In this document: positions 1-59,657 of the stretch, piece after piece
How positions within the stretch are numbered: position 1 is the stretch's first letter
Layout of the letters: each line of letters starts with the position of its first letter
Assembly (NCBI RefSeq): GCF_900115975.1
Contig: NZ_FOYM01000023.1
Location: 1,056 to 60,712 of the forward strand
Source of the DNA: Desulfoscipio geothermicus DSM 3669
Lineage (GTDB): Bacteria > Bacillota > Desulfotomaculia > Desulfotomaculales > Desulfallaceae
Reading direction: 5' to 3'
Length of the DNA stretch: 59,657 nt
Program-made: the position numbers and the translations under genes
The notes under the pieces: generated by a model
Told to the model about the DNA's origin: nothing
The model's database searches: none
Seen by the model: only the letters and a program-made list of their open reading frames with translations

Positions 1-122
1 CCCACTTCCGCCCTGTATGAACCGTTGTACAAGACCATCCCTTCAACGTATCCCTTTCTTTTAGCCGGCTTTCCAACCAACCCCTGTACGATGAAGGCTT
101 CCACCATGGGGTTTTCAGCCAC
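1..122 (-). CDS. Partial unknown protein, runs off the window
   Basis: An open frame starts at a GTG (120-122) and continues past position 1 for at least 40 codons. It begins V-A-E-N-P-M-V-E and is rich in Val, Gly and Lys, with no recognisable motif. The GTG overlaps the stop of the small membrane-like frame at 115-363, as in translationally coupled genes. Only the first 40 residues are visible, so no function is offered, and it could be a remnant. Confidence 0.25.
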   Translation of the reverse strand, partial: MAENPMVEAFIVQGLVGKPAKRKGYVEGMVLYNGSYRAEV

Positions 123-363
123 ATTCCTTTACCCTCCCGGCCAGGATCAAAACCAGCCAGGCATTAATAATAAAGCCAATTACATCCCCAACATAATAAA
201 ATATAAATATCTCCGCGTTCCAGCAATCCACCCGAAAAGTGTTGCTCCGCAATGCAAAGTAAAGAATCAGTGGTTTCCAAAAGTCATAGCTCAAAGGAAC
301 CATGACACCGGGGACAACCTCTTTAAACTTGGTTATGCCGAAATGCACCTGACGCTTCTTCAT
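115..363 (-). CDS. Small hydrophobic protein or fragment, unknown
   Basis: 82 codons. The first 20 residues are polar and basic, followed by two hydrophobic stretches (about residues 24-40 and 52-75) that could be membrane segments. No strong ribosome site precedes the ATG (only a GGATG-type match). No family was recognised. The flanks hold other gene remnants, so this may be a fragment of a larger membrane protein. The opposite-strand frame at 25-408 is taken to be its shadow. Confidence 0.28.
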   Translation of the reverse strand: MKKRQVHFGITKFKEVVPGVMVPLSYDFWKPLILYFALRSNTFRVDCWNAEIFIFYYVGDVIGFIINAWLVLILAGRVKECG

Positions 364-446
364 CCAATCACATCCCGGATATATTTTCGCATGACCGAAA
401 TAGCTTAAAAAAATACTCCTTGGTTATTAGTGTCAGCAGTGGTTAA

Positions 447-638
447 AATGTTACAATAGATTTTTCATTTAACGGGAACATAGGGCCCTGGCTGATCGGT
501 GGAATCAAGCTGGCTTTCCTACCCATGCATATTTCAGTTCCCGCCGCGATAGGGCAGCTATTGGCGGGATCCGTTATCCTCTGCTTGATTGTTTGGGTGC
601 TGGCCAGGCGAGGTATTTACCGGCGGGAATTCACTTAA
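447..638 (+). pseudogene. C-terminal remnant of a membrane transport permease
   Basis: An open frame without a start codon follows an in-frame TAA at 444. It encodes about 63 residues ending in a hydrophobic helix (I-G-Q-L-L-A-G-S-V-I-L-C-L-I) and a basic tail R-R-G-I-Y-R-R-E-F-T. That end (last helix, then R/K-R-x-x-x-R-x-E-F) resembles ABC-2 type permeases. No start or ribosome site is present, so it is read as decayed. The family assignment is from memory and weak. Confidence 0.3.
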
Positions 639-939
639 GATAGTTTTTTGGGCAGGAGATCAATGTTGCCGTTTTTCGGTGAAAGATCTTTCCAATAAAT
701 AAATACTTGCCAATCCTCATGGTAATAATAATTCAACAGTAGATAAAGCGAATAAACTACTACCCGATTAATAACCATAGCAGATTTCTATGGTTACAAA
801 AACAGCAAATCCGCAAGGCCTTAGCCCAAAAGAGTTTGCGGCCATCCCTACTACCCGCATTAAAACCAAATAAGGCATAAAAAAGGCGAGTTGTCAGACA
901 CTCTCGATCAACTTCCAAATTTTGGTGGAGGAGGGCCAC
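639..939. other. Intergenic stretch, nothing assigned
   Basis: About 300 bp, AT-rich, between the permease remnant and a short open frame. No frame with a ribosome site, no convincing promoter and no repeat was recognised. It lies in a zone of gene debris at the left edge of the window. Confidence 0.3.
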
Positions 940-1068
940 ATGTCCACGTATACACAGATATTAAAGATACCTTTTTTTGCCTATCTTACTCAGATCCGCG
1001 TAATGTTTGTACATAACCTACCCCCTCAGCTAAAGCTTACGTGGGTAATCCCATCCTTACATAATTGA
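940..1068 (+). CDS. Short open frame with strong ribosome site
   Basis: 42 codons from an ATG preceded by an excellent GGTGGAGGAGGG ribosome site. The product starts M-S-T-Y-T-Q-I-L-K-I-P and has one moderately hydrophobic stretch. The opening resembles the N-terminus of some ABC permeases, so it may be the truncated start of the same transporter whose C-terminus lies at 447-638, rearranged. An independent small peptide is the alternative. Confidence 0.25.
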   Translation: MSTYTQILKIPFFAYLTQIRVMFVHNLPPQLKLTWVIPSLHN

Positions 1069-1077
1069 TAATACATT

Positions 1078-1324
1078 AACGCCAGCAGCTTGCGCAATAT
1101 CAGAGTGGTCATCTCCCGCTGACGGGACGGGATAGCGTAGGTACCCTCCCGCTGCAGAAAAAAGAGGATATCGCTTCATATAATTCCTGTTCCCGGTCGG
1201 TGGGATGGAAAGGACGTGTAATAGCTCGTCTTTCGGTGTATTTTATGTATTCCAGCACTTGGCTGCGCAGGGTTCGCTGGCAGAATTTCTGTAAGCGGGC
1301 TTTTAATCCCTCCAAATTCGACAA
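1078..1324 (-). pseudogene. SNF2-family helicase remnant, frameshifted
   Basis: The minus frame contains C-Q-R-T-L-R-S-Q-V-L-E-Y-I-K-Y-T-x-R followed by D-R-E-Q-E-L-Y-E-A, a pattern I associate with the region between the two RecA lobes of RapA/HepA-like SNF2 helicases. The frame breaks near 1160. Shifting one base gives L-Q-R-E-x-x-Y-A-I-P-S-R-Q-R-E-M-T-T-L-I-L-R-K-L-L-A, which continues the family pattern. Both ends are missing, so it is a dead fragment. Such helicases occur in defence islands (DISARM DrmD is one), which fits the neighbouring ATPase/protease pair. Confidence 0.5.
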
Positions 1325-1356
1325 AAACTAATTTGAAACCTGTCATCTAATTTTCA

Positions 1357-1385
1357 TTGACCAAAACCTTGAGGTGTAATATAAT
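1357..1385 (+). promoter_or_regulatory. Sigma-A type promoter for the ATPase/protease pair
   Basis: TTGACC at 1357-1362 and a perfect TATAAT at 1380-1385 are separated by exactly 17 bp. It lies 42 bp upstream of the ATPase start and is the best promoter match in the left part of the window. Confidence 0.7.
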
Positions 1386-1427
1386 TTCCATGTTCGATAA
1401 AATAATTTATGGCGTGGTGAATCGAAT

Positions 1428-2540
1428 ATGGACCCAAAACCAATCTTAAATCTTATCTCAAAACTCGTTCGGGCTTCATTAGAAAGAGACATGAGGACAC
1501 TAGAGTCCTCATGCTTAACATTAATAAGGAAAATAAAAAAAGAATATCCTTCCATTGCAGATGAAATTGCTCAAGCATTATCCTATCATAACGTAGGTGG
1601 CTCCGTAACCAGATCTATAGGGATAGATCCCCCACCAACAGATAAAGATTCATATTTGTCGCTAGCAAGAGTTGAGGAGCCTGATGAAATTCCACCCAAT
1701 ATAATACTCACACCTGAAATACAGACTCTAGTTGAAAGATTTATAAGAGAAAGAAAATCAACAGATATACTTTTGTCCTCTGGCATTCAACCGCCTACAA
1801 ATCTGCTTTTGTTCGGCCCACCTGGTGTGGGAAAAACATTATTGTCAAAATATCTTTCGTGCAGGTTATCTTTACCATTAGTTACTTTAGACCTAGCTTC
1901 TTCAATATCTAGTTACTTGGGTAGTACAGGTAAGAACTTAAAAAAAATTATGGATTACGCAAAATGTAAACCTTCAATTCTCTTTCTTGACGAGTTCGAT
2001 GCTATTGCAAAAAAAAGAAACGATCCCACAGATTTAGGAGAGCTTAAACGTATAGTTAATGTTTTACTAAAAGAAATTGAAAATTGGCCAAGTCATTCAA
2101 TATTAATAGCAGCTACAAATCATGCCGATCTACTTGATAAAGCCATATGGCGCAGATTTGACCACGTAATAGAAATAAAAATACCCAATGCCGAAGCAAG
2201 GGAAGAGCTATGGAAATCAAGTTTAAGCAATGAGCTTTTTGAACTTAAATTACCGATTTATAAAGTCTTAGCTGAAGTTACGGAAGGTTTAAGTGCTGCC
2301 GACATCTGCCAACTGTCAAAACATATTTTGCGACGAGTTGTACTTAACGAAGGAGAGCCAATAAAAATAATAATTAGCGAGTTAAAATTTATAAATAACC
2401 ACGATAGCGGTAAATTTAATAAGCGTTTTGCGCAAGTTGCTAAACAGATTCTTGGTAAATCTGTTACTCAAAAACAAATTGCTGATTGGCTTAATATATC
2501 AACATCAACAGTTAATCATCACATTAAAAGTTTAAATTAA
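1428..2540 (+). CDS. AAA+ ATPase with C-terminal helix-turn-helix
   Basis: 370 residues. The AAA+ core has Walker A G-P-P-G-V-G-K-T (130-137), Walker B I-L-F-L-D-E (184-189), a sensor-1 Asn in A-A-T-N (about 231) and a W-R-R-F-D box (241-245) with likely arginine fingers. The first 100 residues are helical and probably recognise partner or substrate. The last 35 residues (Q-K-Q-I-A-D-W-L-N-I-S-T-S-T-V-N) read as a helix-turn-helix, unusual for a classical AAA protein. A clean promoter lies upstream, and the next gene, a subtilase, starts 13 bp after the stop. AAA/subtilase pairs of this arrangement recur in bacterial genomes and are suspected defence modules. The role is inferred; the ATPase assignment is secure. 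Confidence 0.85.
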   Translation: MDPKPILNLISKLVRASLERDMRTLESSCLTLIRKIKKEYPSIADEIAQALSYHNVGGSVTRSIGIDPPPTDKDSYLSLARVEEPDEIPPNIILTPEIQTLVERFIRERKSTDILLSSGIQPPTNLLLFGPPGVGKTLLSKYLSCRLSLPLVTLDLASSISSYLGSTGKNLKKIMDYAKCKPSILFLDEFDAIAKKRNDPTDLGELKRIVNVLLKEIENWPSHSILIAATNHADLLDKAIWRRFDHVIEIKIPNAEAREELWKSSLSNELFELKLPIYKVLAEVTEGLSAADICQLSKHILRRVVLNEGEPIKIIISELKFINNHDSGKFNKRFAQVAKQILGKSVTQKQIADWLNISTSTVNHHIKSLN

Positions 2541-2553
2541 AGGGGGCGTAAAA

Positions 2554-4833
2554 TTGGACCAAAAAACTAAGTTTCTACCTATTTTAGGTTATGGTGAAAG
2601 ATTAATTCACCCAATTACAAGGTCATCAGGTGGTGAAGGTCCACAGTTTCCTAGAACTTATGAACAGGCTCGACAACTTGTAAAACAACAAATAAATGTT
2701 TTAAAAAGTAATATTCGCGATATTCCAGCCAAAAAACGAATGCGAGAAGTTGTTGCAACAGTTAGGTTAAACTCAAAATTTTTAGCTAAATCGTATATAC
2801 CAAATTCTTTTTTTCGCGAATCAAACATGGAAAATATCGGATCAAGGAGATGGGTATACTTTACTAAAGACAGTGGTGAAATACAATACAGCAAGTTGCA
2901 TTTTATTAAAGTTACAGATGAAAAACTTAATCATCTCAATACTTTATTAGACTTAAATGAGTCTAGTTTAACGCAATCTTTCAAAGAAGATATACAAAAA
3001 ATAGAAAATTTGTCACTTCTGGCTCCAAATGAAGCAATACAAGGCTTTGATGATAATTGGAATTCCGGCAAAGTAGAAATAGTGCTTCATCCTTTTCATG
3101 ATTCTATAGACGAAGTTATTTATAAGTTAAAACAAATTTTAGCTGAGAACGGAGTAATTACGGATTCTATTCGAGAAAAAAGCTACCCTGGTGGACCAAC
3201 ATTCATTAGTGCTAATATTAACCGCCAAGCTTTGCAATCAATCAGTGACTTTAATCCCTTAAGAACAGTTCACCCAATAAAAGTAAATATTTTCCCAGAA
3301 ATGAGAGCTATTTCGTTAACCCCAAACGCACCAAATCCTCCGGTAGATGATGGCAGAAGGTCTCGGATTAAGGTGGGAATGTTTGACGGCGGAGTTGATG
3401 TAAATAATCCCTTTCTCAAGAACTTTGTTAATAAAAACAAAGTTATAAATACTCAACCTCTTCAGAGAGGCATTGAACATGGCAATGCAGTGGCTGGTGC
3501 AATCCTTTACGGCCCTCTTAACAATTATAATTCTGGGGATGTTTTACCTCAGCCATTAGTATCTGTGGAAAGCTTTCGAGTTTTACCGCTTAGTGACCCA
3601 AGCGACATTGAATTATATGAAGCCATCGACATTATTGAGAATGTAGTTCCTGCCAGAAATGATATAGATATTTATAACCTTTCTTTTGGTCCATGCGGTC
3701 CAATTCTTGATGACGATATTTCACGTTTTACTTATTCTCTTGACCGGTTAGCTTGGGACCATAAGAAACTATTTATAGTTGCAGTTGGCAACGACGGTGA
3801 CTTACAAGAACCTTTAAACAGGATACAAGCACCTTCAGATATCGTTAATGGTCTTGGTGTTGGAGCATTTTCATATGATAACAATTCAAATGAAATTGTC
3901 CGGGCCTATTATAGTTGCATAGGTGATGGACGTGAAGGTTGTAAAGTAAAACCGGACATCTCAGCATTTGGTGGGGATTATAATAGACCAGTGCATTTAG
4001 TTTCTTCACATTATGGACAAAAAGTCCTTAGCTTGGGGACAAGTTATGCCGCTCCTATTGTATCAGGCAAAGCTGGTGAAATATTAGCGCGTTGCGACCG
4101 CTTTAATTCTTTGGTTGCACGAGCTTTATTAATACATTCTGCTAGACACCCGAGAGGAGTTGATAGGGAACTTGGTTATGGAATAATCGACCAGTCAGTG
4201 GAAGAAATGTTTAACTGCTGTACAGAAAAAGAAGTAACAGTAGTATACATAAATTCCATCCAACCAGCTAATTATGCAAAATTGCCAATACCATTTCCTT
4301 TAAATGCTAATTGCGAGGGAAATATAACTATAACATGGACAATTGCTGTTTTAACTAAAAATAACCCCCTTCACATAGAAGATTATACTGATTCAGCTCT
4401 AGAAGACACCTTTTATCCAAACGATCAAAAATTTAGTTTTAGCAAGAATGGCAGAAGAGTAACTAAACACCTCATAAATGATGCTGACGAAATCAATCAA
4501 CTTCTTCAAGATGGCTGGACACAAAGTAGCGTTCCGGTATCGAAAAATGCTATAAGTTACCAAACCGAATTAGCACGTCGTCAGGAACTAAAATGGGACA
4601 CTGTAGTTAAACGGTTTACAAGACTACGTTTCACTTCATTAAGAAATCCATTTTTGGTTCTCCATGGATTAAGCCGTAATGGAAGCACTGATAGAATGGA
4701 TTATACAGCTATTGTAACTATATCTGCACCCGGTTACCAAGCTAATATGTATGAGGATGTTCTCGCTGAATATGGAGTATTAGAACCGGTAAGGTTACGA
4801 GCTATCAATGAAATCTTGGTGCAGACAGCATAA
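2554..4833 (+). CDS. Subtilisin-like serine protease (S8 family), ATPase partner
   Basis: 759 residues from a TTG start preceded by AAAGGGGG. A long N-terminal region (1-270) precedes the S8 domain. The catalytic triad is visible: Asp278 in F-D-G-G, His309 in E-H-G-N-A-V-A-G, and Ser497 in G-T-S-Y-A-A-P, with the oxyanion Asn413 in V-G-N-D-G. A C-terminal beta-rich region of about 230 residues follows. No signal peptide is seen, so the enzyme is probably cytoplasmic, unlike degradative subtilases. It follows the AAA+ ATPase by 13 bp and ends in a strong terminator, so the two form a two-gene unit. A likely model is an ATPase that senses or unfolds a target while the protease acts as effector; the target is unknown. 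Confidence 0.88.
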   Translation: MDQKTKFLPILGYGERLIHPITRSSGGEGPQFPRTYEQARQLVKQQINVLKSNIRDIPAKKRMREVVATVRLNSKFLAKSYIPNSFFRESNMENIGSRRWVYFTKDSGEIQYSKLHFIKVTDEKLNHLNTLLDLNESSLTQSFKEDIQKIENLSLLAPNEAIQGFDDNWNSGKVEIVLHPFHDSIDEVIYKLKQILAENGVITDSIREKSYPGGPTFISANINRQALQSISDFNPLRTVHPIKVNIFPEMRAISLTPNAPNPPVDDGRRSRIKVGMFDGGVDVNNPFLKNFVNKNKVINTQPLQRGIEHGNAVAGAILYGPLNNYNSGDVLPQPLVSVESFRVLPLSDPSDIELYEAIDIIENVVPARNDIDIYNLSFGPCGPILDDDISRFTYSLDRLAWDHKKLFIVAVGNDGDLQEPLNRIQAPSDIVNGLGVGAFSYDNNSNEIVRAYYSCIGDGREGCKVKPDISAFGGDYNRPVHLVSSHYGQKVLSLGTSYAAPIVSGKAGEILARCDRFNSLVARALLIHSARHPRGVDRELGYGIIDQSVEEMFNCCTEKEVTVVYINSIQPANYAKLPIPFPLNANCEGNITITWTIAVLTKNNPLHIEDYTDSALEDTFYPNDQKFSFSKNGRRVTKHLINDADEINQLLQDGWTQSSVPVSKNAISYQTELARRQELKWDTVVKRFTRLRFTSLRNPFLVLHGLSRNGSTDRMDYTAIVTISAPGYQANMYEDVLAEYGVLEPVRLRAINEILVQTA

Positions 4834-4860
4834 AGCCCAGTGTTTTAACTGGGCTTTTTT
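4833..4860 (+). terminator. Rho-independent terminator of the ATPase/protease unit
   Basis: AAGCCCAG (4833-4840), an 8-base loop, then CTGGGCTT (4849-4856) running into a T tract to 4860. It starts at the protease stop codon. Confidence 0.85.
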
Positions 4861-5181
4861 AATCCCACACCCTCTCCAACATCCACTCCTCCCCCTCGCG
4901 AATCAAATCACATACCATCCCCTACCGCGTCTCACACCGGTACAAGGGTAGACCGGCAGTATCCCACCACTGCAGCCGGCGCGGCAGGCCCTCTTTTACA
5001 GTACAGTTGGCCACCCCGCACCATCGCTCATGCTAGCGGAAAGCGACGGACAGGCTACCGCAGGATCTGAATTTCCACCGGTTGTATATAAAGTTCACAC
5101 ATATGCATCAAACGGAGACATTACACAAAACACATGCTTAAAAGAGACGGTGAAATTTGCAGTTAATTTTGTCGAAGCGTG
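4861..5181. other. Intergenic region with a possible decayed reading frame
   Basis: About 320 bp without an intact gene. The minus strand at 4861-5010 reads in pieces such as L-P-R-R-L-Q-W-W-D-T-A-G and G-E-E-W-M-L-E-R-V-W, broken by a stop, which looks like an old coding fragment of unknown family. The remainder shows nothing recognisable. Confidence 0.25.
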
Positions 5182-5210
5182 TTGTTTTTCGTAATAACCA
5201 ACTATATAAT
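5182..5210 (+). promoter_or_regulatory. Sigma-A type promoter facing a gene-free stretch
   Basis: TTGTTT (5182-5187), 17 bp, TATAAT (5205-5210). No plus-strand gene follows. Two terminators do (ending at 5273 and 5330), so the product would be a short RNA. Confidence 0.45.
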
Positions 5211-5216
5211 TAAATT

Positions 5217-5273
5217 GTAGTAAGCCATTATGCCAATTGCCCGCAAAATAATGTGGGCTATATTTTTATTTTT
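5217..5273 (+). ncRNA. Candidate small RNA of about 57 nt
   Basis: It begins about 7 nt after the TATAAT box and ends in the hairpin GCCCGC-aaaataat-GTGGGC (5239-5258), followed by a T-rich tail to 5273. There is no open frame of note. Promoter, short body and terminator are all that can be seen. It could also be a decayed gene leader. Confidence 0.35.
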
Positions 5274-5298
5274 CCATCTCATCGTATCTCCTTCTCTC

Positions 5299-5330
5299 GC
5301 CCGGCCAAAACACCGGGCATTTTCTTTTTT
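5299..5330 (+). terminator. Second plus-strand terminator-like hairpin
   Basis: GCCCGG (5299-5304), an 8-nt loop and CCGGGC (5313-5318), then a T-rich tail to 5330. It may back up the terminator of the candidate small RNA. Confidence 0.45.
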
Positions 5331-5362
5331 GGAAAAATAAACCGGGTCTGTTTCCCGGTTTA
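5331..5362 (-). terminator. Terminator after the Xre regulator
   Basis: TAAACCGGG (5338-5346) and CCCGGTTTA (5354-5362) form a 9-bp stem, and reading minus the hairpin runs into TATTTTT. It lies just after the stop of the regulator at 5370. Confidence 0.6.
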
Positions 5363-5369
5363 CTCACTT

Positions 5370-5681
5370 TTACAGTAGTATATATTTTTTAACTATACTT
5401 AAACCATTTTTATCAAGTAATTCAAGCATCCTCTGGGAGGGTCCTTGAGGAATATTTCTTCCTGATTCCCAAGCTTCCACTGTTTTTTTTGACACTCCAA
5501 TTATATTTGCGAAAGCGGCTTGTGATAAACTTAAGTTCAAACGTATTCTTTTAATTTCATGAGCTTTGTACTTAGGTAGGGGCGCAATCTTGACAACATG
5601 TCTATTAACGCCTTTTAATTGTCCTCTTTCATAAGCTATGGCCTCATTTAGCCCCTTTACAATGCCATCATATAAACTCAT
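5370..5681 (-). CDS. HigA/Xre-type helix-turn-helix regulator
   Basis: 103 residues. The C-terminal half is a classic Xre helix-turn-helix: L-S-L-S-Q-A-A-F-A-N-I-I-G-V-S-K-K-T-V-E followed by A-W-E-S-G (about residues 48-72). The N-terminal 45 residues (Y-E-R-G-Q-L-K-G-V-N) resemble antitoxins of RelE/HigB pairs, whose toxin normally lies next to the regulator. No toxin frame is visible on either side, so this is an orphan antitoxin-like repressor or a regulator of the accessory operon. DNA binding is secure; the target is unknown. Confidence 0.75.
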   Translation of the reverse strand: MSLYDGIVKGLNEAIAYERGQLKGVNRHVVKIAPLPKYKAHEIKRIRLNLSLSQAAFANIIGVSKKTVEAWESGRNIPQGPSQRMLELLDKNGLSIVKKYILL

Positions 5682-5786
5682 TTAGAATCTTCCCCAATCT
5701 CCTTCAGCACCTTATGTTTATATAATGCCCTACTGAATAGGGTGTGTCAATTTTAAATCACTGTTTTTGTTGTCGCAAGTTTAGAA

Positions 5787-6473
5787 TCATAATAACCCCT
5801 TTGTTTTCAGACTTACAAACTTGTTATCTCCGATAACCAGGTGATCCAAGACATTAATACCTATAACGTTTCCCACCTCAATCAGACGCTTTGTCACCTC
5901 TGTGTCTCCCCTGCTTGGCGTTGGATCCCCGCTGGGGTGATTGTGTACCAGGATAATCCCATCCGCGCTGCGTCTTATGGCAGCTTTAAACAGTTCCCGT
6001 GGATGGACAACTGAGAAATTCAGCGTACCAATGGATATTGTTTCCCGAGCTATCACTTGGTTTTTGGTATTGAGCAATATAGCGAAAAAGTGTTCCCGAT
6101 CCAGATAACGCATTTCTTCCATTACTAAAGCAGCGGCGTTTTCCGGAGAGGTAATTTTCGGTTTATTCTCAGGCATAAGCCTCGCTAGTCGGCGGGCCAA
6201 TTCAAAAGCGGCGGCAAGGCGTACAGCCTTTTCCTTACCGATGCCCTTAAATTTCATAAACTCTTCGGGTGTCATTTCCGCCAGTGTTCGCAGTCCTTGC
6301 TTCAACAAGAATTCAAGGGTTTCATCGGGCACTTCACCCAAAATGGAAACAAGCACGCCTGGTAATTCAACCGACTCAACTCCATATTGAATCGCTTCTT
6401 CCTTCGCTATTGAAACCAATGTTCTCTGTGCCGGAATGGTATATTGTTTTAAATATTCTTCATTCCATAGCAT
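5787..6473 (-). CDS. radC: RadC-like JAB/MPN domain protein
   Basis: 228 residues. The N-terminal helix-hairpin-helix part includes F-K-G-I-G-K-E-K-A-V-R-L (about 75-86). The C-terminal JAB/MPN domain carries the metalloprotease-like motif H-N-H-P-S-G-D-P-x-P-S-x-x-D (about 176-189). RadC-like proteins are common on plasmids and conjugative elements; their biochemical role is unsettled despite the old repair name. It is the last member of the ArdC-HicB-HicA-RadC run on this strand. Its start codon lies behind a hairpin that separates it from the ribosome site (see the leader element at 6473-6545). Confidence 0.88.
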   Translation of the reverse strand: MLWNEEYLKQYTIPAQRTLVSIAKEEAIQYGVESVELPGVLVSILGEVPDETLEFLLKQGLRTLAEMTPEEFMKFKGIGKEKAVRLAAAFELARRLARLMPENKPKITSPENAAALVMEEMRYLDREHFFAILLNTKNQVIARETISIGTLNFSVVHPRELFKAAIRRSADGIILVHNHPSGDPTPSRGDTEVTKRLIEVGNVIGINVLDHLVIGDNKFVSLKTKGLL

Positions 6474-6545
6474 TATTACGGATACGGGCCGCAGCCCGTA
6501 TCCAATCCCTCCTTTCGGATGATTGGTCTACGGGCGCACGGCCCG
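6474..6545 (-). promoter_or_regulatory. Structured ribosome-binding leader, copy A (radC)
   Basis: Reading minus: a GC hairpin (arms 6541-6545/6531-6535), then CCAATC...GATTGG (6521-6526/6502-6507) enclosing AAAGGAGG (6508-6515) in its loop, then a 24-nt hairpin (6480-6503, 10-bp stem, 4-nt loop), then 6 nt and the ATG. The ribosome site is 34 nt from the ATG in sequence but 10 nt if the hairpin is excluded. Copies B (7119-7188) and C (8022-8090) share the layout. Confidence 0.7.
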
Positions 6546-6588
6546 GTTCATTTATGACATGTTATTTTTTCTTGAAAAACTTTCAATA

Positions 6589-6801
6589 TTATTCAGTTTC
6601 ATGCCATTTTTTTTCATCAATCCCCGCCTGCCTTAATATTAGCTTCAACAGCTGAACGCTAATATCTTCGCCGTGAGGATTAGGAATACGCAATTTTAAT
6701 TGCCCTCTCTTCATAAACTGGTGACGGCCGCCACTGTACGGTCCAGTAAAACCTAATAAGCATAGCCTACGGATTAATTCCTTTCTGCTAACGGGTTTCA
6801 T
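6589..6801 (-). CDS. hicA: HicA-type mRNA interferase toxin
   Basis: 70 residues with the HicA/YcfA double-stranded-RNA-binding-like fold signature: S-R-K-E-L-I-R-R-L near the N-terminus and G-G-R-H-Q-F-M (about 24-30) containing the conserved catalytic His, then L-R-I-P-N-P-H-G. Known HicA proteins cleave mRNA. The start overlaps the HicB stop (ATGA, 6798-6801), as expected for a coupled toxin-antitoxin pair, but here the antitoxin gene comes first. Confidence 0.85.
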   Translation of the reverse strand: MKPVSRKELIRRLCLLGFTGPYSGGRHQFMKRGQLKLRIPNPHGEDISVQLLKLILRQAGIDEKKWHETE

Positions 6802-7118
6802 GCCTCGGCCACCACTTTATTTAAGTCAATACCACCCAGTTGAGGAAGTGGGTCACGATCCCTCAATTTAAGCAACAGCCATTCTTCAAGTACTTCTTGC
6901 AATACCATCCGGCATTGTTCCAATGTTTTTTCATTGGCCCATACTCCAGGACATTTTTCAATTTCACCATAATAACTTCCATCTTCAAGTATTTTATAAG
7001 TAGCTTCACACATGGCATTTGTCACATAATTGGTAAGTACAGGCATTTCAATTCCTCCTGTATTTTTTCTTACCAAGATAATAGCACCTACTCTACTCTT
7101 GATCAAATTTTCTCTCAT
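6798..7118 (-). CDS. hicB: HicB-type antitoxin
   Basis: Partner of HicA. From Met25 the protein reads M-P-V-L-T-N-Y-V, then Y-K-I-L-E-D-G-S-Y-Y-G-E-I-E-K-C-P-G-V-W, the HicB RNase-H-like fold pattern. Two starts are plausible. The ATG at 7118 lies behind the structured leader copy B with 11-nt effective spacing. The ATG at 7046 has its own AGGAGG 8 nt upstream and gives the family's usual length (82 residues). The 24-residue extension may be a real long form or a leader peptide. The C-terminal D-L-N-K-V-V region would contact DNA or toxin. Confidence 0.82.
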   Translation of the reverse strand: MRENLIKSRVGAIILVRKNTGGIEMPVLTNYVTNAMCEATYKILEDGSYYGEIEKCPGVWANEKTLEQCRMVLQEVLEEWLLLKLRDRDPLPQLGGIDLNKVVAEA

Positions 7119-7188
7119 TAACCAGATACGGGCCGCAGCCCGTATCCAATCCCTCCTTTCGGATGATTGCCCTACGGGCCGGCTGGCC
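7119..7188 (-). promoter_or_regulatory. Structured ribosome-binding leader, copy B (hicB)
   Basis: Same plan as copy A: GGGCC-GGCT-GGCCC (7176-7188), a CAATC/GATTG helix enclosing AAAGGAGG (7152-7159), then a 22-nt hairpin (7125-7146) and the ATG at 7118. Raw spacing is 33 nt; it is 11 nt with the hairpin excluded. Confidence 0.65.
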
Positions 7189-7196
7189 CAATTTAC

Positions 7197-8021
7197 CTAC
7201 GCTACTTTGCTTTTCTTCTGCGCATCTTCAACCCGGCTAATTAATTCTGCAGCTGCTTTTTGAATGTCGTTGCCGAGTTTTATTAATTTTTCATTGTCGC
7301 CTTTTGCCCAGGCGGAAACATACCCGAAACTGAAACATGACGTATCGAGATCGAAATATTTTGCCACAACGTACGTGGCTCCTTCGGCGATTATTTCTGC
7401 CCTCTCCCGGTCGGCCTCATCTTTCGGAGGTTCTTTTTCTACAATTGCATGAATTATCTCATGCAGAAGCGTTGATGTAAGATCATCGCCGGCTTGACCC
7501 GCGTCTAAAACTATTTCTCGTTTAACCGGGTGGTAATAGCCTTTAGCCGGGCCGGTTTGGCCAAACTTTATCGGCACCGGTGATGCCATTTTAAGGAGGC
7601 TGTAAAGCCTATCACCTTGAACCGTAGCACCTTCCAGATCCCTGGCCAGCTCCGGCAGCGGCTTACCTTCCGTTTGGGCTACGTCGAATACTGTAACTAC
7701 TTTAAAGCCTTTAATTTTCCACTCTTCATCGCCGGTGTCATCATTAACCACTTTTACTGCCAGCGGGGCAAATATCCTGATCCCCTTTTCGCCTTTCTTT
7801 ACTCTGCGGCCCATACTGTTCCAGGTTTTTATGCCAGCTACTCTGGTTGCGTCCGGTTTCTGCATAAAGATAAGCATGCTATTACTGAAACTGTATCGGT
7901 GGAACCGGGCCTGAAATTTTAAATACTCATGGAACTTGCCGCTGGTTATTAAATCATTAACGCCAGCCTTCAAGTTTTCATATAACTCTTTAACCGTCAA
8001 ACGGCTTTTGTTTTTCCTCAT
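7197..8021 (-). CDS. ardC: ArdC-like antirestriction protein (ssDNA-binding and metalloprotease domains)
   Basis: 274 residues. The N-terminal domain (about 10-120) has the ArdC pattern: F-H-R-Y-S-F-S-N-S-M-L-I near 41-52, W-N-S-M-G-R-R-V-K-K-G-E-K-G-I-R-I-F near 67-84. The C-terminal domain carries the zinc-protease motif H-E-I-I-H (187-191), with a third-ligand Glu in I-I-A-E-G-A (about 213). ArdC proteins on plasmids bind single-stranded DNA and protect incoming DNA from restriction. It sits upstream of hicB and is preceded by structured leader copy C, which supports the chosen ATG. Confidence 0.85.
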   Translation of the reverse strand: MRKNKSRLTVKELYENLKAGVNDLITSGKFHEYLKFQARFHRYSFSNSMLIFMQKPDATRVAGIKTWNSMGRRVKKGEKGIRIFAPLAVKVVNDDTGDEEWKIKGFKVVTVFDVAQTEGKPLPELARDLEGATVQGDRLYSLLKMASPVPIKFGQTGPAKGYYHPVKREIVLDAGQAGDDLTSTLLHEIIHAIVEKEPPKDEADRERAEIIAEGATYVVAKYFDLDTSCFSFGYVSAWAKGDNEKLIKLGNDIQKAAAELISRVEDAQKKSKVA

Positions 8022-8090
8022 ATTTACGGCACACCGGCCCGGCGGGCCTGGTGCGCCAATCCCTCCTTTCAGATGGATCGGTTTACATCA
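8022..8090 (-). promoter_or_regulatory. Structured ribosome-binding leader, copy C (ardC)
   Basis: Shares GAAAGGAGGGATTGG with copies A and B. The enclosing helix is CCGATC/GATTGG, in which a G-U pair replaces A-U. The hairpin before the ATG is a different 30-nt sequence (8028-8057) with a long GC stem containing one G-U pair. Raw spacing from AAAGGAGG (8062-8069) to ATG is 40 nt; it is 10 nt with the hairpin excluded. Confidence 0.68.
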
Positions 8091-8127
8091 GACCGCCTTT
8101 GCCGGGGCCTTTCAAATAATCAACTTA

Positions 8128-8604
8128 TTAAATATAATTGTTATCTTTTACGCCTTGGATAACCTCACCGTTATAAATAACCGTCAGCCTTTGCGGCCCA
8201 TTGAAAAAAGTGTGATATACGCCCCTTAGTTTTTGCCTTACATACTCAAGCAGGCATTCCCTTTTAGCATCTATTTTCTTCCATACACGCCCGTAATCCT
8301 CACAAAACTCCTGTTCCAACTCCTGCCTTTCCTGATCAGTCAGTTCGTCGAGGGCATATCCTTCCAGCTCCGATTTTACGTATTCATCCTTACTTACAAA
8401 AAACTCCTTGCCAAACTCATCCTGCAATCGACGTTCAACTTCCGCTTTTACAACATTGTCAGTTTCATCTTTATAAAGTTCCTCAAAATACCAATCAACA
8501 TAATCACTCAGTAAACCGCCATAATTCCTCTTCCACTTGTGATGAGCTATCATCATAATCTCCCAGGCACACTTTTCCAACTCACTCTCCAATATAATTT
8601 TCAT
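8128..8604 (-). CDS. Acidic hypothetical protein of the replication/accessory operon
   Basis: 158 residues, rich in Glu, Asp, Lys and Trp, predicted all-helical, no membrane segment. GGGAGG lies 8-9 nt before the ATG, so the start is well supported. Features are W-K-R-N-Y-G-G-L-L-S-D-Y-V near residue 24 and D-E-L-T-D-Q-E-R-Q-E-L-E-Q-E-F (88-102). It lies between the primase-like gene and ardC in the same direction. No family was recognised. Confidence 0.6.
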   Translation of the reverse strand: MKIILESELEKCAWEIMMIAHHKWKRNYGGLLSDYVDWYFEELYKDETDNVVKAEVERRLQDEFGKEFFVSKDEYVKSELEGYALDELTDQERQELEQEFCEDYGRVWKKIDAKRECLLEYVRQKLRGVYHTFFNGPQRLTVIYNGEVIQGVKDNNYI

Positions 8605-8622
8605 TTATAAAACCTCCCGATA

Positions 8623-9621
8623 CTAAGCGGTTTGCTTTTTATGCATGGCCACAAGCACATCGTCGATGCCTTTGCCCGTTTTCCATCTCGCCCTTTTTAC
8701 TTTCAGCCCATGCTTCAATAGTTCATGTTTCAAAGCTTTTTCCGCTTCTGCCACAAACTTATTTGTTTTCGCGTCCATGTCGTAAGCAATTACAACTTCT
8801 TTAGCACCCATTTCCAGTACGACCTCAAGTACCGGCTTCCAGGCGGTTACGCTGAGCGCACCTATCACCACAGCACCCAGGTATTTGGAGGCAATGTCGG
8901 CTTTTAGCGGTCCCTCAGTGATCCAGATACTACTATCTTTCATTCTTTCTGGCCTGGCTATATGAGCCGGTGTACCGCAGCTGCAGCCGCCACGGTGTTG
9001 ATAGCCGCTGAATAACTTGTACTTGCCTCCCCTGTCCGGATCATCCATCCTTCTCTGCAGTGCCTGAATACGTCCGCTGCTGTCAAGTATCGGAATGAAA
9101 TAGCCGGGCTGCCAATCAAAGGTCCAGTAGTTGCCGCCATGGCGGCCACGGGCTTTGTAAAACCCGGGGATACCGGCTAGGTCGTGACCTCTTTCAATTA
9201 ACCTACGGCATATATTCCAGGGTTTATTGCTTTCCGGGACCGACTTGTAGCCTTTTTCTTTTATATCCTTTTCACTCAGTCCGCGCCTGATTAAATCATC
9301 CTTGTGTCGCGGGTAAAGTGATAAAAGCCTTAAAAATTCCCGGTACACCCGGTCCCGCACTTCCACCGGTGCGGTTTGCACAGCCGGTATTTTTTCATTT
9401 ATGATTGCCGGCGCTTCAACCGTACCCGGTTTCAGCCAATGCAAATACGCTTCTTTTCCGTTACTCTGGATTTTTGTTTTAAACGAACCTTCTTTAACTC
9501 TCATACAGCTTGCTAAATAGCTGTTAAAACCACACCAGTCATCCTTGCCGCAAATGGGGCAGGGATGCGACGGTTTGGCTTTGATAAATTTTTCATAAGG
9601 GTACTTGTGCCTATTTTGCAC
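8623..9621 (-). CDS. Toprim/DUF3854-type primase-like protein with zinc finger
   Basis: 332 residues from the GTG at 9621, chosen because AAAGGAGG lies 8 nt upstream; the frame could be extended to 9732 but would then run through a terminator. Cys21, Cys24, Cys30 and Cys39 (C-P-I-C then W-C) form a CHC2-like zinc finger. The C-terminal Toprim-like part has W-I-T-E-G-P-L-K-A-D-I-A (acidic Glu) and V-V-I-A-Y-D-M-D-A (metal Asp pair), with L-Q-R-R-M-D-D-P upstream. The layout matches DUF3854 primase/helicase-loading proteins of plasmids and phages. It probably acts in element replication. Confidence 0.72.
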   Translation of the reverse strand: MQNRHKYPYEKFIKAKPSHPCPICGKDDWCGFNSYLASCMRVKEGSFKTKIQSNGKEAYLHWLKPGTVEAPAIINEKIPAVQTAPVEVRDRVYREFLRLLSLYPRHKDDLIRRGLSEKDIKEKGYKSVPESNKPWNICRRLIERGHDLAGIPGFYKARGRHGGNYWTFDWQPGYFIPILDSSGRIQALQRRMDDPDRGGKYKLFSGYQHRGGCSCGTPAHIARPERMKDSSIWITEGPLKADIASKYLGAVVIGALSVTAWKPVLEVVLEMGAKEVVIAYDMDAKTNKFVAEAEKALKHELLKHGLKVKRARWKTGKGIDDVLVAMHKKQTA

Positions 9622-9657
9622 TCCCGCCCCCTCCTTTAAAGTCGCTGATTTTAATGG

Positions 9658-9712
9658 CCAAAAAAACACAAAAGGAGAACGCCCGGGGTTATCAACCCCG
9701 AAATCGTTCTCC
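9658..9712 (-). terminator. Terminator upstream of the Toprim gene
   Basis: Nested hairpin: GGAGAACG/CGTTCTCC outer arms (9674-9681/9705-9712) around a CGGGGTT/AACCCCG inner stem. Reading minus it is followed by TTTTGTGTTTTTTTGG. It lies between the coiled-coil gene and the Toprim GTG, about 40 nt before that start, so it could also attenuate the downstream gene. Confidence 0.7.
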
Positions 9713-9754
9713 TTATAACTCCAAGCCAACAATTGGCTTTTATATACTTATACA

Positions 9755-9791
9755 AAGGACGGATTAATTAGATTTTCTAAATCCCGTCCTT
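9755..9791 (-). terminator. Inverted repeat after the coiled-coil gene
   Basis: AAGGACGG (9755-9762) and CCGTCCTT (9784-9791) form an 8-bp stem with a loop containing a smaller AT inverted repeat. It lies directly downstream of the stop at 9817. There is no clear T tract, so it may be an mRNA end-protecting structure. Confidence 0.4.
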
Positions 9792-9816
9792 AAAACTCAC
9801 CGGCTTAAACCGCTTT

Positions 9817-10098
9817 TTACCTGGTCAACAAGCCATAAAATACTCCTGCAAAGGTTAATACCAAGCCGGATATAACGGCAAACTGCTGCACTCTTAAACT
9901 TCGCACATCGTTTCGCACATCAGAAATATCCTGCTTTAATTCACTGCGTAATCCAGTGATTTCCTGCTTAAACTCAGCCCGCAAGTTGTTCTCCATCCGG
10001 TCCATTCTTTCCACCAGGTAAAGAAACCAGTGCGGGGGTAATTCCGGTGGAACCTCGCCAGTTGCGGCAATTTCCCTCCTAACCTCTTCCACAGCCAT
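9817..10098 (-). CDS. Coiled-coil protein with C-terminal membrane anchor
   Basis: 93 residues. Residues 30-72 are a heptad-rich coiled coil (E-R-M-D-R-M-E-N-N-L, then repeats of E-F-K-Q-E-I, R-S-E-L-K-Q-D-I). The last 22 residues are hydrophobic (A-V-I-S-G-L-V-L-T-F-A-G-V-F-Y-G-L-L), giving a tail anchor. The design resembles small XhlA/DUF1640-like membrane coiled coils. The ATG at 10098 is preceded by AGGTG; a GTG one codon earlier is possible. Its role in the element is unknown. Confidence 0.6.
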   Translation of the reverse strand: MAVEEVRREIAATGEVPPELPPHWFLYLVERMDRMENNLRAEFKQEITGLRSELKQDISDVRNDVRSLRVQQFAVISGLVLTFAGVFYGLLTR

Positions 10099-10269
10099 CA
10101 CCTGCCTTCACCCCCATTTTATAAAATGCCGAAGGCTCCGGCAAGCTTAAAAATAGTGATAGGTAAGGACGCTCCGACGGCATTACCCGTCCAGGCTCCT
10201 TTTCCCCCACTTCACACCGTGCGTGCGCCTTTCAACGCACACGGCGTTCCATCAAGCAACTTCTGGTTT

Positions 10270-11331
10270 CTAATTGAGCTTGTTCCTGAACTCGAGAATC
10301 TTATTATAGGTTTTCTTATTGACCAGACGTGAAACGTCCTTAGTGCTGTGAATTAAATCATGACACCATTTATGGGTAGATGCGAGGTTGGGTACTTTGT
10401 TAATTTGGTCTAGTGGTAAATTGGGGTTTATGTGGTGCGTTTCAAGTTCATGTCCTATTATTAAGTTGCTGCATATCTTGCATTTCCTTTTATCCCGATT
10501 GAACGCATAGGCTCTGTTCATTAAATATTCAAAGTTATATTTTGGTTCTTTTAGTCCTTTGGCTATTAGTTCGGATAGTGTTAGGCTCATTGTTATGTCG
10601 TCTCTGGGTAACGGTTGTTTCTTCGTTGTGCGTTCGTAATAGGCTTTCCTACCTTCCGGCGTGTATGGCGTTTCTATTGGATTTTTGAGGTATGCCTTTT
10701 CCCATTTGATGAATCCTAGACTGGTTATTCCGATTGTTAGTTCGTTATGCTTTATTGCTGGGATTTTTGTCGTGTATCCAGCATGTCTGTTGATTAAGTT
10801 ATTTACTTCGTTGGCAGATGTCCAATGGACACCTTTGGGTTTTAGCGCTTTATATGCTGTGAATTTGAGAGAATTGGCATATTTGTTTAGTTCGATGTTT
10901 ACCATGGTTGCCGGTTTGTAGTAGTTACCTATTCCGGTTATGGCGCTATTTATTACGTTGATTTGGTGTATTAGTTGTTCTTCATTGTATTTACGTAGCT
11001 GCTTGATACGTTTCTTTAGTTCGTTTACTTTTGCTTTCAGACGTTTATCATCTGGTCTGGTGCATGGTATCCATCCTGTTCTTGATTTGCCGGGTTTCAG
11101 TTTATAGCGGAAGCCAAGAAAATGGATAGGGCGTTTCTTAATGTTGGTTATTAGTGTTTTGTCTGGGCTTAGCTTTAATTTGAGCTTTGTGTCCAGGTAT
11201 TTCTCAATGCGCCTTTTCCATTTTTCGGCGTTGGCTTTGGAATTTGTTGTCAATATCCAGTCATCGGCGTACCTTATCAGATAAGCAGGTTTGAGATTTG
11301 TCTTCCTAAGTCCAAAGAAACAACTACACAA
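10270..11331 (-). CDS. ltrA: Group II intron reverse transcriptase/maturase, N-terminus missing
   Basis: 353 residues. Reverse-transcriptase catalytic motif Y-A-D-D at about 21-24, followed by L-S-P-D-K-T and I-H-F-L-G-F-R (RT domain 6-7), the maturase X domain (V-N-E-L-K-K-R-I-K-Q-L), and a C-terminal HNH endonuclease with C-K-I-C, E-T-H-H-I-N-P and H-K-W-C-H-D-L. A complete protein of this class would have about 220-250 more residues upstream covering RT domains 0-4. Those are absent because the sequence before 11340 loses coding sense. The enzyme would promote splicing and target-primed mobility, but as written it is not functional. Confidence 0.82.
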   Translation of the reverse strand: MCSCFFGLRKTNLKPAYLIRYADDWILTTNSKANAEKWKRRIEKYLDTKLKLKLSPDKTLITNIKKRPIHFLGFRYKLKPGKSRTGWIPCTRPDDKRLKAKVNELKKRIKQLRKYNEEQLIHQINVINSAITGIGNYYKPATMVNIELNKYANSLKFTAYKALKPKGVHWTSANEVNNLINRHAGYTTKIPAIKHNELTIGITSLGFIKWEKAYLKNPIETPYTPEGRKAYYERTTKKQPLPRDDITMSLTLSELIAKGLKEPKYNFEYLMNRAYAFNRDKRKCKICSNLIIGHELETHHINPNLPLDQINKVPNLASTHKWCHDLIHSTKDVSRLVNKKTYNKILEFRNKLN

Positions 11332-11344
11332 CGTGTAGCTGGAT

Positions 11345-12400
11345 TAGATTCTCATTTATGAAAAATCCCACACTATACAACCGCCAAACCGGTGAAGGCA
11401 AACATGGCCTAAGAAAAGAGATACAAAACCCCCCTGGGGGGGGACCAAGTCCGGAGGTGTCAAGTCCGCCAATAATCCCGCCTTGAACAATTTCCTAAAT
11501 AACAAGAAGAATCCTCCGGCAGGAAAAACCAAAGGCCAAAAGTGGTTGAATAAGTCGGGGGGGATTAAGGTGACAAAAAAACCCTTAAAGGCCACCTCCA
11601 ATAACCAAGGAGAACCCGGTTTGGGAAAAAAAACCAGTGGTCCTTGAAAGGCCAAAGGGGCAACCCCCAAAAGCCCGAAACCCAAAGAAAGGCTAAAAAA
11701 ATGCCCCTCCAAGAATGGGTCAAAAAAAAAAACCAAAAACTCCCGGAAAAATCCAACAAAGAACCCCAGGAAGCCCAACGGGCCCCTTTCCGCCTTTCCC
11801 GGGTTAAGGAACCAAAACCCTTTGAAGAAGGGGGGGATGGAAATAACCAACGCCATTCCGAACAATCGGAAGGACTCCGGAAAATGCTGGTGGAAGAAGA
11901 CCGGCAAGAAAAACCCAGCCGGTCCCCCCGGCTTAACGCCCGGGGTGGAACTGAAGGTAGGAAAGGCAGGGAAGAATGGTAACTCCGAATTTGCCAAGTC
12001 AAAAAAGCCCTTAGAATTGGGGAAATTGCCCTCCTCAAATGACCGGCTGGGTGGTGCCGAAAAGGAAACCAAGAAGGAATGCAAAGCCTGATCAAAACCC
12101 AAGTTCCGGGAAAACGAATCGGGAACCAAAGGCAACCCCCCCTTCCGAAAAAGGCCAGGGGTAAACAAGGGAGCCAAAACGCCTCCCAAGCAAGCCCAAA
12201 CAAAAAAACATTCGGTGCCTGAACAAGCCCCCTGGCCCCAACGTGAGTAAAACGTTCAATGCCAACAACGGCCGCCGCCCCCCGCAATCAACCGCCAATT
12301 CCCGACACGGTAAAACTCAATACTTCCAAAGAACCCAGCCTGCAAGGGTCCCGTGGAACCGGGTTCCCAACCCTAAAAAACAACTTAACCCCCCGCCTTA
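11345..12400. other. Anomalous, probably erroneous sequence inside the intron
   Basis: The plus strand is dominated by doubled and multiplied A, C and G (runs of 7-11 identical bases) and lacks the composition and codon structure of its flanks. It occupies about 1,050 bp, roughly the length expected for the missing RT N-terminus plus intron domains II-III. Long overlapping frames here (for example 11356-12189 and 11565-12287) are composition artefacts. The look is that of low-quality base calls with overcalled homopolymers. Confidence 0.6.
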
Positions 12401-12847
12401 GACCCGAAAGAAAACCTTGCCCAACGGTGGGAGGACTAGGCACGCTTCCATTACGGAGAACGTCAGTCTCAGCAAATCCGAATACCTTGACCGTTTCCTC
12501 GCACTCTTTCGAGTGTGACAAAGTTCAGTTTCCTTACCCGAAAATTTCGAGCCGTACAAACGCAGGTTCCTATGGTGAGTCGGCATGGTCGCTTTATGGC
12601 GGCCCGACTACTTCCCTAACCGCTTCTCAGGTCCGGTTTTCGCCGTCTTCACCGAGCTTCATACCCTGAATCACTGTCACCATCGAATTATCAGGGCATG
12701 TCGGAGTATTAGCCTTTCTACGTGGCCAACCTTCCACGCATTCGGGAATTTCACCCGGCGATTCGGAAACACAGTTCATCAGGTTTGCACCTAATGCCTA
12801 CTTTTGTTCAGGCATTACTGCCTACGTTGTGTAGGAACAACGCGCAC

Positions 12848-13258
12848 CGGAATCTTTTCTTCATTAAAGGAAATTTCCGTGCCGAACTCGTCATCCGGCA
12901 TCGGCGGTGGTTCCACCCCGCCCGGATGATTACTCTTTTTACCGTCCGGCAAAAAGATAACCCTTCGGGCAACAATCTCAGCCGCTTTTCTGCGAACCCC
13001 CTGCGAATCGTCATATGAGCGAATTTGCAACCTTCCGTCCACGCTGACCAGCCGCCCTTTGCCAAGGTATTTACAGCAATTCTCGGCCTGCTCGCGCCAA
13101 ACAACAATATCTACAAAATCCGCTTCCCTTTCACCTTGCTTATTGGTAAAACTCCTATCCACCGCCAGGGTAAACCTGGCCACCGCATTGCCGGAATCCG
13201 TATGCTTCAGCTCCGGATCTCGCACCAAACGACCGATTAAAATAACCTTATTTAACAT
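12848..13258 (-). CDS. ssb: Single-stranded DNA-binding protein, exon 1 (exon 2 at 10147-10152)
   Basis: OB-fold SSB beginning M-L-N-K-V-I-L-I-G-R-L-V-R-D-P-E, with A-R-F-T-L-A-V-D-R and D-F-V-D-I-V-V-W. The start is set by GGGAGG upstream of the ATG at 13258. The gene reaches ...S-F-N-E-E-K-I-P at 12848, where the group II intron begins. After intron removal the next bases (10152 to 10147) are TTT TAA, giving ...E-E-K-I-P-F-stop, the conserved acidic SSB tail with its terminal Pro-Phe. Without splicing the protein ends V-R-V-V-P-T-Q-R-R-Q and loses the tail that recruits partner proteins. It heads the replication/accessory run. Confidence 0.9.
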
Positions 13259-13269
13259 TCTCCACAACC

Positions 13270-13320
13270 TCCCTGATTTTTAAAAATAAAAAAGCCCGCA
13301 CGAAACATTCGCCGGACATT
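13270..13320 (-). terminator. Terminator upstream of ssb
   Basis: An imperfect hairpin, GCCCGCACGA with TCGCCGGAC around a short loop (13291-13316), followed on the minus strand by TTTTTTATTTTT. It ends transcription from the preceding small gene (13403-13841). Confidence 0.6.
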
Positions 13321-13428
13321 TTTACTCACTTGCGATTTTTAACTCTCTCAGCCTGAGCAGAAACAAGCCTCCAAATAACTACGACCTCTACTGCAAAACC
13401 ATTCACTTACTGCAGCATTTCTCATTTT

Positions 13429-13603
13429 ATAGTGATAGGTAAGGATACTCCGACGGCATTACCCGTCCAGGCTCCTTTTCCCCCACCTCACACCGTGCGT
13501 GCGCCTTTCAACGCACACGGCGTTCCATCAAACAAATTCCGGTTTCTGATTGAGCTTGTTCCTAAATTTGATACTGCCTGCGTTGTGTAGGAACAACGCG
13601 CAC
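13429..13603 (-). mobile_element. Deleted group II intron derivative (175 bp)
   Basis: It has the same 5' start GTGCGCG...CACAACG and the same 3' terminus ...TATCACTAT as the ssb intron, including domain V and VI sequence. About 2.5 kb between is missing: the first 35 nt are joined directly to the last part of the maturase coding region and 3' domains. Domain I, needed for exon recognition, is gone, so self-splicing is unlikely. Exon sequences differ from those of ssb, showing an independent insertion followed by deletion. Confidence 0.75.
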
Positions 13604-13841
13604 CCATAGTAACTCTGTAAAGTTCCAGCAACGGCGCCACAGTATGCAGCAATTCTTTTTCAATAAAACACCTGTCGCCCTTCAACACAGCCTCCATAAG
13701 GTGGCCCATATGAGTGGCCGCAATGGCAGCCCATTCAATTTCCGGCCGTTCCCGGTCACCGTGCATCATCCGGTTAGTCCTGACCTGCAAGCCCACCTTA
13801 TCAATAAAACTATCCATAACATCTTTTTGCACAACACTCAT
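13604..13841 (-). CDS. Small helical protein interrupted by an intron remnant (exon 2 at 13403-13428)
   Basis: Starts M-S-V-V-Q-K-D-V-M-D-S-F-I behind AGGAGG; exon 1 is 79 codons plus one base. At 13603 the 175-bp intron derivative begins. If removed, the frame continues A-A-A-A-T to a TGA at 13403, giving an 87-residue product ending M-E-N-E-K-C-C-S-K. Unspliced, translation runs into the intron to 13488. The sequence is helical (H-M-G-H-L-M-E-A-V-L) with a conserved-looking D-R-E-R-P-E-I-E-W. No family was recognised. A truncated paralogue of its first 15 codons lies at 14469-14525. Confidence 0.6.
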
Positions 13842-13860
13842 TTTCCATAACCTCCTGTTC

Positions 13861-13897
13861 TTAAAAAAAAGACAAGCGTACACAAACACTTGTCTTT
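13861..13897 (-). terminator. Terminator, copy 1 of a duplicated leader
   Basis: AAAGACAAG (13868-13876) pairs with CTTGTCTTT (13889-13897), and reading minus it runs into an unbroken T tract. It ends the toxin/antitoxin transcript. The same hairpin with flanks recurs at 14555-14592. Confidence 0.75.
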
Positions 13898-13970
13898 AAA
13901 CTCAATTATTTTAACGATAAACACGATTATCTTTAAAAATCCCCATACCACCTTCAAGTTCTTTATGCTA

Positions 13971-14227
13971 TTAGCGGTATGCTTTACTCCGATGGATTAC
14001 TTCCGCAATATGAACTTCTCGATTTTCAAACTGGTATCGAAAAGTCACACGCCAATTACCAACCCGAAGTCTAAAGCGGTTATCCATATCTTCCAGCTTA
14101 CGAACATCACCCAAAGGTGGAAACACCCGAAGATTTCTTTCTATCGCTACTTTAATTCTTTTTTGTACCTGCTTTTCTAAAGACTTGAGCTGTCGAATGG
14201 CTCTGGGGGAAAAATTATCTCAAACAC
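13971..14227 (-). pseudogene. RelE/ParE-type toxin, frameshifted
   Basis: From a GTG overlapping the antitoxin stop, the frame reads V-F-E-I-I-F. Then one base appears lost in a T run (14210-14214), and the protein continues one frame over as S-P-R-A-I-R-Q-L-K-S-L-E-K-Q, ending R-L-R-V-G-N-W-R-V-T-F-R-Y and H-R-S-K-A-Y-R. The total of 257 nt is one short of 86 codons. The RelE fold pattern (F-x-x-x-A-x-R-x-L-x-x-L, R-x-R-x-G-x-W-R) is clear. The toxin is inactive as written while its antitoxin is intact. A sequencing error in the homopolymer is possible. Confidence 0.72.
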
Positions 14228-14429
14228 CAAGTTCCCTCCAGACATCTTCAGCTTTTACGCCTTTACCAGCATCAATCTCATTAAATGATTTTTCGATTTC
14301 GACTGCTTCTTCCGGTGAAATCTTTTCCGTTGGCCAGGCAATGGAATTTAATATTACCCACAATGCCTGTAACTGCTCTTGATTTAAACGGTCGATAAGC
14401 GCCTTAACATCTTCTTTTTGAACGGCCAT
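14220..14429 (-). CDS. Antitoxin of a RelE-type pair
   Basis: 69 residues from the ATG at 14429, preceded by GAGGTGG; a longer frame to 14468 lacks a better site. Sequence M-A-V-Q-K-E-D-V-K-A-L-I-D-R-L-N is followed by I-S-P-E-E-A-V-E-I-E-K-S-F-N-E-I-D-A-G, the helical toxin-wrapping type seen with RelE/ParE partners. Its stop overlaps the toxin GTG. A TATAAT-like box (near 14450) just upstream could serve as its own promoter. Confidence 0.65.
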   Translation of the reverse strand: MAVQKEDVKALIDRLNQEQLQALWVILNSIAWPTEKISPEEAVEIEKSFNEIDAGKGVKAEDVWRELGV

Positions 14430-14468
14430 GGCAACCACCTCAAGACTATTATATCTTAAGTGCGCCAT

Positions 14469-14525
14469 TCAAATCACCTCTTTTTTTACAAAACTATCCA
14501 CAACATTTTTTTGCATAGCACTCAT
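14469..14525 (-). pseudogene. Truncated paralogue of the 13403-13841 gene
   Basis: M-S-A-M-Q-K-N-V-V-D-S-F-V-K-K then stop, behind GGGAGG. Compare M-S-V-V-Q-K-D-V-M-D-S-F-I-D-K at 13841. Only 18 codons remain, ending just before the antitoxin region. Together with the copied terminator this marks a duplication into which the toxin-antitoxin pair was placed. Confidence 0.5.
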
Positions 14526-14554
14526 TTTTCATAACCTCCCGTTCTTTTTTTAAA

Positions 14555-14592
14555 AACAAAAAAAGACAAGCGCACATAAACACTTGTCTTTA
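14555..14592 (-). terminator. Terminator, copy 2 of a duplicated leader
   Basis: AAAGACAAG (14562-14570) pairs with CTTGTCTTT (14583-14591), with the T tract on the minus side. The same sequence context as 13861-13897 extends into the shared AAACTCAATTATTTT. Confidence 0.7.
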
Positions 14593-14654
14593 AACTCAAT
14601 TATTTTTATCAAATTAAACACACACCTAATTAAAGGCTCATGCTTTTAACAGAA

Positions 14655-14757
14655 CACACCACCGGCCCGCAAGCCAGGGTCATTCAAGCAACATATTTCA
14701 GCCCACAAGCTGAAATGGTAAATAAAGACATACTTCCGGCCCGCAAGCCGAAGTCAA
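14655..14757. repeat. Three small similar hairpins in tandem
   Basis: Three stem-loops with the pattern GGCCCGCAAGCC or AGCCCACAAGCT, at about 14661-14678, 14695-14716 and 14730-14751. Their stems differ (ACCGG.., TTTCAGC.., ACTTCCGGC..) while the loop core is kept. They lie downstream of the winged-helix gene and upstream of the toxin-antitoxin copy, in about 230 bp otherwise without a gene. Confidence 0.4.
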
Positions 14758-14820
14758 AGCAAACAATTCTTAATGGTAAGATTATCATATTGTCTGAAAC
14801 ATTTCAATATAAAAATCATA

Positions 14821-15411
14821 TCATCTCCCCGTTTGTTTAAAAATTATTTGGGAATCATCGCTTAAAAGCATAGTATCCGTAGTATACAATTTCCCTTCCG
14901 GAGTATACCGCCGCGCCTCGTCCAGCGTGGGAAACAGCAAAAGATCGGCCTTTTCGCCGGGTTTTTCTCCACGCCGCACCGGGTCCACCAGACGCGTGTT
15001 GTTAATTGTCATCCTCACCGCCTGCCGGGGCAACATCTCCCAGATCATCCCCGGCTGTTCGCGTCGTAGGCGCAAAAAAAGCAACCCCAGGGCCGCCAGC
15101 CGCGCCGCCTCCCCCGGGCCGGGCAAAGGCACGGTGGAGGCAAGCCAAACCCGCACATAGCGCCCCTCTTTCAAACAATCAAGCCGGTAAGCGAGGCCGG
15201 CCCGCTGCAAAGCATACATATTCCTTTGCAGCGCCGGCTTCTTACACCCCAGATACCGGGCCAACATCGTAGTAGTCAGCGCCGCCCCGGACGCGCGCAG
15301 CAATTCCAGCGCCGCCAGCGCCCGGGGGCTTAAATTTAATATTTGGCCCCGGGCCTCCTTTAAAGGTCCCGGGGCAACATCATCAAAATAAGCGAACGGA
15401 CTGTCCCGCAC
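14821..15411 (-). CDS. Winged-helix protein of the conjugation region
   Basis: 196 residues. Residues about 30-85 read as a winged helix: S-P-R-A-L-A-A-L-E-L-L-R-A-S-G, then T-T-M-L-A-R-Y-L-G-C-K-K-P-A-L-Q-R-N-M-Y-A-L-Q-R-A-G-L-A. The rest is alpha/beta (L-L-L-F-P-T-L-D-E-A-R-R-Y). It resembles proteins of the replication-relaxation type found on Firmicutes elements, but that match is from memory. It is last in the conjugation operon, 13 bp after the S1 gene, and may regulate it. Confidence 0.55.
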   Translation of the reverse strand: MRDSPFAYFDDVAPGPLKEARGQILNLSPRALAALELLRASGAALTTTMLARYLGCKKPALQRNMYALQRAGLAYRLDCLKEGRYVRVWLASTVPLPGPGEAARLAALGLLFLRLRREQPGMIWEMLPRQAVRMTINNTRLVDPVRRGEKPGEKADLLLFPTLDEARRYTPEGKLYTTDTMLLSDDSQIIFKQTGR

Positions 15412-15423
15412 TTCACCACCACC

Positions 15424-16230
15424 CTAAGCCAGCCGGTCCGTCAGTTTCAATCGCAGCAATCTTTTCTCCCGGTCAAACCTGGTTACAACGCCGCGCACCC
15501 GGTCCCCGGGGCTGATCCTGTCCAAAAGCGAAAAGTTGGCCAAGGCAACCACACCATCCTTAAACTCCACAAAAGCCTTGTCACCGTAAACCCTCACCAC
15601 CGTACCGGATATCCTGTCCCGGCGCTTAAGATCAACACTATCCCAGGGATCCGGCAGCAGCTCCGTACGGGACACCACAATTTTATCCTGCTCCGGGTCA
15701 ACTTCCATTACCTTAACCCGCAGCTGTTGCCCAAGACTAAAAACTTTACGCAGCGACTGGAGCTTTTGAGAAAACGTGGCCATCCGGCGGGGCATTTCAC
15801 CTATCACGCCGCCGCCCACGTCCAGGTAAACGGTATTACGCCCCACTCCCCGCACAACAGCATCCACAACCTGTCCCGGCCCGAGCCTTTCCATAACCGA
15901 CTTGCGCATCTCAGCCAGCGCATCTTTTCGTGATAATGCCACCACGCCCGACTCTTCGTCAATTCCCCTTACTTTGACAAAAATTTGCGTACCGGTGAAC
16001 TGGTCCATCTGCCCGGGGTATTCCAGCCCCGACTCCGAAAAAGGAACCAGCCCTCTGACACCGTCCAGTTCCAGTACCCAGCAATCTTCACCGTTAGCTT
16101 TTGTAACTCTGTCCACTTTAGCTTCAATAAGCAGATTACGCTCCCAGGCTGTATACAAAACATCAAGCCCACTAGCTTCGGCAGTAGTTTTGAAACCTTC
16201 AGGCCGCGTAAAAGTTTTGGAAACCTGCAT
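15424..16230 (-). CDS. Protein with three S1 RNA-binding domains
   Basis: 268 residues from the ATG at 16230 (GGGAGG 7 nt upstream; the in-frame ATG at 16245 lies within that site). Three S1-like OB folds: about 30-100 (D-G-V-R-G-L-V-P-F-S-E-S), 115-185 (V-Y-L-D-V-G-G-G-V-I-G-E-M-P), 205-268 (K-A-F-V-E-F-K-D-G-V-V-A-L-A-N-F). S1 proteins of this kind recur in conjugative operons of Desulfotomaculum-like bacteria; the role there is not established. RNA binding is likely. Confidence 0.75.
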   Translation of the reverse strand: MQVSKTFTRPEGFKTTAEASGLDVLYTAWERNLLIEAKVDRVTKANGEDCWVLELDGVRGLVPFSESGLEYPGQMDQFTGTQIFVKVRGIDEESGVVALSRKDALAEMRKSVMERLGPGQVVDAVVRGVGRNTVYLDVGGGVIGEMPRRMATFSQKLQSLRKVFSLGQQLRVKVMEVDPEQDKIVVSRTELLPDPWDSVDLKRRDRISGTVVRVYGDKAFVEFKDGVVALANFSLLDRISPGDRVRGVVTRFDREKRLLRLKLTDRLA

Positions 16231-16276
16231 AATAAAACCTCCCATTATTCTAATTTAGAAAAACTGTCACTGAACA

Positions 16277-17395
16277 TCATTTTTTCAAGAACCTTAAAAA
16301 CGACCGTTTTTGTTCCACCACTTTGTCCGGCAGCACCTCCGAAAGCAGCTCTTGCAACGCCTCACCTGCTTCATCCGGTTTGAGCGGATCGGGGGTGTAT
16401 GGTAAATAACCAGCCTTTAAGCCGATTTCACTTGCCAGTTTCTTAAAACTTTTCTCCGAGGGCGCGGCAAAGACCAAACCAACATTACCCTGCTCCCCGC
16501 ACAGCGAAAGAACGGACAATAAATCATTCCACCGCCAGGGCGCAGCGGAGGCGACAACCACGGCCAGGCTTGACCTGGAGAAATCCGCTATTTTAGAATT
16601 GCTGAGCTCGCCGAGATCCACGACAATATACTTATACTTGCCGCGTATTTGCTGCAGTTTCTTGTAAAATGCCCGGTCTAATTCCGCATTGTCCACATCG
16701 GGGCCAATCGGAAAAATATGCAGGTTCCCCACCCTGTATGATCCTGGTATTTCCCCCTCACGCATATTTAAAGCCCTGACCAAATACACAAGACTTCTTC
16801 TACTGCTGAATTCCAGCAATGCCGCGGCATATTTACTCCTGGCTATGTGCGAGGCTATGGCCAGAGCCGTATGCGTGCAGCCAATCCCCGAAGCCGCGCC
16901 CGCGACGGATATGGTCACCGCGCCGATCGGATGGCGTTCGATGACCACCCGGTCACTCGTTCCGTTTTGTTCCCGGTCATGGGATACATGCCACCTGGCC
17001 GCCTGCGCAAAGGTAGCCGGCGGCGCCTGCAGGATCCGGCCGGTTAGTTGCGCCCAGTCCGAATCATCTTTGCCCGCCGCAATGTCATAGATACCCAGGC
17101 CGACTAGCTGAGCTACCGTATCGTCACCCGGTTCCCTGTCCGAAACAAGAAGCACGATCCGCACGCCGGGCCTGGCTATACGATACCCCTTTACAGCCCT
17201 AACCAGGTCATCACCCGGCCCGACATCCACGTCCAGCACCAAAGTATCAGCCGCAACCCGGGCCAGCGACTGAAACATGCTCTTAATACCGCCGCTGTCC
17301 ATTTTTTCAGCCTGGCAAAACACCAAATCGCCCAGCTCCCGCACGACGGCCAGCACCTGCTCCGCCCGCTGTGGGGCAACAACTACGGCGTACAT
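16277..17395 (-). CDS. CpaE/TadZ-like ATPase-fold protein, degenerate P loop
   Basis: 372 residues from the ATG at 17395 (GGTTGGTGA upstream). An N-terminal receiver-like domain (about 1-110) is followed by a MinD/ParA-type fold starting at V-A-G-A-A-S-G-I-G-C-T-H-T-A. That site keeps G-x-x-x-x-G-x-G but lacks the Lys-Thr/Ser of a true Walker A. Later K-Y-I-V-V-D-L-G-E-L and P-L-K-P-D-E-A match the family. CpaE/TadZ proteins localise secretion or pilus machines. Here it sits in the mating operon and may position the channel. ATP hydrolysis is doubtful. Confidence 0.65.
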   Translation of the reverse strand: MYAVVVAPQRAEQVLAVVRELGDLVFCQAEKMDSGGIKSMFQSLARVAADTLVLDVDVGPGDDLVRAVKGYRIARPGVRIVLLVSDREPGDDTVAQLVGLGIYDIAAGKDDSDWAQLTGRILQAPPATFAQAARWHVSHDREQNGTSDRVVIERHPIGAVTISVAGAASGIGCTHTALAIASHIARSKYAAALLEFSSRRSLVYLVRALNMREGEIPGSYRVGNLHIFPIGPDVDNAELDRAFYKKLQQIRGKYKYIVVDLGELSNSKIADFSRSSLAVVVASAAPWRWNDLLSVLSLCGEQGNVGLVFAAPSEKSFKKLASEIGLKAGYLPYTPDPLKPDEAGEALQELLSEVLPDKVVEQKRSFLRFLKK

Positions 17396-17436
17396 TATAA
17401 TCACCAACCTTTGACATGTATTCAACCTGTTTTTAA

Positions 17437-18168
17437 TCAAGCATCCGCAACGGAAAAAGCAAGCTCATCAATGGTAACATCTTCAGGCAAAGGTTTTATC
17501 TCCGTAAAGCGCACATACAGCGTCTCGTGCCCCCGTAATCCTTCGGGCAAAGGTCTGATGGCCAGCCGCCCGTAGCGATAATAATCAACCTCTGTCCAAG
17601 GACCTTTCGGTGAAGGCGATATCTGTGTCTTTATATAGCCGGTCAAATCGAAATCAACATGCGAGTAACTTTCAAAAGCCTCGTGGTAATTCAACCGGCT
17701 GCCCCGCACAGCCACTTCAATCCCGTCTATCGGCCTGCCCCGGTTTGATACCGCAAAAGTAATTCCCCCGGGTTTCAAATGGTAAATCTTTTCCTCTTCC
17801 GTGGACATGGTTCTCGAAAGTCCGTAATGTCCGGTCTTGATTACTTGAAAATCTTCCTCTTTGACAGGCGCACCGATATAAACGGTGCCCAGATCTCTGG
17901 TAGTTTTATCTTGTATGTCGCGTTTGATCTTTTCCATGACCTGCTCGTTCGGCCGAGAATTTAGAAAACGAAAAACATATACGCGCGTGGTGGTCTTCCA
18001 GTTAAAATAGTTATCGCTCAACTCCGGTTCTTGAACGTCGTTCAAGTCAACACCACTTTCAGTTGGTAAAATCCCGGGTTCCGGTTCCCGGAACCCTTTC
18101 CCCGCGAAAAAAGCCACAGCGGCAATTAAAATTGCCGCCGCGGTTAAAGCCAAAAATTTGCGACTCAT
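17437..18168 (-). CDS. Membrane-anchored extracytoplasmic protein, unknown
   Basis: 243 residues. An N-terminal signal anchor (F-L-A-L-T-A-A-A-I-L-I-A-A-V-A-F-F-A) is followed by a soluble, mostly beta domain with T-T-R-V-Y-V-F-R-F and Y-Y-R-Y-G-R-L-A-I-R-P-L. It lies between the CpaE-like gene and the M23 hydrolase; its start overlaps the hydrolase stop. The context suggests an accessory mating-channel or wall component. No family was recognised. Confidence 0.55.
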   Translation of the reverse strand: MSRKFLALTAAAILIAAVAFFAGKGFREPEPGILPTESGVDLNDVQEPELSDNYFNWKTTTRVYVFRFLNSRPNEQVMEKIKRDIQDKTTRDLGTVYIGAPVKEEDFQVIKTGHYGLSRTMSTEEEKIYHLKPGGITFAVSNRGRPIDGIEVAVRGSRLNYHEAFESYSHVDFDLTGYIKTQISPSPKGPWTEVDYYRYGRLAIRPLPEGLRGHETLYVRFTEIKPLPEDVTIDELAFSVADA

Positions 18169-18689
18169 TAATCAACACCCCCGTAATATTTAATGGGATT
18201 TCGCGGACGACCGGCCACACGGATTTCAAAGTGCAGGTGCGGGCCGGTGCTCTTGCCCGTGCTGCCGACATAACCGACAACATCGCCCGCGCTCACCCGC
18301 TGACCAGGAGTAACGGCAATACGGGACAGGTGGAAATACCTGGTTTCCGCAACTCCATGGCTTATAACCACCGCTTTGCCCGCATTGCCCATCCACCCGG
18401 TTGCCTTTACCACCCCTGTTCCGGCGGCCAGCACCGGTGTGCCGGTCGGGGCGGCCACATCAATCCCTTCGTGAAAACCATAGCCGCCATTTACAGGGTC
18501 GATCCTTTCGCCAAACTCCGAAGTAACGTTGAATACGCCCGGCACGGGCCACAGCCAGGGTCCGGACTCATCCGGCCTCCAACCGGGAGGCACGTCCGCG
18601 CCTGCGTTTATAATAAAGCTCAGGTCGGTAATTAAATATTTCCGGACCTCCTCCAGGTCCACATCCAAGTCATCACAAACTTCCGTCAA
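18168..18689 (-). CDS. M23 (LytM) peptidoglycan endopeptidase, C-terminal part
   Basis: 173 codons from a TTG without a ribosome site. The LytM domain carries H-E-G-I-D-V-A-A (zinc His and Asp) and H-L-H-F-E (catalytic and zinc His), with G-N-A-G-K-A-V-V-I-S-H-G between. Such enzymes cut peptide cross-links so that mating channels can cross the wall. The frame is continuous with 18756-19142 apart from two UGA codons at 18758 and 18722, and the lack of a ribosome site here argues that both parts were, or are, one protein of about 324 residues. Confidence 0.78.
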   Translation of the reverse strand: MTEVCDDLDVDLEEVRKYLITDLSFIINAGADVPPGWRPDESGPWLWPVPGVFNVTSEFGERIDPVNGGYGFHEGIDVAAPTGTPVLAAGTGVVKATGWMGNAGKAVVISHGVAETRYFHLSRIAVTPGQRVSAGDVVGYVGSTGKSTGPHLHFEIRVAGRPRNPIKYYGGVD

Positions 18690-18755
18690 GGTTTTCAGCC
18701 TGAAAACCGGGTAAGTGGTTCAGGTTCTATTCTCCCCACTACCCACACAGTGGGT

Positions 18756-19142
18756 TCACGTGCCATCCTGCTCAATAAAGCTTTCAGCCAAAGATTCAGC
18801 CCTGCTTTTGGTAACTTTCTTAAAATTTTGCTTGAGACGCACAGCGTCTATGGCAATCATCTGCTGCCAGTCAATCAAGTCCACCCCGTCGTCGCAAGGC
18901 GATTTCGTGCTTGCCGTCACCTCTTTTGCCGCGTCAACATACAGCTTAACCCGTGCGGGCGGAGCTACGGGCACATGCTCATAAACCACAATCGGGCCGG
19001 CAAAAATCAGGGCAAGAAGCGTCAGGGGCAGCAGCATTGCCAGCAAGATAAATTTAACGACCTGTTCCGGCTCCGGCACAACTCCCGAAATAAAAGCCCT
19101 GGCCAGAGCCTTTGCAATATAACCTGCCGCCGGCGGGGCCAT
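18756..19142 (-). CDS. N-terminal part of the conjugative M23 hydrolase
   Basis: 128 codons. Residues 29-50 are a membrane anchor (F-I-L-L-A-M-L-L-P-L-T-L-L-A-L-I-F-A-G). After it, D-G-V-D-L-I-D-W-Q-Q-M-I-A-I-D-A-V-R matches the stalk seen in Firmicutes mating-channel hydrolases. It ends in UGA at 18756-18758, directly followed by a 6-bp hairpin, with the same frame continuing into the M23 domain. The start overlaps the VirB4 stop (TAATG). It is either the first half of a broken gene or the first part of a read-through product. Confidence 0.65.
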   Translation of the reverse strand: MAPPAAGYIAKALARAFISGVVPEPEQVVKFILLAMLLPLTLLALIFAGPIVVYEHVPVAPPARVKLYVDAAKEVTASTKSPCDDGVDLIDWQQMIAIDAVRLKQNFKKVTKSRAESLAESFIEQDGT

Positions 19143-20944
19143 TATTCGCCACCACCCGTCAGCAGGGGCAGTTCATAGGGGGCGGCTTCAATTCTGGCCC
19201 GGATGCGCTGCGCGCCGGCAACCAAAAGCCCCTCGCCGCGCCTGGCGCTGAAGAGCAACTCTTGCTCCGCTTCGGACAAGTTCATCAACCGGGACAATAC
19301 TTCAAGGTCCTTCTCACCCTGGGCAAGCAATAGCTTGTAGCAAGGGTTGTCCAAAAGCGCCTGCCCGTGCATGGCCACGGCCGGGTCCAAAAAATCCACG
19401 ACATTCTGGCTGATTACAAACAGACCGCCCATGTACTTGCGGATGCGCTTTGAAGTATCTCTTAGAAAAGCAAGGGCCTGGGGCGTCTGGGGGTCCACCA
19501 GCAGCCACGCCTCGTCCACCACCAGGATTGTTTTTTCCTGCCGGTCCCGCTCTATCTGGTGCCAGGCGTAGGAAAGCACATTAAAATACTGCGCCCGCCG
19601 CACTGCTTCATCGGCGTTCTGCAACTCGTGCACATCCAGGACAATCAGATCCGAATCCGCTTTGGCCGTAGTGGGTCCGGCCCACAGGGAAGAGTCAGCG
19701 CCTTTTGCCGCCCGGCGCAACAACACGGCGAGCCGCTCCCAGTTGCCGGGACTGGTTTCGGCTTTGGCCGCGATATAATCATACAATTCCCTGGTCGTGG
19801 GCCACCTGTCTTCGGAAACGGAAGCCGGATCAGTATCCCAACTGATACCGGCCTCTTGGTAAATATCCACCAGGGCGTCTTCCAGCGACGCTTTTTCCAC
19901 ATCCGAAAGGTCCCGCAGGTATAGCGAAAAAAATGTGCGAAGCGTTTTCAAATGCAGCGCCAGAGGACCTTGCACAGCTTCCGATTTTTCAACCTCTTCT
20001 TCATCTTCTTCATCGCCCACCGGCACGGCCCGCACCTGCAGAGGGTTAATACGTCCCTGGCCGCCGGCGCAATTGATCCAGGCCCCGCCCAGCTGCTTAC
20101 ACATCTGTCTGTACTCTCGCTCGGGATCGATAATAATCACCCGCGCCCCCTGGGCCAGTTCCCTGAGCAGTATTATTTTTACCGCGAAGGTTTTCCCCGC
20201 CCCGGGCTTCGCCAATACCGTCCAGTTGGAATTAGTCCTATCGCCCACTCTTTTCCATATATCCACCAGGATCAGCCCGCCGTCCCGGTCCCGGCCAAGG
20301 ACAGTGCCGCTGCCGTCATTAATGCCGCCGGCCGTAAAAGGAAACGAAGCCGCCACCGTCTCTGAAGGCATATTCCTCTTTCCGGCATCCGATATTTCAG
20401 TGGGCAACATAGCCCAAGGGCCAGCCGCTTTAAGACCGTCTTCCTGCCTGAAGACAGCCGCCCGGCCCCGCATGCCCGCCGCCGCCAGCGCCGCCTCCAC
20501 AGCCCGCGATCTCCTGTCCAGCGTCTCCCGGTCGGGAGCCAGCACAAGCAAAACCGTGGTCAAATTAAATACCTGCTGCTGCTCCTGGTCGATTTTCCTT
20601 AAGAGCTCCCGGGCATCTTTCAACCCCTGCTCGGCGCGCTGCATGACAAGAGCGTTGCCGCCCTGTTCCAGCCTTGCGGTCAATTCGCCAATGGACTTGT
20701 TGATGCTTTTGGTTAATTCAGTAGGATCGGTTGGTGTAACGTGTATGGAACAGACCACCCCGGGCATGCCGGATACACGGGACAGCCAGGCGGAATTAAC
20801 CCGGGGCGGATAACCGGTGATTACCATAACCCGCCCCAGCTTGTCACCGAAAACAATATCGCGCGCGTTAAACTCCAGCGCCTGCGGGGCCAGGCTGTCC
20901 AATAGTCCCGACGCCTTCACTGATGTATTATCTTTTTTGGCCAT
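19142..20944 (-). CDS. virB4: VirB4/TraE-type conjugation ATPase (motor part)
   Basis: 600 residues. Walker A A-K-P-G-A-G-K-T (245-252), Walker B I-L-V-V-D-E-A-W (473-480), plus the family's R-K-Y-M-G-G-L-F-V-I-S-Q-N segment. ATG with AGGAGG 8 nt before. VirB4 powers assembly and transport of the mating channel at the inner face of the membrane. It begins 11 bp after a separate gene carrying the N-terminal domain (20956-21606). In many relatives both are in one protein of about 800 residues, so this element has a split VirB4. Confidence 0.9.
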   Translation of the reverse strand: MAKKDNTSVKASGLLDSLAPQALEFNARDIVFGDKLGRVMVITGYPPRVNSAWLSRVSGMPGVVCSIHVTPTDPTELTKSINKSIGELTARLEQGGNALVMQRAEQGLKDARELLRKIDQEQQQVFNLTTVLLVLAPDRETLDRRSRAVEAALAAAGMRGRAAVFRQEDGLKAAGPWAMLPTEISDAGKRNMPSETVAASFPFTAGGINDGSGTVLGRDRDGGLILVDIWKRVGDRTNSNWTVLAKPGAGKTFAVKIILLRELAQGARVIIIDPEREYRQMCKQLGGAWINCAGGQGRINPLQVRAVPVGDEEDEEEVEKSEAVQGPLALHLKTLRTFFSLYLRDLSDVEKASLEDALVDIYQEAGISWDTDPASVSEDRWPTTRELYDYIAAKAETSPGNWERLAVLLRRAAKGADSSLWAGPTTAKADSDLIVLDVHELQNADEAVRRAQYFNVLSYAWHQIERDRQEKTILVVDEAWLLVDPQTPQALAFLRDTSKRIRKYMGGLFVISQNVVDFLDPAVAMHGQALLDNPCYKLLLAQGEKDLEVLSRLMNLSEAEQELLFSARRGEGLLVAGAQRIRARIEAAPYELPLLTGGGE

Positions 20945-20955
20945 TATGACACCTC

Positions 20956-21606
20956 CTACGAATCTACTTGAGTTGAAATATGCGAAATAGGGGCCGGCGG
21001 ACGCTCAAAGGCCGCCTGCACCGGCTGAGTGAAACAGAACAACAGGTCGATGATTTCCTGGTCATTGCAGACATCCACATCAAGGCCCGCGCCCTCCAAC
21101 ATCTCTTTTAATTCAAAAGCCCACTGGATCGCTTCCTCGCGGGCCTGACTTCCCTTCTTGTGGGGCAAAAGAATATAGTACCGGCGCTCCAGGGCCTCGC
21201 CGCCGGCGACCATGCCGGAGACGTACCGCAAGTAGTTCTGCAGCAACCGCCTCCTGCCCGGTTTGCCGGTCAAATCCCGGGAAAGGTTCTCAAGATGACG
21301 CAAGTACGCGTCCAGATCCACCGGGCGGCCCAAGCAAAGTATTTGCAATGATTCCCTCTGCCCGTTGAACGCCTCGTGCACGGCGCTTATTACACGCCTT
21401 TTTTCGTTTTTAGATTTGAGGGCAAAATTATAGGGCCGCACCCGTAACACGGAAACCAAACTGCCGTCCCGCCGGTAAACCACCCCATCAGCGACATCTT
21501 TAAAAGGCAGCCATTGCTGCACTGAAGCCTTGGAATCCTGTTTGGCTTCAGCCGCATCTATCCCGCGGGCCGTCTTTTTATTGCCCCTGATTTTTTTAAT
21601 AATCAT
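20956..21606 (-). CDS. N-terminal domain protein of VirB4/TraE type
   Basis: 216 residues from the ATG at 21606. A basic N-terminus is followed by D-V-A-D-G-V-V-Y-R-R-D-G-S-L-V-S-V-L-R-V, the pattern that opens VirB4/TraE proteins, then an alpha/beta domain (Y-Y-I-L-L-P-H-K) ending D-L-L-F-C-F-T-Q-P. No nucleotide-binding site. It sits exactly where the N-terminal half of VirB4 would be encoded, between the PrgI gene and the motor part. Confidence 0.75.
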   Translation of the reverse strand: MIIKKIRGNKKTARGIDAAEAKQDSKASVQQWLPFKDVADGVVYRRDGSLVSVLRVRPYNFALKSKNEKRRVISAVHEAFNGQRESLQILCLGRPVDLDAYLRHLENLSRDLTGKPGRRRLLQNYLRYVSGMVAGGEALERRYYILLPHKKGSQAREEAIQWAFELKEMLEGAGLDVDVCNDQEIIDLLFCFTQPVQAAFERPPAPISHISTQVDS

Positions 21607-21926
21607 CAACTACCCCTCCTGTATAAGTACCGCCGCCGGGAACCGGCCCAGCGGCGTTTCCTGCGAATCAAATCATAAAAGCTCAGCCCGTCCGGACCGG
21701 GCCTGGTTACGGCAAAAACGAAAGCCGGCGGGATGACCAGCGTCACAAAACGCACGCCCGCAGCGGTAAATAAACTGACAATACCGAACAGCACCGCCCC
21801 CACAACTGCGCCGGCCAGCACCGCGCCCAGCTCAAACCAGCCGAAGCCCGGGAAAATTTCATATCTTGTCACCACGTTGCGCGGTATCAAATACATATCA
21901 GTATTTGTATCGTTAGCCGAACCCAT
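21606..21926 (-). CDS. prgI: PrgI-family (VirB3-like) membrane protein
   Basis: 106 residues. Two adjacent membrane helices (about 33-52 and 54-75) after the family's N-terminal Y-L-I-P-R-N-V-V, and a basic C-terminus rich in Arg. PrgI/VirB3-like proteins pair with VirB4 in Gram-positive mating channels, and it lies directly upstream of the VirB4 genes with a stop/start overlap. Confidence 0.82.
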   Translation of the reverse strand: MGSANDTNTDMYLIPRNVVTRYEIFPGFGWFELGAVLAGAVVGAVLFGIVSLFTAAGVRFVTLVIPPAFVFAVTRPGPDGLSFYDLIRRKRRWAGSRRRYLYRRGS

Positions 21927-21927
21927 A

Positions 21928-22767
21928 TCAAGCCCCCCTCGTCAGCATTTTCCGCACCAGAATCATCTTGGCCGCACCCCCGGCCGCGCTGCCGATGCCG
22001 GTATGGTGGGCGAACTGCCGCAAAAAACTCGGCGCTTTGAAAGTCACCCAAAGCCAGGCGATGGCAAAGTATGGTCCGAAATCGCTGGCCATGTTTACTC
22101 CCTGGGCCAGAAAGCCCTTGATAAGCAACACCTGAAGGGCCTGAGTCATGCTTAGAACGACCAGTTCCCGCCACCAGGTGGCAAACACGCCCTCGTCGTT
22201 CTTGAGCAACCCGATGGCCATCACCGGCCCCACGACCGCCAGCGCGCCCAGTTCCACCCCGCGAATGGCGGCCTGGACCAGAATAAGAAACCACAAAACC
22301 AAAACTATCAAAACCATGATAACCAGGGTTACCGGCATATCCAAGGCCGAACCCAGACTTACGCCCTCAAAACCTCGTTCAATCTCATACGAGGAAATAG
22401 TTCCAATCGCCCCGGCCAGGCTGTTACCCAATTTATATACAAACTCCGCCAGCCACGGCATCCCGGCAATGGCCGCAGCCCCCAAAGCCGCCCTGGTCAA
22501 TAGCCTGCCGATGTCCGCGCCCGGTTCCCCGTGCTGGTACAAGATATACGAGCGCAGGCATTCCACCGTCACCGCCACAGCCAACAGGCTGCCGGCAGCC
22601 GCCTGGGATATACCGATGGCGTTTCGGACCAGGGGGTTATCCAGCACGTCCATAGCTACTTTCATTAAATTCGTAACCTCCAGCATGGCCATATTGATCA
22701 TTGAGTCGGCTATGCCGGCAAAAAAATTGACAATGGCTCCCGTAATGAGGTTGTATATTACCTCCAC
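21928..22767 (-). CDS. TrbL/VirB6-like polytopic channel protein
   Basis: 279 residues with about six membrane helices, including V-T-L-V-I-M-V-L-I-V-L-V-L-W-F-L-I-L, and the conserved-looking R-G-V-E-L-G-A-L-A-V-V-G-P-V-M-A near 170. The extracytoplasmic loop is short. It lies between the pilin-like gene and PrgI, the position typical for the VirB6-type channel subunit. Confidence 0.82.
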   Translation of the reverse strand: MEVIYNLITGAIVNFFAGIADSMINMAMLEVTNLMKVAMDVLDNPLVRNAIGISQAAAGSLLAVAVTVECLRSYILYQHGEPGADIGRLLTRAALGAAAIAGMPWLAEFVYKLGNSLAGAIGTISSYEIERGFEGVSLGSALDMPVTLVIMVLIVLVLWFLILVQAAIRGVELGALAVVGPVMAIGLLKNDEGVFATWWRELVVLSMTQALQVLLIKGFLAQGVNMASDFGPYFAIAWLWVTFKAPSFLRQFAHHTGIGSAAGGAAKMILVRKMLTRGA

Positions 22768-22818
22768 TCTTTAACCTCCCTTCAATGGGCCGGGTAATCG
22801 CCCCGGCCCTTTTGGGCT

Positions 22819-23151
22819 TTAAAAATACGATAAAAACGCCTTAACGATCAAAGTTGCGCTGACACCTATCGCACCGCCGACCAGAGCGTTTTTAATCCCC
22901 TTGTTGTGTACGGATACGCTATGCGGCTCATCTTCCTGGCTGAGGTTTTTCATTAACGCGTGGTAACCTATTTTGGCCCCGGCGGCGACCGGAATCAGCC
23001 CCAAAATCCAGCTGGAAACATCATTAAGTAAATTTTTAAAGCCGGTTACAAACTCAGGCTCCCCGGCTGCGGCAGCCGGGGAAACAAATAAGAGGAAGGC
23101 TATAATTGTTACCGGACTCAGAGTTAAAAACTTTTTACCAACTCTTCTCAT
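22819..23151 (-). CDS. VirB2/pilin-like small membrane protein
   Basis: 110 residues. A signal peptide (I-I-A-F-L-L-F-V-S-P-A-A-A-A) is followed by two hydrophobic helices (S-S-W-I-L-G-L-I-P-V-A-A-G-A near 47 and A-L-V-G-G-A-I-G-V-S-A near 90). Its size, signal and two helices match VirB2/TrbC-type subunits, and it sits between the coupling protein and the VirB6-like gene. The short polar loop suggests a compact pore or pilus subunit. Confidence 0.68.
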   Translation of the reverse strand: MRRVGKKFLTLSPVTIIAFLLFVSPAAAAGEPEFVTGFKNLLNDVSSWILGLIPVAAGAKIGYHALMKNLSQEDEPHSVSVHNKGIKNALVGGAIGVSATLIVKAFLSYF

Positions 23152-23178
23152 GCTTTCTTGTCCTCCTTAATCAACTAA

Positions 23179-25071
23179 TTACAACTCACTTAAAATATCC
23201 ACGGGTTCCGGTTTTTCAATGCTAAAATCATCACTGATCTCCTCCGCCGGCCCGGGTCCGGGCACCCAGATCTTGGGCTGAACTATCGCCTCCTTCCCCA
23301 AAGTATTTGCCAACTGTACAAAATCATCCGCCGCCGGCCAAACGGACAAATCCGGCAGCGGCAGCCGGGCCGGATTTGTCCGGCCCCGAAAGATAAGGGA
23401 CCGGCCCACCGGCCACCTGAGCACCTCGTCCGGCAGTAAAAGCGACCGGCCTGCCAGCCCGTACGAAACGCCCCGGGTATGATCTTCCTTTCTCACTTGG
23501 GCGCTCAGGTTTTCCGTCTGCTGTGTGTACTTGCCGGTTTTCTCGCTTAACAGCCTGGCCGTTTCATAATCGGCCGTGGACAGATACACCCACGTGTTGC
23601 AGTTTCCGGAAATGGTAGTCGCGTCATTTTTATAACGCTTCTTGATTTGGTCCAGTCCCTGAATCGCTATCAAAAATTTCATTCCGCGGCCGCCGGCCAG
23701 GGTGATTTTTTCAGCAAAGTCCGGTATCGGGGGCAGGTTGCCGAATTCTTCGAGCAAAAAGTGGACTCTTTTGTCCAGCCGCCCGCCGTTTGCCCGGGCA
23801 AGTTCCGTCAGCGCCGTGTACGTCTGCGCTATATAAAGCGCCGCCAGGATATGCAGGCTGCTGTCTTCGTCCGGCACCACTATAAATACGGCCGTTTTTT
23901 CCCTGCCGGGGGCGGCCAGGTCATGGTCCTGCTCCGCCGTCAACCAACATACCCCCGGATCGGACCACATTTCCAGCTGGGCGGCCGCCCCGGTAAAAAT
24001 ACCGTTGCGGAGCTTGCTCTCGGCCATGGCCGCCACGCCGTAGGCAACCTTGGCCGGGTGATCGTCATCAAGACTATCAAAGTATTCATCCAAACCCTTT
24101 CCGCCGTTTTTGCCCAGGCTGGTCAGGGTACGGTAAACACTGCCCATGTGCCGGGCCGGAGCCGGGGCCTCCATGCTCACCGCCAACGCCAGGGCCGCTG
24201 TCAGACTCTTTTGTGACTGCGGCCATATTTTGTCTCCCTTATACTCTTCCGGCCGCTGGAACTGGTAGGTCAGCATGTGCGCCAGTTGCTTGGCCGCCTT
24301 CGCCGCCCCCGTCTCGTCGCCGTTTTGCAGGCGCATAATGACCGGGTGCAGGAGGTTCCAGCGGTTGCCGCTGCCCGGGGCCTGGAAATCCAAAAGTATT
24401 ACGTTGTACCCCTGTTCCCACAGGTAACCGGCGGTTGTATTGAAAAGCTCTTTCTTGGGGTCGGGTATGATCATACTCTCCCCCGCCCGGGCAATAGTCC
24501 AGATACTGGGCATGATCAGCCGGCGGGATTTACCCGAACGGGTAGCGCCGATCAAAAGGGTATGGGTATCGTCTGTGTCAAGCCAGGAGTAAAAGTTCTT
24601 TCCCTGCCGCTTTGCTCCCAGAACCACCCCGCCCCTGGGCAGTTCTTGGCCGGTATCCCATAGGTAAAAGTTGCTATTCACCTCCTTTTCCGTCTGCCAG
24701 CGGGCGGTTCCGAACTGCCCCTGGCCCGCCGCATCCGGCCCGCCGATGTCTCTGTTGGTCCTTTTGCGCCGCATCAAACCATATTGGGTAAATATGCCGA
24801 TAACTGCGGCCGCAACCATGGGCTGAAAGTAATACCAGACCGTGCGGGTCTGTTCTTCCTTTAACAACACAGCCGGACCGGCCAAGGGTTTTTGGTACAC
24901 AAATTGTTTCCACCCGGCCAGCCCGGCTTGAAAACCTTGTTCCTTCACGTACCAGGGAAAATGCAGCAGCAAGGGTAAGGCGAATACATTAATCAATAGC
25001 AACGCAATAAAAAGCATCAGTCGAAATTTCATACCCCTGGACAACTCCGGTATTCTTTTTCCTGCAAACAA
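23179..25071 (-). CDS. virD4: VirD4/TraG-type coupling protein
   Basis: 630 residues from the TTG at 25071, chosen because GGAGG lies 10 nt upstream; a longer frame to 25125 runs through the terminator. Two N-terminal membrane helices precede the motor: Walker A G-A-T-R-S-G-K-S (near 175-182) and the Walker B region F-L-L-E-E-F-G-N-L-P. P-D-P-K-K-E-L-F-N-T-T-A and R-G-M-K-F-L-I-A-I-Q-G-L-D-Q are family blocks. It joins relaxase-bound DNA to the channel and is the first gene of the channel operon. Confidence 0.92.
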   Translation of the reverse strand: MFAGKRIPELSRGMKFRLMLFIALLLINVFALPLLLHFPWYVKEQGFQAGLAGWKQFVYQKPLAGPAVLLKEEQTRTVWYYFQPMVAAAVIGIFTQYGLMRRKRTNRDIGGPDAAGQGQFGTARWQTEKEVNSNFYLWDTGQELPRGGVVLGAKRQGKNFYSWLDTDDTHTLLIGATRSGKSRRLIMPSIWTIARAGESMIIPDPKKELFNTTAGYLWEQGYNVILLDFQAPGSGNRWNLLHPVIMRLQNGDETGAAKAAKQLAHMLTYQFQRPEEYKGDKIWPQSQKSLTAALALAVSMEAPAPARHMGSVYRTLTSLGKNGGKGLDEYFDSLDDDHPAKVAYGVAAMAESKLRNGIFTGAAAQLEMWSDPGVCWLTAEQDHDLAAPGREKTAVFIVVPDEDSSLHILAALYIAQTYTALTELARANGGRLDKRVHFLLEEFGNLPPIPDFAEKITLAGGRGMKFLIAIQGLDQIKKRYKNDATTISGNCNTWVYLSTADYETARLLSEKTGKYTQQTENLSAQVRKEDHTRGVSYGLAGRSLLLPDEVLRWPVGRSLIFRGRTNPARLPLPDLSVWPAADDFVQLANTLGKEAIVQPKIWVPGPGPAEEISDDFSIEKPEPVDILSEL

Positions 25072-25100
25072 ACTAATAACCACCTCCAACAAAATGTGAT

Positions 25101-25135
25101 ATAAAAATAAAAAATCCAGGGTCAATAATCCCTGG
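25101..25135 (-). terminator. Terminator before the coupling-protein gene
   Basis: CCAGGG (25116-25121) and CCCTGG (25130-25135) form the stem; reading minus it is followed by ATTTTTTATTTTTAT. It ends the GNAT-ASCH transcript and lies 30 nt before the VirD4 ribosome site. Confidence 0.75.
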
Positions 25136-25314
25136 AGAGAGAGCTACAATATTTCCATTTTACAAAGCATCTTTATTGGTTCCATAATTAAAAGAGCCTA
25201 AATTGTGCACCTTTTGGAACTGGCGAAACGCAAAAGGTCAATTGAAGAATATGGCCTGTCTTACTCTTTTTAGGTAGTCCAGTAAATCTGTGGCCTGTTT
25301 CAATTGGATAAGGT
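25136..25314. other. Gap between the ASCH gene and the conjugation operon
   Basis: About 180 bp, AT-rich, with no open frame or recognised promoter. It probably contains the promoter of the VirD4 operon, but no good -35/-10 pair was found. Confidence 0.3.
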
Positions 25315-25689
25315 TCATATATAAACAAAAGACTGTGGAGCAAATTTAATTCCAAAATCTGATAATTGCAGTGGTCTTTTGTATTTTTTTACTTTACCTA
25401 GTCTATATGCTACAGCTTGATACTTCCCATGATAATATTCATCATACAATTGCCTACTAATACCGGCATAAACAGAAGTTATTTCCCAAACTTTATTAAT
25501 ATCATCTTCTATGATTTCAAGAATATCGACTTCACCTACGACTTTCATAATAGGGTGTGTAGCATATATGATTATTTTATCTACATCTGACCTGCAACGT
25601 ACTTTCCTAAATTCAAATTTCTTTTTACCATTCAGTATATTTTCCACATGCTGAGGTTTAATCGATAATAACATTTTGCACATTGACAT
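25315..25689 (-). CDS. ASCH-domain protein (PUA-like fold)
   Basis: 124 residues. The opening L-L-S-I-K-P-Q-H-V-E-N-I-L-N-G-K-K-K-F-E is the classic ASCH pattern, followed by I-I-I-Y-A-T-H-P-I and G-E-V-D-I-L-E-I. ASCH domains are RNA- or modified-nucleotide-binding PUA relatives; some members are nucleases or deaminating/hydrolytic enzymes. The start overlaps the end of the GNAT gene by 32 bp, so the two are co-translated. The pair is AT-rich compared with the conjugation genes and looks like acquired cargo. Met6 is an alternative start that gives the usual family N-terminus. Confidence 0.8.
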   Translation of the reverse strand: MSMCKMLLSIKPQHVENILNGKKKFEFRKVRCRSDVDKIIIYATHPIMKVVGEVDILEIIEDDINKVWEITSVYAGISRQLYDEYYHGKYQAVAYRLGKVKKYKRPLQLSDFGIKFAPQSFVYI

Positions 25690-26728
25690 CGCCCATTTCT
25701 AAAATTTTTATGAATTCCTCTTTACTGTATTCTATATTATATGGATGCACGGGGAAGAAACCATTATCGTTTAATTCTTTGTGTGTGACATTGTGACCCT
25801 TTCCAAAATATCCATTATAGACCATCTCTAGCAATACGACATTCTTATTATCTTGATATATTTTTGTTAATTCCTCCGGAGTAAATACTGTTTTATTTCC
25901 AGCATTTTTTATATAATCATCTAAACTAACACGACATTTTCCTCTAACTTTTATATCCTCTATCCTAGTTATCGTGCAATATGAAGTAATAACAGATTTA
26001 TACGTTTTTTGTCCTCTCCCCTGAAAGATTCGATAAATCCCTACGGGTTCACCTACAGTATAGTGCATTGGCGCATATGGCGTTGCGATATATACTTTCG
26101 TAATTCCATTGCCGGCAGTTTCTTCTTCTATTTCAAATTTATGTCCTTTGAGTTCCGAATATGGGAATAATCGATCATGAAAATTTTCATAAATTGGTAT
26201 TAAACCAGCTTTATTAAAATTAGGCCTAATAAAAGGAAATGCTTTGTACGCATTTGAGTAATCTATGCTTGACCGACTCTTTAGGTATACACATTCTCCT
26301 CGTAGATTCTTTCCAACGTGATTAAAGCCGAAATGTTCAAACATGCTAATCAAAGTAGTATGTTTTTCAAAAATCGTTACATAAATTTCTTCAAGATATT
26401 TTTCTTGCCAACGCCATAAAGAAACTCCTATAGCGCCTTCTCCAAGGCGTTGCCCTCTAAAACGTTCGGCAAGGCGAAGAGTTCCAATCTTTAATCGCGG
26501 TACCGCGGGCAGAACGCCATGAGTTAACTCAATTGGTTCGTTTTCTTCCTTAAGATACAAAAAAGAACCGATGCCCTGTTCATCATGAAAAACTAATGCA
26601 CTTTCATTATTAGCACTTTTTTTGGCAAACCAAATCGGAAATTCTTCGTAATCTTCTTTTAATGAGTCAAAAAATGGATCATCCAAATCTACCTTTGAAA
26701 ATTTAGACCATTGAAATTTACCAGCCAC
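25658..26728 (-). CDS. GNAT acetyltransferase fused to an ASCH/PUA-like C-terminal region
   Basis: 356 residues from a GTG behind AGGAGG. The N-terminal GNAT fold (about 40-155) has K-I-G-T-L-R-L-A-E-R-F-R-G-Q-R-L-G-E-G-A-I, where R-G-Q-R-L-G matches the acetyl-CoA pyrophosphate loop, then F-E-H-F-G-F near 131. The C-terminal half (about 200-330) has Y-I-A-T-P-Y-A-P and P-V-G-I-Y-R-I-F-Q-G-R-G-Q-K, which looks like a second PUA/ASCH-type domain. Together with the adjacent ASCH gene this suggests acetylation of a nucleic acid or nucleic-acid-bound substrate; that is inference. Confidence 0.72.
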   Translation of the reverse strand: MAGKFQWSKFSKVDLDDPFFDSLKEDYEEFPIWFAKKSANNESALVFHDEQGIGSFLYLKEENEPIELTHGVLPAVPRLKIGTLRLAERFRGQRLGEGAIGVSLWRWQEKYLEEIYVTIFEKHTTLISMFEHFGFNHVGKNLRGECVYLKSRSSIDYSNAYKAFPFIRPNFNKAGLIPIYENFHDRLFPYSELKGHKFEIEEETAGNGITKVYIATPYAPMHYTVGEPVGIYRIFQGRGQKTYKSVITSYCTITRIEDIKVRGKCRVSLDDYIKNAGNKTVFTPEELTKIYQDNKNVVLLEMVYNGYFGKGHNVTHKELNDNGFFPVHPYNIEYSKEEFIKILEMGDVNVQNVIID

Positions 26729-26754
26729 TTTGCACCTCCTAATTAGTAAATCTT

Positions 26755-26847
26755 TTTCGGCGCAAGGCCGGAAGCTTCCCGGATCACAGGTTGATGCTCT
26801 GCAAAATAACAGAGTCCCACACAGCCTCGTCGGGCTACACCGGTGGC
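26755..26847 (-). ncRNA. Possible TnpB guide-RNA 3' scaffold or element end
   Basis: Sequence directly after the TnpB-like stop contains several short GC hairpins (for example GGAAGCTTCC, GGCCTTGCGCC, and CTCTG...CAGAG). In IS605/IS1341-type elements the guide RNA spans the end of tnpB and this region. The placement is right but the RNA is only inferred. Confidence 0.3.
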
Positions 26848-27110
26848 TTATACCGCCCAGCGGCCTTGTCCAGAGTAATCTACTGCTCGGACGTTATGCA
26901 CTGCTGGTCGCAGATATGTGGCTTTGAGCAGGGTTTCTTGCCCAGCTATCATTTCTTCATACATCTCAACGGAACGAATATTGAGGCTATTCATACTGTC
27001 ATAGTGGTAGGAAAAGCAGCAATCCAAGCAGTGAAACATCCTGCTCCTGAGTGTTCTGTAGATTTTCAGAAGTAATTTTCTATAAAATTCAACAATCCTA
27101 ATAATTAACC
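26848..27110 (-). pseudogene. tnpB: C-terminal remnant of a TnpB-type protein
   Basis: The frame reads R-M-F-H-C-L-D-C-C-F-S-Y-H-Y-D-S-M-N-S-L-N-I-R, matching the second half of the TnpB zinc ribbon and following Asp (F-x-C-x-x-C-x-F-x-x-x-x-D-x-x-x-x-x-N-I). The RuvC core and first Cys pair are missing, and upstream the frame merges with the relaxase region in another frame. It therefore marks an old IS605/IS1341-type insertion between relaxase and cargo. Confidence 0.45.
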
Positions 27111-27190
27111 CTTTGATGAAAAATAGAGTAATATGTCGGATGAGGGGGCATCTTCTAGCCAAAGAATATCCTCTAAACATAAAACTATCT

Positions 27191-28417
27191 TCACCTTTCT
27201 TGCTCCTTTTCCTTTTCCCGCCGGCGCATGCGCTTCTCGTCTTGCGCCCGTTTTTCCATCTCACCGCGTGCTTCTTCCCGGGAACGCGCTTTCTCAATAG
27301 CATGCCAGACATTACGCCAAAGATTCCCAGCCAGGCTAAAAGAATAATCTCTGCCCGCCTTATCCGGACCTCTTTTCTGCACCTGCGCCGCAGTTTTTAA
27401 TACGAGCTGCGCCACCCGGTCCCGCAAATCATTGTAGGCGTTTTCCTCCGCCTGGTTGAGCCTTTGATCCTGCGAAGTATAATGCCCGGCCATTTCCCGG
27501 GCAATCTCTTTATACCTTCCCGAGGATGCCGCAAAGCCCGGCTTTGCAAGCAACCAGTCAGCAATCTCCCTGGCCTCAGCCTTGACTTCCTCCGGCATGT
27601 ACTTCAGCGCCACCCTGCCCTTTCCTGGCATAATTTTGGCCAGGTTTTCCACCCGCCTGGCCAGATCCTCCCGGTCACTGTCGGACAGTCGCGGCGCAAC
27701 TCCCGTCGTGCCTCCTTCCATGGCCCGAACCTCTTGCCGGGCTGACTTAATCCGGACCACCAAGTCATGCGCCCGGTCCATTTCACCCCTGGCAACATCC
27801 CTAATCATATCCCTGAGGGCTGTTTTTTCCACCCCGAGCCGGCTCCGCTCGGCAGCATAGAATGACTTGATAAAAGCCTTGCGAACATCTTTCCTTTCCC
27901 CGTCGCTCAGAACCCCCCTTCGTCTTTGTGCTTCTTTTTCCCAAATAACCAAATGGACATGCGGGTGCCCGGCCTCCGCATGATAGGCGGCCACCCACCG
28001 GAGATTGCTCTCCGGTATGCCCATAGCCCCAGCCGCTTCGGAAACACTGGCGCGAAGAGCATCCTCCCAACTCTTGCGGTCGATATATCCCATCCGCTTG
28101 GCCGTATCTTCCCTGAGCGAAAGCACAAACCGCCAAACTATACCATCGTGCTGTTTCAATTCTTCCATAACTTGTTTAATATCCAGCGGCTTTTCGTCCG
28201 CCCCAAACAATCCATGACTCCGTGGCCTCTCCGCCGCGTATTTAACGTGGCCGGCCGGGCTGTCAATTTTAAACTTCTCAAAATAGCGGTCGCCTATATC
28301 AGCATCACCCCGGTCAACCCCCGGCCTGGTGCCTATATATACTATGTGTGCGATATTTTTATAGCTGTTATCGCCACCAGGCAAATAAAACCTGGCTTTC
28401 ATGAAAAACGGAGGCAT
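27191..28417 (-). CDS. mobP: MobP-type relaxase
   Basis: 408 residues. Three-His metal motif H151-P-H153-V-H155 in E-A-G-H-P-H-V-H-L-V-I-W, preceded by R-F-V-L-S-L-R-E-D-T-A-K and G-Y-I-D-R-K-S-W. This is the MobP family layout of Gram-positive elements. The N-terminal Tyr9 or Tyr19 region could carry the DNA-nicking Tyr. The C-terminal 200 residues are charged and helical, ending in a basic stretch R-M-R-R-R-E-K-E-K-E. The enzyme would nick oriT and lead the strand to VirD4. Its start overlaps the stop of the RHH gene. Confidence 0.86.
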   Translation of the reverse strand: MPPFFMKARFYLPGGDNSYKNIAHIVYIGTRPGVDRGDADIGDRYFEKFKIDSPAGHVKYAAERPRSHGLFGADEKPLDIKQVMEELKQHDGIVWRFVLSLREDTAKRMGYIDRKSWEDALRASVSEAAGAMGIPESNLRWVAAYHAEAGHPHVHLVIWEKEAQRRRGVLSDGERKDVRKAFIKSFYAAERSRLGVEKTALRDMIRDVARGEMDRAHDLVVRIKSARQEVRAMEGGTTGVAPRLSDSDREDLARRVENLAKIMPGKGRVALKYMPEEVKAEAREIADWLLAKPGFAASSGRYKEIAREMAGHYTSQDQRLNQAEENAYNDLRDRVAQLVLKTAAQVQKRGPDKAGRDYSFSLAGNLWRNVWHAIEKARSREEARGEMEKRAQDEKRMRRREKEKEQER

Positions 28418-28818
28418 TATTCAGCCTCTACCGGCGGTGATTCTTTCAGGTAGGCAACCGCTTTCACCCGGGCCGCTTCGTATACTTCCTTTGCGCTCTT
28501 TGTTAATTTAGGTCCCAATGCTTGCTGAATAACAAAGTAATTCAGGTACAATCCCGTGGCCCCTGCTATAGCCGATTTGGCGGTTAGTTTTGCCATGCGG
28601 TCTTCAACCGGTTTTAACTCGCGACGAATCACTTTTGTCAGTGCTGCAGCCACTACATCTACGCCGTCTACGGCAGCTTCATTGCCAAGGGATGTCTTTA
28701 ATAAACGGCGAACTACCTCCGATACCGTTTCACCGCGACGAGCAGCCAGAGCTTTTAATAAACTGTCAAGTTCCTCATCTATCATCACACGCAGTTCCTT
28801 GCTGTTAGTTTTTACCAT
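28417..28818 (-). CDS. Ribbon-helix-helix relaxase accessory protein
   Basis: 133 residues. An N-terminal ribbon-helix-helix: S-K-E-L-R-V-M-I-D-E-E-L-D-S-L-L-K-A-L-A, then G-E-T-V-S-E-V-V-R-R-L-L-K. The long C-terminal helical part includes a mildly hydrophobic stretch (A-I-A-G-A-T-G-L-Y-L-N-Y-F). Translationally coupled to the relaxase (TAATG). Such proteins bind oriT and help the relaxase, as MobC does. Confidence 0.75.
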   Translation of the reverse strand: MVKTNSKELRVMIDEELDSLLKALAARRGETVSEVVRRLLKTSLGNEAAVDGVDVVAAALTKVIRRELKPVEDRMAKLTAKSAIAGATGLYLNYFVIQQALGPKLTKSAKEVYEAARVKAVAYLKESPPVEAE

Positions 28819-28829
28819 AAGGCACCTCC

Positions 28830-29120
28830 ATTTTCGGGCAAGTATAGTTTTATGGAGTCCTAAAAACCAGATAAAATCAGGTAATCGGCAAATTTAAACG
28901 GAGTATTTGACGGATGCAAAATTAAAACCACGGATATGGTATTGGAATTTCTTATCCCAGGGTCTGCGCGGCACTGCCGCGCATGTGTGGAGTTAGGAAC
29001 GGAGTTCCCTTATCCTGCCTTAAAAAATCGCGGCCGAAATTCCGCGCATGGCAAGCCGACAAGGAATGCCCCATTTAGTGCCCCCAAAAGCGGCATTTTA
29101 TGCGTTACCGCTATACAGCA
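28830..29120. other. Probable oriT region
   Basis: About 290 bp between two ribbon-helix-helix genes and upstream of the relaxase gene. It contains a perfect palindrome GCGCGGCA-C-TGCCGCGC (28966-28982) and GGAAC-gga-GTTCC (28996-29008), followed by a GC-rich stretch. It has no gene and sits where oriT lies in MobP-type elements. The nick site cannot be named from sequence alone. Confidence 0.5.
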
Positions 29121-29124
29121 CTCG

Positions 29125-29334
29125 CTAACTGCCATGGCAATCACCCCCTCCATCAGCCTCCGGCAACCTGACCTTTTTACGGAACTCATCCAGGGCCATC
29201 CGTACAATCTCGCTCTTGGAGTACCCGCTGAGGCACGCTGCGCGTTCCAACCACTGCTCCTGTTCCGCGTACATATACAACCGGACATTACGCCCACACT
29301 GTCGAGCCGTGTCCTTTTTTAGTACCTTTGCCAC
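29125..29334 (-). CDS. Small ribbon-helix-helix DNA-binding protein
   Basis: About 69 residues. N-V-R-L-Y-M-Y-A-E-Q-E-Q-W-L-E-R-A-A, then G-Y-S-K-S-E-I-V-R-M-A-L-D-E-F-R, a CopG/Arc-like fold. The ribosome site GGAAGGAG best fits the GTG at 29334, with a second GTG at 29343 possible. It lies beside the candidate oriT and may be a second relaxosome component or the operon's repressor. Confidence 0.65.
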   Translation of the reverse strand: MAKVLKKDTARQCGRNVRLYMYAEQEQWLERAACLSGYSKSEIVRMALDEFRKKVRLPEADGGGDCHGS

Positions 29335-29369
29335 GCGCACCACTCCTTCCGTAAATAATAAATCAGGGG

Positions 29370-29424
29370 AATAGTGAAGCCGGCCGCAAGTTAACAGTGT
29401 TTACATGCAACCGGCTTTACTATT
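29370..29424. repeat. Long imperfect hairpin between the RHH and AbrB-like genes
   Basis: Arms 29370-29395 and 29399-29424 pair over about 25 bp with a few mismatches (AATAGT-AAGCCGG ... CCGGCTT-ACTATT). There is no T tract. It could be part of oriT, a single-strand origin, or an mRNA end structure. Confidence 0.5.
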
Positions 29425-29439
29425 GCGTATGCACATTGC

Positions 29440-29817
29440 TCACCTGGTAGCTGCGGCGCTCCCGTCCTTGCCGGGCGGCACAATCCGGACAGCTACTTCG
29501 TCCTGTAAACCCATATTCTCCAGTATGTTTTTGTTGATGTATATTAACCCCAACTCCCCTTTTTCCTCGATGTCCTCGGCAAATCTGATTTTTTTAACTG
29601 TTTCTTTGTCATAAACAAACCTGGCGGTATATCCGCCAGGCGGGAAATCTTTTTTATCCGGTGCCAACTGGACAATAAGCTTGTCTGAGATATTTACTTC
29701 GCTTAGAAGCGATATGGGCAGGTATATCCTGCCAATACGGTCCATGTTTTCTTTAAAGCAAGCTTTGCACTTGGTTGTCTTCTTCAGCCGCATAATAAAT
29801 TCCATTATCAAAATCAC
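29440..29817 (-). CDS. AbrB/MazE-like small DNA-binding protein
   Basis: 125 residues. C-K-A-C near residue 17, then D-R-I-G-R-I-Y-L-P-I-S-L-L-S-E-V-N-I, a swapped-hairpin AbrB-like pattern (G-R-I-x-L-P), and a C-terminal beta region. The GTG start overlaps the TopB stop. Alternative starts are Met5 and Met9. Probably a transcription regulator of the maintenance region; the assignment is by pattern only. Confidence 0.5.
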   Translation of the reverse strand: MILIMEFIMRLKKTTKCKACFKENMDRIGRIYLPISLLSEVNISDKLIVQLAPDKKDFPPGGYTARFVYDKETVKKIRFAEDIEEKGELGLIYINKNILENMGLQDEVAVRIVPPGKDGSAAATR

Positions 29818-32174
29818 TACCCCCCATTGAATTCAAATCCAACTTTCCCATCCTGCAGCACCAAAACAGCGTCAAACTTTTTACCGGTTTTGGACTTAAA
29901 GCCTTTAATCGTACCGGTTTTGCCTTTCTGCAATAAATCCTGTGCTCGTTTGGCGGTGATCTTTTTCCCGGCAATCTCTTTCCAGATCACGAATTTGCAG
30001 CCTTCTTTATAGCCGATACAACCGTACCCTTTGGCCGACTCGGTGATGTCTTTACCGCATAAAGGGCATTTTCCTATAGCTTGTTTTGTATTATCATTGT
30101 CAAACCAGAATTCCACTTTGCCGTCTTTCAGCTGTAATACTGCGTCAAATTTGTTGCCTTTCTTTGATTTAAAGCCTTTGATGATACCGGTTTTACCTTT
30201 TGCCAGCAATGCTTTGGCTTGTGCCGGGGTGATCTTTTTCCCGGCGATCTCCTTCCAGATCACGAACTTGCAGCCTTCTTTGTAACCGCTGCAGCCGTAA
30301 CCTTTATTGCCCTCGATGACTTCTTTCCCGCAAATTGGGCATTTGCCCAGGGGATCTTGATTTGCTTGCAATTGGTTGGCTGCCTGGTTGCGAACCAGCT
30401 CAACAATTTCGCCGGCCAGCTTTTTGATTCCGGCCATGAATTCTTGCGGGTCGGCTGTGCCGGCCTCTATATCGGCCAGTGTTTTTTCCCACCGGCCGGT
30501 CAGTTCGGGGTTTTTTATTATGTCCGGCACCAGATCAATCAACGCCGTTCCTTTTTCCGTGGGTACCAGCGTCTTCTTGTTGCGTTCTATGTAACCCACT
30601 TTAATCAGCCGTTCTATGATAGCCGCCCTGGTTGCCGGGGTGCCCAGGCCATGCCCCTTCATAGCTTCTTTCAGCTCCCGGTCATCCAATAACCGGCTTG
30701 CTCCCTCCATCACCGCCAGTAAGCTTGCCTCGGTATACCGTTTCGGCGGTTGGGTTTTCTTTTCCTGAATCTCCGTTTTTTCGGTCAATAATGCTTCACC
30801 CGGGACCAGCGCCGGGAGGGCCCCGGGTTCGCCTGCATGCTTATCACCGTTTTCCGCCGGCGCATATACTGTCTTCCAGCCTTTTTCCAGCTCTACCTTA
30901 CCGGCAGTAACAAAAGTCTCTCGGGCTGCCTCCGTAATCACTCGGGTTTGTTTATACCGGGCCGCCGGGTAAAAGATGGCCAGAAAACGGCGTACTACCA
31001 GGTCGTAAATATTACGCTCGTTGGGTGTAAGTTTGGCGAAATCCGGTTTAACGGTCGTCGGGATTAATGCTGTATGATCGCTTACCTTGCTATCGTCTAC
31101 ATACCGTTTACCAGGAATACCCGCAGCCTGTGCCGCGGCTGCAAACGGCCCGTATTCATCAAGAGTCGCCAGAATCGCCAGCCGGCCCGGTATGGTTTCG
31201 GCCAGTTCCCGCGTTATATGCCGGCTGTCCGTGCGGGGGTAGGTGATCAGTTTTCTGGTTTCATACAGGGACTGCGCCGTCTCCAGGGTTTTGGCCGCCG
31301 AAAGGCCGAATTTTTTGTTGGCTTCTTTTTGCAAATCATTGAGGTTGAACAGCATCGGCGGTTGTTCAGATATGTCTTTTTCCTCAACTTCCACGACTGC
31401 AGCCGGCTGACCGTTCACCTTGACCTGCACAACCCGGGCCTCTTCGGGTGTGTTAAACCTGTTTTGCTCGCCATGAAACCATTTACCCGTATAATTCCGC
31501 CCGTCGTTTTTTGTAAATTGGGCGTATAGTACCCAATAGGGCGTAGACACAAAGTTTTTGATCTCATGTTCGCGGTTGACAATCAGGGCCAGTGTGGGTG
31601 TCTGTACCCGGCCGACTGAGAGCAATACTTTGTGCCGCACTGAAAATGCGCGGGTGGCATTGATGCCGATCAGCCAGTCGGCCCGGCTGCGGGATTCGGC
31701 TGCGGAGGCCAGCCGGTCGAAATCGCAACCCGGACGCAAGGAGGCAAAACCTTTTTTTACCGCAGCCGGGGTCGTTTCGGACAGCCACAGGCGCTTAAAC
31801 GGCTTCTTGCAGCCGGCCAGGCGATAGATGTAGCGGAATATGAGCTCCCCTTCGCGACCAGCATCCGTAGCGCAGATCAGTTGTTCTATATCAGACCGGT
31901 TAACCAGTTCGCTGACGATTTTGAATTGCTTTTTTGTCCTGGAATTTGCTTTGAGCTTGAATTTTTCGGGCATTATCGGGAGTGTTTCAAAAGCCCATTT
32001 TTTCAGTTGAGGATCATAATCTTCCGGGGCGGCCAGTTCCACCAGGTGGCCGATGGCCCATGTGACCACGTATTGGTTATTTTCCAGGTAGCCGTCTTTT
32101 TTTTGAAATTCGCCCAGCGCTTCGGCCAGATCACGGGCAACGGAAGGTTTTTCGGCTAAAATCAGGCTTTTCAT
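29817..32174 (-). CDS. topB: DNA topoisomerase III
   Basis: 785 residues, type IA topoisomerase. The Toprim start L-I-L-A-E-K-P-S-V-A-R carries Glu8; the acidic motif T-D-A-G-R-E-G-E lies at 103-110; the active-site Tyr312 is in I-T-Y-P-R-T-D-S-R. The C-terminus has two near-identical tandem modules of about 80 residues, each with C-P-x-C-G-K, Y-G-C and C-K-F-V-I-W followed by K-I-T-x-x-x-A-x-x-L-L-x-K-G-K-T-G. Element-borne TopB is thought to resolve plasmid replication or transfer intermediates. Coupled to the small frame upstream (ATGA). Confidence 0.93.
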   Translation of the reverse strand: MKSLILAEKPSVARDLAEALGEFQKKDGYLENNQYVVTWAIGHLVELAAPEDYDPQLKKWAFETLPIMPEKFKLKANSRTKKQFKIVSELVNRSDIEQLICATDAGREGELIFRYIYRLAGCKKPFKRLWLSETTPAAVKKGFASLRPGCDFDRLASAAESRSRADWLIGINATRAFSVRHKVLLSVGRVQTPTLALIVNREHEIKNFVSTPYWVLYAQFTKNDGRNYTGKWFHGEQNRFNTPEEARVVQVKVNGQPAAVVEVEEKDISEQPPMLFNLNDLQKEANKKFGLSAAKTLETAQSLYETRKLITYPRTDSRHITRELAETIPGRLAILATLDEYGPFAAAAQAAGIPGKRYVDDSKVSDHTALIPTTVKPDFAKLTPNERNIYDLVVRRFLAIFYPAARYKQTRVITEAARETFVTAGKVELEKGWKTVYAPAENGDKHAGEPGALPALVPGEALLTEKTEIQEKKTQPPKRYTEASLLAVMEGASRLLDDRELKEAMKGHGLGTPATRAAIIERLIKVGYIERNKKTLVPTEKGTALIDLVPDIIKNPELTGRWEKTLADIEAGTADPQEFMAGIKKLAGEIVELVRNQAANQLQANQDPLGKCPICGKEVIEGNKGYGCSGYKEGCKFVIWKEIAGKKITPAQAKALLAKGKTGIIKGFKSKKGNKFDAVLQLKDGKVEFWFDNDNTKQAIGKCPLCGKDITESAKGYGCIGYKEGCKFVIWKEIAGKKITAKRAQDLLQKGKTGTIKGFKSKTGKKFDAVLVLQDGKVGFEFNGG

Positions 32175-32260
32175 TTGATGTCATCTCCCGGCAAGTAAAA
32201 ATTTTGAATCTCACCAAACTTGGCCACCAGCCATTTCTGTACCTTATCAATGTATCTCAT
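32171..32260 (-). CDS. 29-residue frame coupled at both ends
   Basis: M-R-Y-I-D-K-V-Q-K-W-L-V-A-K-F-G and onward to a stop that overlaps the topB start; its own ATG overlaps the HAD gene stop (ATGA at both joints). GGAGTG lies upstream. It is amphipathic. This is either a real small protein or a coupling peptide that carries ribosomes from the HAD gene to topB. Confidence 0.45.
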   Translation of the reverse strand: MRYIDKVQKWLVAKFGEIQNFYLPGDDIK

Positions 32261-32817
32261 GGGTACGCACTCACTCCGAATAGCTGTTTAATCTCACGTT
32301 TAGTGAACGGCCAATCCATCAGCTCCCGCCAATCCCAAAACCTTATCACTTTTTGACCTGCCAGGCCAGTGTTATATGGCCATTCCTTGACAAAAACAAA
32401 TTTCATTTCGGTTCGCATAAGTGCGTTCACCACCAACGGGTCATCTTCAAAAAAGCAGCTTATACCTGTACCTGTTATGAAATCAGCTTTGCTTTCCCGG
32501 GGCACGAAAGCCACTTGACCGGAAGGAAAGTTGTTGGCCTTTAGCCATTGCCCGGTTACAGAACCGGCCACACCGGGGCGAGTCGTAACATAGATAATTT
32601 TACAGCCGGCCTTTGCAATATTCCACAATACCCGGGCGGCACAGGAAAAGGGGGCGGCATTGCGGAACATGGCCAATCCGGCGGGCGTACTGAAAAAGTC
32701 ATTAGGTATGCCGCATACCGGGTAAGTTTCGGCTCTTACGTTGAAATACCTCTCAATTTCGCCGTTAATGTCCGCCACCGTATTGCATAAATCCACGCCT
32801 ACCAGTGTTTCAGACAT
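32257..32817 (-). CDS. HAD-superfamily phosphatase, 5'(3')-nucleotidase-like
   Basis: 186 residues from the ATG at 32817 (GGAG 11 nt before); a longer frame to 32844 is less likely. Motif I V-G-V-D-L-C-N-T-V (nucleophile Asp and T in place of the usual second Asp region), motif II I-I-Y-V-T-T-R-P, motif IV F-F-E-D-D-P. This pattern fits nucleotidase-type HAD enzymes (NT5C-like). On an element it might trim nucleotides or act in nucleotide signalling; that is a guess. Confidence 0.65.
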   Translation of the reverse strand: MSETLVGVDLCNTVADINGEIERYFNVRAETYPVCGIPNDFFSTPAGLAMFRNAAPFSCAARVLWNIAKAGCKIIYVTTRPGVAGSVTGQWLKANNFPSGQVAFVPRESKADFITGTGISCFFEDDPLVVNALMRTEMKFVFVKEWPYNTGLAGQKVIRFWDWRELMDWPFTKREIKQLFGVSAYP

Positions 32818-32845
32818 AAATTTTTTCACTCCGTTTCTTTTCACT

Positions 32846-33631
32846 TCAGGACATGTAAAGGGTCTTAATCAACTCTTTTTTGCTCTCCCGGTCGGGATTG
32901 CTCTCTTTATGCTTTTCGCTGCTGTTCTTTGCCTTGCGGGGGCTATTGCCCTCCAAAATAGCCTTCAGGTACAAAAGCGGCTTTTCAATTTTTTCCACGG
33001 CCATAGCCATGTCAAGTTCACTTATACCATCCAGTACGCTGGCATAACCGTAACGCCGGTACAGCCCGCCGATAAAAGCAAAATCCCCATTTCTGGGGGT
33101 CGCACCGGTATTACGGTATTCGTGTGTCAATTCAGCAATCAGATCCTTGCTGGAAGGCATTGTTAATTCACGATGTTGGGCTGCAGCGGGGCTTTGCCCC
33201 GTTGTATTACCCGTCAGGGTAATACAACTATTATTATTAACTGAGTATTCTTCTACTGAGTATTCTTTGTCGGAAAGCTTTTTCCGGTCTTGACCGGAAC
33301 GCTCTTTCCGGTCCGGTTCGGAAAATCCTTTCCGGTCCGGATCGGAACGTTCTTTCCGGTCCTTGTGGTTCAAGGCTTTCAGCCGTTCATTCTGCGCAAG
33401 GTCATGTATGTAGTATATATTTGTCTGGTTTAAACCTCGCTGAACCCAAGAAATCAAACCGTATTTTTTTAACTCTTCCAGGTATTTTCTTATGGTGCGG
33501 TCCGTGCATCCGGCCGCTTCGGCCAATCTTTCCTGGCCCGGAAAACATTCTTCTTCCTGCCAGGCGAAGGCAAGCAGTATGGAATATAGGCACTTTGCCG
33601 GCATTGACAAATCAGGTGCAAAAAGCACCAT
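32846..33631 (-). CDS. Helix-turn-helix replication-initiation-type protein
   Basis: 261 residues from the first ATG. The N-terminal winged helix has K-C-L-Y-S-I-L-L-A-F-A-W-Q-E-E-E-C-F-P-G-Q, then C-T-D-R-T-I-R-K-Y-L-E-E-L-K-K-Y-G-L-I. A charged repeat-rich linker (D-R-K-E-R-S with variations) leads to a C-terminal domain with F-I-G-G-L-Y-R-R-Y-G-Y. Homology visibly extends upstream (L-V-I-L-D-P-T-L-K-K-G-F-T-A-I-P-N) to about 33715, but that part has no ATG, GTG or TTG start in frame behind the GAGGAGG site, so the true start is missing or frame-shifted. It follows parR by a few bases. Confidence 0.65.
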   Translation of the reverse strand: MVLFAPDLSMPAKCLYSILLAFAWQEEECFPGQERLAEAAGCTDRTIRKYLEELKKYGLISWVQRGLNQTNIYYIHDLAQNERLKALNHKDRKERSDPDRKGFSEPDRKERSGQDRKKLSDKEYSVEEYSVNNNSCITLTGNTTGQSPAAAQHRELTMPSSKDLIAELTHEYRNTGATPRNGDFAFIGGLYRRYGYASVLDGISELDMAMAVEKIEKPLLYLKAILEGNSPRKAKNSSEKHKESNPDRESKKELIKTLYMS

Positions 33632-33726
33632 GTTGGGTATAGCAGTAAAACCTTTTTTGAGCGTCGGGTCAAGAATTACCAGGGTTTTCTGCTGGTTATC
33701 TTGCTGTGGCGTACTTGCTCACCTCC

Positions 33727-34035
33727 TCAAAGGTCCAGAAATACCGCGGGATTGATGTCGTTCTTCCGTTCACTCTGCATCTTTTTGCCGACAGCATTAT
33801 TCTCCGGGCGTACGTGCGCAAGTGGCCCGCTGTTATTTATAACTCTTTTCAGATCCGCTATATCCCGTTGAATCGCTTCCATGGCTGATAACACCTGTCT
33901 ACCCTGTTCCAGCCACTCCCGGGCCACCCGGCTGCGCTCTCCTTCCGGAAAAGAGAATACGGGGTGATCTGCAGGGAGTTTTATGTGTAATGACCTGATG
34001 CGACCACCTTTAGCCTTACTCCCACTTGACTTCAA
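33727..34035 (-). CDS. parR: ParR-like partition adaptor
   Basis: 102 residues from a TTG behind AAAGGTGG. R-I-R-S-L-H-I-K-L-P, then F-P-E-G-E-R-S-R-V-A-R-E-W-L-E fits the ribbon-helix-helix ParR type that binds a centromere and nucleates ParM. A helical C-terminus follows. The expected partner, ParM, lies 3.4 kb upstream on the same strand, separated by two repeat-bounded cassettes. The 302-bp repeat with GTCACACC/GGTGTGAC arms directly upstream is a good candidate for its binding site and promoter. Confidence 0.55.
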   Translation of the reverse strand: MKSSGSKAKGGRIRSLHIKLPADHPVFSFPEGERSRVAREWLEQGRQVLSAMEAIQRDIADLKRVINNSGPLAHVRPENNAVGKKMQSERKNDINPAVFLDL

Positions 34036-34053
34036 GTACTCTCAACCACCTTT

Positions 34054-34355
34054 CGTATCACACCATTTTCACCGGTTTGGTGTGACCGGGCAATACTAAC
34101 AGGTTGTAGAGCTTAACCGGTTTAAGATTAAAAAACGTCACACCGTAAAATAAATGCTTATAATACCGGTGTGACGTTTTTGTTTGAAACTATACGTCAA
34201 CCCTTATAATACCTGCTTCTTGCCGGTCACACGAAATCATTTTCAATATACCCCCATTCATGAACAACCAGCCTTTGACCGGCGTTATTATCGGCAAGCC
34301 TACCAGGACAGATCTCTGGTCGCTTATGACGGAAAAAATCAAGAATTTTTTTCAC
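34054..34355. repeat. 302-bp direct repeat, copy 1 (parR side)
   Basis: It matches 35957-36258 without gaps, with about 18 mismatches by hand alignment; the central part (about 34158-34270) is identical. It contains inverted GTCACACC/GGTGTGAC pairs: TCACACC...GGTGTGA near 34058-34085 and ACGTCACACCG (34135-34145) with CGGTGTGACGT (34167-34177) around a TATAAT-like core. This copy abuts the parR ribosome site, so it probably holds the parR promoter and centromere. Confidence 0.85.
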
Positions 34356-35055
34356 CTGCTACCCTACCTAAGCCATAATAATCAAAACTCCCATGCTGGT
34401 AAGGGCATTCTTTCTGAAATAATTTTTGGTAAAGAGCTACCAATTCCATAAAAGGAAGATAAACTTCTATTATTTCCTTTTCGTAAGTATGGTATTGTTT
34501 AAGCTTGATTTGGATAAATAGAACGGTATTCCCCAACCCTCCCCCAATTACATAAAATTCTATGAATTCAAAGCCATATGTCTCAAAGTAAAAGAGAAGT
34601 TCTTGTTTATAAAAAATGCCATGCTTTTCGTCTTGACCATCAGGAATTCGTGGAAAAACTACAGGAATAATATACTGGTAACTATTAACTATGGTATTAT
34701 ATATTTGTATTTCTTTTTCGGATGGAAACAATGGCTTAGGATCTGGCAAATTTTTTAAATTAGAAACAATTCTTACAGCTTCTTTATACCAATTTTTCTT
34801 GCCGATTTGACGCTCATATTTTCGCATCCACAGCTTGTAAGGATCCAGAGAAGCCGAAACATTAATTTTACCCAGTTCCACAATGGATTTTCTAAAGTCT
34901 GAATCTGTAAGAAAACGGTATACATCTTCATGACTATATGAAGGAATATGTTTTTGCAAAAACTCTATCATTAGCCATGTTTGTTCGGATCCTTTACCTA
35001 AATACCAACAACCATATAATGAACTATTGTTGTAAACTATTGGGTTAATTTTCAA
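34339..35055 (-). CDS. Cassette 1 hypothetical protein (minus gene)
   Basis: 238 residues from the TTG at 35055 (GGGAGG 11 nt before; a longer frame to 35106 would overlap the divergent gene). Aromatic- and Lys-rich, no signal or membrane segment. S-L-Y-G-C-W-Y-L-G-K near the N-terminus and F-E-F-I-E-F-Y-V-I-G-G-G-L-G in the second half. No family was recognised. It is AT-rich and ends inside the 302-bp repeat, so its last codons come from the repeat edge. Confidence 0.6.
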   Translation of the reverse strand: MKINPIVYNNSSLYGCWYLGKGSEQTWLMIEFLQKHIPSYSHEDVYRFLTDSDFRKSIVELGKINVSASLDPYKLWMRKYERQIGKKNWYKEAVRIVSNLKNLPDPKPLFPSEKEIQIYNTIVNSYQYIIPVVFPRIPDGQDEKHGIFYKQELLFYFETYGFEFIEFYVIGGGLGNTVLFIQIKLKQYHTYEKEIIEVYLPFMELVALYQKLFQKECPYQHGSFDYYGLGRVAGEKNS

Positions 35056-35100
35056 GGCATATCTAACCTCCCTAAATAAGATGGGTTGGGGGTGTGTAAA

Positions 35101-35949
35101 ATGCAAAATGCACTTTTACCTAATGGCCGGATAGTTAATGCAAAAGAATATGACCATCAAATACACGGTAAGGAAATATATTGTCCTGAATGTAAGGTTC
35201 CTTTAATTTGGGCCAACCCACAGAATGATGACCGAAGTCCATACTTTAGAACTACTGGTTATGGAGAATCGGACCATAAGCCTTTTTGTCCACATAATAG
35301 AGTCGTTAAAATACTTAACACTATGAAGAAGGTAAACCAATTCACAACCCGATTAAGCGACATACCTGAAGCAGAAAAGGTTGTTATAAAATTAAACCTA
35401 AAAACAGACATGATTAAAGTACCGCAAGGTGAAGTTAATGAAATACCTAATAGCCACCCCAAAAAATCCTACAAATACTCTTTGAGATATAACAGAAGGC
35501 AGAAAAAACCAATTAGAAGTATCTCTTCCCTCTCCGCCATCGCAAGACTGATAATGGACAACAAGGAAGAAGAATTAAATAAGGTTTTCCTTGATTATAA
35601 TGGAAAGCAATTGCCACTGTCCGATTTAGTAGTTGACCAAACCCGGGCAAACGAACTTGCTTTTAATGAAGGAAAAACAAGTTTACATTATATTGTGTAT
35701 GGACGTATTTTAAAAGTAGTAAAAACGGAAAAAGTGATGTTTTTAAATTTTGACCGGGAAAACGGTACTTTGAAACCTTTTGCTGCTTTTGTGTTTGCTC
35801 AAGATTTTAGTTGGTTTACTTATACCAAGGATAAGCTGGAGAATAACGCAGTATTAGTCTGGGGGCAGATCCAACTTAACCGAAAATATAAAAAGGCGGA
35901 AATTCAGCTAAGATCAAACAATAACATATATATTTTTTCGAAAAAATAA
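35101..35949 (+). CDS. Cassette 1 protein with CoiA-like N-terminal zinc module
   Basis: 282 residues from the ATG at 35101. The N-terminus (L-L-P-N-G-R-I-V-N-A, then I-Y-C-P-E-C-K-V-P-L-I, Y-F-R-T and F-C-P-H) matches the zinc-containing N-terminal part of CoiA-like competence proteins, but the nuclease part is replaced by a beta-rich domain (A-V-L-V-W-G-Q-I-Q-L-N). It is divergent from the minus gene of the same cassette, with starts 46 bp apart. The last codons (N-I-Y-I-F-S-K-K) lie in the 33-bp motif that recurs after cassette 2. Role unknown; the slot suggests defence or counter-defence. Confidence 0.62.
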   Translation: MQNALLPNGRIVNAKEYDHQIHGKEIYCPECKVPLIWANPQNDDRSPYFRTTGYGESDHKPFCPHNRVVKILNTMKKVNQFTTRLSDIPEAEKVVIKLNLKTDMIKVPQGEVNEIPNSHPKKSYKYSLRYNRRQKKPIRSISSLSAIARLIMDNKEEELNKVFLDYNGKQLPLSDLVVDQTRANELAFNEGKTSLHYIVYGRILKVVKTEKVMFLNFDRENGTLKPFAAFVFAQDFSWFTYTKDKLENNAVLVWGQIQLNRKYKKAEIQLRSNNNIYIFSKK

Positions 35950-35956
35950 TACCGAT
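35927..35956. repeat. Cassette-end motif, copy 1
   Basis: AACATATATATTTTTTCG followed by AAAAAATAATACCGA. It is repeated at 37403-37435 with one change. Here it is the coding end of the CoiA-like gene and joins directly to the second 302-bp repeat. Confidence 0.65.
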
Positions 35957-36258
35957 CGTGTCACACCATTTTTACTGGTTTGGTGTGACCGGGCAATATT
36001 AACAGGCTGTAGGGCTTAACCGGTTTAAGATTTAAAAACGTCACACCGTAAAAAAAATGCTTATAATACCGGTGTGACGTTTTTGTTTGAAACTATACGT
36101 CAACCCTTATAATACCTGCTTCTTGCCGGTCACACGAAATCATTTTCAATATACCCCCATTCATGAACAACCGGCCTTTGACCGGCACTATTATCGGCAA
36201 ACCTGCCAGGACAGATCTCTGGCCACTTATGACGGGAAAAATCAAGAATATTTCTCAC
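35957..36258. repeat. 302-bp direct repeat, copy 2
   Basis: Second copy of 34054-34355 with the same GTCACACC/GGTGTGAC arms. It separates cassettes 1 and 2. The minus strand of both copies keeps an open frame ending H-E-W-G-Y-I-E-N-D-F-V-stop, perhaps the tail of a lost gene. Confidence 0.85.
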
Positions 36259-36268
36259 ACACTGAAAA

Positions 36269-36781
36269 TCATTCTGCCAATTTTATATGTGTATGTGTAA
36301 ATTTTTGAAGTCTATACTTTACTTTTTCACCCCCTATAACATTGGAAGGAAAAACTATCACGACACCGTATCTTCTATTTAGTGACTGTACACAAAGACT
36401 TTCAATTTGTTTTGCAATTTTTTCAACAAAATTTGTTTCGTGGTACCATGTGGTCGGTAGCACAAGAAGAATAAAAGGTTCAAACATGAACAAGCAACTT
36501 GATATATTTGTAAATTTTTCCAGAGTTATAATTTCATCATCAAAAAGTGATACATTTAAGCCATCTGTGTAATAAATATTTTTTCCAGTATATTCCGCAA
36601 TAATTTTAACTGCATCGTTTACATCATCCCATTTTTTTGTTAGACTGTCTCCCGCTATACTTATTAATACGTTATAATTAATAATGTCTGATATAAGCCT
36701 TTGCTTTAAGCGCTGGCTGACGCTTGTTATTTTGCCGCCATTTATTTTAAAGGAGCCATATATGTCTTTTAAAAAGTTCAT
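36269..36781 (-). CDS. Cassette 2 hypothetical protein (minus gene)
   Basis: 170 residues, start ATG at 36781 with AGGAGG 6 nt before. AT-rich. Features are I-S-I-A-G-D-S-L-T-K-K-W-D-D-V and F-I-L-L-V-L-P-T-T-W-Y, with no signal peptide. No family was recognised. Its first seven codons overlap head-to-head with the start of the divergent GNAT gene, so each gene's ribosome site lies in the other's coding sequence. Confidence 0.58.
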   Translation of the reverse strand: MNFLKDIYGSFKINGGKITSVSQRLKQRLISDIINYNVLISIAGDSLTKKWDDVNDAVKIIAEYTGKNIYYTDGLNVSLFDDEIITLEKFTNISSCLFMFEPFILLVLPTTWYHETNFVEKIAKQIESLCVQSLNRRYGVVIVFPSNVIGGEKVKYRLQKFTHTHIKLAE

Positions 36782-37379
36782 TCTTAACCTCCTAAATGCC
36801 TATAGTAATGAAGATTTCATTGACGCTATAAAACAACAAAGAAATGAAATTATTAAATCACATTATGATGAATTGAAAAAAAAATTTTCATTTTTACATG
36901 AGCATTTTTTTAATAGATTATTCAATTACTCATTAAGTAATTCACCTACTTCCTTCGCAATACCATACCTATCCATGTATAATTTATATTTTTTTATATT
37001 TATTAACATTGATGATCATCAATTCGATTTAGAAGGTAGATTATGCTCTTTTGTTATTGATATAAACGCCTACCGCAACCAAAATGATTTCAATTCTGCA
37101 GCCAGTCTTTATTGCAAAGTTAACTTAACTAATAGCAAATGTAAAATAATTGATATTCATAGCCGTTATAGCCGTTTAGGTGTAGCAAGTTTTATGCTGA
37201 GAATTTTAGAAGAAATTATAAAGAGATATAAAGTTAAAAAAATTACCGGTTGGCTATCACCTGCAGATATTAATAACAGAGATTTACAGGTTAATTTCTA
37301 TACAAAAAATGGATTTACTGTAAACTTTACAGACAATACAAGGGAAAATGGCGTAATTGTCAAGATTCTTGATTATTGA
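36762..37379 (+). CDS. Cassette 2 GNAT-family acetyltransferase
   Basis: 205 residues from the ATG at 36762, where AAGGAG gives good spacing; the longer frame from 36684 has no such site. The acetyl-CoA loop region reads I-I-D-I-H-S-R-Y-S-R-L-G-V-A-S-F-M-L, and the end N-F-Y-T-K-N-G-F-T-V is typical of the GNAT C-terminal strand. The N-terminal half is unlike common GNATs. It may be a toxin-type or modifying acetyltransferase. Confidence 0.68.
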   Translation: MSFKKFILNLLNAYSNEDFIDAIKQQRNEIIKSHYDELKKKFSFLHEHFFNRLFNYSLSNSPTSFAIPYLSMYNLYFFIFINIDDHQFDLEGRLCSFVIDINAYRNQNDFNSAASLYCKVNLTNSKCKIIDIHSRYSRLGVASFMLRILEEIIKRYKVKKITGWLSPADINNRDLQVNFYTKNGFTVNFTDNTRENGVIVKILDY

Positions 37380-37402
37380 GGATAATAGTAACCTTATACA
37401 AG

Positions 37403-37435
37403 AACATATATATTTTTTCGAAAAAGTAATACCGA
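37403..37435. repeat. Cassette-end motif, copy 2
   Basis: Same AACATATATATTTTTTCG block as 35927-35956, ending GTAATACCGA, but outside any gene here (23 bp after the GNAT stop) and 7 bp before the parM stop. It looks like the leftover tail of a gene like the CoiA-like one. Confidence 0.6.
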
Positions 37436-37441
37436 CAAACA

Positions 37442-38452
37442 TTAGCTTTCGCCAAACTTTAAAAACCCCAGCACGTTGGCGAATTGCGCATCGGGGATAA
37501 CTGAAGCCCCGGAAAACATATCTGCAAGCCCCGGCAGTTCCAAAGCACCGCCGCCGGCCAGGTAAACCCGGCGCACAAAATCTGCCCGGTCGCCCCATGC
37601 AGCCAGCACTCCGTCCGCAATGGATCTGGCTATCACTTTGCGCGCGTCAGCCAAAACATGGCTTAAATCAAGCTCCTGTCCCTTGAACCATACTCGCCCG
37701 GTGCGCAATACTTGCTCGGTATAAACTGCCGGCAGGCGAATACCGGTAAGTTTTAAAAATTCTTCAATCACAGCCTGGTGCAAATGTACAATACCTGCTT
37801 CTACGCTGATACACATAGACTGTACCGGCCGGCTGCCTCCGTTTCCCAACTCCAGTGCTACACAATCCGTTGTCTTATGGCCCACATCCACCAAGGCAAC
37901 TATTCCGTTTGAGGGCATGTCCGGGGCAACCAGCAATGCCCCGGCACCTTGAGGATAAACCAACACATTATCAAAACTAATTTGCTTTACCGGGCCGCCG
38001 TCCACGGATACCGTTGCGGTTAAATTAGTAAGATGCTGAGAAAGGCTTTTCCCTTGTTCGCGATAATAATCAACCGGAAGACCGACAACCAGCTTGCCGG
38101 CAGCCTCCGGTTCCAAAAGCGCCAAGGCCGTAAGCAAAACCACATCATGAACGGGGTGTTTGTGTTTTACGTCATCCAGGGTGAATTGCACCGAACGCCC
38201 TTCCTTAAGAGCCAACTGACCGACGAAAAACCGTTCTGCCGGTGCTCCTTCCTTGCGAATAACAACCGTGTGACCGATGCTTTCATTTGCAAGTTCAGCC
38301 AGCGGCAAGTCCCTGGCCGAACTAATCACCGAAGGAAAGCAAACCCTTTTACCCAAGCTGGAAACCGCCTTCGTGTAACCGTAACCAACATCCACCGCCC
38401 AAACATATTCCTTTTGCGGAAACTGGCATATACGCGCTTCTTGCATTGTCAT
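37442..38452 (-). CDS. parM: ParM-like actin-type segregation ATPase
   Basis: 336 residues. Actin-fold motifs: phosphate 1 D-V-G-Y-G-Y-T-K (about 21-28), phosphate 2 A-L-V-D-V-G-H-K-T-T-D (about 189-199), adenosine site L-A-G-G-G-A (about 309-314). These actin-like proteins form filaments that push plasmid copies apart via ParR. The start has AAGGAG 12 nt upstream. In the ancestral order parR would follow directly; the cassettes now separate them. Confidence 0.85.
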   Translation of the reverse strand: MTMQEARICQFPQKEYVWAVDVGYGYTKAVSSLGKRVCFPSVISSARDLPLAELANESIGHTVVIRKEGAPAERFFVGQLALKEGRSVQFTLDDVKHKHPVHDVVLLTALALLEPEAAGKLVVGLPVDYYREQGKSLSQHLTNLTATVSVDGGPVKQISFDNVLVYPQGAGALLVAPDMPSNGIVALVDVGHKTTDCVALELGNGGSRPVQSMCISVEAGIVHLHQAVIEEFLKLTGIRLPAVYTEQVLRTGRVWFKGQELDLSHVLADARKVIARSIADGVLAAWGDRADFVRRVYLAGGGALELPGLADMFSGASVIPDAQFANVLGFLKFGES

Positions 38453-38744
38453 ATAAAACTTTCACTCCTTGTTAACTTATTTTGGCAGTAAATAAACCAA
38501 GAAACAAACGTTTTAAACCGAGTATGTTAGAAAAATTACCTGGCGAATCCATATGCGAAATAATTAGGCCAAAAATGCTGCGAGTGTTATATGTTTCCAT
38601 TACAATATGGTTATCTTCTATTGTTCGCTTTATTATCGGGAAGGGATGGTACAAGGTAAGTTGTCATACTTGGTATCGCTTATCTATCAACACCTGCCCA
38701 AAGGACACCAACCTCTAAGGCGAAATTTAAGCAATTAAATAAAG
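38453..38744. other. Intergenic region upstream of parM
   Basis: About 290 bp, AT-rich, no credible gene on either strand. It should contain the parM promoter and possibly the terminator of the HD-GYP gene, but no clear element was picked out. Confidence 0.35.
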
Positions 38745-39290
38745 TCACCTCATGAGTAAACCGAGAAACGCTTCTACAACCTTGGGATTGAACTGTATTC
38801 CGGCACAATGAACTAATTCGGCAAGTGCATCGTTTTCATTCATTGCGTTTCGGTACGGCCTGTCGGTTGTCATGGCATCGAAAGCATCGGCAACAGCTAT
38901 TATTTGCGCAGCCAGAGGAATATCCTCAGCTATTAGTCCGTCTGGGTACCCTTTTCCGTCCCAGCGCTCGTGGTGGTGCCTCACAACGTTTGCAACCTGG
39001 TTGCATTCGTTTGACAATAACTCCGCACCGGTAACCGGATGTAATTTCATTATTTCCCATTCTTCATTAGTCAACTGCTCTGGTTTGAATAAGATACTGT
39101 TCGGAATGCCGATTTTGCCGATATCATGATAGAAAGCTGCATAGCGGATCACTTCGCGCAGTTCTTCGGGCAAATTCAATCTTGTGGCAATGGCAATACT
39201 GTAGTTGCAAACGTTTCTATTATGTGTTGCCAGATAAGCTTTTTTAGCAGATGTTACACACAATGACTCAAATGTTTTGATATCATTCAC
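38745..39290 (-). CDS. HD-GYP domain protein (cyclic di-GMP phosphodiesterase type)
   Basis: 181 residues, GGGGAG before the ATG. HD motif Y-H-D-I-G-K-I-G-I-P, then L-H-P-V-T-G-A-E-L-L and the family H-H-H-E-R-W-D-G-K-G-Y-P-D-G-L. These enzymes hydrolyse cyclic di-GMP. No sensor domain is attached, so it is a bare catalytic unit. Its position beside the adhesin and pilus genes suggests control of surface attachment. Confidence 0.88.
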   Translation of the reverse strand: MNDIKTFESLCVTSAKKAYLATHNRNVCNYSIAIATRLNLPEELREVIRYAAFYHDIGKIGIPNSILFKPEQLTNEEWEIMKLHPVTGAELLSNECNQVANVVRHHHERWDGKGYPDGLIAEDIPLAAQIIAVADAFDAMTTDRPYRNAMNENDALAELVHCAGIQFNPKVVEAFLGLLMR

Positions 39291-39310
39291 TCCCCTTTCC
39301 TAATACTCGC

Positions 39311-39354
39311 TAAAAAAAGAACCTCCCCCGGGGATTGTTTTCCCGCGGAGGAGG
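39311..39354 (-). terminator. Terminator after the PKD surface-protein gene
   Basis: CCTCC...CGCGGG and CCCCGGGGGAGG pair as a long GC hairpin; reading minus it runs into TTCTTTTTTTAG. Confidence 0.75.
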
Positions 39355-39365
39355 CCTAGAAATTA

Positions 39366-42300
39366 TTACCTGCTATATCTTATCCTTACTTTGATTTGAT
39401 CGTAAATATCTCCCTGAATTGCAGCAGTAAGAGGAACCGTAACTGCGTCAGGGGCTAAACTGAAGCGCCTTACCGTAGCCGTAACGTTGTAAACACCGTC
39501 AGGCGTTTTTACGTCAGTTAAATAAGTTCCCCTGAAAGTATTGTATTTATTATTTACCGGGCTGTCCGGGGTCAAAGTAATCTCATCACCGTTCCAGAAC
39601 TTATCTTTTGGAAACTTTACTCTAACCTCTTCAGCAAACCCTTCGGTTTCAACCTTAACATGAATCCTGTAACCGCTCAACGCCGGGTTCGGTGTTATCT
39701 CTCCAGTGCCTTTAAGCGGTAGGTGCATTACTTTTACCATATAGTAAACCGGCATTGACAATGCCCCGTGGGAATCCTCTACTATAAGCTCAAACCGCCA
39801 ATCACCGGCCACATCCGGAGTAACGGGAAAAGTTAGAAATCCGCTTTGCCCTTTTGTCTGCGTCCATGGACCGGCCCAATCCTGGCCGGGTTTTTTATAA
39901 CGCCAGTAACCACGTTTAACGTAGTCGCCCGGATCAGGGTCATATGAAGATGTACCCCTCATGGTAAACTGCTCGTCGGTATAGACCATGGCCGGCCCGG
40001 TAATCACCGCCACCGGCGCGGTATTAGGATCATTCACCTGTATTGTCCGTGTATAAGGAGCGCTCCAAAGACCGTGTTCATCCATAACTTTCAAGGTTAC
40101 ATCGTAACTTCCGGTAGCATTCCAGGTATACGTCGGGTTTTGTTGTGAACTAGATAATTTTTGTGGTATAGCCCATTCTTCGCTTTCAATGTCTTGATTA
40201 TTTTCAGTGGTACTAAGATATAAATTGGATGGGTAAAATTTTCTACCATCAACTGTGACTTCATAAATTTCAACATATGTTGGTTCAACTATGTAGCTAT
40301 AATCTGTATAAAGCCTTAATTTTAATTTATTTACATTATAGCTTGCAGTGTTAATTGTATAGTTATAACTTCCATGAGCAGCTCTGATATTTACCCATTC
40401 AGAACCATTCCACCCTAATAAATAACCATAGTCATCCCAACGCTCACTATTACCACGAAATTTAACCTCGGTAATTTTACCGTTACCCATCGGCCATTCC
40501 CATGACCAATTCCAAGCTACTATCCGATCACCATCAGGATCTACGGAAGCATCAACTAATTTAGTCGGGTTATTTTTCGTAACGTATTCCGGCTCAGTTA
40601 TAAAATAAGCCTCAGGTGCTCGGTTCTTAACCTCTAAAGTTTGATATGCCCAATCAGACCATGCTCCCAGGGCATCTTGCACCCGTAACCGCACTTCTAT
40701 TGTCGCGCCAGCAACATCAAAAGTAGCAGGCGGTTGGCTGCTGCTTACCCATACACCCCCGTTTATTCGATACTGCCATTCCTTATTACGAATACCTTTT
40801 TTACCCTGTGGGTCGGTATATCGCAAGTCCGGATCATAAGATTTATCGGTATATGAAATGGTCTGCCCAACATTAGGTTCTGTTGTGCTAACTGTGAAAG
40901 AAGCTACCGGCGGTCGGTGAACATAAATGCTTGCATCTGCCCAATCTGACCACTTGCGACCGGCCTGCGAATCGGTTTGATACGGTATATTAGGCGGCTC
41001 ATCTTTGGCCCTGTACTTGACAGTGTAAGTGCCCGCTGAACCGAAAGAAACTGGCGGCGTACTGTAATACCTGGCCGGTACCTGCGCTCCCTGGTTTGAT
41101 AAAGTGTAGCTCATTAGGTGTTGTGCATCATGGCTAATATACCACTGCTGGTTAATTTTAGGGTCATTTTCAGCATCTTCATAATAAGTTTTAACGGAAA
41201 ACTCCTGATCAACCAGCAAGACATAATCCGGTTTGAGCTCATAAGATGTTACCCCGGCAATATAATTTGCAAGGTTTGACAGAGGCCCAGCCATATTAGA
41301 CGCAGTATTAATACAAGTTCCTCCAAAACCCGTTTTATTGATAGCGTCATTAAATTGAGCGTTATTGTTTGTTGGAGTTATGGCCACCAAATTAACCTCG
41401 GCAGCTTGCATTTTTGAAATAGCTTCGTCACCATACAAATCATAATCCAGCCAACCGGTATCAGTGACATTGACCAGGAAAGAACCTTGTGAGTTTACGG
41501 TTTTAGGTTGAGCTTGGCTACTTAGAAAACCAATACTTGACAAACGGAAATCCGGGTTGTTGGGAATAAATGTTTTAAGTGTCGCAAAAGCTGTGTGCAA
41601 GTCATAATCATAAGTAGTTTCAACCCTGTACCTATACCCCCCGGGGCCTATCGTCCATCCATTATACTTAATACCGTTCCCGGCCATTTTATAGTTATAT
41701 CTATTATAATAATGTTCCCCGCTCTTTTCCGGCAAAGTCTTTATTATACGGGCTTCTTCAGGGTCAACTACAAGGGTGTTATCTTTCCCTATTATGTGTA
41801 AAGTGCCATCAAGGGCCTGCATCATGTTGGTATGGTCCCCGACATCTAAACGCCACAATTCATTACCATTATTTACGTCTAACGCAAACAAGTACATAAT
41901 ACTGTAGGGTCTATATGACTCTTCAAAGTAACCGGCAAGAATGTATAATTTATTGCCGTCTAAAATCATATCTGCAAAATCGGTCCATCTTACGCTAAAA
42001 TCTGTATCCGGCATAGAATAACGCTTAGCGCCATATTTTCGCCAACCATTACCTTCCACAAACTTATACCGTTCATCCCAACGGGGCCAGATACAACCAA
42101 CCCTGAAAGTCTTTTCACCATCGGTTACAGCAGCCTTATAATTATCTAAACCACTTCCTATGAGATTGCCGTCTTTATCTAAACTGTGAGCCGGAGTATA
42201 CGAATTTCCATTTGGCGCAACAATATAATACCCATAATCCCAGTCACCGTCCCATTCAGTATCATCATCAGTCCAAACCTCCCACCCGTAAGTTTTATTG

Positions 42301-44678
42301 TAAGCACTAATATATGCTTGGTATTCTTCATCGTCTTCACCGGAAAAAGCAACTTGTGGGTTGCCGGTAACCGGGTTAATAACAAGACCATTTTGGTTTC
42401 TATCCTTACCATACGACAAGCTCTTAGTCCATAACACAGATTTGCCATTTTGATTCATTTTAAAGAGTTTATCCCCTGCCTCAACATACACAGAACCATC
42501 GGCAGCAATTGCAATATTTTCACTTGAATAACGGCCTATATTCCCAAGATCATATTCAACTACATGGCCATCTGTCAAATAAGGATATGCACTTTGGTCG
42601 TTATTCAGCCAGTTTTTACCACCACTCATCGGCGCACCTTTAATAAGGTTACGCTTTTTAATTTCGATATTGGCCTGTATCCCTTGCTCCCTTAGTTTTT
42701 GCGTAAAAAGCCCCAGGTTGGATTCCAGGCTTTGTGCTTTTGCTTCGCTTACATCGTCTACAACGAATGTAACGTCTACTTTGGTATGCGGTAATATATC
42801 AAATCCAACCCGGGGAGACACATTAATTACGTTAATAACCTTTTCGGCTAAAGGCTTGTCGTTAGTATTGTCGGTCAACCCGTAATGCGTACCGGCTGCA
42901 TCTGTAAACTTTTCTGCAACCGCTAGTTCCAACTTATAACGGCCGGTTTGGTAGAATCTTAATTTCGGAGCCGGGTCATTGTTGGAAGATTGCACTATCC
43001 TGGCCGATTTACCCGTATTACCGGCGCTTATAACCTCGTCTTCCGCATCGGTATAGCTGCCGTTATTGTTTTTATCGTAGTATAGCTGCCAAGTACGCTT
43101 ACCTATTGTATCTCCTAACATACCGTCAGGTGCCTGCACCTGGCTGCGGTCTTGGACGGTAACCTGGTAGTTACCTACACTGTAACGTACTGCCGTTTGC
43201 GGTACCCAAAAGTCGGCTAACGGTGGTTTATCTGAAACTACCTCAAGCTCAGAATGCGCCCATTCAGAGATTCGTGCCGGCGTTGGCAGGTCCTGAACTT
43301 GCAAAGAAATATCCCATGTTCCTGTTTCAGTAAACATTGAAGGGTAACCGGATACTGCGGTACTCCAAGGGTAACGCTGTGTTTTATTCAGCTTTACCGT
43401 GCCACTTGGATTTTTTATAATCCAGTGGTTTTTTTGCCAATTAATGCTACGTCCAGGCCCGGACTTGCTTCTGTCGCCGTCAATGCTAACCGCCCGGCCT
43501 GTTATTATCTGTCGTGCGCTTTGTGTAATAACAGCAACAGGGTCAATCGGCGCAACGGTTATATCCTTCGCAACTATGTCCGTATCGCCGTCCTCGTCCG
43601 TTACTTTGAGACGCACGGTGTATTTTCCGGCGGTCGGCCAGGTAACATCATGGGGGCCTTTGCGGTATTTCACACCGATTCCGTCTATCTGCCATTCCCA
43701 GGTTACGATTTTTTCGCCGCCGCCGATTGTGCTTGCATCAGTCAGAGTTACTTCTTCTCCCTCCATTGGGGCAAAATTGGAGGCGTTGAAATCGGCAATC
43801 GGTTCGTAATCAGGCGGCTCCGGTGGTGCCGGCGGGTCGGGCGGTGTAGGCGGCGTTGGTGGTGCCGGTGGTCCGGAAGCCGGGTCCTCCACCACGGCTA
43901 TACTATGGGTTATTACAGTTGTCCTATTTACGCCATCAGTAACCCGGAGTTCCAAGTTCACGTTCTGGCCAGGGCTTTTATTGATTGTATAATTTATTGA
44001 CTTATCCTTAAAAGAAGGGCTGGTCAAGGTTTCCCCGACCAGCCATTGCCCATCAGCGTAAAGGTTATAGGATATTTTATTTGAATACCGGCCAGTTACC
44101 TTTGACCAGCCGGTGGCGTTTATGGTTATTGTATCACCCTTACGGGCCTGGGTGGGTGCGGAGATGAAAGCTTCGGGTTTTTTTGTAATGCCGATGGTAA
44201 AAACTTTATTTTTTCTGTCCCAAATAACCATGTTTGTACCACAGAGTTCTGCCAGACCACGAATATGAATACGATTGGCACTATAGTTCTGGAATTTTAT
44301 GTTGTTTCTGTAGTTGGGGGCCTGTGATAGCACAAAATCAGGGTTACCATTTATTTCTTGCGACCAAGCACCAATCTGTGACCAATTGATCATGTTATAG
44401 CCTTCGTTAGCTTCGTTAACTCTCTCAAAGTACATGGTATTACCTAAACTTTTTCCGGACATATCTTTACCAGTAGCCTGTTGCATATATTTGTAATTAC
44501 CTTCTTTAACTAGACTAAACATGCCAATAGGCGTTATATAAACTAAGTTGCCTGATGCCAAACCCGGTAAATCGCTTTTATTATCATTTACAAAAGCGCC
44601 AACCATGTCAACGATTAACAACTGAAATATAAAAATTATAGTCGTAATGATGGTAACGTGTTTTTTACATTTAACCAA
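39366..44678 (-). CDS. Giant secreted PKD-repeat surface protein
   Basis: About 1,770 residues from the TTG at 44678 (AAGAAGGTG upstream; an ATG at 44702 is the alternative). A signal peptide (T-I-I-T-T-I-I-F-I-F-Q-L-L-I-V) and a copper-amine-oxidase-like N-terminal region come first. A Pro-rich linker (P-P-A-P-P-T-P-P-T-P-P, about residues 285-310) follows, then several PKD-type beta domains (W-E-W-Q-I-D-G, G-T-Y-T-V-K-Y), a central region with beta-propeller-like strands (A-A-D-G-S-V-Y-V, G-N-E-L-W-R-L-D) and further PKD domains to the end. No LPXTG motif is seen. Likely an adhesin or matrix protein of the same cargo as the Tad pilus. Confidence 0.78.
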   Translation of the reverse strand: MVKCKKHVTIITTIIFIFQLLIVDMVGAFVNDNKSDLPGLASGNLVYITPIGMFSLVKEGNYKYMQQATGKDMSGKSLGNTMYFERVNEANEGYNMINWSQIGAWSQEINGNPDFVLSQAPNYRNNIKFQNYSANRIHIRGLAELCGTNMVIWDRKNKVFTIGITKKPEAFISAPTQARKGDTITINATGWSKVTGRYSNKISYNLYADGQWLVGETLTSPSFKDKSINYTINKSPGQNVNLELRVTDGVNRTTVITHSIAVVEDPASGPPAPPTPPTPPDPPAPPEPPDYEPIADFNASNFAPMEGEEVTLTDASTIGGGEKIVTWEWQIDGIGVKYRKGPHDVTWPTAGKYTVRLKVTDEDGDTDIVAKDITVAPIDPVAVITQSARQIITGRAVSIDGDRSKSGPGRSINWQKNHWIIKNPSGTVKLNKTQRYPWSTAVSGYPSMFTETGTWDISLQVQDLPTPARISEWAHSELEVVSDKPPLADFWVPQTAVRYSVGNYQVTVQDRSQVQAPDGMLGDTIGKRTWQLYYDKNNNGSYTDAEDEVISAGNTGKSARIVQSSNNDPAPKLRFYQTGRYKLELAVAEKFTDAAGTHYGLTDNTNDKPLAEKVINVINVSPRVGFDILPHTKVDVTFVVDDVSEAKAQSLESNLGLFTQKLREQGIQANIEIKKRNLIKGAPMSGGKNWLNNDQSAYPYLTDGHVVEYDLGNIGRYSSENIAIAADGSVYVEAGDKLFKMNQNGKSVLWTKSLSYGKDRNQNGLVINPVTGNPQVAFSGEDDEEYQAYISAYNKTYGWEVWTDDDTEWDGDWDYGYYIVAPNGNSYTPAHSLDKDGNLIGSGLDNYKAAVTDGEKTFRVGCIWPRWDERYKFVEGNGWRKYGAKRYSMPDTDFSVRWTDFADMILDGNKLYILAGYFEESYRPYSIMYLFALDVNNGNELWRLDVGDHTNMMQALDGTLHIIGKDNTLVVDPEEARIIKTLPEKSGEHYYNRYNYKMAGNGIKYNGWTIGPGGYRYRVETTYDYDLHTAFATLKTFIPNNPDFRLSSIGFLSSQAQPKTVNSQGSFLVNVTDTGWLDYDLYGDEAISKMQAAEVNLVAITPTNNNAQFNDAINKTGFGGTCINTASNMAGPLSNLANYIAGVTSYELKPDYVLLVDQEFSVKTYYEDAENDPKINQQWYISHDAQHLMSYTLSNQGAQVPARYYSTPPVSFGSAGTYTVKYRAKDEPPNIPYQTDSQAGRKWSDWADASIYVHRPPVASFTVSTTEPNVGQTISYTDKSYDPDLRYTDPQGKKGIRNKEWQYRINGGVWVSSSQPPATFDVAGATIEVRLRVQDALGAWSDWAYQTLEVKNRAPEAYFITEPEYVTKNNPTKLVDASVDPDGDRIVAWNWSWEWPMGNGKITEVKFRGNSERWDDYGYLLGWNGSEWVNIRAAHGSYNYTINTASYNVNKLKLRLYTDYSYIVEPTYVEIYEVTVDGRKFYPSNLYLSTTENNQDIESEEWAIPQKLSSSQQNPTYTWNATGSYDVTLKVMDEHGLWSAPYTRTIQVNDPNTAPVAVITGPAMVYTDEQFTMRGTSSYDPDPGDYVKRGYWRYKKPGQDWAGPWTQTKGQSGFLTFPVTPDVAGDWRFELIVEDSHGALSMPVYYMVKVMHLPLKGTGEITPNPALSGYRIHVKVETEGFAEEVRVKFPKDKFWNGDEITLTPDSPVNNKYNTFRGTYLTDVKTPDGVYNVTATVRRFSLAPDAVTVPLTAAIQGDIYDQIKVRIRYSR

Positions 44679-44722
44679 AATTTCACCTTCTTTGTATTTC
44701 ACATGAAATCAAACTAAAATTT

Positions 44723-44744
44723 AAAGCCCTATAATTAGGGCTTT
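44723..44744 (-). terminator. Terminator after the copper-amine-oxidase-like gene
   Basis: AAAGCCCT (44723-44730) and AGGGCTTT (44737-44744), an 8-bp stem with a 6-nt loop; the minus side continues AAATTTTAG, so the T tract is weak. Confidence 0.6.
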
Positions 44745-44754
44745 AACAGGATTT

Positions 44755-45639
44755 TCATGTTTTTTGGGGAGTTGTCACGGTAACCCAAGTGCCGTGTGTT
44801 ACGTTTTTAAAATTGACTTCGTAACCCAGGCTTTCAGCAGCCAAGCGCAGCGGGATATATACCCTGCCATCTTTGATTTGGACGTTATCACTACCGGGCT
44901 TAAAATTAATTTTTTTGCCGTTTGCTTCAATCAATGCCATGTTACGATCACTATCCCAAGTAATTTTAGCGCCCAGATGGTCGAACACGCCGCGAAGGGG
45001 GATGTACGTTACACCGTTATTCGCGTAGGGCTTGCCATCCAGATACCAGGGCTCGCACTTATCAAGAGAATATAGGGCGGCCACTCGGTTGTTCAGCCAC
45101 AAACCAACCGTTTTTTGTCCTGTCGGTGGTGTAGGAATAAATTCGGCTCGTTTTGATTCTGGAATATAATAATCAAATCCCCAGCCAAGACCATCTTTTT
45201 TGTCTTGTTGCCAGGTTTCTATAGGAATACCGCTAACGTTATATACTTCGCTCTCTGCTACATAAGTAATACCCTCATACACTCTAGCGGCTTCCCTAAA
45301 TACCCACTCATATCCACAGTTTTCCAACACAAATATAGTCTCATTAGATTTATAGCTGTTGTCTTGTATCAGACCTCGTAAAACAAGACTATGCGATCCT
45401 ATTATCTTGTTTTCTGGTGCCTTTTCATCTTCGGAAAAATAGCGTGCAGTTTTTAAGTCAATCCATACCCAGCCATTGTCATCAACACGTGTGTATTTAT
45501 CTGCATACCATCCCTCTTGTCCAGGTACTAAATAACCGTTTATATCAGTTTTTAGCGGTAACTCCCCAGCCCAGGCCGGAACCGCCGAAGCAACTAACAG
45601 CAAAATAAAAATCAGGGGAATAAGCAAAGATTTTCGCAC
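44755..45639 (-). CDS. Secreted protein with copper-amine-oxidase N-terminal-like domain
   Basis: 294 residues from the GTG at 45639 (GGAGG 8 nt before). A clear signal peptide (L-L-I-P-L-I-F-I-L-L-L-V-A-S-A-V-P-A-W-A). The C-terminal 120 residues hold two family half-repeats: Y-I-P-L-R-G-V-F-D-H-L-G-A-K-I-T-W, and Y-I-P-L-R-L-A-A-E-S-L-G-Y-E-V. In Firmicutes this domain binds at the cell envelope. It is encoded just upstream of the PKD protein and is probably transcribed with it. Confidence 0.78.
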   Translation of the reverse strand: MRKSLLIPLIFILLLVASAVPAWAGELPLKTDINGYLVPGQEGWYADKYTRVDDNGWVWIDLKTARYFSEDEKAPENKIIGSHSLVLRGLIQDNSYKSNETIFVLENCGYEWVFREAARVYEGITYVAESEVYNVSGIPIETWQQDKKDGLGWGFDYYIPESKRAEFIPTPPTGQKTVGLWLNNRVAALYSLDKCEPWYLDGKPYANNGVTYIPLRGVFDHLGAKITWDSDRNMALIEANGKKINFKPGSDNVQIKDGRVYIPLRLAAESLGYEVNFKNVTHGTWVTVTTPQKT

Positions 45640-45780
45640 ATCACATGCCTCCTTCAGTTTTGGTATATTATACCACGGGATACAACCTCCCAGGTGATTT
45701 TCGCGCCCAAGTGGTCGAAGTTTGCGGGAACCCACATGACATCTTGCGGGTTATCTATACCATTTATCAATAGATTTATA
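45640..45780 (-). pseudogene. Fragment of a copper-amine-oxidase-like domain
   Basis: The minus frame reads W-V-P-A-N-F-D-H-L-G-A-K-I-T-W-E, a copy of the domain end seen at 44755-45639, with no start. A TATAAT (near 45668) follows it and may drive the intact gene. Confidence 0.4.
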
Positions 45781-46848
45781 TCACCTTCCTTTTTCTCTAA
45801 AATACCACCTGACCGACCACCTGGGTATTACCAGGTTATACCATTCCTCCGCGTATTTTTTCCCCAAAACAAAAAAGCTGGCCATAACGGATGTTATCAA
45901 CCAGTACCAGACGGAAAAGTGGAAAGATGGCGGGAATATACTGTTATAAAAAAACATCGGCAGCAAACCGGGTATTATAACCATCAGTAAAATTGTTACA
46001 GCCTCCCACAACATTCCGCGGCTGTCCTTTTCACGCTCCCATTCCCATGTTTCCGTTTCTTTGCCCGACCAGGGGTGCGGCCCTTTGAATGAGCGGGTTG
46101 CCCGCCAGAAAATTACCCTCCGCCCGACCACCGCGCCTCCTGCCATACACACAAGTCCCATTACAAAATGCAAAGGTATTGCAAAAAGATACCACACAAG
46201 GAAAGAATGTGGCAATGTTAGAAGTGGAAATTCACGAAAGAGAGGCGTTGCCGTATGCGAAGGTGGATCAATAATAAGGACGATAAAACCTATGATACAA
46301 GCTATAAACTTGAAGAAGACATCTTTGTAGAATATAAAAACAGCCCTGTCGTCCTCAATGAACTCCGCGATCCCCTTGGGCATGAATGTTTTAGGCTGTC
46401 CCCTTTTTACCGGGCCGGTTATTTTTTGGAAAAAACTTTGTTTATTATCCTCGCAGCAATTTTGCTTATGATTATTTGTTCCAGTAAAATTTCCTTCAAT
46501 ATTTTCTGGTTTACTATCATCACTTTTATTCTTTTGGTCCGGGCTTTGGTCAACTATGTTTGGTTGTCGGCACCGGCCGGAAGCCTCGCTTTTTTGAGAC
46601 CCGGTCTCAAAAAAGGCACCTGGCATATTAACATGGGATTTCTGGCTTGGGTCATTTACAACAGGCATATTTCCCGCAGAGATTATATTATGCGGGACTT
46701 CGCCAGGATTCTGCGGGTTGCCTACTTTGATCGTAGAATCAAAACTATTACAGTTACTACCTGGTTGTTTAAACCGGACAATATCCCCCAAAATTTCCCT
46801 CCTCTCAAAGGAAAAAATAAATTGTGCGGCTGTACAAAGATTCTCCAT
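45781..46848 (-). CDS. Membrane protein of the pilus region, unknown
   Basis: 355 residues. Residues 1-150 are polar, Asn/Ser/Asp-rich and look disordered. After them come about four membrane helices (F-F-K-F-I-A-C-I-I-G-F-I-V-L-I-I, later L-L-M-V-I-I-P-G-L-L-P-M-F-F) separated by a charged loop. A competing plus-strand frame (46255-46968) covers much of this. The minus frame is preferred because all neighbours are minus and the plus frame has no ribosome site. No family was recognised. Confidence 0.5.
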   Translation of the reverse strand: MENLCTAAQFIFSFERREILGDIVRFKQPGSNCNSFDSTIKVGNPQNPGEVPHNIISAGNMPVVNDPSQKSHVNMPGAFFETGSQKSEASGRCRQPNIVDQSPDQKNKSDDSKPENIEGNFTGTNNHKQNCCEDNKQSFFQKITGPVKRGQPKTFMPKGIAEFIEDDRAVFIFYKDVFFKFIACIIGFIVLIIDPPSHTATPLFREFPLLTLPHSFLVWYLFAIPLHFVMGLVCMAGGAVVGRRVIFWRATRSFKGPHPWSGKETETWEWEREKDSRGMLWEAVTILLMVIIPGLLPMFFYNSIFPPSFHFSVWYWLITSVMASFFVLGKKYAEEWYNLVIPRWSVRWYFREKGR

Positions 46849-46979
46849 GCAGTCCCTGTTTATTTGATGTTCAGGTTGGCCAATTTAGGCTACCCGAAAT
46901 CAGGAAAGAGAAAACGTTCTCCGTTGAGTTCACCTTGGTACTGCTATACGTGGGAATTCCACAGGTAAATCGTTATCAA

Positions 46980-47495
46980 TCAATCCAAAACACCATCCGG
47001 CATATCGGTCGTTATGGCCACCGGTAAGTTTACAGAAGTAAACAGGCCGGAAAACACCGGCTGCACCGGCATTATAATACGCGAATGGACTGATACTTCT
47101 TCTACAATATTTCCAGTGCTGTCCGTTGCCGGCAATTCGTTTTGGTTATATATCTCAAACGATACGACCGTAACCTGCCCGGAGGCCATAGAACCGGGCA
47201 GCGGGTTTAATGAACCGTCAAGCTTCAGGTTGCTTTGCAAATAGGCAAGGAAGGTATTTTGACCCGGCGTTTCATTTATGTATAACTTACCGTCCGCCAG
47301 CTTGCCGGTGTCAACCTCCTTGTAAACGGCCATATTGCTAAAGTCCAGTGCCTGTTTGATTGCCTCTCGCCGCACGTACAAATACCCTATGTCAAATATT
47401 AAGGCAAACATCATAACCCCGGTCATAATCACTGCAAGGCCAATTATGGTATTTGCATTTCCTTTTTTATTACTTAAAAAACAGCTACTTTTCAA
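46980..47495 (-). CDS. TadE/TadG-like pseudopilin
   Basis: 171 residues. An N-terminal type IV-like helix after a basic start (N-T-I-I-G-L-A-V-I-M-T-G-V-M-M-F-A-L), then an extracytoplasmic domain. Such proteins are minor pilins of Tad systems. The TTG start overlaps the previous gene's end. The lack of the conserved Glu+5 is noted; the cut site is not obvious. Confidence 0.68.
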   Translation of the reverse strand: MKSSCFLSNKKGNANTIIGLAVIMTGVMMFALIFDIGYLYVRREAIKQALDFSNMAVYKEVDTGKLADGKLYINETPGQNTFLAYLQSNLKLDGSLNPLPGSMASGQVTVVSFEIYNQNELPATDSTGNIVEEVSVHSRIIMPVQPVFSGLFTSVNLPVAITTDMPDGVLD

Positions 47496-47901
47496 AATAG
47501 AAACTCACCGACTTTCCGCTTGTGCTCATGGTGCGCAGCTCATCTGTTTTCGTTATTAAAAAGCCTGAAAAGCTGTACTTGTCATAAGTGTAGTTATAAC
47601 TCATTGACAGCTCAACATCTCCACCATAGTCAACCGGAGCCGGAGTAGCAGAAATTTGAATATTGTTCATATCAAATCCATATTCAGCCAGTTTGTCAAG
47701 CGCTTCCTGGTGTATAGCCGGTGTCATACCCCCGGCCAGTTCCATTTGCAATAGTGTTTCTCTTTGCACTTGTAACAAGTTGAAGTAGTCAACCAAGGTA
47801 AACACCGGCGGCATTAGATTAAATACAACAAGCATCATAAGCATTAAAACTGCTATAAAACCAAGAGATTCACCGGTGCCGGTTTTGCTACTGAAAAATA
47901 T
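47485..47901 (-). CDS. TadE-like pseudopilin, probable ATA start
   Basis: Homology begins before the first ATG (47844): the upstream frame reads K-T-G-T-G-E-S-L-G-F-I-A-V-L-M-L-M-M-L-V, a prepilin-type leader and helix. The only codon at proper distance from GAGGTG is ATA at 47901; no ATG, GTG or TTG lies in frame before the stop. About 138 residues in all. It belongs to the Tad locus between the prepilin peptidase and TadG-like genes. Confidence 0.6.
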   Translation of the reverse strand: MFFSSKTGTGESLGFIAVLMLMMLVVFNLMPPVFTLVDYFNLLQVQRETLLQMELAGGMTPAIHQEALDKLAEYGFDMNNIQISATPAPVDYGGDVELSMSYNYTYDKYSFSGFLITKTDELRTMSTSGKSVSFYFEK

Positions 47902-48307
47902 TGCTGATCACCTCACAATGCGCCAAAATTAACCCGGCAAATATAGCCACGGCATACGGCACATCCACTTTCCAAGTCTTTTTTTTTAAGATGTAGTACG
48001 CAAACAACGGCAGTGATGCAATCAGGCTGTAGAAAAACACCCAAAACCCAAACTGCACACCGTCCACCAGCGCAATACCCATAAAAAGTTTCAAGTCACC
48101 GCCACCGAAAACGTTGGCCCGGAAAAACAACTCACACAGCAAAAAACCAACGGCAAATACAACCAGTGTGTAAAACAGCCCGTGCCGGGCCAAGCTCAAC
48201 GCAAGGCCCAGCACGAGATACGGCAGTGTCAACCAGTCGGGTATTATCCTTAATCTCAAATCATATACAGAAGCCACAGCACACACAGCAATCGTAAACG
48301 CAAACAT
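47888..48307 (-). CDS. cpaA: Prepilin peptidase, A24 (TadV/CpaA type)
   Basis: 139 residues, polytopic. Both catalytic Asp motifs are present: D-L-R-L-R-I-I-P-D-W (about 16-25) and F-G-G-G-D-L-K (about 68-74, the GxGD motif). It cleaves Flp and TadE-type prepilins. It lacks the methylating N-terminal domain, as TadV proteins do. Lies between flp and the TadE genes. Confidence 0.85.
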   Translation of the reverse strand: MFAFTIAVCAVASVYDLRLRIIPDWLTLPYLVLGLALSLARHGLFYTLVVFAVGFLLCELFFRANVFGGGDLKLFMGIALVDGVQFGFWVFFYSLIASLPLFAYYILKKKTWKVDVPYAVAIFAGLILAHCEVISNIFQ

Positions 48308-48312
48308 AACGT

Positions 48313-48498
48313 CTATTGAATTTGACTGGTTAGTTGGTTTCCCACGAAATCGAATACACTGCCGATAGCATCACCAATATTGTCCAGGTTGGAGAAAATG
48401 GCAAGCGCAATAAAAGCAATAATAGCCACGGTTTCAATTGAAGGCGTACCTTTCCGGTTATTCAAAAAAGTAAAAACCTTAGTCAACAAACCCCTCAT
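48313..48498 (-). CDS. flp: Flp-type major pilin
   Basis: 61 residues. A basic leader ending N-R-K-G followed by T-P-S-I-E-T-V-A-I-I-A-F-I-A-L-A, with Glu at +5 after the Gly, the processing signature of Flp pilins. A short C-terminus follows. It is the pilus subunit; the peptidase gene is next. Confidence 0.85.
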   Translation of the reverse strand: MRGLLTKVFTFLNNRKGTPSIETVAIIAFIALAIFSNLDNIGDAIGSVFDFVGNQLTSQIQ

Positions 48499-48566
48499 CT
48501 CCTTTTAAATAGTTTTTAGTTTATATTTGGATAAAATGGTACGGACTATCAGTATCCCACCCCCTC

Positions 48567-49412
48567 TCAATGTTGAAATAGGCTATCGCTTAACAAACGC
48601 AGTATCATTGGTGTCCCAACAAGAAGCATAATATTGACCACCATAAGCACGCTCACCAATGGCAGGAAATTTGCCCTGTTCTGGGTGCTTTTTTTCTGGT
48701 CATAGTTCATCCGGGTCTTGAGCATTGCACTCTGTCGGGCCAGCAAGGTTTTTATTCTGCCCGTCTGTTCGCCCTGTTTCAAGGCCAGTATCATATTATC
48801 CACTTCGTCCAAACCTACACGCCTCGAAAAATCTTCCAGAGAACTGTCCAGATCCATTGTCAAGTTATAAAAAGCGCTGAGCCGTGCAACCTCTTCACGC
48901 AGCGGCCCATGTAACCTGTCAGGTAAAGCTGCCAGCGTCTTTGGCAATTGAGCGCCGCTGGACAGCGATTTCCTAAGAAAATCAATCATCTCCGGAAGTT
49001 CTTCCAGCATCTGTTCCTGTCTTTTCTTACCTCCCAGCCAGATAAGCGCATCGGGAGCCATAAATCCTCCCAACCCGTAAAACAAAAGCGGCCATCCATT
49101 TTTACCGAAAAAAATTGCGCAAACCGCTGCAATAACTATCTTTGAGGCGTAAAAAACGGCCGGATTTTCCCCTATATATTTGGGATTACCGGCGCGAGCA
49201 AGGCGGTAGCTTATTTCATTTTTGCCTCCGTACCAACTCAGGAGCCTTTCGGCCAAAGGCAGCAAACCACCCCCTTTCCTGCGACTAATGCCCAGCTCCT
49301 TTTTCAGCCGCCACATACTGCGCTTTTTGCTTGTAAGTTGCCAGATCTCGTTTACCGCCACCGTCAAAGAAAAGGTCAAAATAAAAAACGGCCATGCGGC
49401 CCAGTTTTGCAT
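48567..49412 (-). CDS. tadC: TadC-type pilus platform protein
   Basis: 281 residues from the ATG at 49412 (GAGAGGTGA upstream). A T2SSF domain in the middle (M-I-D-F-L-R-K-S-L-S-S-G-A, N-M-I-L-A-L-K-Q-G-E-Q-T-G-R) and membrane helices at both ends. Works with TadB as the inner-membrane platform; adjacent to tadB. Confidence 0.85.
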   Translation of the reverse strand: MQNWAAWPFFILTFSLTVAVNEIWQLTSKKRSMWRLKKELGISRRKGGGLLPLAERLLSWYGGKNEISYRLARAGNPKYIGENPAVFYASKIVIAAVCAIFFGKNGWPLLFYGLGGFMAPDALIWLGGKKRQEQMLEELPEMIDFLRKSLSSGAQLPKTLAALPDRLHGPLREEVARLSAFYNLTMDLDSSLEDFSRRVGLDEVDNMILALKQGEQTGRIKTLLARQSAMLKTRMNYDQKKSTQNRANFLPLVSVLMVVNIMLLVGTPMILRLLSDSLFQH

Positions 49413-49416
49413 AGTA

Positions 49417-50349
49417 TCACCTCTCATCATTAAACCCGACCATGGCCCGCGTAAAATATCCGGCTATTATAAAAATTACCACCATAGCGACAACCACCAT
49501 CTTGCCAATGGCGGAATCGATTAAAAACCGCATAATCTCCGGCTGGGCCTTTGACAGAGCAAAAAGCGTCATAAAGTAAACCCCTACTAAAACAAAGAAA
49601 ACTATAACTGCGCTGAAGGTGGCAGCGCTCCTTTCGACTTCAGCCATTTCTCTATCGTATGTTCGCTTTACAAGGTCGCTGACGGCGGAATGAAAATCGC
49701 CTCCGTGCTTCATATAAAAAAACATATCATCAAAAAAATCATTTAATATCCGTTCAGGTAGCCGCGATTTCACTGTCTCAATACAGGTCTGTGCAGCAAC
49801 ACCATGTTTTATGCTGTCCACAAACCAAATCACCTCCCTTTTGAGAGGGTTTTTAAGGCGATCGCCAAGCTGTTCAAGGGCTATAACGGGATCGCCATAT
49901 GTGCCGTACATATTGCCCACAGCCAAAAGGAATTGCGGGGTTTGTCGTTTTAGCTTCTTTTGATTCCGCTTATAATCAATTTGCAGCAATTGGTAGGGTA
50001 CTGTTGCGCCCACACAGCCCAGAAGAATACCGGCAATCGGGTTTTTCAGAAGCGCTGTTGCGGTAACAATTCCCAGCAGAAAACAGGCAATAGTTACACA
50101 GAAAAAATGCCACGCCAAGAGTGGCTTTCCACCCGGTCGCAAGCTGGTAACCCGGAGCATTTTTTCCAACGTATTCGCAATTCCTCTGGTGCGTTTATGC
50201 TGCCTAATTGCCGCCATGATCTGACGGTCGAACATAGCTCTCACCTTGTTATATTCAAGGCGGTGGCTTTTCCAAACAGCAATACCCCACAGATAATAAA
50301 AGAAAAAAAATAAAGCTGCCGTATTCAACAGAAAAAGGCAGACTTTCAT
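49417..50349 (-). CDS. tadB: TadB-type pilus platform protein
   Basis: 310 residues. An N-terminal helix, two central helices (W-H-F-F-C-V-T-I-A-C-F-L-L-G-I-V-T), the T2SSF domain (M-F-F-Y-M-K-H-G-G-D-F-H-S-A-V-S) and C-terminal helices. The start overlaps the cpaF stop. Pairs with TadC. Confidence 0.86.
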   Translation of the reverse strand: MKVCLFLLNTAALFFFFYYLWGIAVWKSHRLEYNKVRAMFDRQIMAAIRQHKRTRGIANTLEKMLRVTSLRPGGKPLLAWHFFCVTIACFLLGIVTATALLKNPIAGILLGCVGATVPYQLLQIDYKRNQKKLKRQTPQFLLAVGNMYGTYGDPVIALEQLGDRLKNPLKREVIWFVDSIKHGVAAQTCIETVKSRLPERILNDFFDDMFFYMKHGGDFHSAVSDLVKRTYDREMAEVERSAATFSAVIVFFVLVGVYFMTLFALSKAQPEIMRFLIDSAIGKMVVVAMVVIFIIAGYFTRAMVGFNDER

Positions 50350-51659
50350 ATTTTCACACCTCTTTGCCAGAACAACTTTCTCAAGTTGCTGCTTATTGAA
50401 CAGAAGCGACAGTTTAATCTTCCATCCTCAGCCCTTTCCGTTACAAAAACGGGGTTAAGAATTACGTCGTTCTTGTTTTCATCAAAACCGTCAACGCTTG
50501 TCACTTCAACAACCCGGTAGTTTTCGATATAAATTATCAGATCAACACTTTGGCTGATAATGCGCTTTAGCTGCGTATATGACAGGGGTTGATTAGCGTA
50601 CATCATCATTACCGCCAGTTGCTCAATGGCGTTATACGTATCATTGGCATGAATAGTGGTAAGCCCTCCATCGTGCCCGGTTCCGAACGCCCGTAGCAGA
50701 GTAAAAGCTTCTTTGCCCCTCAGCTCTCCGAGAATGATTCGGCGCATTGCCATACGCAAGGCGTTCCTAACCATATCTTCCATCTCTACGCTGGTATCCT
50801 CTTCACCTGACTTCTTTTTAGCCTCCAAAGCTACCAGGTTATGCAGACGAAGCATAAGCTCTTCCTCTTCCTCCAGCACCACTACACGTTGGTTGGGTGG
50901 AATAAACTGCTCCGCCAAAAACCTTAACAAAGTTGTTTTACCGCTGCCGGTGGGGCCGGCTATCAGCAAGTTGAGCCTGGCTTCGACTGCTTTTTGTTGA
51001 AAATCCAGCACTTCTTGCGTAAATGTGCCGTTTTGCAGGAAGTCCTCCAGTGTAAAGTTATACACTGTATGTTTCCTAAACGTTATATAAGGTATTTTGG
51101 CTACCGGTGATATGCCGGCATTTATACGGAGCTTGTTTTTCACATCCCGGGCATCAACCAGGGGGATACCGGAATGAATTTTCCGTCCGCACCTTACTAA
51201 TACAGACCGGATGTACTGCTCCAGGTGGTTATTATTCTTCCAATGCACTTCAGGTATGAAAATGTCTTCACCCTTAACGCGTTTATAGACGTTGTCGGGG
51301 CCGTTGACAAAAATATCGGTTATTTCAGGGTCGTTTATATACGGCTGAAGGATTCCGTATCCAAGTATGCTGTCCATTACTTTTGTTACCGTTTCCCGGG
51401 TTGAGCAAGCCCTTCCCAGCCCGGCCCCCAAATCGACTATTGTTTTCTCTACCACATTTTCAAGAACTTGTACTTCCTTTTCGCCTCTACTCACCTGATT
51501 TACCAGATCACCGTAATCAGTTGTTATCTTTTGAGTTATGGTTTGAATAATATTGTCTACTTGCTCTGTATGGCCAGGGGCAACCGACTCAATGCACTTG
51601 TTCTCCCGGCCTCTTTTTCGCCTATATACTTCTTCCTTCAAATCGACTGCCGCGCCCAA
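50346..51659 (-). CDS. cpaF: CpaF/TadA-type pilus assembly ATPase
   Basis: 437 residues. Walker A G-P-T-G-S-G-K-T (235-242), Asp/Glu boxes (V-L-E-E-E-E-E-L near 261), I-L-G-E-L-R-G-K-E-A and G-H-D-G-G-L-T-T-I-H-A-N (His box). A VirB11/GspE-type hexameric motor for pilus extension. The frame begins with a TTG that overlaps tadZ by 38 bp; internal starts a few codons later are possible. Confidence 0.92.
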   Translation of the reverse strand: MGAAVDLKEEVYRRKRGRENKCIESVAPGHTEQVDNIIQTITQKITTDYGDLVNQVSRGEKEVQVLENVVEKTIVDLGAGLGRACSTRETVTKVMDSILGYGILQPYINDPEITDIFVNGPDNVYKRVKGEDIFIPEVHWKNNNHLEQYIRSVLVRCGRKIHSGIPLVDARDVKNKLRINAGISPVAKIPYITFRKHTVYNFTLEDFLQNGTFTQEVLDFQQKAVEARLNLLIAGPTGSGKTTLLRFLAEQFIPPNQRVVVLEEEEELMLRLHNLVALEAKKKSGEEDTSVEMEDMVRNALRMAMRRIILGELRGKEAFTLLRAFGTGHDGGLTTIHANDTYNAIEQLAVMMMYANQPLSYTQLKRIISQSVDLIIYIENYRVVEVTSVDGFDENKNDVILNPVFVTERAEDGRLNCRFCSISSNLRKLFWQRGVKI

Positions 51660-52509
51660 GTATCCGCACCCCCGCTTTTTTCGGTTTCAATCTCATACCT
51701 TTTTCAGCAGAAAGTTTATTGTGTTGAATGCCGGTCAAAGATAACATCATGTAACATAAATCAGGTTTAACTTCCGGCAGACCGCATTCTTCAAGATCAT
51801 TTAACTTTCTTATAACGCCTGCAACGGGGAACTGAAGCAGATTCGCTGTTTCTTTAGCCGTAAAGTTCCCGTTCGCATACATATTTTGCACTACCCTGAT
51901 TTTTTCAGCGTCAAAGCATAGTCTTTTGGTAAGAAATTCAAGGAAGCGCCGGACATGTCTGATATAACTAGCCCTGCCGATTACCGGTATTATTATCACG
52001 TCGGCAATATCCAGGGCCGCCAGCGTGGGGGCAAGGTTAATCTCTCTGCCGGCATCTACGATCACATAATCAAATTCTGTTTTCAGAGCGCTTAGCAGAC
52101 TGTCCATAACATTATTGTCAAACTGATCTAAAGACAAAACGTCTGTCAAACCGCCAAGATGATAAACATTCTTGTAATCCCTCACTGGAGTGATAGATTT
52201 TATAAACCTTTTGGGGTCAAAATCTCCCCTGAATATCATCTCTGCCACTGTATTCAGGTTCATCCCTTCAGATGGTAAGTTTGGCGTAAATAGATCAAAA
52301 TCCGCAAGACATATTCTTGCACCCGCCAGCTCTTTTGACAATACAGCGGTAAAGACACTTGCAAGCATGCTCTTTCCCGTTGCCTTCGGTGACCAAAATG
52401 TTATAACCGCAGGTGTCTTACTTTCCTCAAACTGATATTTTAATTGTTTCTCTTCAATCACAAGTGCATTTTCTTTCTCTTTTTTAATCCGAGGAAGGTT
52501 TAGTTTCAC
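51622..52509 (-). CDS. cpaE: TadZ/CpaE-type ATPase
   Basis: 295 residues of the MinD/ParA fold with W-S-P-K-A-T-G-K-S-M-L (deviant Walker A, about 40-50), Y-V-I-V-D-A-G-R-E-I and L-D-I-A-D-V-I-I-I-P-V. TadZ positions the pilus machine. It lacks the receiver domain of classical CpaE. A second member of this broad family is in the conjugation operon at 16277. Confidence 0.78.
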   Translation of the reverse strand: MKLNLPRIKKEKENALVIEEKQLKYQFEESKTPAVITFWSPKATGKSMLASVFTAVLSKELAGARICLADFDLFTPNLPSEGMNLNTVAEMIFRGDFDPKRFIKSITPVRDYKNVYHLGGLTDVLSLDQFDNNVMDSLLSALKTEFDYVIVDAGREINLAPTLAALDIADVIIIPVIGRASYIRHVRRFLEFLTKRLCFDAEKIRVVQNMYANGNFTAKETANLLQFPVAGVIRKLNDLEECGLPEVKPDLCYMMLSLTGIQHNKLSAEKGMRLKPKKAGVRILGRGSRFEGRSI

Positions 52510-53194
52510 CTATAAGCCCTCCCATTGAATTTTGACTTATTACAGGCACGTTTACAGATTCGCTGCCGGGCTTATATTTAGCCAGTGAAAGCAAGCCGGT
52601 GTTAACGGCCAGATTGAGCTTATTGGCCTGCTCCGCCGTTACAAGAAGTTCCACAACCGCAGGCGTTGCTTTTTCCCCTATTTTATTATCTTCAAGCGTT
52701 TTTTTATCTATTTCATTACCTGCCGAATTAAGCACTCTGTTAATTAACACACCGGTTAGAATCTGCTCACTTCTTGCAGCACTGTTTTCGCCACCGAAAA
52801 ACCAGTACACGTCAACCATATCCCCCTTCATTATCTTGCCCGCACTGGATAAACTAACCGGAACGGGGTATATCCTGTGCTCCGGCTTTTCAGCCACTGT
52901 TTTATGGTCGGCCAGCATTTGCGGAATTAAATATTGCCCGGGGTAAATGTTATAGGCTGCAATTTTACCGGTTGGGAATTCATTTAATGCTCCCCGGGGT
53001 ATGCTGTCAACAGGTGCCTTCTTAGTTAAAAGACTGGCGGGGCTAATTTCTTCATTTTGGTGAATTATTTCTTTAACTACTACCGCATGCCGGTATTCAA
53101 CCTTGTTTACCCCCTGGGCACCGCGGAAAATAAAAAAGCTGGCAGAGAGAGCAATTAATAGCGACGTACCAAGGCGTAAGTAATGTTTATTCAT
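52484..53194 (-). CDS. cpaB: CpaB/RcpC-type pilus assembly protein (SAF domain)
   Basis: 236 residues from the ATG at 53194 (GGGAGG 8 nt before). An N-terminal membrane helix (S-L-L-I-A-L-S-A-S-F-F-I-F), then an SAF domain (A-V-V-V-K-E-I-I-H-Q-N-E-E-I-S-P-A, P-G-Q-Y-L-I-P-Q-M-L) and an RcpC-like C-terminus. First gene of the Tad operon. Confidence 0.8.
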   Translation of the reverse strand: MNKHYLRLGTSLLIALSASFFIFRGAQGVNKVEYRHAVVVKEIIHQNEEISPASLLTKKAPVDSIPRGALNEFPTGKIAAYNIYPGQYLIPQMLADHKTVAEKPEHRIYPVPVSLSSAGKIMKGDMVDVYWFFGGENSAARSEQILTGVLINRVLNSAGNEIDKKTLEDNKIGEKATPAVVELLVTAEQANKLNLAVNTGLLSLAKYKPGSESVNVPVISQNSMGGLIGETKPSSD

Positions 53195-53271
53195 AATTTC
53201 ACCTCCCGTACATTTCTTGCTTTTAAACAAAACACGAAAAAATCAGCTCCTTTCTTAAAACCAATCCCCAT

Positions 53272-53299
53272 AAAAAAACAAAAACCGGATTTAACCGGT
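53272..53299 (-). terminator. Terminator upstream of the Tad operon
   Basis: ACCGG (53284-53288) and CCGGT (53295-53299) with a short loop; reading minus it runs into TTTTTGTTTTTTT. Ends the transcript of the small secreted protein. Confidence 0.7.
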
Positions 53300-53420
53300 C
53301 TGTTGTCTTTTTGATATACGGTTGGACAGTTTATGATTGCTTTGGCATTGGAGCCATTCTGAGTTCGCATGATCCATCTTCCAATGGCCTCTTTATCATT
53401 TCCCTTTCAATGAATGGCTT

Positions 53421-53558
53421 TTAATCAGAAAAGCTCACCAACTCACTGTTAACCTTTACATTAATGTTGTATTCCAGGCTTGCAGCATCCGCGTCGTGCC
53501 CGGTTATAAAGGTAGTAAGGAGCGCAAGAACCATCACTAACACGATAAATCCTCTCAT
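53421..53558 (-). CDS. Short secreted protein, truncated copper-amine-oxidase-like
   Basis: 45 residues behind GGGAGG. Signal peptide F-I-V-L-V-M-V-L-A-L-L-T-T-F-I, then S-L-E-Y-N-I-N-V-K-V-N-S-E-L-V-S-F-S-D and a TAA. The frame after the TAA reads K-P-F-I-E-R-E, which is how such domains usually continue (V-x-F-x-D-x-K-P-F-I). It is thus an early-stopped copper-amine-oxidase-like gene, possibly still making a secreted peptide. Confidence 0.5.
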   Translation of the reverse strand: MRGFIVLVMVLALLTTFITGHDADAASLEYNINVKVNSELVSFSD

Positions 53559-53653
53559 ATTTTTTCAACCTCCCAGGATATTGTTGAATTATTATCCACC
53601 CTATACTTTTAGACGCACAAACAAATGTTTTGGTTCCCTTTTTCACCTCCTGA

Positions 53654-53680
53654 AAACAAAAAAAGGCCGTCCTATGCCTT
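53654..53680 (-). terminator. Terminator after the small gene pair
   Basis: AAGGC (53663-53667) and GCCTT (53676-53680) stem; on the minus strand the tail is TTTTTTTG. Confidence 0.6.
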
Positions 53681-53738
53681 CTTTAACTGAACTAATATGC
53701 TATTTCCGGTTAAATCCAGATGCAGAACGTATTTAAAA

Positions 53739-53954
53739 TCACCAGGATTGTTCGTGTATAAAGGTAATTTTATCTAAAATGAATATAGGCCTTCCCTGTT
53801 GGGTTAAGCCCATACTAATAAGTCTTACATTTAAACCGGATGTCTGTATCTCATTCTTAATGCTGGAAATATAATGACTAAAGTTCTTATATTTTTCAAG
53901 AGGACATTTTTTTGCCGAATCAATAATATCCTTTGAAGTAACTACCTGACTCAT
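53739..53954 (-). CDS. Small hypothetical protein, second of a coupled pair
   Basis: 71 residues, starting at an ATG overlapping the stop of the next gene upstream (ATGA). Sequence M-S-Q-V-V-T-S-K-D-I-I-D-S-A, then R-L-I-S-M-G-L-T-Q-Q-G-R-P-I-F-I-L-D. The size and coupling resemble toxin-antitoxin pairs, but no family was recognised. Confidence 0.5.
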   Translation of the reverse strand: MSQVVTSKDIIDSAKKCPLEKYKNFSHYISSIKNEIQTSGLNVRLISMGLTQQGRPIFILDKITFIHEQSW

Positions 53955-54181
53955 TTAACCATTTTTCCTATTGTTAGATATAAAGTGGCCCAGTTGTTAG
54001 CATCAGCAGCCTCAACCTCAGTATAGCATCGTGAGTATCTTTTTGTAATAAATTCATCTGAAGTCATTTTATATTTTTGTTCATAATGCCGGATTAAGCT
54101 TTTTGCTTCAGAGATTTGTGTCTTATATTTTTCATAAGGGTTGTTATAACGATTAAATAAACTCATCAATCTACGAAGCAT
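53951..54181 (-). CDS. Small hypothetical protein, first of a coupled pair
   Basis: 76 residues, helical, with Y-E-Q-K-Y-K-M-T-S-D-E-F-I-T-K-R and A-N-N-W-A-T-L-Y near the end. That combination (M-x-S-x-E-F, later W-x-x-L-Y) resembles small helical antitoxin-like proteins. Coupled to 53739-53954. The function is not established. Confidence 0.5.
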   Translation of the reverse strand: MLRRLMSLFNRYNNPYEKYKTQISEAKSLIRHYEQKYKMTSDEFITKRYSRCYTEVEAADANNWATLYLTIGKMVK

Positions 54182-54332
54182 CGTGGGCCACCACCTTTCT
54201 AATTATATCTAGATTTTACAGGGCAAGATTTTATAGGCCTTACCTATATTTTAAGAGATTTTTAAAATATTAACAAGTAGCTCGTTCTCGAAAAGCTTCT
54301 TATCAGACTAATTTTCTCACGTTTTCCTCATT

Positions 54333-54701
54333 TTAAAGCCCTTCCTTCGCCTTGCACAGATTCGTGCAAGGTTTCCCGCCTCTTGGCGGAGGCTTGGCGA
54401 GCGTTACCGGTCCCACCGAAGTCTTGCCGGCACTTCTCGCCCCCGGGTACCGAATCGCCCGAAAAAGTAAGACCGGTAACAACCCGGTCAAATTTAATTG
54501 TGCACCGATTTTTATTTTTTCAACCAATTGCCTGCGGTAATCGGCCACATCCAATGGAGTTATAGCGGCTGCGTCAAACTCTCCATGAACCTGCTCCACC
54601 CACCTGGCAAACCGGCGCATCGTGGTTATATAAGAATTTACTGTACGTTTAGACAACCCCCGGCCTTGCAAGTGTGTTTTGAAGCTATATAAGATTTCCA
54701 C
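54333..54701 (-). pseudogene. Tyrosine-recombinase (XerC/D-type) N-terminal fragment
   Basis: The first 60 residues read as the SAM-like core-binding domain: L-Q-G-R-G-L-S-K-R-T-V-N-S-Y-I-T-T-M-R-R-F, then V-A-D-Y-R-R-Q-L. After about residue 65 the sequence changes to unrelated Pro/Arg-rich residues and no catalytic domain (R-H-R-Y) follows. The element's integrase, or another one, was cut here. Confidence 0.6.
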
Positions 54702-54734
54702 TTTATCTCCCTCCGGTGATTTCCTTATACGAAG

Positions 54735-54764
54735 AAAAAAACCCCCGTTAACAGGAGGTTTTTT
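54735..54764. terminator. Bidirectional terminator-like hairpin
   Basis: ACCCCC...GGAGGTT stem with a GTTAACA-type loop, flanked by A and T runs on both sides (54735-54740 and 54759-54764). It lies between the integrase fragment and the AT-rich plus-strand gene. Confidence 0.55.
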
Positions 54765-55040
54765 AATACTTATACGTAATTTTTTAGGCTATTTTTTCGC
54801 ATAAGACCTCTTATGTGATTTTTTTTATATGACATAATTCGACCTTTTAAGCATAATTTATATGCTAAAATTATAATTAACTAGGCTAATCGCTATTATT
54901 TATTTTTACCAATAAGAACAAAATCATGATAATGATTAAAATTACATAAAGCGGCTTATATTCATCATACATATTAGTAAACATATCAAACAATACATTA
55001 TTATTCATTATGCTAAATCACCACCAGAAAGGATTTTACC
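54765..55040. other. AT-rich gap before the plus-strand membrane gene
   Basis: About 275 bp, over 75% A+T by eye. TATAAT-like boxes are abundant, so no single promoter can be chosen. No gene. Confidence 0.3.
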
Positions 55041-55940
55041 ATGTTCGAGCAGATTGACCAAAAAATAGTGCTTTTTACATATACACTAACAGCTACACTT
55101 TTGTTTAAGTTCATATATAATATTTTTAATACAGTAGGAATGATAGATGTTCAAAAATTTTTATCTTCAAAAGATAAAAAATTTTTTTTAATAGTTAATG
55201 AATTTTTAGGAATAACAATACTTATGATATCCATGACTACATCTTTTCTAGCTATTTTCAATGAGCACAACTGGATAACAAAATTTTTAAAAAATCCAAA
55301 TACTATAATCTATCTAATTGCCATAAACTTAATATTATTAATAATAACATGGCTTTTAGGTGCAATTTATATAATACATCAAGAGATGTCACGAACTTTT
55401 ATTAAAATCAATATTTACAAAAATCTACATACATATCTTGAAGCAATTGAAAACCTTACAAAAAGAACACACCCATATCTCAACGCAATAACTTGCCTTT
55501 CCTGTCTTTTATTTTTTCCGGTTTATTCAGCAAACTACATAGTCTACCTAATAAATAAGTACTCACTATCCACAAAAATCGAACAATGCATTGCTTTCAA
55601 TCTTTTAATGTATATTATAGCTTACTTAATATACAGATTTTATTTATACCAAGAAACATTGTACCGCAAACCTACATTTAAAATAGTAACCATAAAAACT
55701 AATGATGGACAGGTTTTTCATGATTTATACCTATACAATCATGATGATAAGCATATATTTCTTGGTAGCGAGCCTAATCATATTACTTCTAATGAATACT
55801 TAGTTGTGAGCAAAGAAGCAATTAAATACTATCTAATTAAGTTGGAAATATATAGTTGGGGTAAAAAAGTAATTTCAGAACATGGAAGCTCAATTTATGA
55901 CTTAAACATAGAGAGACCTAGTAATATAATTAAGTTCTAA
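55041..55940 (+). CDS. AT-rich polytopic membrane protein, unknown
   Basis: 299 residues, ATG with AAAGGA 7 nt before. About five hydrophobic stretches (for example L-I-A-I-N-L-I-L-L-I-I-T-W-L-L-G and C-L-S-C-L-L-F-F-P-V-Y), then a 100-residue soluble C-terminus (F-K-I-V-T-I-K-T-N-D-G-Q-V-F). Composition is far more AT-rich than neighbours and the strand is opposite, both signs of recent insertion. Its stop overlaps the truncated end of the Dam-like gene. No family was recognised. Confidence 0.6.
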   Translation: MFEQIDQKIVLFTYTLTATLLFKFIYNIFNTVGMIDVQKFLSSKDKKFFLIVNEFLGITILMISMTTSFLAIFNEHNWITKFLKNPNTIIYLIAINLILLIITWLLGAIYIIHQEMSRTFIKINIYKNLHTYLEAIENLTKRTHPYLNAITCLSCLLFFPVYSANYIVYLINKYSLSTKIEQCIAFNLLMYIIAYLIYRFYLYQETLYRKPTFKIVTIKTNDGQVFHDLYLYNHDDKHIFLGSEPNHITSNEYLVVSKEAIKYYLIKLEIYSWGKKVISEHGSSIYDLNIERPSNIIKF

Positions 55941-56692
55941 TTAATTGCCCTCGTGGTACGGCGCATCCAGTGTTTTAACCTGTTATCGTACAACCCACAC
56001 TCATAGTGACTTATTAAGACTGGACCCGGATGCTCGTCTAACGCATCCAGTAGTTTTTCGTGGGCTGCTCTGTCCATTTCCTTTGCGTATATCCGCTTAG
56101 ACTTGGTCTCAAGAAGATAAGGCGGGTCAGCATAAATCAATACATCCGGCTTTCGGTATCTCTCAATTAGCTGCAGGGCTGGCTGACATTCAATCTGTAC
56201 CTCTTTAAGCCTCTCGGCAACAGCAAGAATCTTAGCCGGTATTTGGCTCCAAACTTTAGGTTGACTGCTTCCCCTGCCTTTTCCGGTGATATTGTTCCTC
56301 CAGCCGGTTCTGTCGCTGGTTTTTGAACCATAAGCCATATGCATTCTGACTAGAAAGCGTCGGGCATCCTCCAGCGGATCACCGGTTCGAACAAAAGTTT
56401 CCATTATTCCACGTTCCGGAAGGATATCCTCATACTCTTTCCGTGCCCAGGGCGTCCATTGAATCGCCTCGGCCAGGGCTTCCGGCATTTCCCTGATTAC
56501 TCGAAAAAGGTTGACAACGTTCCCGTCCAAATCATTGATAGTTTCAAACTTGGCCGATTTTTTACAAAAAAATACTGCCCCGCTGCCGAAGTAAGGCTCA
56601 AGATAAACCTCATGCTGTGGTATATGCTCAATTATCCAGTCTGCTATTGACCATTTACTCCCTGGGTATTTCAGTACTGCTGTGGTGTTCAT
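55937..56692 (-). CDS. D12-class DNA adenine methylase (Dam-like), C-terminus cut
   Basis: 251 residues from the ATG at 56692 (AGGTGATGA upstream). Motif X/I region V-L-K-Y-P-G-S-K-W and L-E-P-Y-F-G-S-G-A-V-F-F (SAM site), catalytic D-P-P-Y-L-L. Family members usually continue 30-40 residues past L-I-S-H-Y-E-x-x-L-Y-D with a conserved C-terminal strand; here the frame ends T-T-R-A-I-N at the junction with the AT-rich plus-strand gene. Activity is therefore doubtful. It would methylate adenine, perhaps guarding the element. Confidence 0.8.
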   Translation of the reverse strand: MNTTAVLKYPGSKWSIADWIIEHIPQHEVYLEPYFGSGAVFFCKKSAKFETINDLDGNVVNLFRVIREMPEALAEAIQWTPWARKEYEDILPERGIMETFVRTGDPLEDARRFLVRMHMAYGSKTSDRTGWRNNITGKGRGSSQPKVWSQIPAKILAVAERLKEVQIECQPALQLIERYRKPDVLIYADPPYLLETKSKRIYAKEMDRAAHEKLLDALDEHPGPVLISHYECGLYDNRLKHWMRRTTRAIN

Positions 56693-56728
56693 TTTCATCA
56701 CCTGCCATGTCGTTATGAACAACCGTAT

Positions 56729-57616
56729 TTATCTCGCTTTCTTTACCGGCTGCGCGCCCCAGATAATAATTTTTGCCAACCGGCTATTAACAGCACCAGC
56801 AGAACGCCCCAAACGCTCACCAATTTCCTTGTAAGTCAGTTTGTTTTCCCTGAACATCCTACGTAAGGCGGCGTCTTCTGCAGGTGTCCACCGCATGCGC
56901 TCTCTTGGGTGTCTGGATTGATCCTGTTCGAGTTTCGACCGAAACCATTCCGGACCTTTTCTGGCTTCAGCGATGCGGTCACTATAGTCCAGTGCTACTT
57001 GCACTACGAAGTCCATGAATCTATCACGAAGCATTGCCGGCACTTTACGTTTAACTACTCCCTCGGAACGTTTTACTTTAGTTTTCTCGACTTCAAGCTC
57101 TTTGGCGCGAATGGCTTTTATAACACTCTTGGCCTTTCTCGCGTCCCATTTATCAGGGTTTTCTCTGAGAAATCTCTCAAGTTCTTTGGGAGTGATTTGT
57201 TTAATTCTCCCCTTTTTAGTTTTTGATCGGGTTGCCTTAATCAACCCTTGTTCGATGTAGCGCTTTAAGGTTTGGTGGTTGATTCCGGTTATCTTTTCAA
57301 TCTCGCTTTGATTGAAATAGCCCGGGTTATAAACGGGACCAAGCTTGAGCTTTTTTGCTTTTTTCTCAACACTGTCAACGGATCTACTAAGTTTCCGGGC
57401 AATGGCCTTTACCGTCATTTTGCCCCAGTTTTTACGAAGGAAATTAACCTCATCCTCACTGTACTCGGCTTCTCTATCACGGCGGATGCCGAGAACGCCG
57501 GCCATACCTGAAACACTGTTCACATCTCGCCCCATGGCCTTTGCGACCGCCGTCGGGCCACATGTCTTATAATGATCAATCAGGTATTGCAGTTCACAAA
57601 TTGACCAGCATGACAT
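56729..57616 (-). CDS. Multi-HTH (SANT/Myb-like and MerR-like) DNA-binding protein
   Basis: 295 residues, GGGAGG 8 nt before the ATG. Two Myb/SANT-like repeats at the N-terminus (Y-S-E-D-E-V-N-F-L-R-K-N-W and S-V-D-S-V-E-K-K-A-K-K-L), a MerR-like helix (I-T-G-I-N-H-Q-T-L-K-R-Y-I-E-Q-G-L-I) near 112-130, and another SANT repeat at the C-terminus (W-T-P-A-E-D-A-A-L-R-R-M-F, Y-K-E-I-G-E-R-L-G-R-S). Such proteins are phage- and element-borne regulators or terminase-like small subunits. It precedes the methylase on the same strand. Confidence 0.7.
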   Translation of the reverse strand: MSCWSICELQYLIDHYKTCGPTAVAKAMGRDVNSVSGMAGVLGIRRDREAEYSEDEVNFLRKNWGKMTVKAIARKLSRSVDSVEKKAKKLKLGPVYNPGYFNQSEIEKITGINHQTLKRYIEQGLIKATRSKTKKGRIKQITPKELERFLRENPDKWDARKAKSVIKAIRAKELEVEKTKVKRSEGVVKRKVPAMLRDRFMDFVVQVALDYSDRIAEARKGPEWFRSKLEQDQSRHPRERMRWTPAEDAALRRMFRENKLTYKEIGERLGRSAGAVNSRLAKIIIWGAQPVKKAR

Positions 57617-57641
57617 AAATAATCCCTCCCGCAGTGCTTGT

Positions 57642-57676
57642 TAAAAAAATAGCCCCGGGTGTTATCATCCCGGGGC
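57642..57676 (-). terminator. Terminator after the DUF5348-like gene
   Basis: GCCCCGGG (57652-57659) and CCCGGGGC (57669-57676), 8-bp GC stem; reading minus it is followed by TATTTTTTTAAC. Confidence 0.85.
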
Positions 57677-57714
57677 AGTTTTAGGGAGAGAAGATGGAAA
57701 TTAGTAATTAGTAT

Positions 57715-58041
57715 TTACTTTTTCGAATGCCTTACCCGGATTCCCGTGGGCATAACAACATATACCCCCTGCCCCAAAGGGGCTGCATAGCCAATGTATA
57801 AGTGCGCTTTGGGGTTATCAGAACTTAGGTTGGCTTCATACCTGCCAGCCAGCCAGTTCCTAGCTTCAAAATGCTCCCCTTCGTTATCCGGCACCCATTC
57901 ACCAAGTTGGACTTCAAGTGAAGAGCCGCAGTGCAAATCGTAATGACTGCCATCACCAAGCAATATATAATGCCGCCATCCGCCGGCGGTTTTCTTGACC
58001 TGCAATGTTCCCTCAAAATAAGCAGTATCCAAATTAATCAA
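57715..58041 (-). CDS. DUF5348-like small protein
   Basis: 108 residues, all-beta pattern with Y-D-L-H-C-G-S-S-L-E-V and L-G-E-W-V-P, then H-F-E-A-R-N-W-L-A-G-R-Y. The HCG and W-V-P features fit DUF5348 proteins found on Firmicutes mobile elements. The role is unknown. Followed by a perfect terminator. Confidence 0.6.
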   Translation of the reverse strand: MINLDTAYFEGTLQVKKTAGGWRHYILLGDGSHYDLHCGSSLEVQLGEWVPDNEGEHFEARNWLAGRYEANLSSDNPKAHLYIGYAAPLGQGVYVVMPTGIRVRHSKK

Positions 58042-58079
58042 CTCCTTTTACAAAACCTTTCCTCCCGGAACCAAGTTAT

Positions 58080-58250
58080 CTAATTAGATGTACCTTGATC
58101 AAAAGCAAGCATTTTTTGAGCAGCCACAATGTAATTATCCAACTCCTGGCTAATTATAAGCGCTTCCTGGCTTGTATAAGATTCATACAGTCTACAAAGT
58201 TCAGAACGCAACTCTTCAACTTTTTCTAACGCTTCACTCACGTTTTTCAT
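58080..58250 (-). CDS. Spo0E-like aspartyl-phosphate phosphatase
   Basis: 56 residues behind GGGAGG. Two helices: V-E-E-L-R-S-E-L-C-R-L-Y-E-S-Y, then I-I-S-Q-E-L-D-N-Y-I, with the S-Q-E-L-D signature of the Spo0E family. These remove the phosphate from Spo0A and delay sporulation. Its presence shows the host is a spore former. It lies between two strong terminators, so it is probably transcribed alone. Confidence 0.8.
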   Translation of the reverse strand: MKNVSEALEKVEELRSELCRLYESYTSQEALIISQELDNYIVAAQKMLAFDQGTSN

Positions 58251-58281
58251 AAACTACCTCCCGGATTTTGCTAATAGCTAT

Positions 58282-58318
58282 AAAAAATAACCCCGGGCTT
58301 TACGTCACCCGGGGTTAT
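58282..58318 (-). terminator. Terminator upstream of the Spo0E-like gene
   Basis: AACCCCGGG (58289-58297) and CCCGGGGTT (58308-58316), followed on the minus strand by ATTTTTTATAG. Confidence 0.85.
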
Positions 58319-58385
58319 TCAGGGAGAGGAGGTGTTTAGTAAAAATCTCTGTGATATTGAAAAAGAAAAATCACTGCCACATCTA

Positions 58386-58418
58386 AAGAAAAAACCCTGC
58401 CGGATAACGGCGGGGTTA
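58386..58418 (-). terminator. Terminator after the Rpn gene
   Basis: AACCCTGCCG and CGGCGGGGTT pair around GATAA; reading minus the tail is TTTTTTC. Confidence 0.75.
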
Positions 58419-58473
58419 GTTTCTTTCAGCGCTTCATCAACAGCAGCTGTAAATTGTTCTAAACTTTTTACTG

Positions 58474-59349
58474 TTAGTTTTTTAGTGACCTGGAGAACTC
58501 TTCAATTGTTTCAGCATTTATAACTTTACGAATCGCATCTTTAATAGCCGTCACATCTTTAAGCTCCGACAATTGGCTGCGTAAATCATCCGGCACCTTA
58601 CCAAATTTGGCTTCTAACATATCAAAAAGCGTATCCAATCTGCCCTTAACTTCACCTCTGGCTTCACCCCTGGCTTCCCATTGTTCGCGGATACCATCGA
58701 ATAGCGGAAGGTTTTCCAATTTACTCACCTCCAGGACTTTTAGAATTAGCTCCTTTGAGAACTTCAAAGACGACAGCGCGGCAAGGGCTACGTAAAGGGT
58801 TGCTCTCTCGTCTTGCGCCGCGACTTCACTTTCCAGCCGCACCGCACATTTTTCCAGAACCTGTTCAGGCGGATCGTCCTGCCGCATTAGCGGCACCAGC
58901 GGTAAAAGACCCACCGGCCCCCGGTAAAGAAAATCCCTGCCGGTTATGTCCTCCAGGTTGATCATGCGATAGTTAAAGTCAACCACTGTCAATTCCAAAC
59001 AATCCATTGTGTATCGCTCGGCCTGCCGGCCTTTGCCGGTCAGGTTAATTATTACCGGGTATACCGGCTTATCGTGTCGGCAGTGGTGCATGGCGGTGTA
59101 CTCTAAAAGCCGCCCGGCCATCTTTCGATCCGGCCTGGCTTGAAATTCCACCAGCATTAAATACTCGTAATCGTTCTCGCGTATCTTAACTAACGCATCA
59201 GAAGTGCGTTGCACGGCTACGGCTTCTTTATCAACGGGTTCAATCCGCTCGGCCTATACTTCCACACCGCGCACCAAAGCGGCTATATGGCTCATGTAGC
59301 GTTCGGTCAGGGCCTTGATAATTAAATCATACTCGGCCAAGGACATCAT
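58474..59349 (-). pseudogene. Rpn-family recombination-promoting nuclease, amber stop
   Basis: The original frame starts at ATG 59349 (AAAGGG upstream): M-M-S-L-A-E-Y-D-L-I-I-K-A-L. It reaches V-R-G-V-E-V and then TAG at 59254-59256, and continues in frame A-E-R-I-E-P-V-D-K-E to the stop at 58474. The long open part (246 codons from 59214) has the PD-(D/E)XK core of Rpn proteins: M-L-V-E-F-Q-A-R-P-D (catalytic E-x-Q) and L-L-E-Y-T. A C-terminal E-A-R-G-E-A-R-G-E repeat and M-L-E-A-K-F-G are family marks. CAG to TAG is the simplest cause. Internal translation from 59214 would lack the first 45 residues. Confidence 0.72.
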
Positions 59350-59425
59350 CCCTTTCTGGTGCAATTATATTATTCATGGGCCATTCCCTGAATCCGTGAA
59401 CTAAATATTAGAAAACCGCCCATAA

Positions 59426-59488
59426 CAGGTGAAATATTTAGTATAATAAAGATACGCTAAGATAATTAAGATACTAATATTTCACCTG
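59426..59488. promoter_or_regulatory. Inverted repeat around the transposase promoter
   Basis: CAGGTGAAATATTTAGTAT (59426-59444) and its complement with one base missing (59471-59488) flank 26 bp containing TATAAT-like sequence. It lies just before the transposase ATG. It may be the element's end or an operator. Confidence 0.5.
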
Positions 59489-59500
59489 TGGGGTGCACAC

Positions 59501-59657
59501 ATGAAATTCATCATAGAACAATCTAACGAATACCTTACTACTCATTCCGGGCTTACATTTGTAGGTGCTCTTATTGCTAAAACCGACCTAAAAAAGCGAC
59601 TTGATAAATCAAGAATACCAGGTGTATATACACCAAATATATCACATGGTGATGTGG
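59501..59657 (+). CDS. IS1380-type transposase, N-terminal part
   Basis: 52 codons before the window ends. F-I-I-E-Q-S-N-E-Y-L-T-T-H-S-G-L, then V-G-A-L-I, then I-P-G-V-Y-T-P-N-I-S-H-G-D-V, which is how IS1380-family transposases open in my recollection (S-G-L-x-x-V-G-x-L, L-P-G-x-x-x-P-E-I-S-x-x-D). The catalytic DDE domain lies beyond the window. Confidence 0.6.
   Translation, partial: MKFIIEQSNEYLTTHSGLTFVGALIAKTDLKKRLDKSRIPGVYTPNISHGDV

Follow-up and report, generated by a model that had tools for sequence, protein, structure and literature searches.

A 2026 review of prokaryotic selenoproteins, which also tabulates the families of Haft and colleagues, lists 119 families and subfamilies; M23 peptidases, cell-wall hydrolases and conjugation proteins are all absent from this list (PMC13188914). 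Text searches of the open-licence literature returned no report of a selenocysteine-containing M23 conjugation hydrolase. A G within a small apical loop is common to bacterial SECIS elements (PMC1088965), and an opal (selC*-type) tRNA-Cys has been reported in anaerobic Firmicutes (PMC7609411).

The window considered here, the whole stretch of 59,657 nucleotides analysed from Desulfoscipio geothermicus DSM 3669, harbors an M23 peptidase gene with two in-frame UGA codons. On the minus strand, the frame that starts at position 19142 begins MAPPAAGYIAK and, when TGA is read as a residue, continues to 324 amino acids with no further stop. The domain order is a membrane anchor, a helix/β-hairpin domain and an intact M23 (LytM) peptidase domain (Table 1). 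The latter exceeds the PF01551 cut-off of 28.7 bits and retains the HxxxD and HxH metal ligands; its metal and catalytic residues, all encoded 3' of both UGAs, occupy invariant or nearly invariant alignment columns. A previous sequence-only reading had placed the anchor and LytM parts in one frame, parted only by the two UGAs, and had seen no ribosome site for the second part. Coordinates and frame match, and none of the in-frame ATG, GTG or TTG codons between UGA129 and the peptidase domain has a Shine-Dalgarno core in the 20 nt 5' of it. The interrupted gene is almost certainly not broken, and comparison with its relatives makes it very probable that both UGAs are decoded as selenocysteine (Sec).

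Table 1. Features of the recoded gene and of its conjugation neighborhood (positions in the window; D. alcoholivorax, Desulfotruncus alcoholivorax).
Feature	Position	Strand	Remarks
Recoded gene, whole: 324-aa membrane-anchored M23 peptidase with two UGA (proposed Sec129, Sec141)	18168..19142	-	Single open frame apart from two TGA; full-length homologues without stops
Stop codon of recoded gene	18170-18168	-	
UGA codon 129 (proposed Sec129)	18756..18758	-	TGA in D. alcoholivorax; Cys in all-Cys homologues and in G488, G489 and G538
UGA codon 141 (proposed Sec141)	18720..18722	-	TGA in D. alcoholivorax, G488 and G294; Cys in G489, G538 and all-Cys homologues
Cys132 (TGT)	18747..18749	-	Column is UGA in G489 and G538
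Cys83, fourth member of the co-conserved set	18894..18896	-	With triad 13/13, without triad 1/15
Transmembrane segment, about residues 31-53	18984..19052	-	Hydrophobic run; AlphaFold helix 25-56
Helix/β-hairpin domain with Cys83, U129, Cys132 and U141; strands 123-133 and 140-149	18573..18974	-	AlphaFold models
M23 peptidase domain (H224, D228, H271, H302, H304)	18195..18476	-	Pfam PF01551, 114 bits
Hairpin abutting UGA129: ACCCAC-TGT-GTGGGT	18741..18755	-	Six of six pairs kept in D. alcoholivorax (one C-G changed to U-G)
Candidate SECIS of UGA141: GGTTTTCA-GGC-TGAAAACC, loop 19 nt past the codon	18690..18708	-	Identical in D. alcoholivorax; matched by 4.7% of shuffles
VirB4/TraG-type ATPase, directly upstream	19142..20944	-	Pfam PF19044, PF12846
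TrbL-type conjugal transfer protein	21928..22767	-	Pfam PF19597, 226 bits
T4SS coupling protein	23179..25125	-	Pfam PF02534
MobL relaxase	27191..28417	-	Pfam PF18555

By its gene content, the window encodes a conjugation system, and the recoded gene lies among type IV secretion system (T4SS) genes, including one for a PrgI-like protein. Similar neighbors accompany the homologues: G489, G538 and G076 have VirB4 and TrbL next to the gene, and G488 has TrbL together with a PrgI-like protein. An actin-like (ALP-type) protein is encoded at 37442-38452, and a topoisomerase (29817-32174) and the MobL relaxase are found on the same contig; this contig, of 60.7 kb, may be a conjugative plasmid or an integrated element.

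A search of 100 related genomes found one close homologue, that of Desulfotruncus alcoholivorax DSM 16058 (G004), which shares 79% amino acid identity and contains exactly two TGA and no other stop. Both TGAs coincide codon by codon with those of the window gene, and the 11 codons between them comprise 6 identical, 3 synonymous and 2 conservative (N/D, R/K) positions. At a four-fold-site divergence of 0.29, the neutral chance of both TGAs persisting is about 0.12, so that the shared codons are not decisive alone. An all-Cys homologue in G076 (49% identity) has Cys at both UGA positions (CTHCQGTGEKRTC). Further members were collected by a profile search of 398 genomes in the phylum, followed by two clades round the matches. 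Columns 129/132/141 read U-C-U in the window gene and D. alcoholivorax, C-C-U in G488, C-U-C in G489 and G538, and C-C-C in eight rows (G076, G318 with two copies, G365, G470, G208, G500 and G188). The triad is absent from the remaining 15 full-length rows. Cys83 is present in all 13 rows with the triad and in 1 of the 15 without it (13/0/1/14; Fisher p = 7e-7, a descriptive value because the rows are related). The sequence-only reading had set Cys at the two UGA positions against Arg or Trp; the all-Cys homologues carry Cys at both.

Across these genes, in-frame UGAs hit only three of the four Cys columns in a protein of some 315 codons, and nonsense mutation is therefore inadequate as an explanation. 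Most likely, judging from the alignment, the relatives place Sec at different members of one four-Cys set (83, 129, 132 and 141). Maximum-likelihood phylogeny scatters the three Sec arrangements, each of which groups with or close to Cys forms or other lineages; repeated exchange between Sec and Cys within the family is therefore probable. Many members lack all four Cys, and thus the Cys/Sec site is dispensable for basic function; two Cys are left near 132/141 in G158 and near 83/129 in G451. A frameshifted homologue in G294 (L073/L085, G294:C1:290803-291352), whose genome contains SelB, is disrupted near the hairpin and reads Y-C-U at 129/132/141; this copy may represent the decay of a Sec form. 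A fifth Cys of the N-terminal domain, Cys156 (18675-18677), is common only to the window gene and D. alcoholivorax, both double-UGA forms.

Searches of other collections yielded few relatives. Two profiles found none in IMG/VR, matches in the plasmid collection were confined to partial M23 ones, none covering 80% of the query, and a single GTDB contig scan returned D. alcoholivorax alone. Sequences of solved structures matched essentially the M23 domain only, and NCBIfam has no family-specific model, its generic M23 models scoring below cut-off.

The sequence-only reading had pointed to selA, selB and selC of the host, and all three are found: SelA (618 bits) and SelB (385 bits) are encoded by adjacent genes, and the tRNA-Sec (71 bits) has a UCA anticodon and a G before the 3' CCA. 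SelB exceeds the cut-off in all five UGA-bearing genomes tested (G000, G004, G488, G489 and G294); in G076, whose homologue is all-Cys and whose genome is 84% complete, no SelB scored over cut-off. Because SelB is also present in most other genomes bearing the family, its presence is necessary but not discriminating. Genome-wide reassignment of UGA to a sense codon is ruled out, as UGA terminates 10 of the 24 window genes. The host also has two unusually long tRNA-Cys genes (GCA anticodon, 92-93 nt, long variable arm) at L041:1501-1592 (+) and L043:1501-1593 (-), which score 47 and 40 bits, respectively, against the tRNA-Sec model and may correspond to the selC*-type tRNA-Cys of the literature.

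Both hairpins described in the sequence-only reading exist as stated, but the evidence they provide is weaker than it implied. The bacterial SECIS model allows a distance of 16-37 nt, and the hairpin abutting UGA129 is too near the codon for a canonical element; no notable hairpin occurs at the canonical distance from this UGA. In energy, the UGA141 hairpin is matched by 4.7% of shuffles, and 27% of the codon positions in this gene also reach its value. Hairpins with G as the first loop residue follow the UGA at 19 nt (UGA141), 33 nt (G488, G294) and 21 nt (G489, G538). These candidate SECIS hairpins are matched by 0.7% (G488) to 27% (G538) of shuffles, a small margin except in G488, and are thus supportive at best. 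Since the hairpins are unremarkable by energy, the signal beyond chance is comparative, namely the shared UGAs and the UGAs on Cys columns.

This comparative signal also bears on the other ways in which the two UGAs might be read. A gene broken by two nonsense mutations in a decaying element, its M23 part dead, would explain two formal stop codons, and the frameshifted G294 relative shows that the gene can decay. However, the stops are common to D. alcoholivorax, the frame is otherwise open, the active-site residues are kept and the UGAs of other lineages lie on Cys columns only, which makes breakage highly improbable. The same observations disfavor the twofold breakage or simple mutation that the sequence-only reading had kept as its alternative, whereas the read-through or Sec insertion into one protein that it also proposed is supported by the shared UGAs, the Cys homologues and the selA, selB and tRNA-Sec of the host. 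In a conserved split gene, translation would terminate at UGA129 and re-initiate downstream, giving anchor and M23 parts as two proteins; translation from a TTG at 18689 could yield an M23 protein of 173 aa. This arrangement is extremely improbable given that the internal starts have no Shine-Dalgarno sequence, that the stretch between the UGAs and from UGA141 to the TTG is coding-like (15 of 21 codons identical and 4 synonymous in D. alcoholivorax), and that UGA-free homologues carry Cys at those positions and are each one continuous protein. Decoding of UGA as cysteine by an opal tRNA-Cys is very unlikely: such selC*-type tRNAs are reported in anaerobic Firmicutes (PMC7609411) and the host has its two 92-93-nt tRNA-Cys, but both carry the GCA anticodon, and of the eight loci that best resemble tRNA-Sec, only tRNA-Sec itself has UCA, with G and not U before the CCA.

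AlphaFold models of the full protein and of the domain alone agree on a transmembrane helix followed by helices and one β-hairpin, with a mean pLDDT of 93-98 per ten-residue block over residues 71-170. The two predicted strands place 132 opposite 141, with 129 on the other side; the turn between them is 6 to 8 residues long across the alignment, and both of its ends are kept. Residues 81 and 84, in the segment of Cys83, are bridge residues by DSSP, and residue 129 is perhaps directed at this segment. Taken with the Cys patterns, the DSSP strings give an even chance of two bridges, 83-129 and 132-141, each of which would here be Cys-Sec; the intact Sec-bearing proteins have at most one Sec per putative bridge. 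With Sec inserted all the same, the four residues might instead form a zinc or other metal site, a reading that rivals only the bridges and is possible but doubtful. Four co-conserved Cys/Sec residues with fixed CxxC spacing are consistent with it, and Sec has been suggested as a metal ligand in other selenoproteins (PMC13188914). Against a metal site, the CxxC lies inside a β-strand and not in a knuckle turn, one pair alone is kept in the two homologues G158 and G451, and the extracytoplasmic location favors bridges.

The affinities of the N-terminal domain are faint. In VIA, five of the six best rows for this domain are peptidoglycan hydrolases, with weak Z scores of 4.0-5.7, and Foldseek with the domain alone gave no significant match. 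The model shows a weak resemblance to lysozyme-like GH73 domains, too little for assignment. Two further loci (L081 and L098) have a related anchor-type N-terminal domain ahead of an apparent glucosaminidase (GH73-type) domain in place of M23, and this suggests that the anchor-type domain is exchangeable among wall hydrolases.

If the UGAs are decoded as Sec, SelB and tRNA-Sec would insert it at both codons, and the downstream catalytic domain would be made. The product would be an M23 peptidoglycan hydrolase, anchored in the membrane and belonging to a type IV conjugation apparatus of the Gram-positive kind, with Sec129 and Sec141 within an extracytoplasmic four-residue Cys/Sec site on the β-hairpin. 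Se-S bridges could then lock the hydrolase-positioning domain, either stably or in response to redox conditions. When selenium is absent, only the anchor fragment would be produced, and conjugative wall opening may therefore depend on selenium. The entire scheme, a selenium gate on horizontal gene transfer in which the wall opener needs selenium, has two Se-S bridges and has had its Sec moved between partners, is tentative and rather unlikely to hold in full.

If Sec decoding is correct, the gene would define a selenoprotein family with a role absent from the current inventory, cell-wall hydrolysis in DNA transfer, performed by an extracytoplasmic selenoprotein with none of the usual redox folds. 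Genes with these UGAs are at present presumably annotated as two fragments or as pseudogenes. Full transfer of such elements is predicted to occur only from hosts that make selenoproteins. With Sec at three positions depending on the lineage, and with all-Cys and no-Cys relatives, the family offers a natural experiment on the contribution of Sec relative to that of Cys.

Like the UxxC/CxxU redox selenoproteins (thioredoxin, glycine reductase and Prx-like proteins, among others; PMC13188914, Table 1), the gene carries an in-frame UGA where a CxxC would have one of its Cys, has homologues with Cys and belongs to a host that decodes Sec. In contrast to them, the proposed product is a membrane-anchored cell-wall hydrolase with no thioredoxin-like or recognised redox fold, and the place of Sec can apparently shift among three positions of the four-Cys set. 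By having two Sec within a short polypeptide, the product would recall double selenoproteins such as the metal-binding UxxU protein NF041115 and selenobacteriocin (PMC13188914), although these, judged by name and motif, belong to unrelated families and domains. With the M23/LytM peptidases (PF01551; MepM, ShyA and LytM), the protein shares the catalytic domain and its HxxxD and HxH ligands; unlike in MepM, ShyA and LytM, the N-terminal domain is specific to the conjugation-linked group. The wall hydrolases of Gram-positive conjugation (CwlT/VirB1-like) are likened to it by operon place, next to a VirB4-type ATPase and a TrbL-type protein, and by membrane anchoring, whereas the M23 catalytic domain and the extra Cys/Sec hairpin domain set the present protein apart from them.
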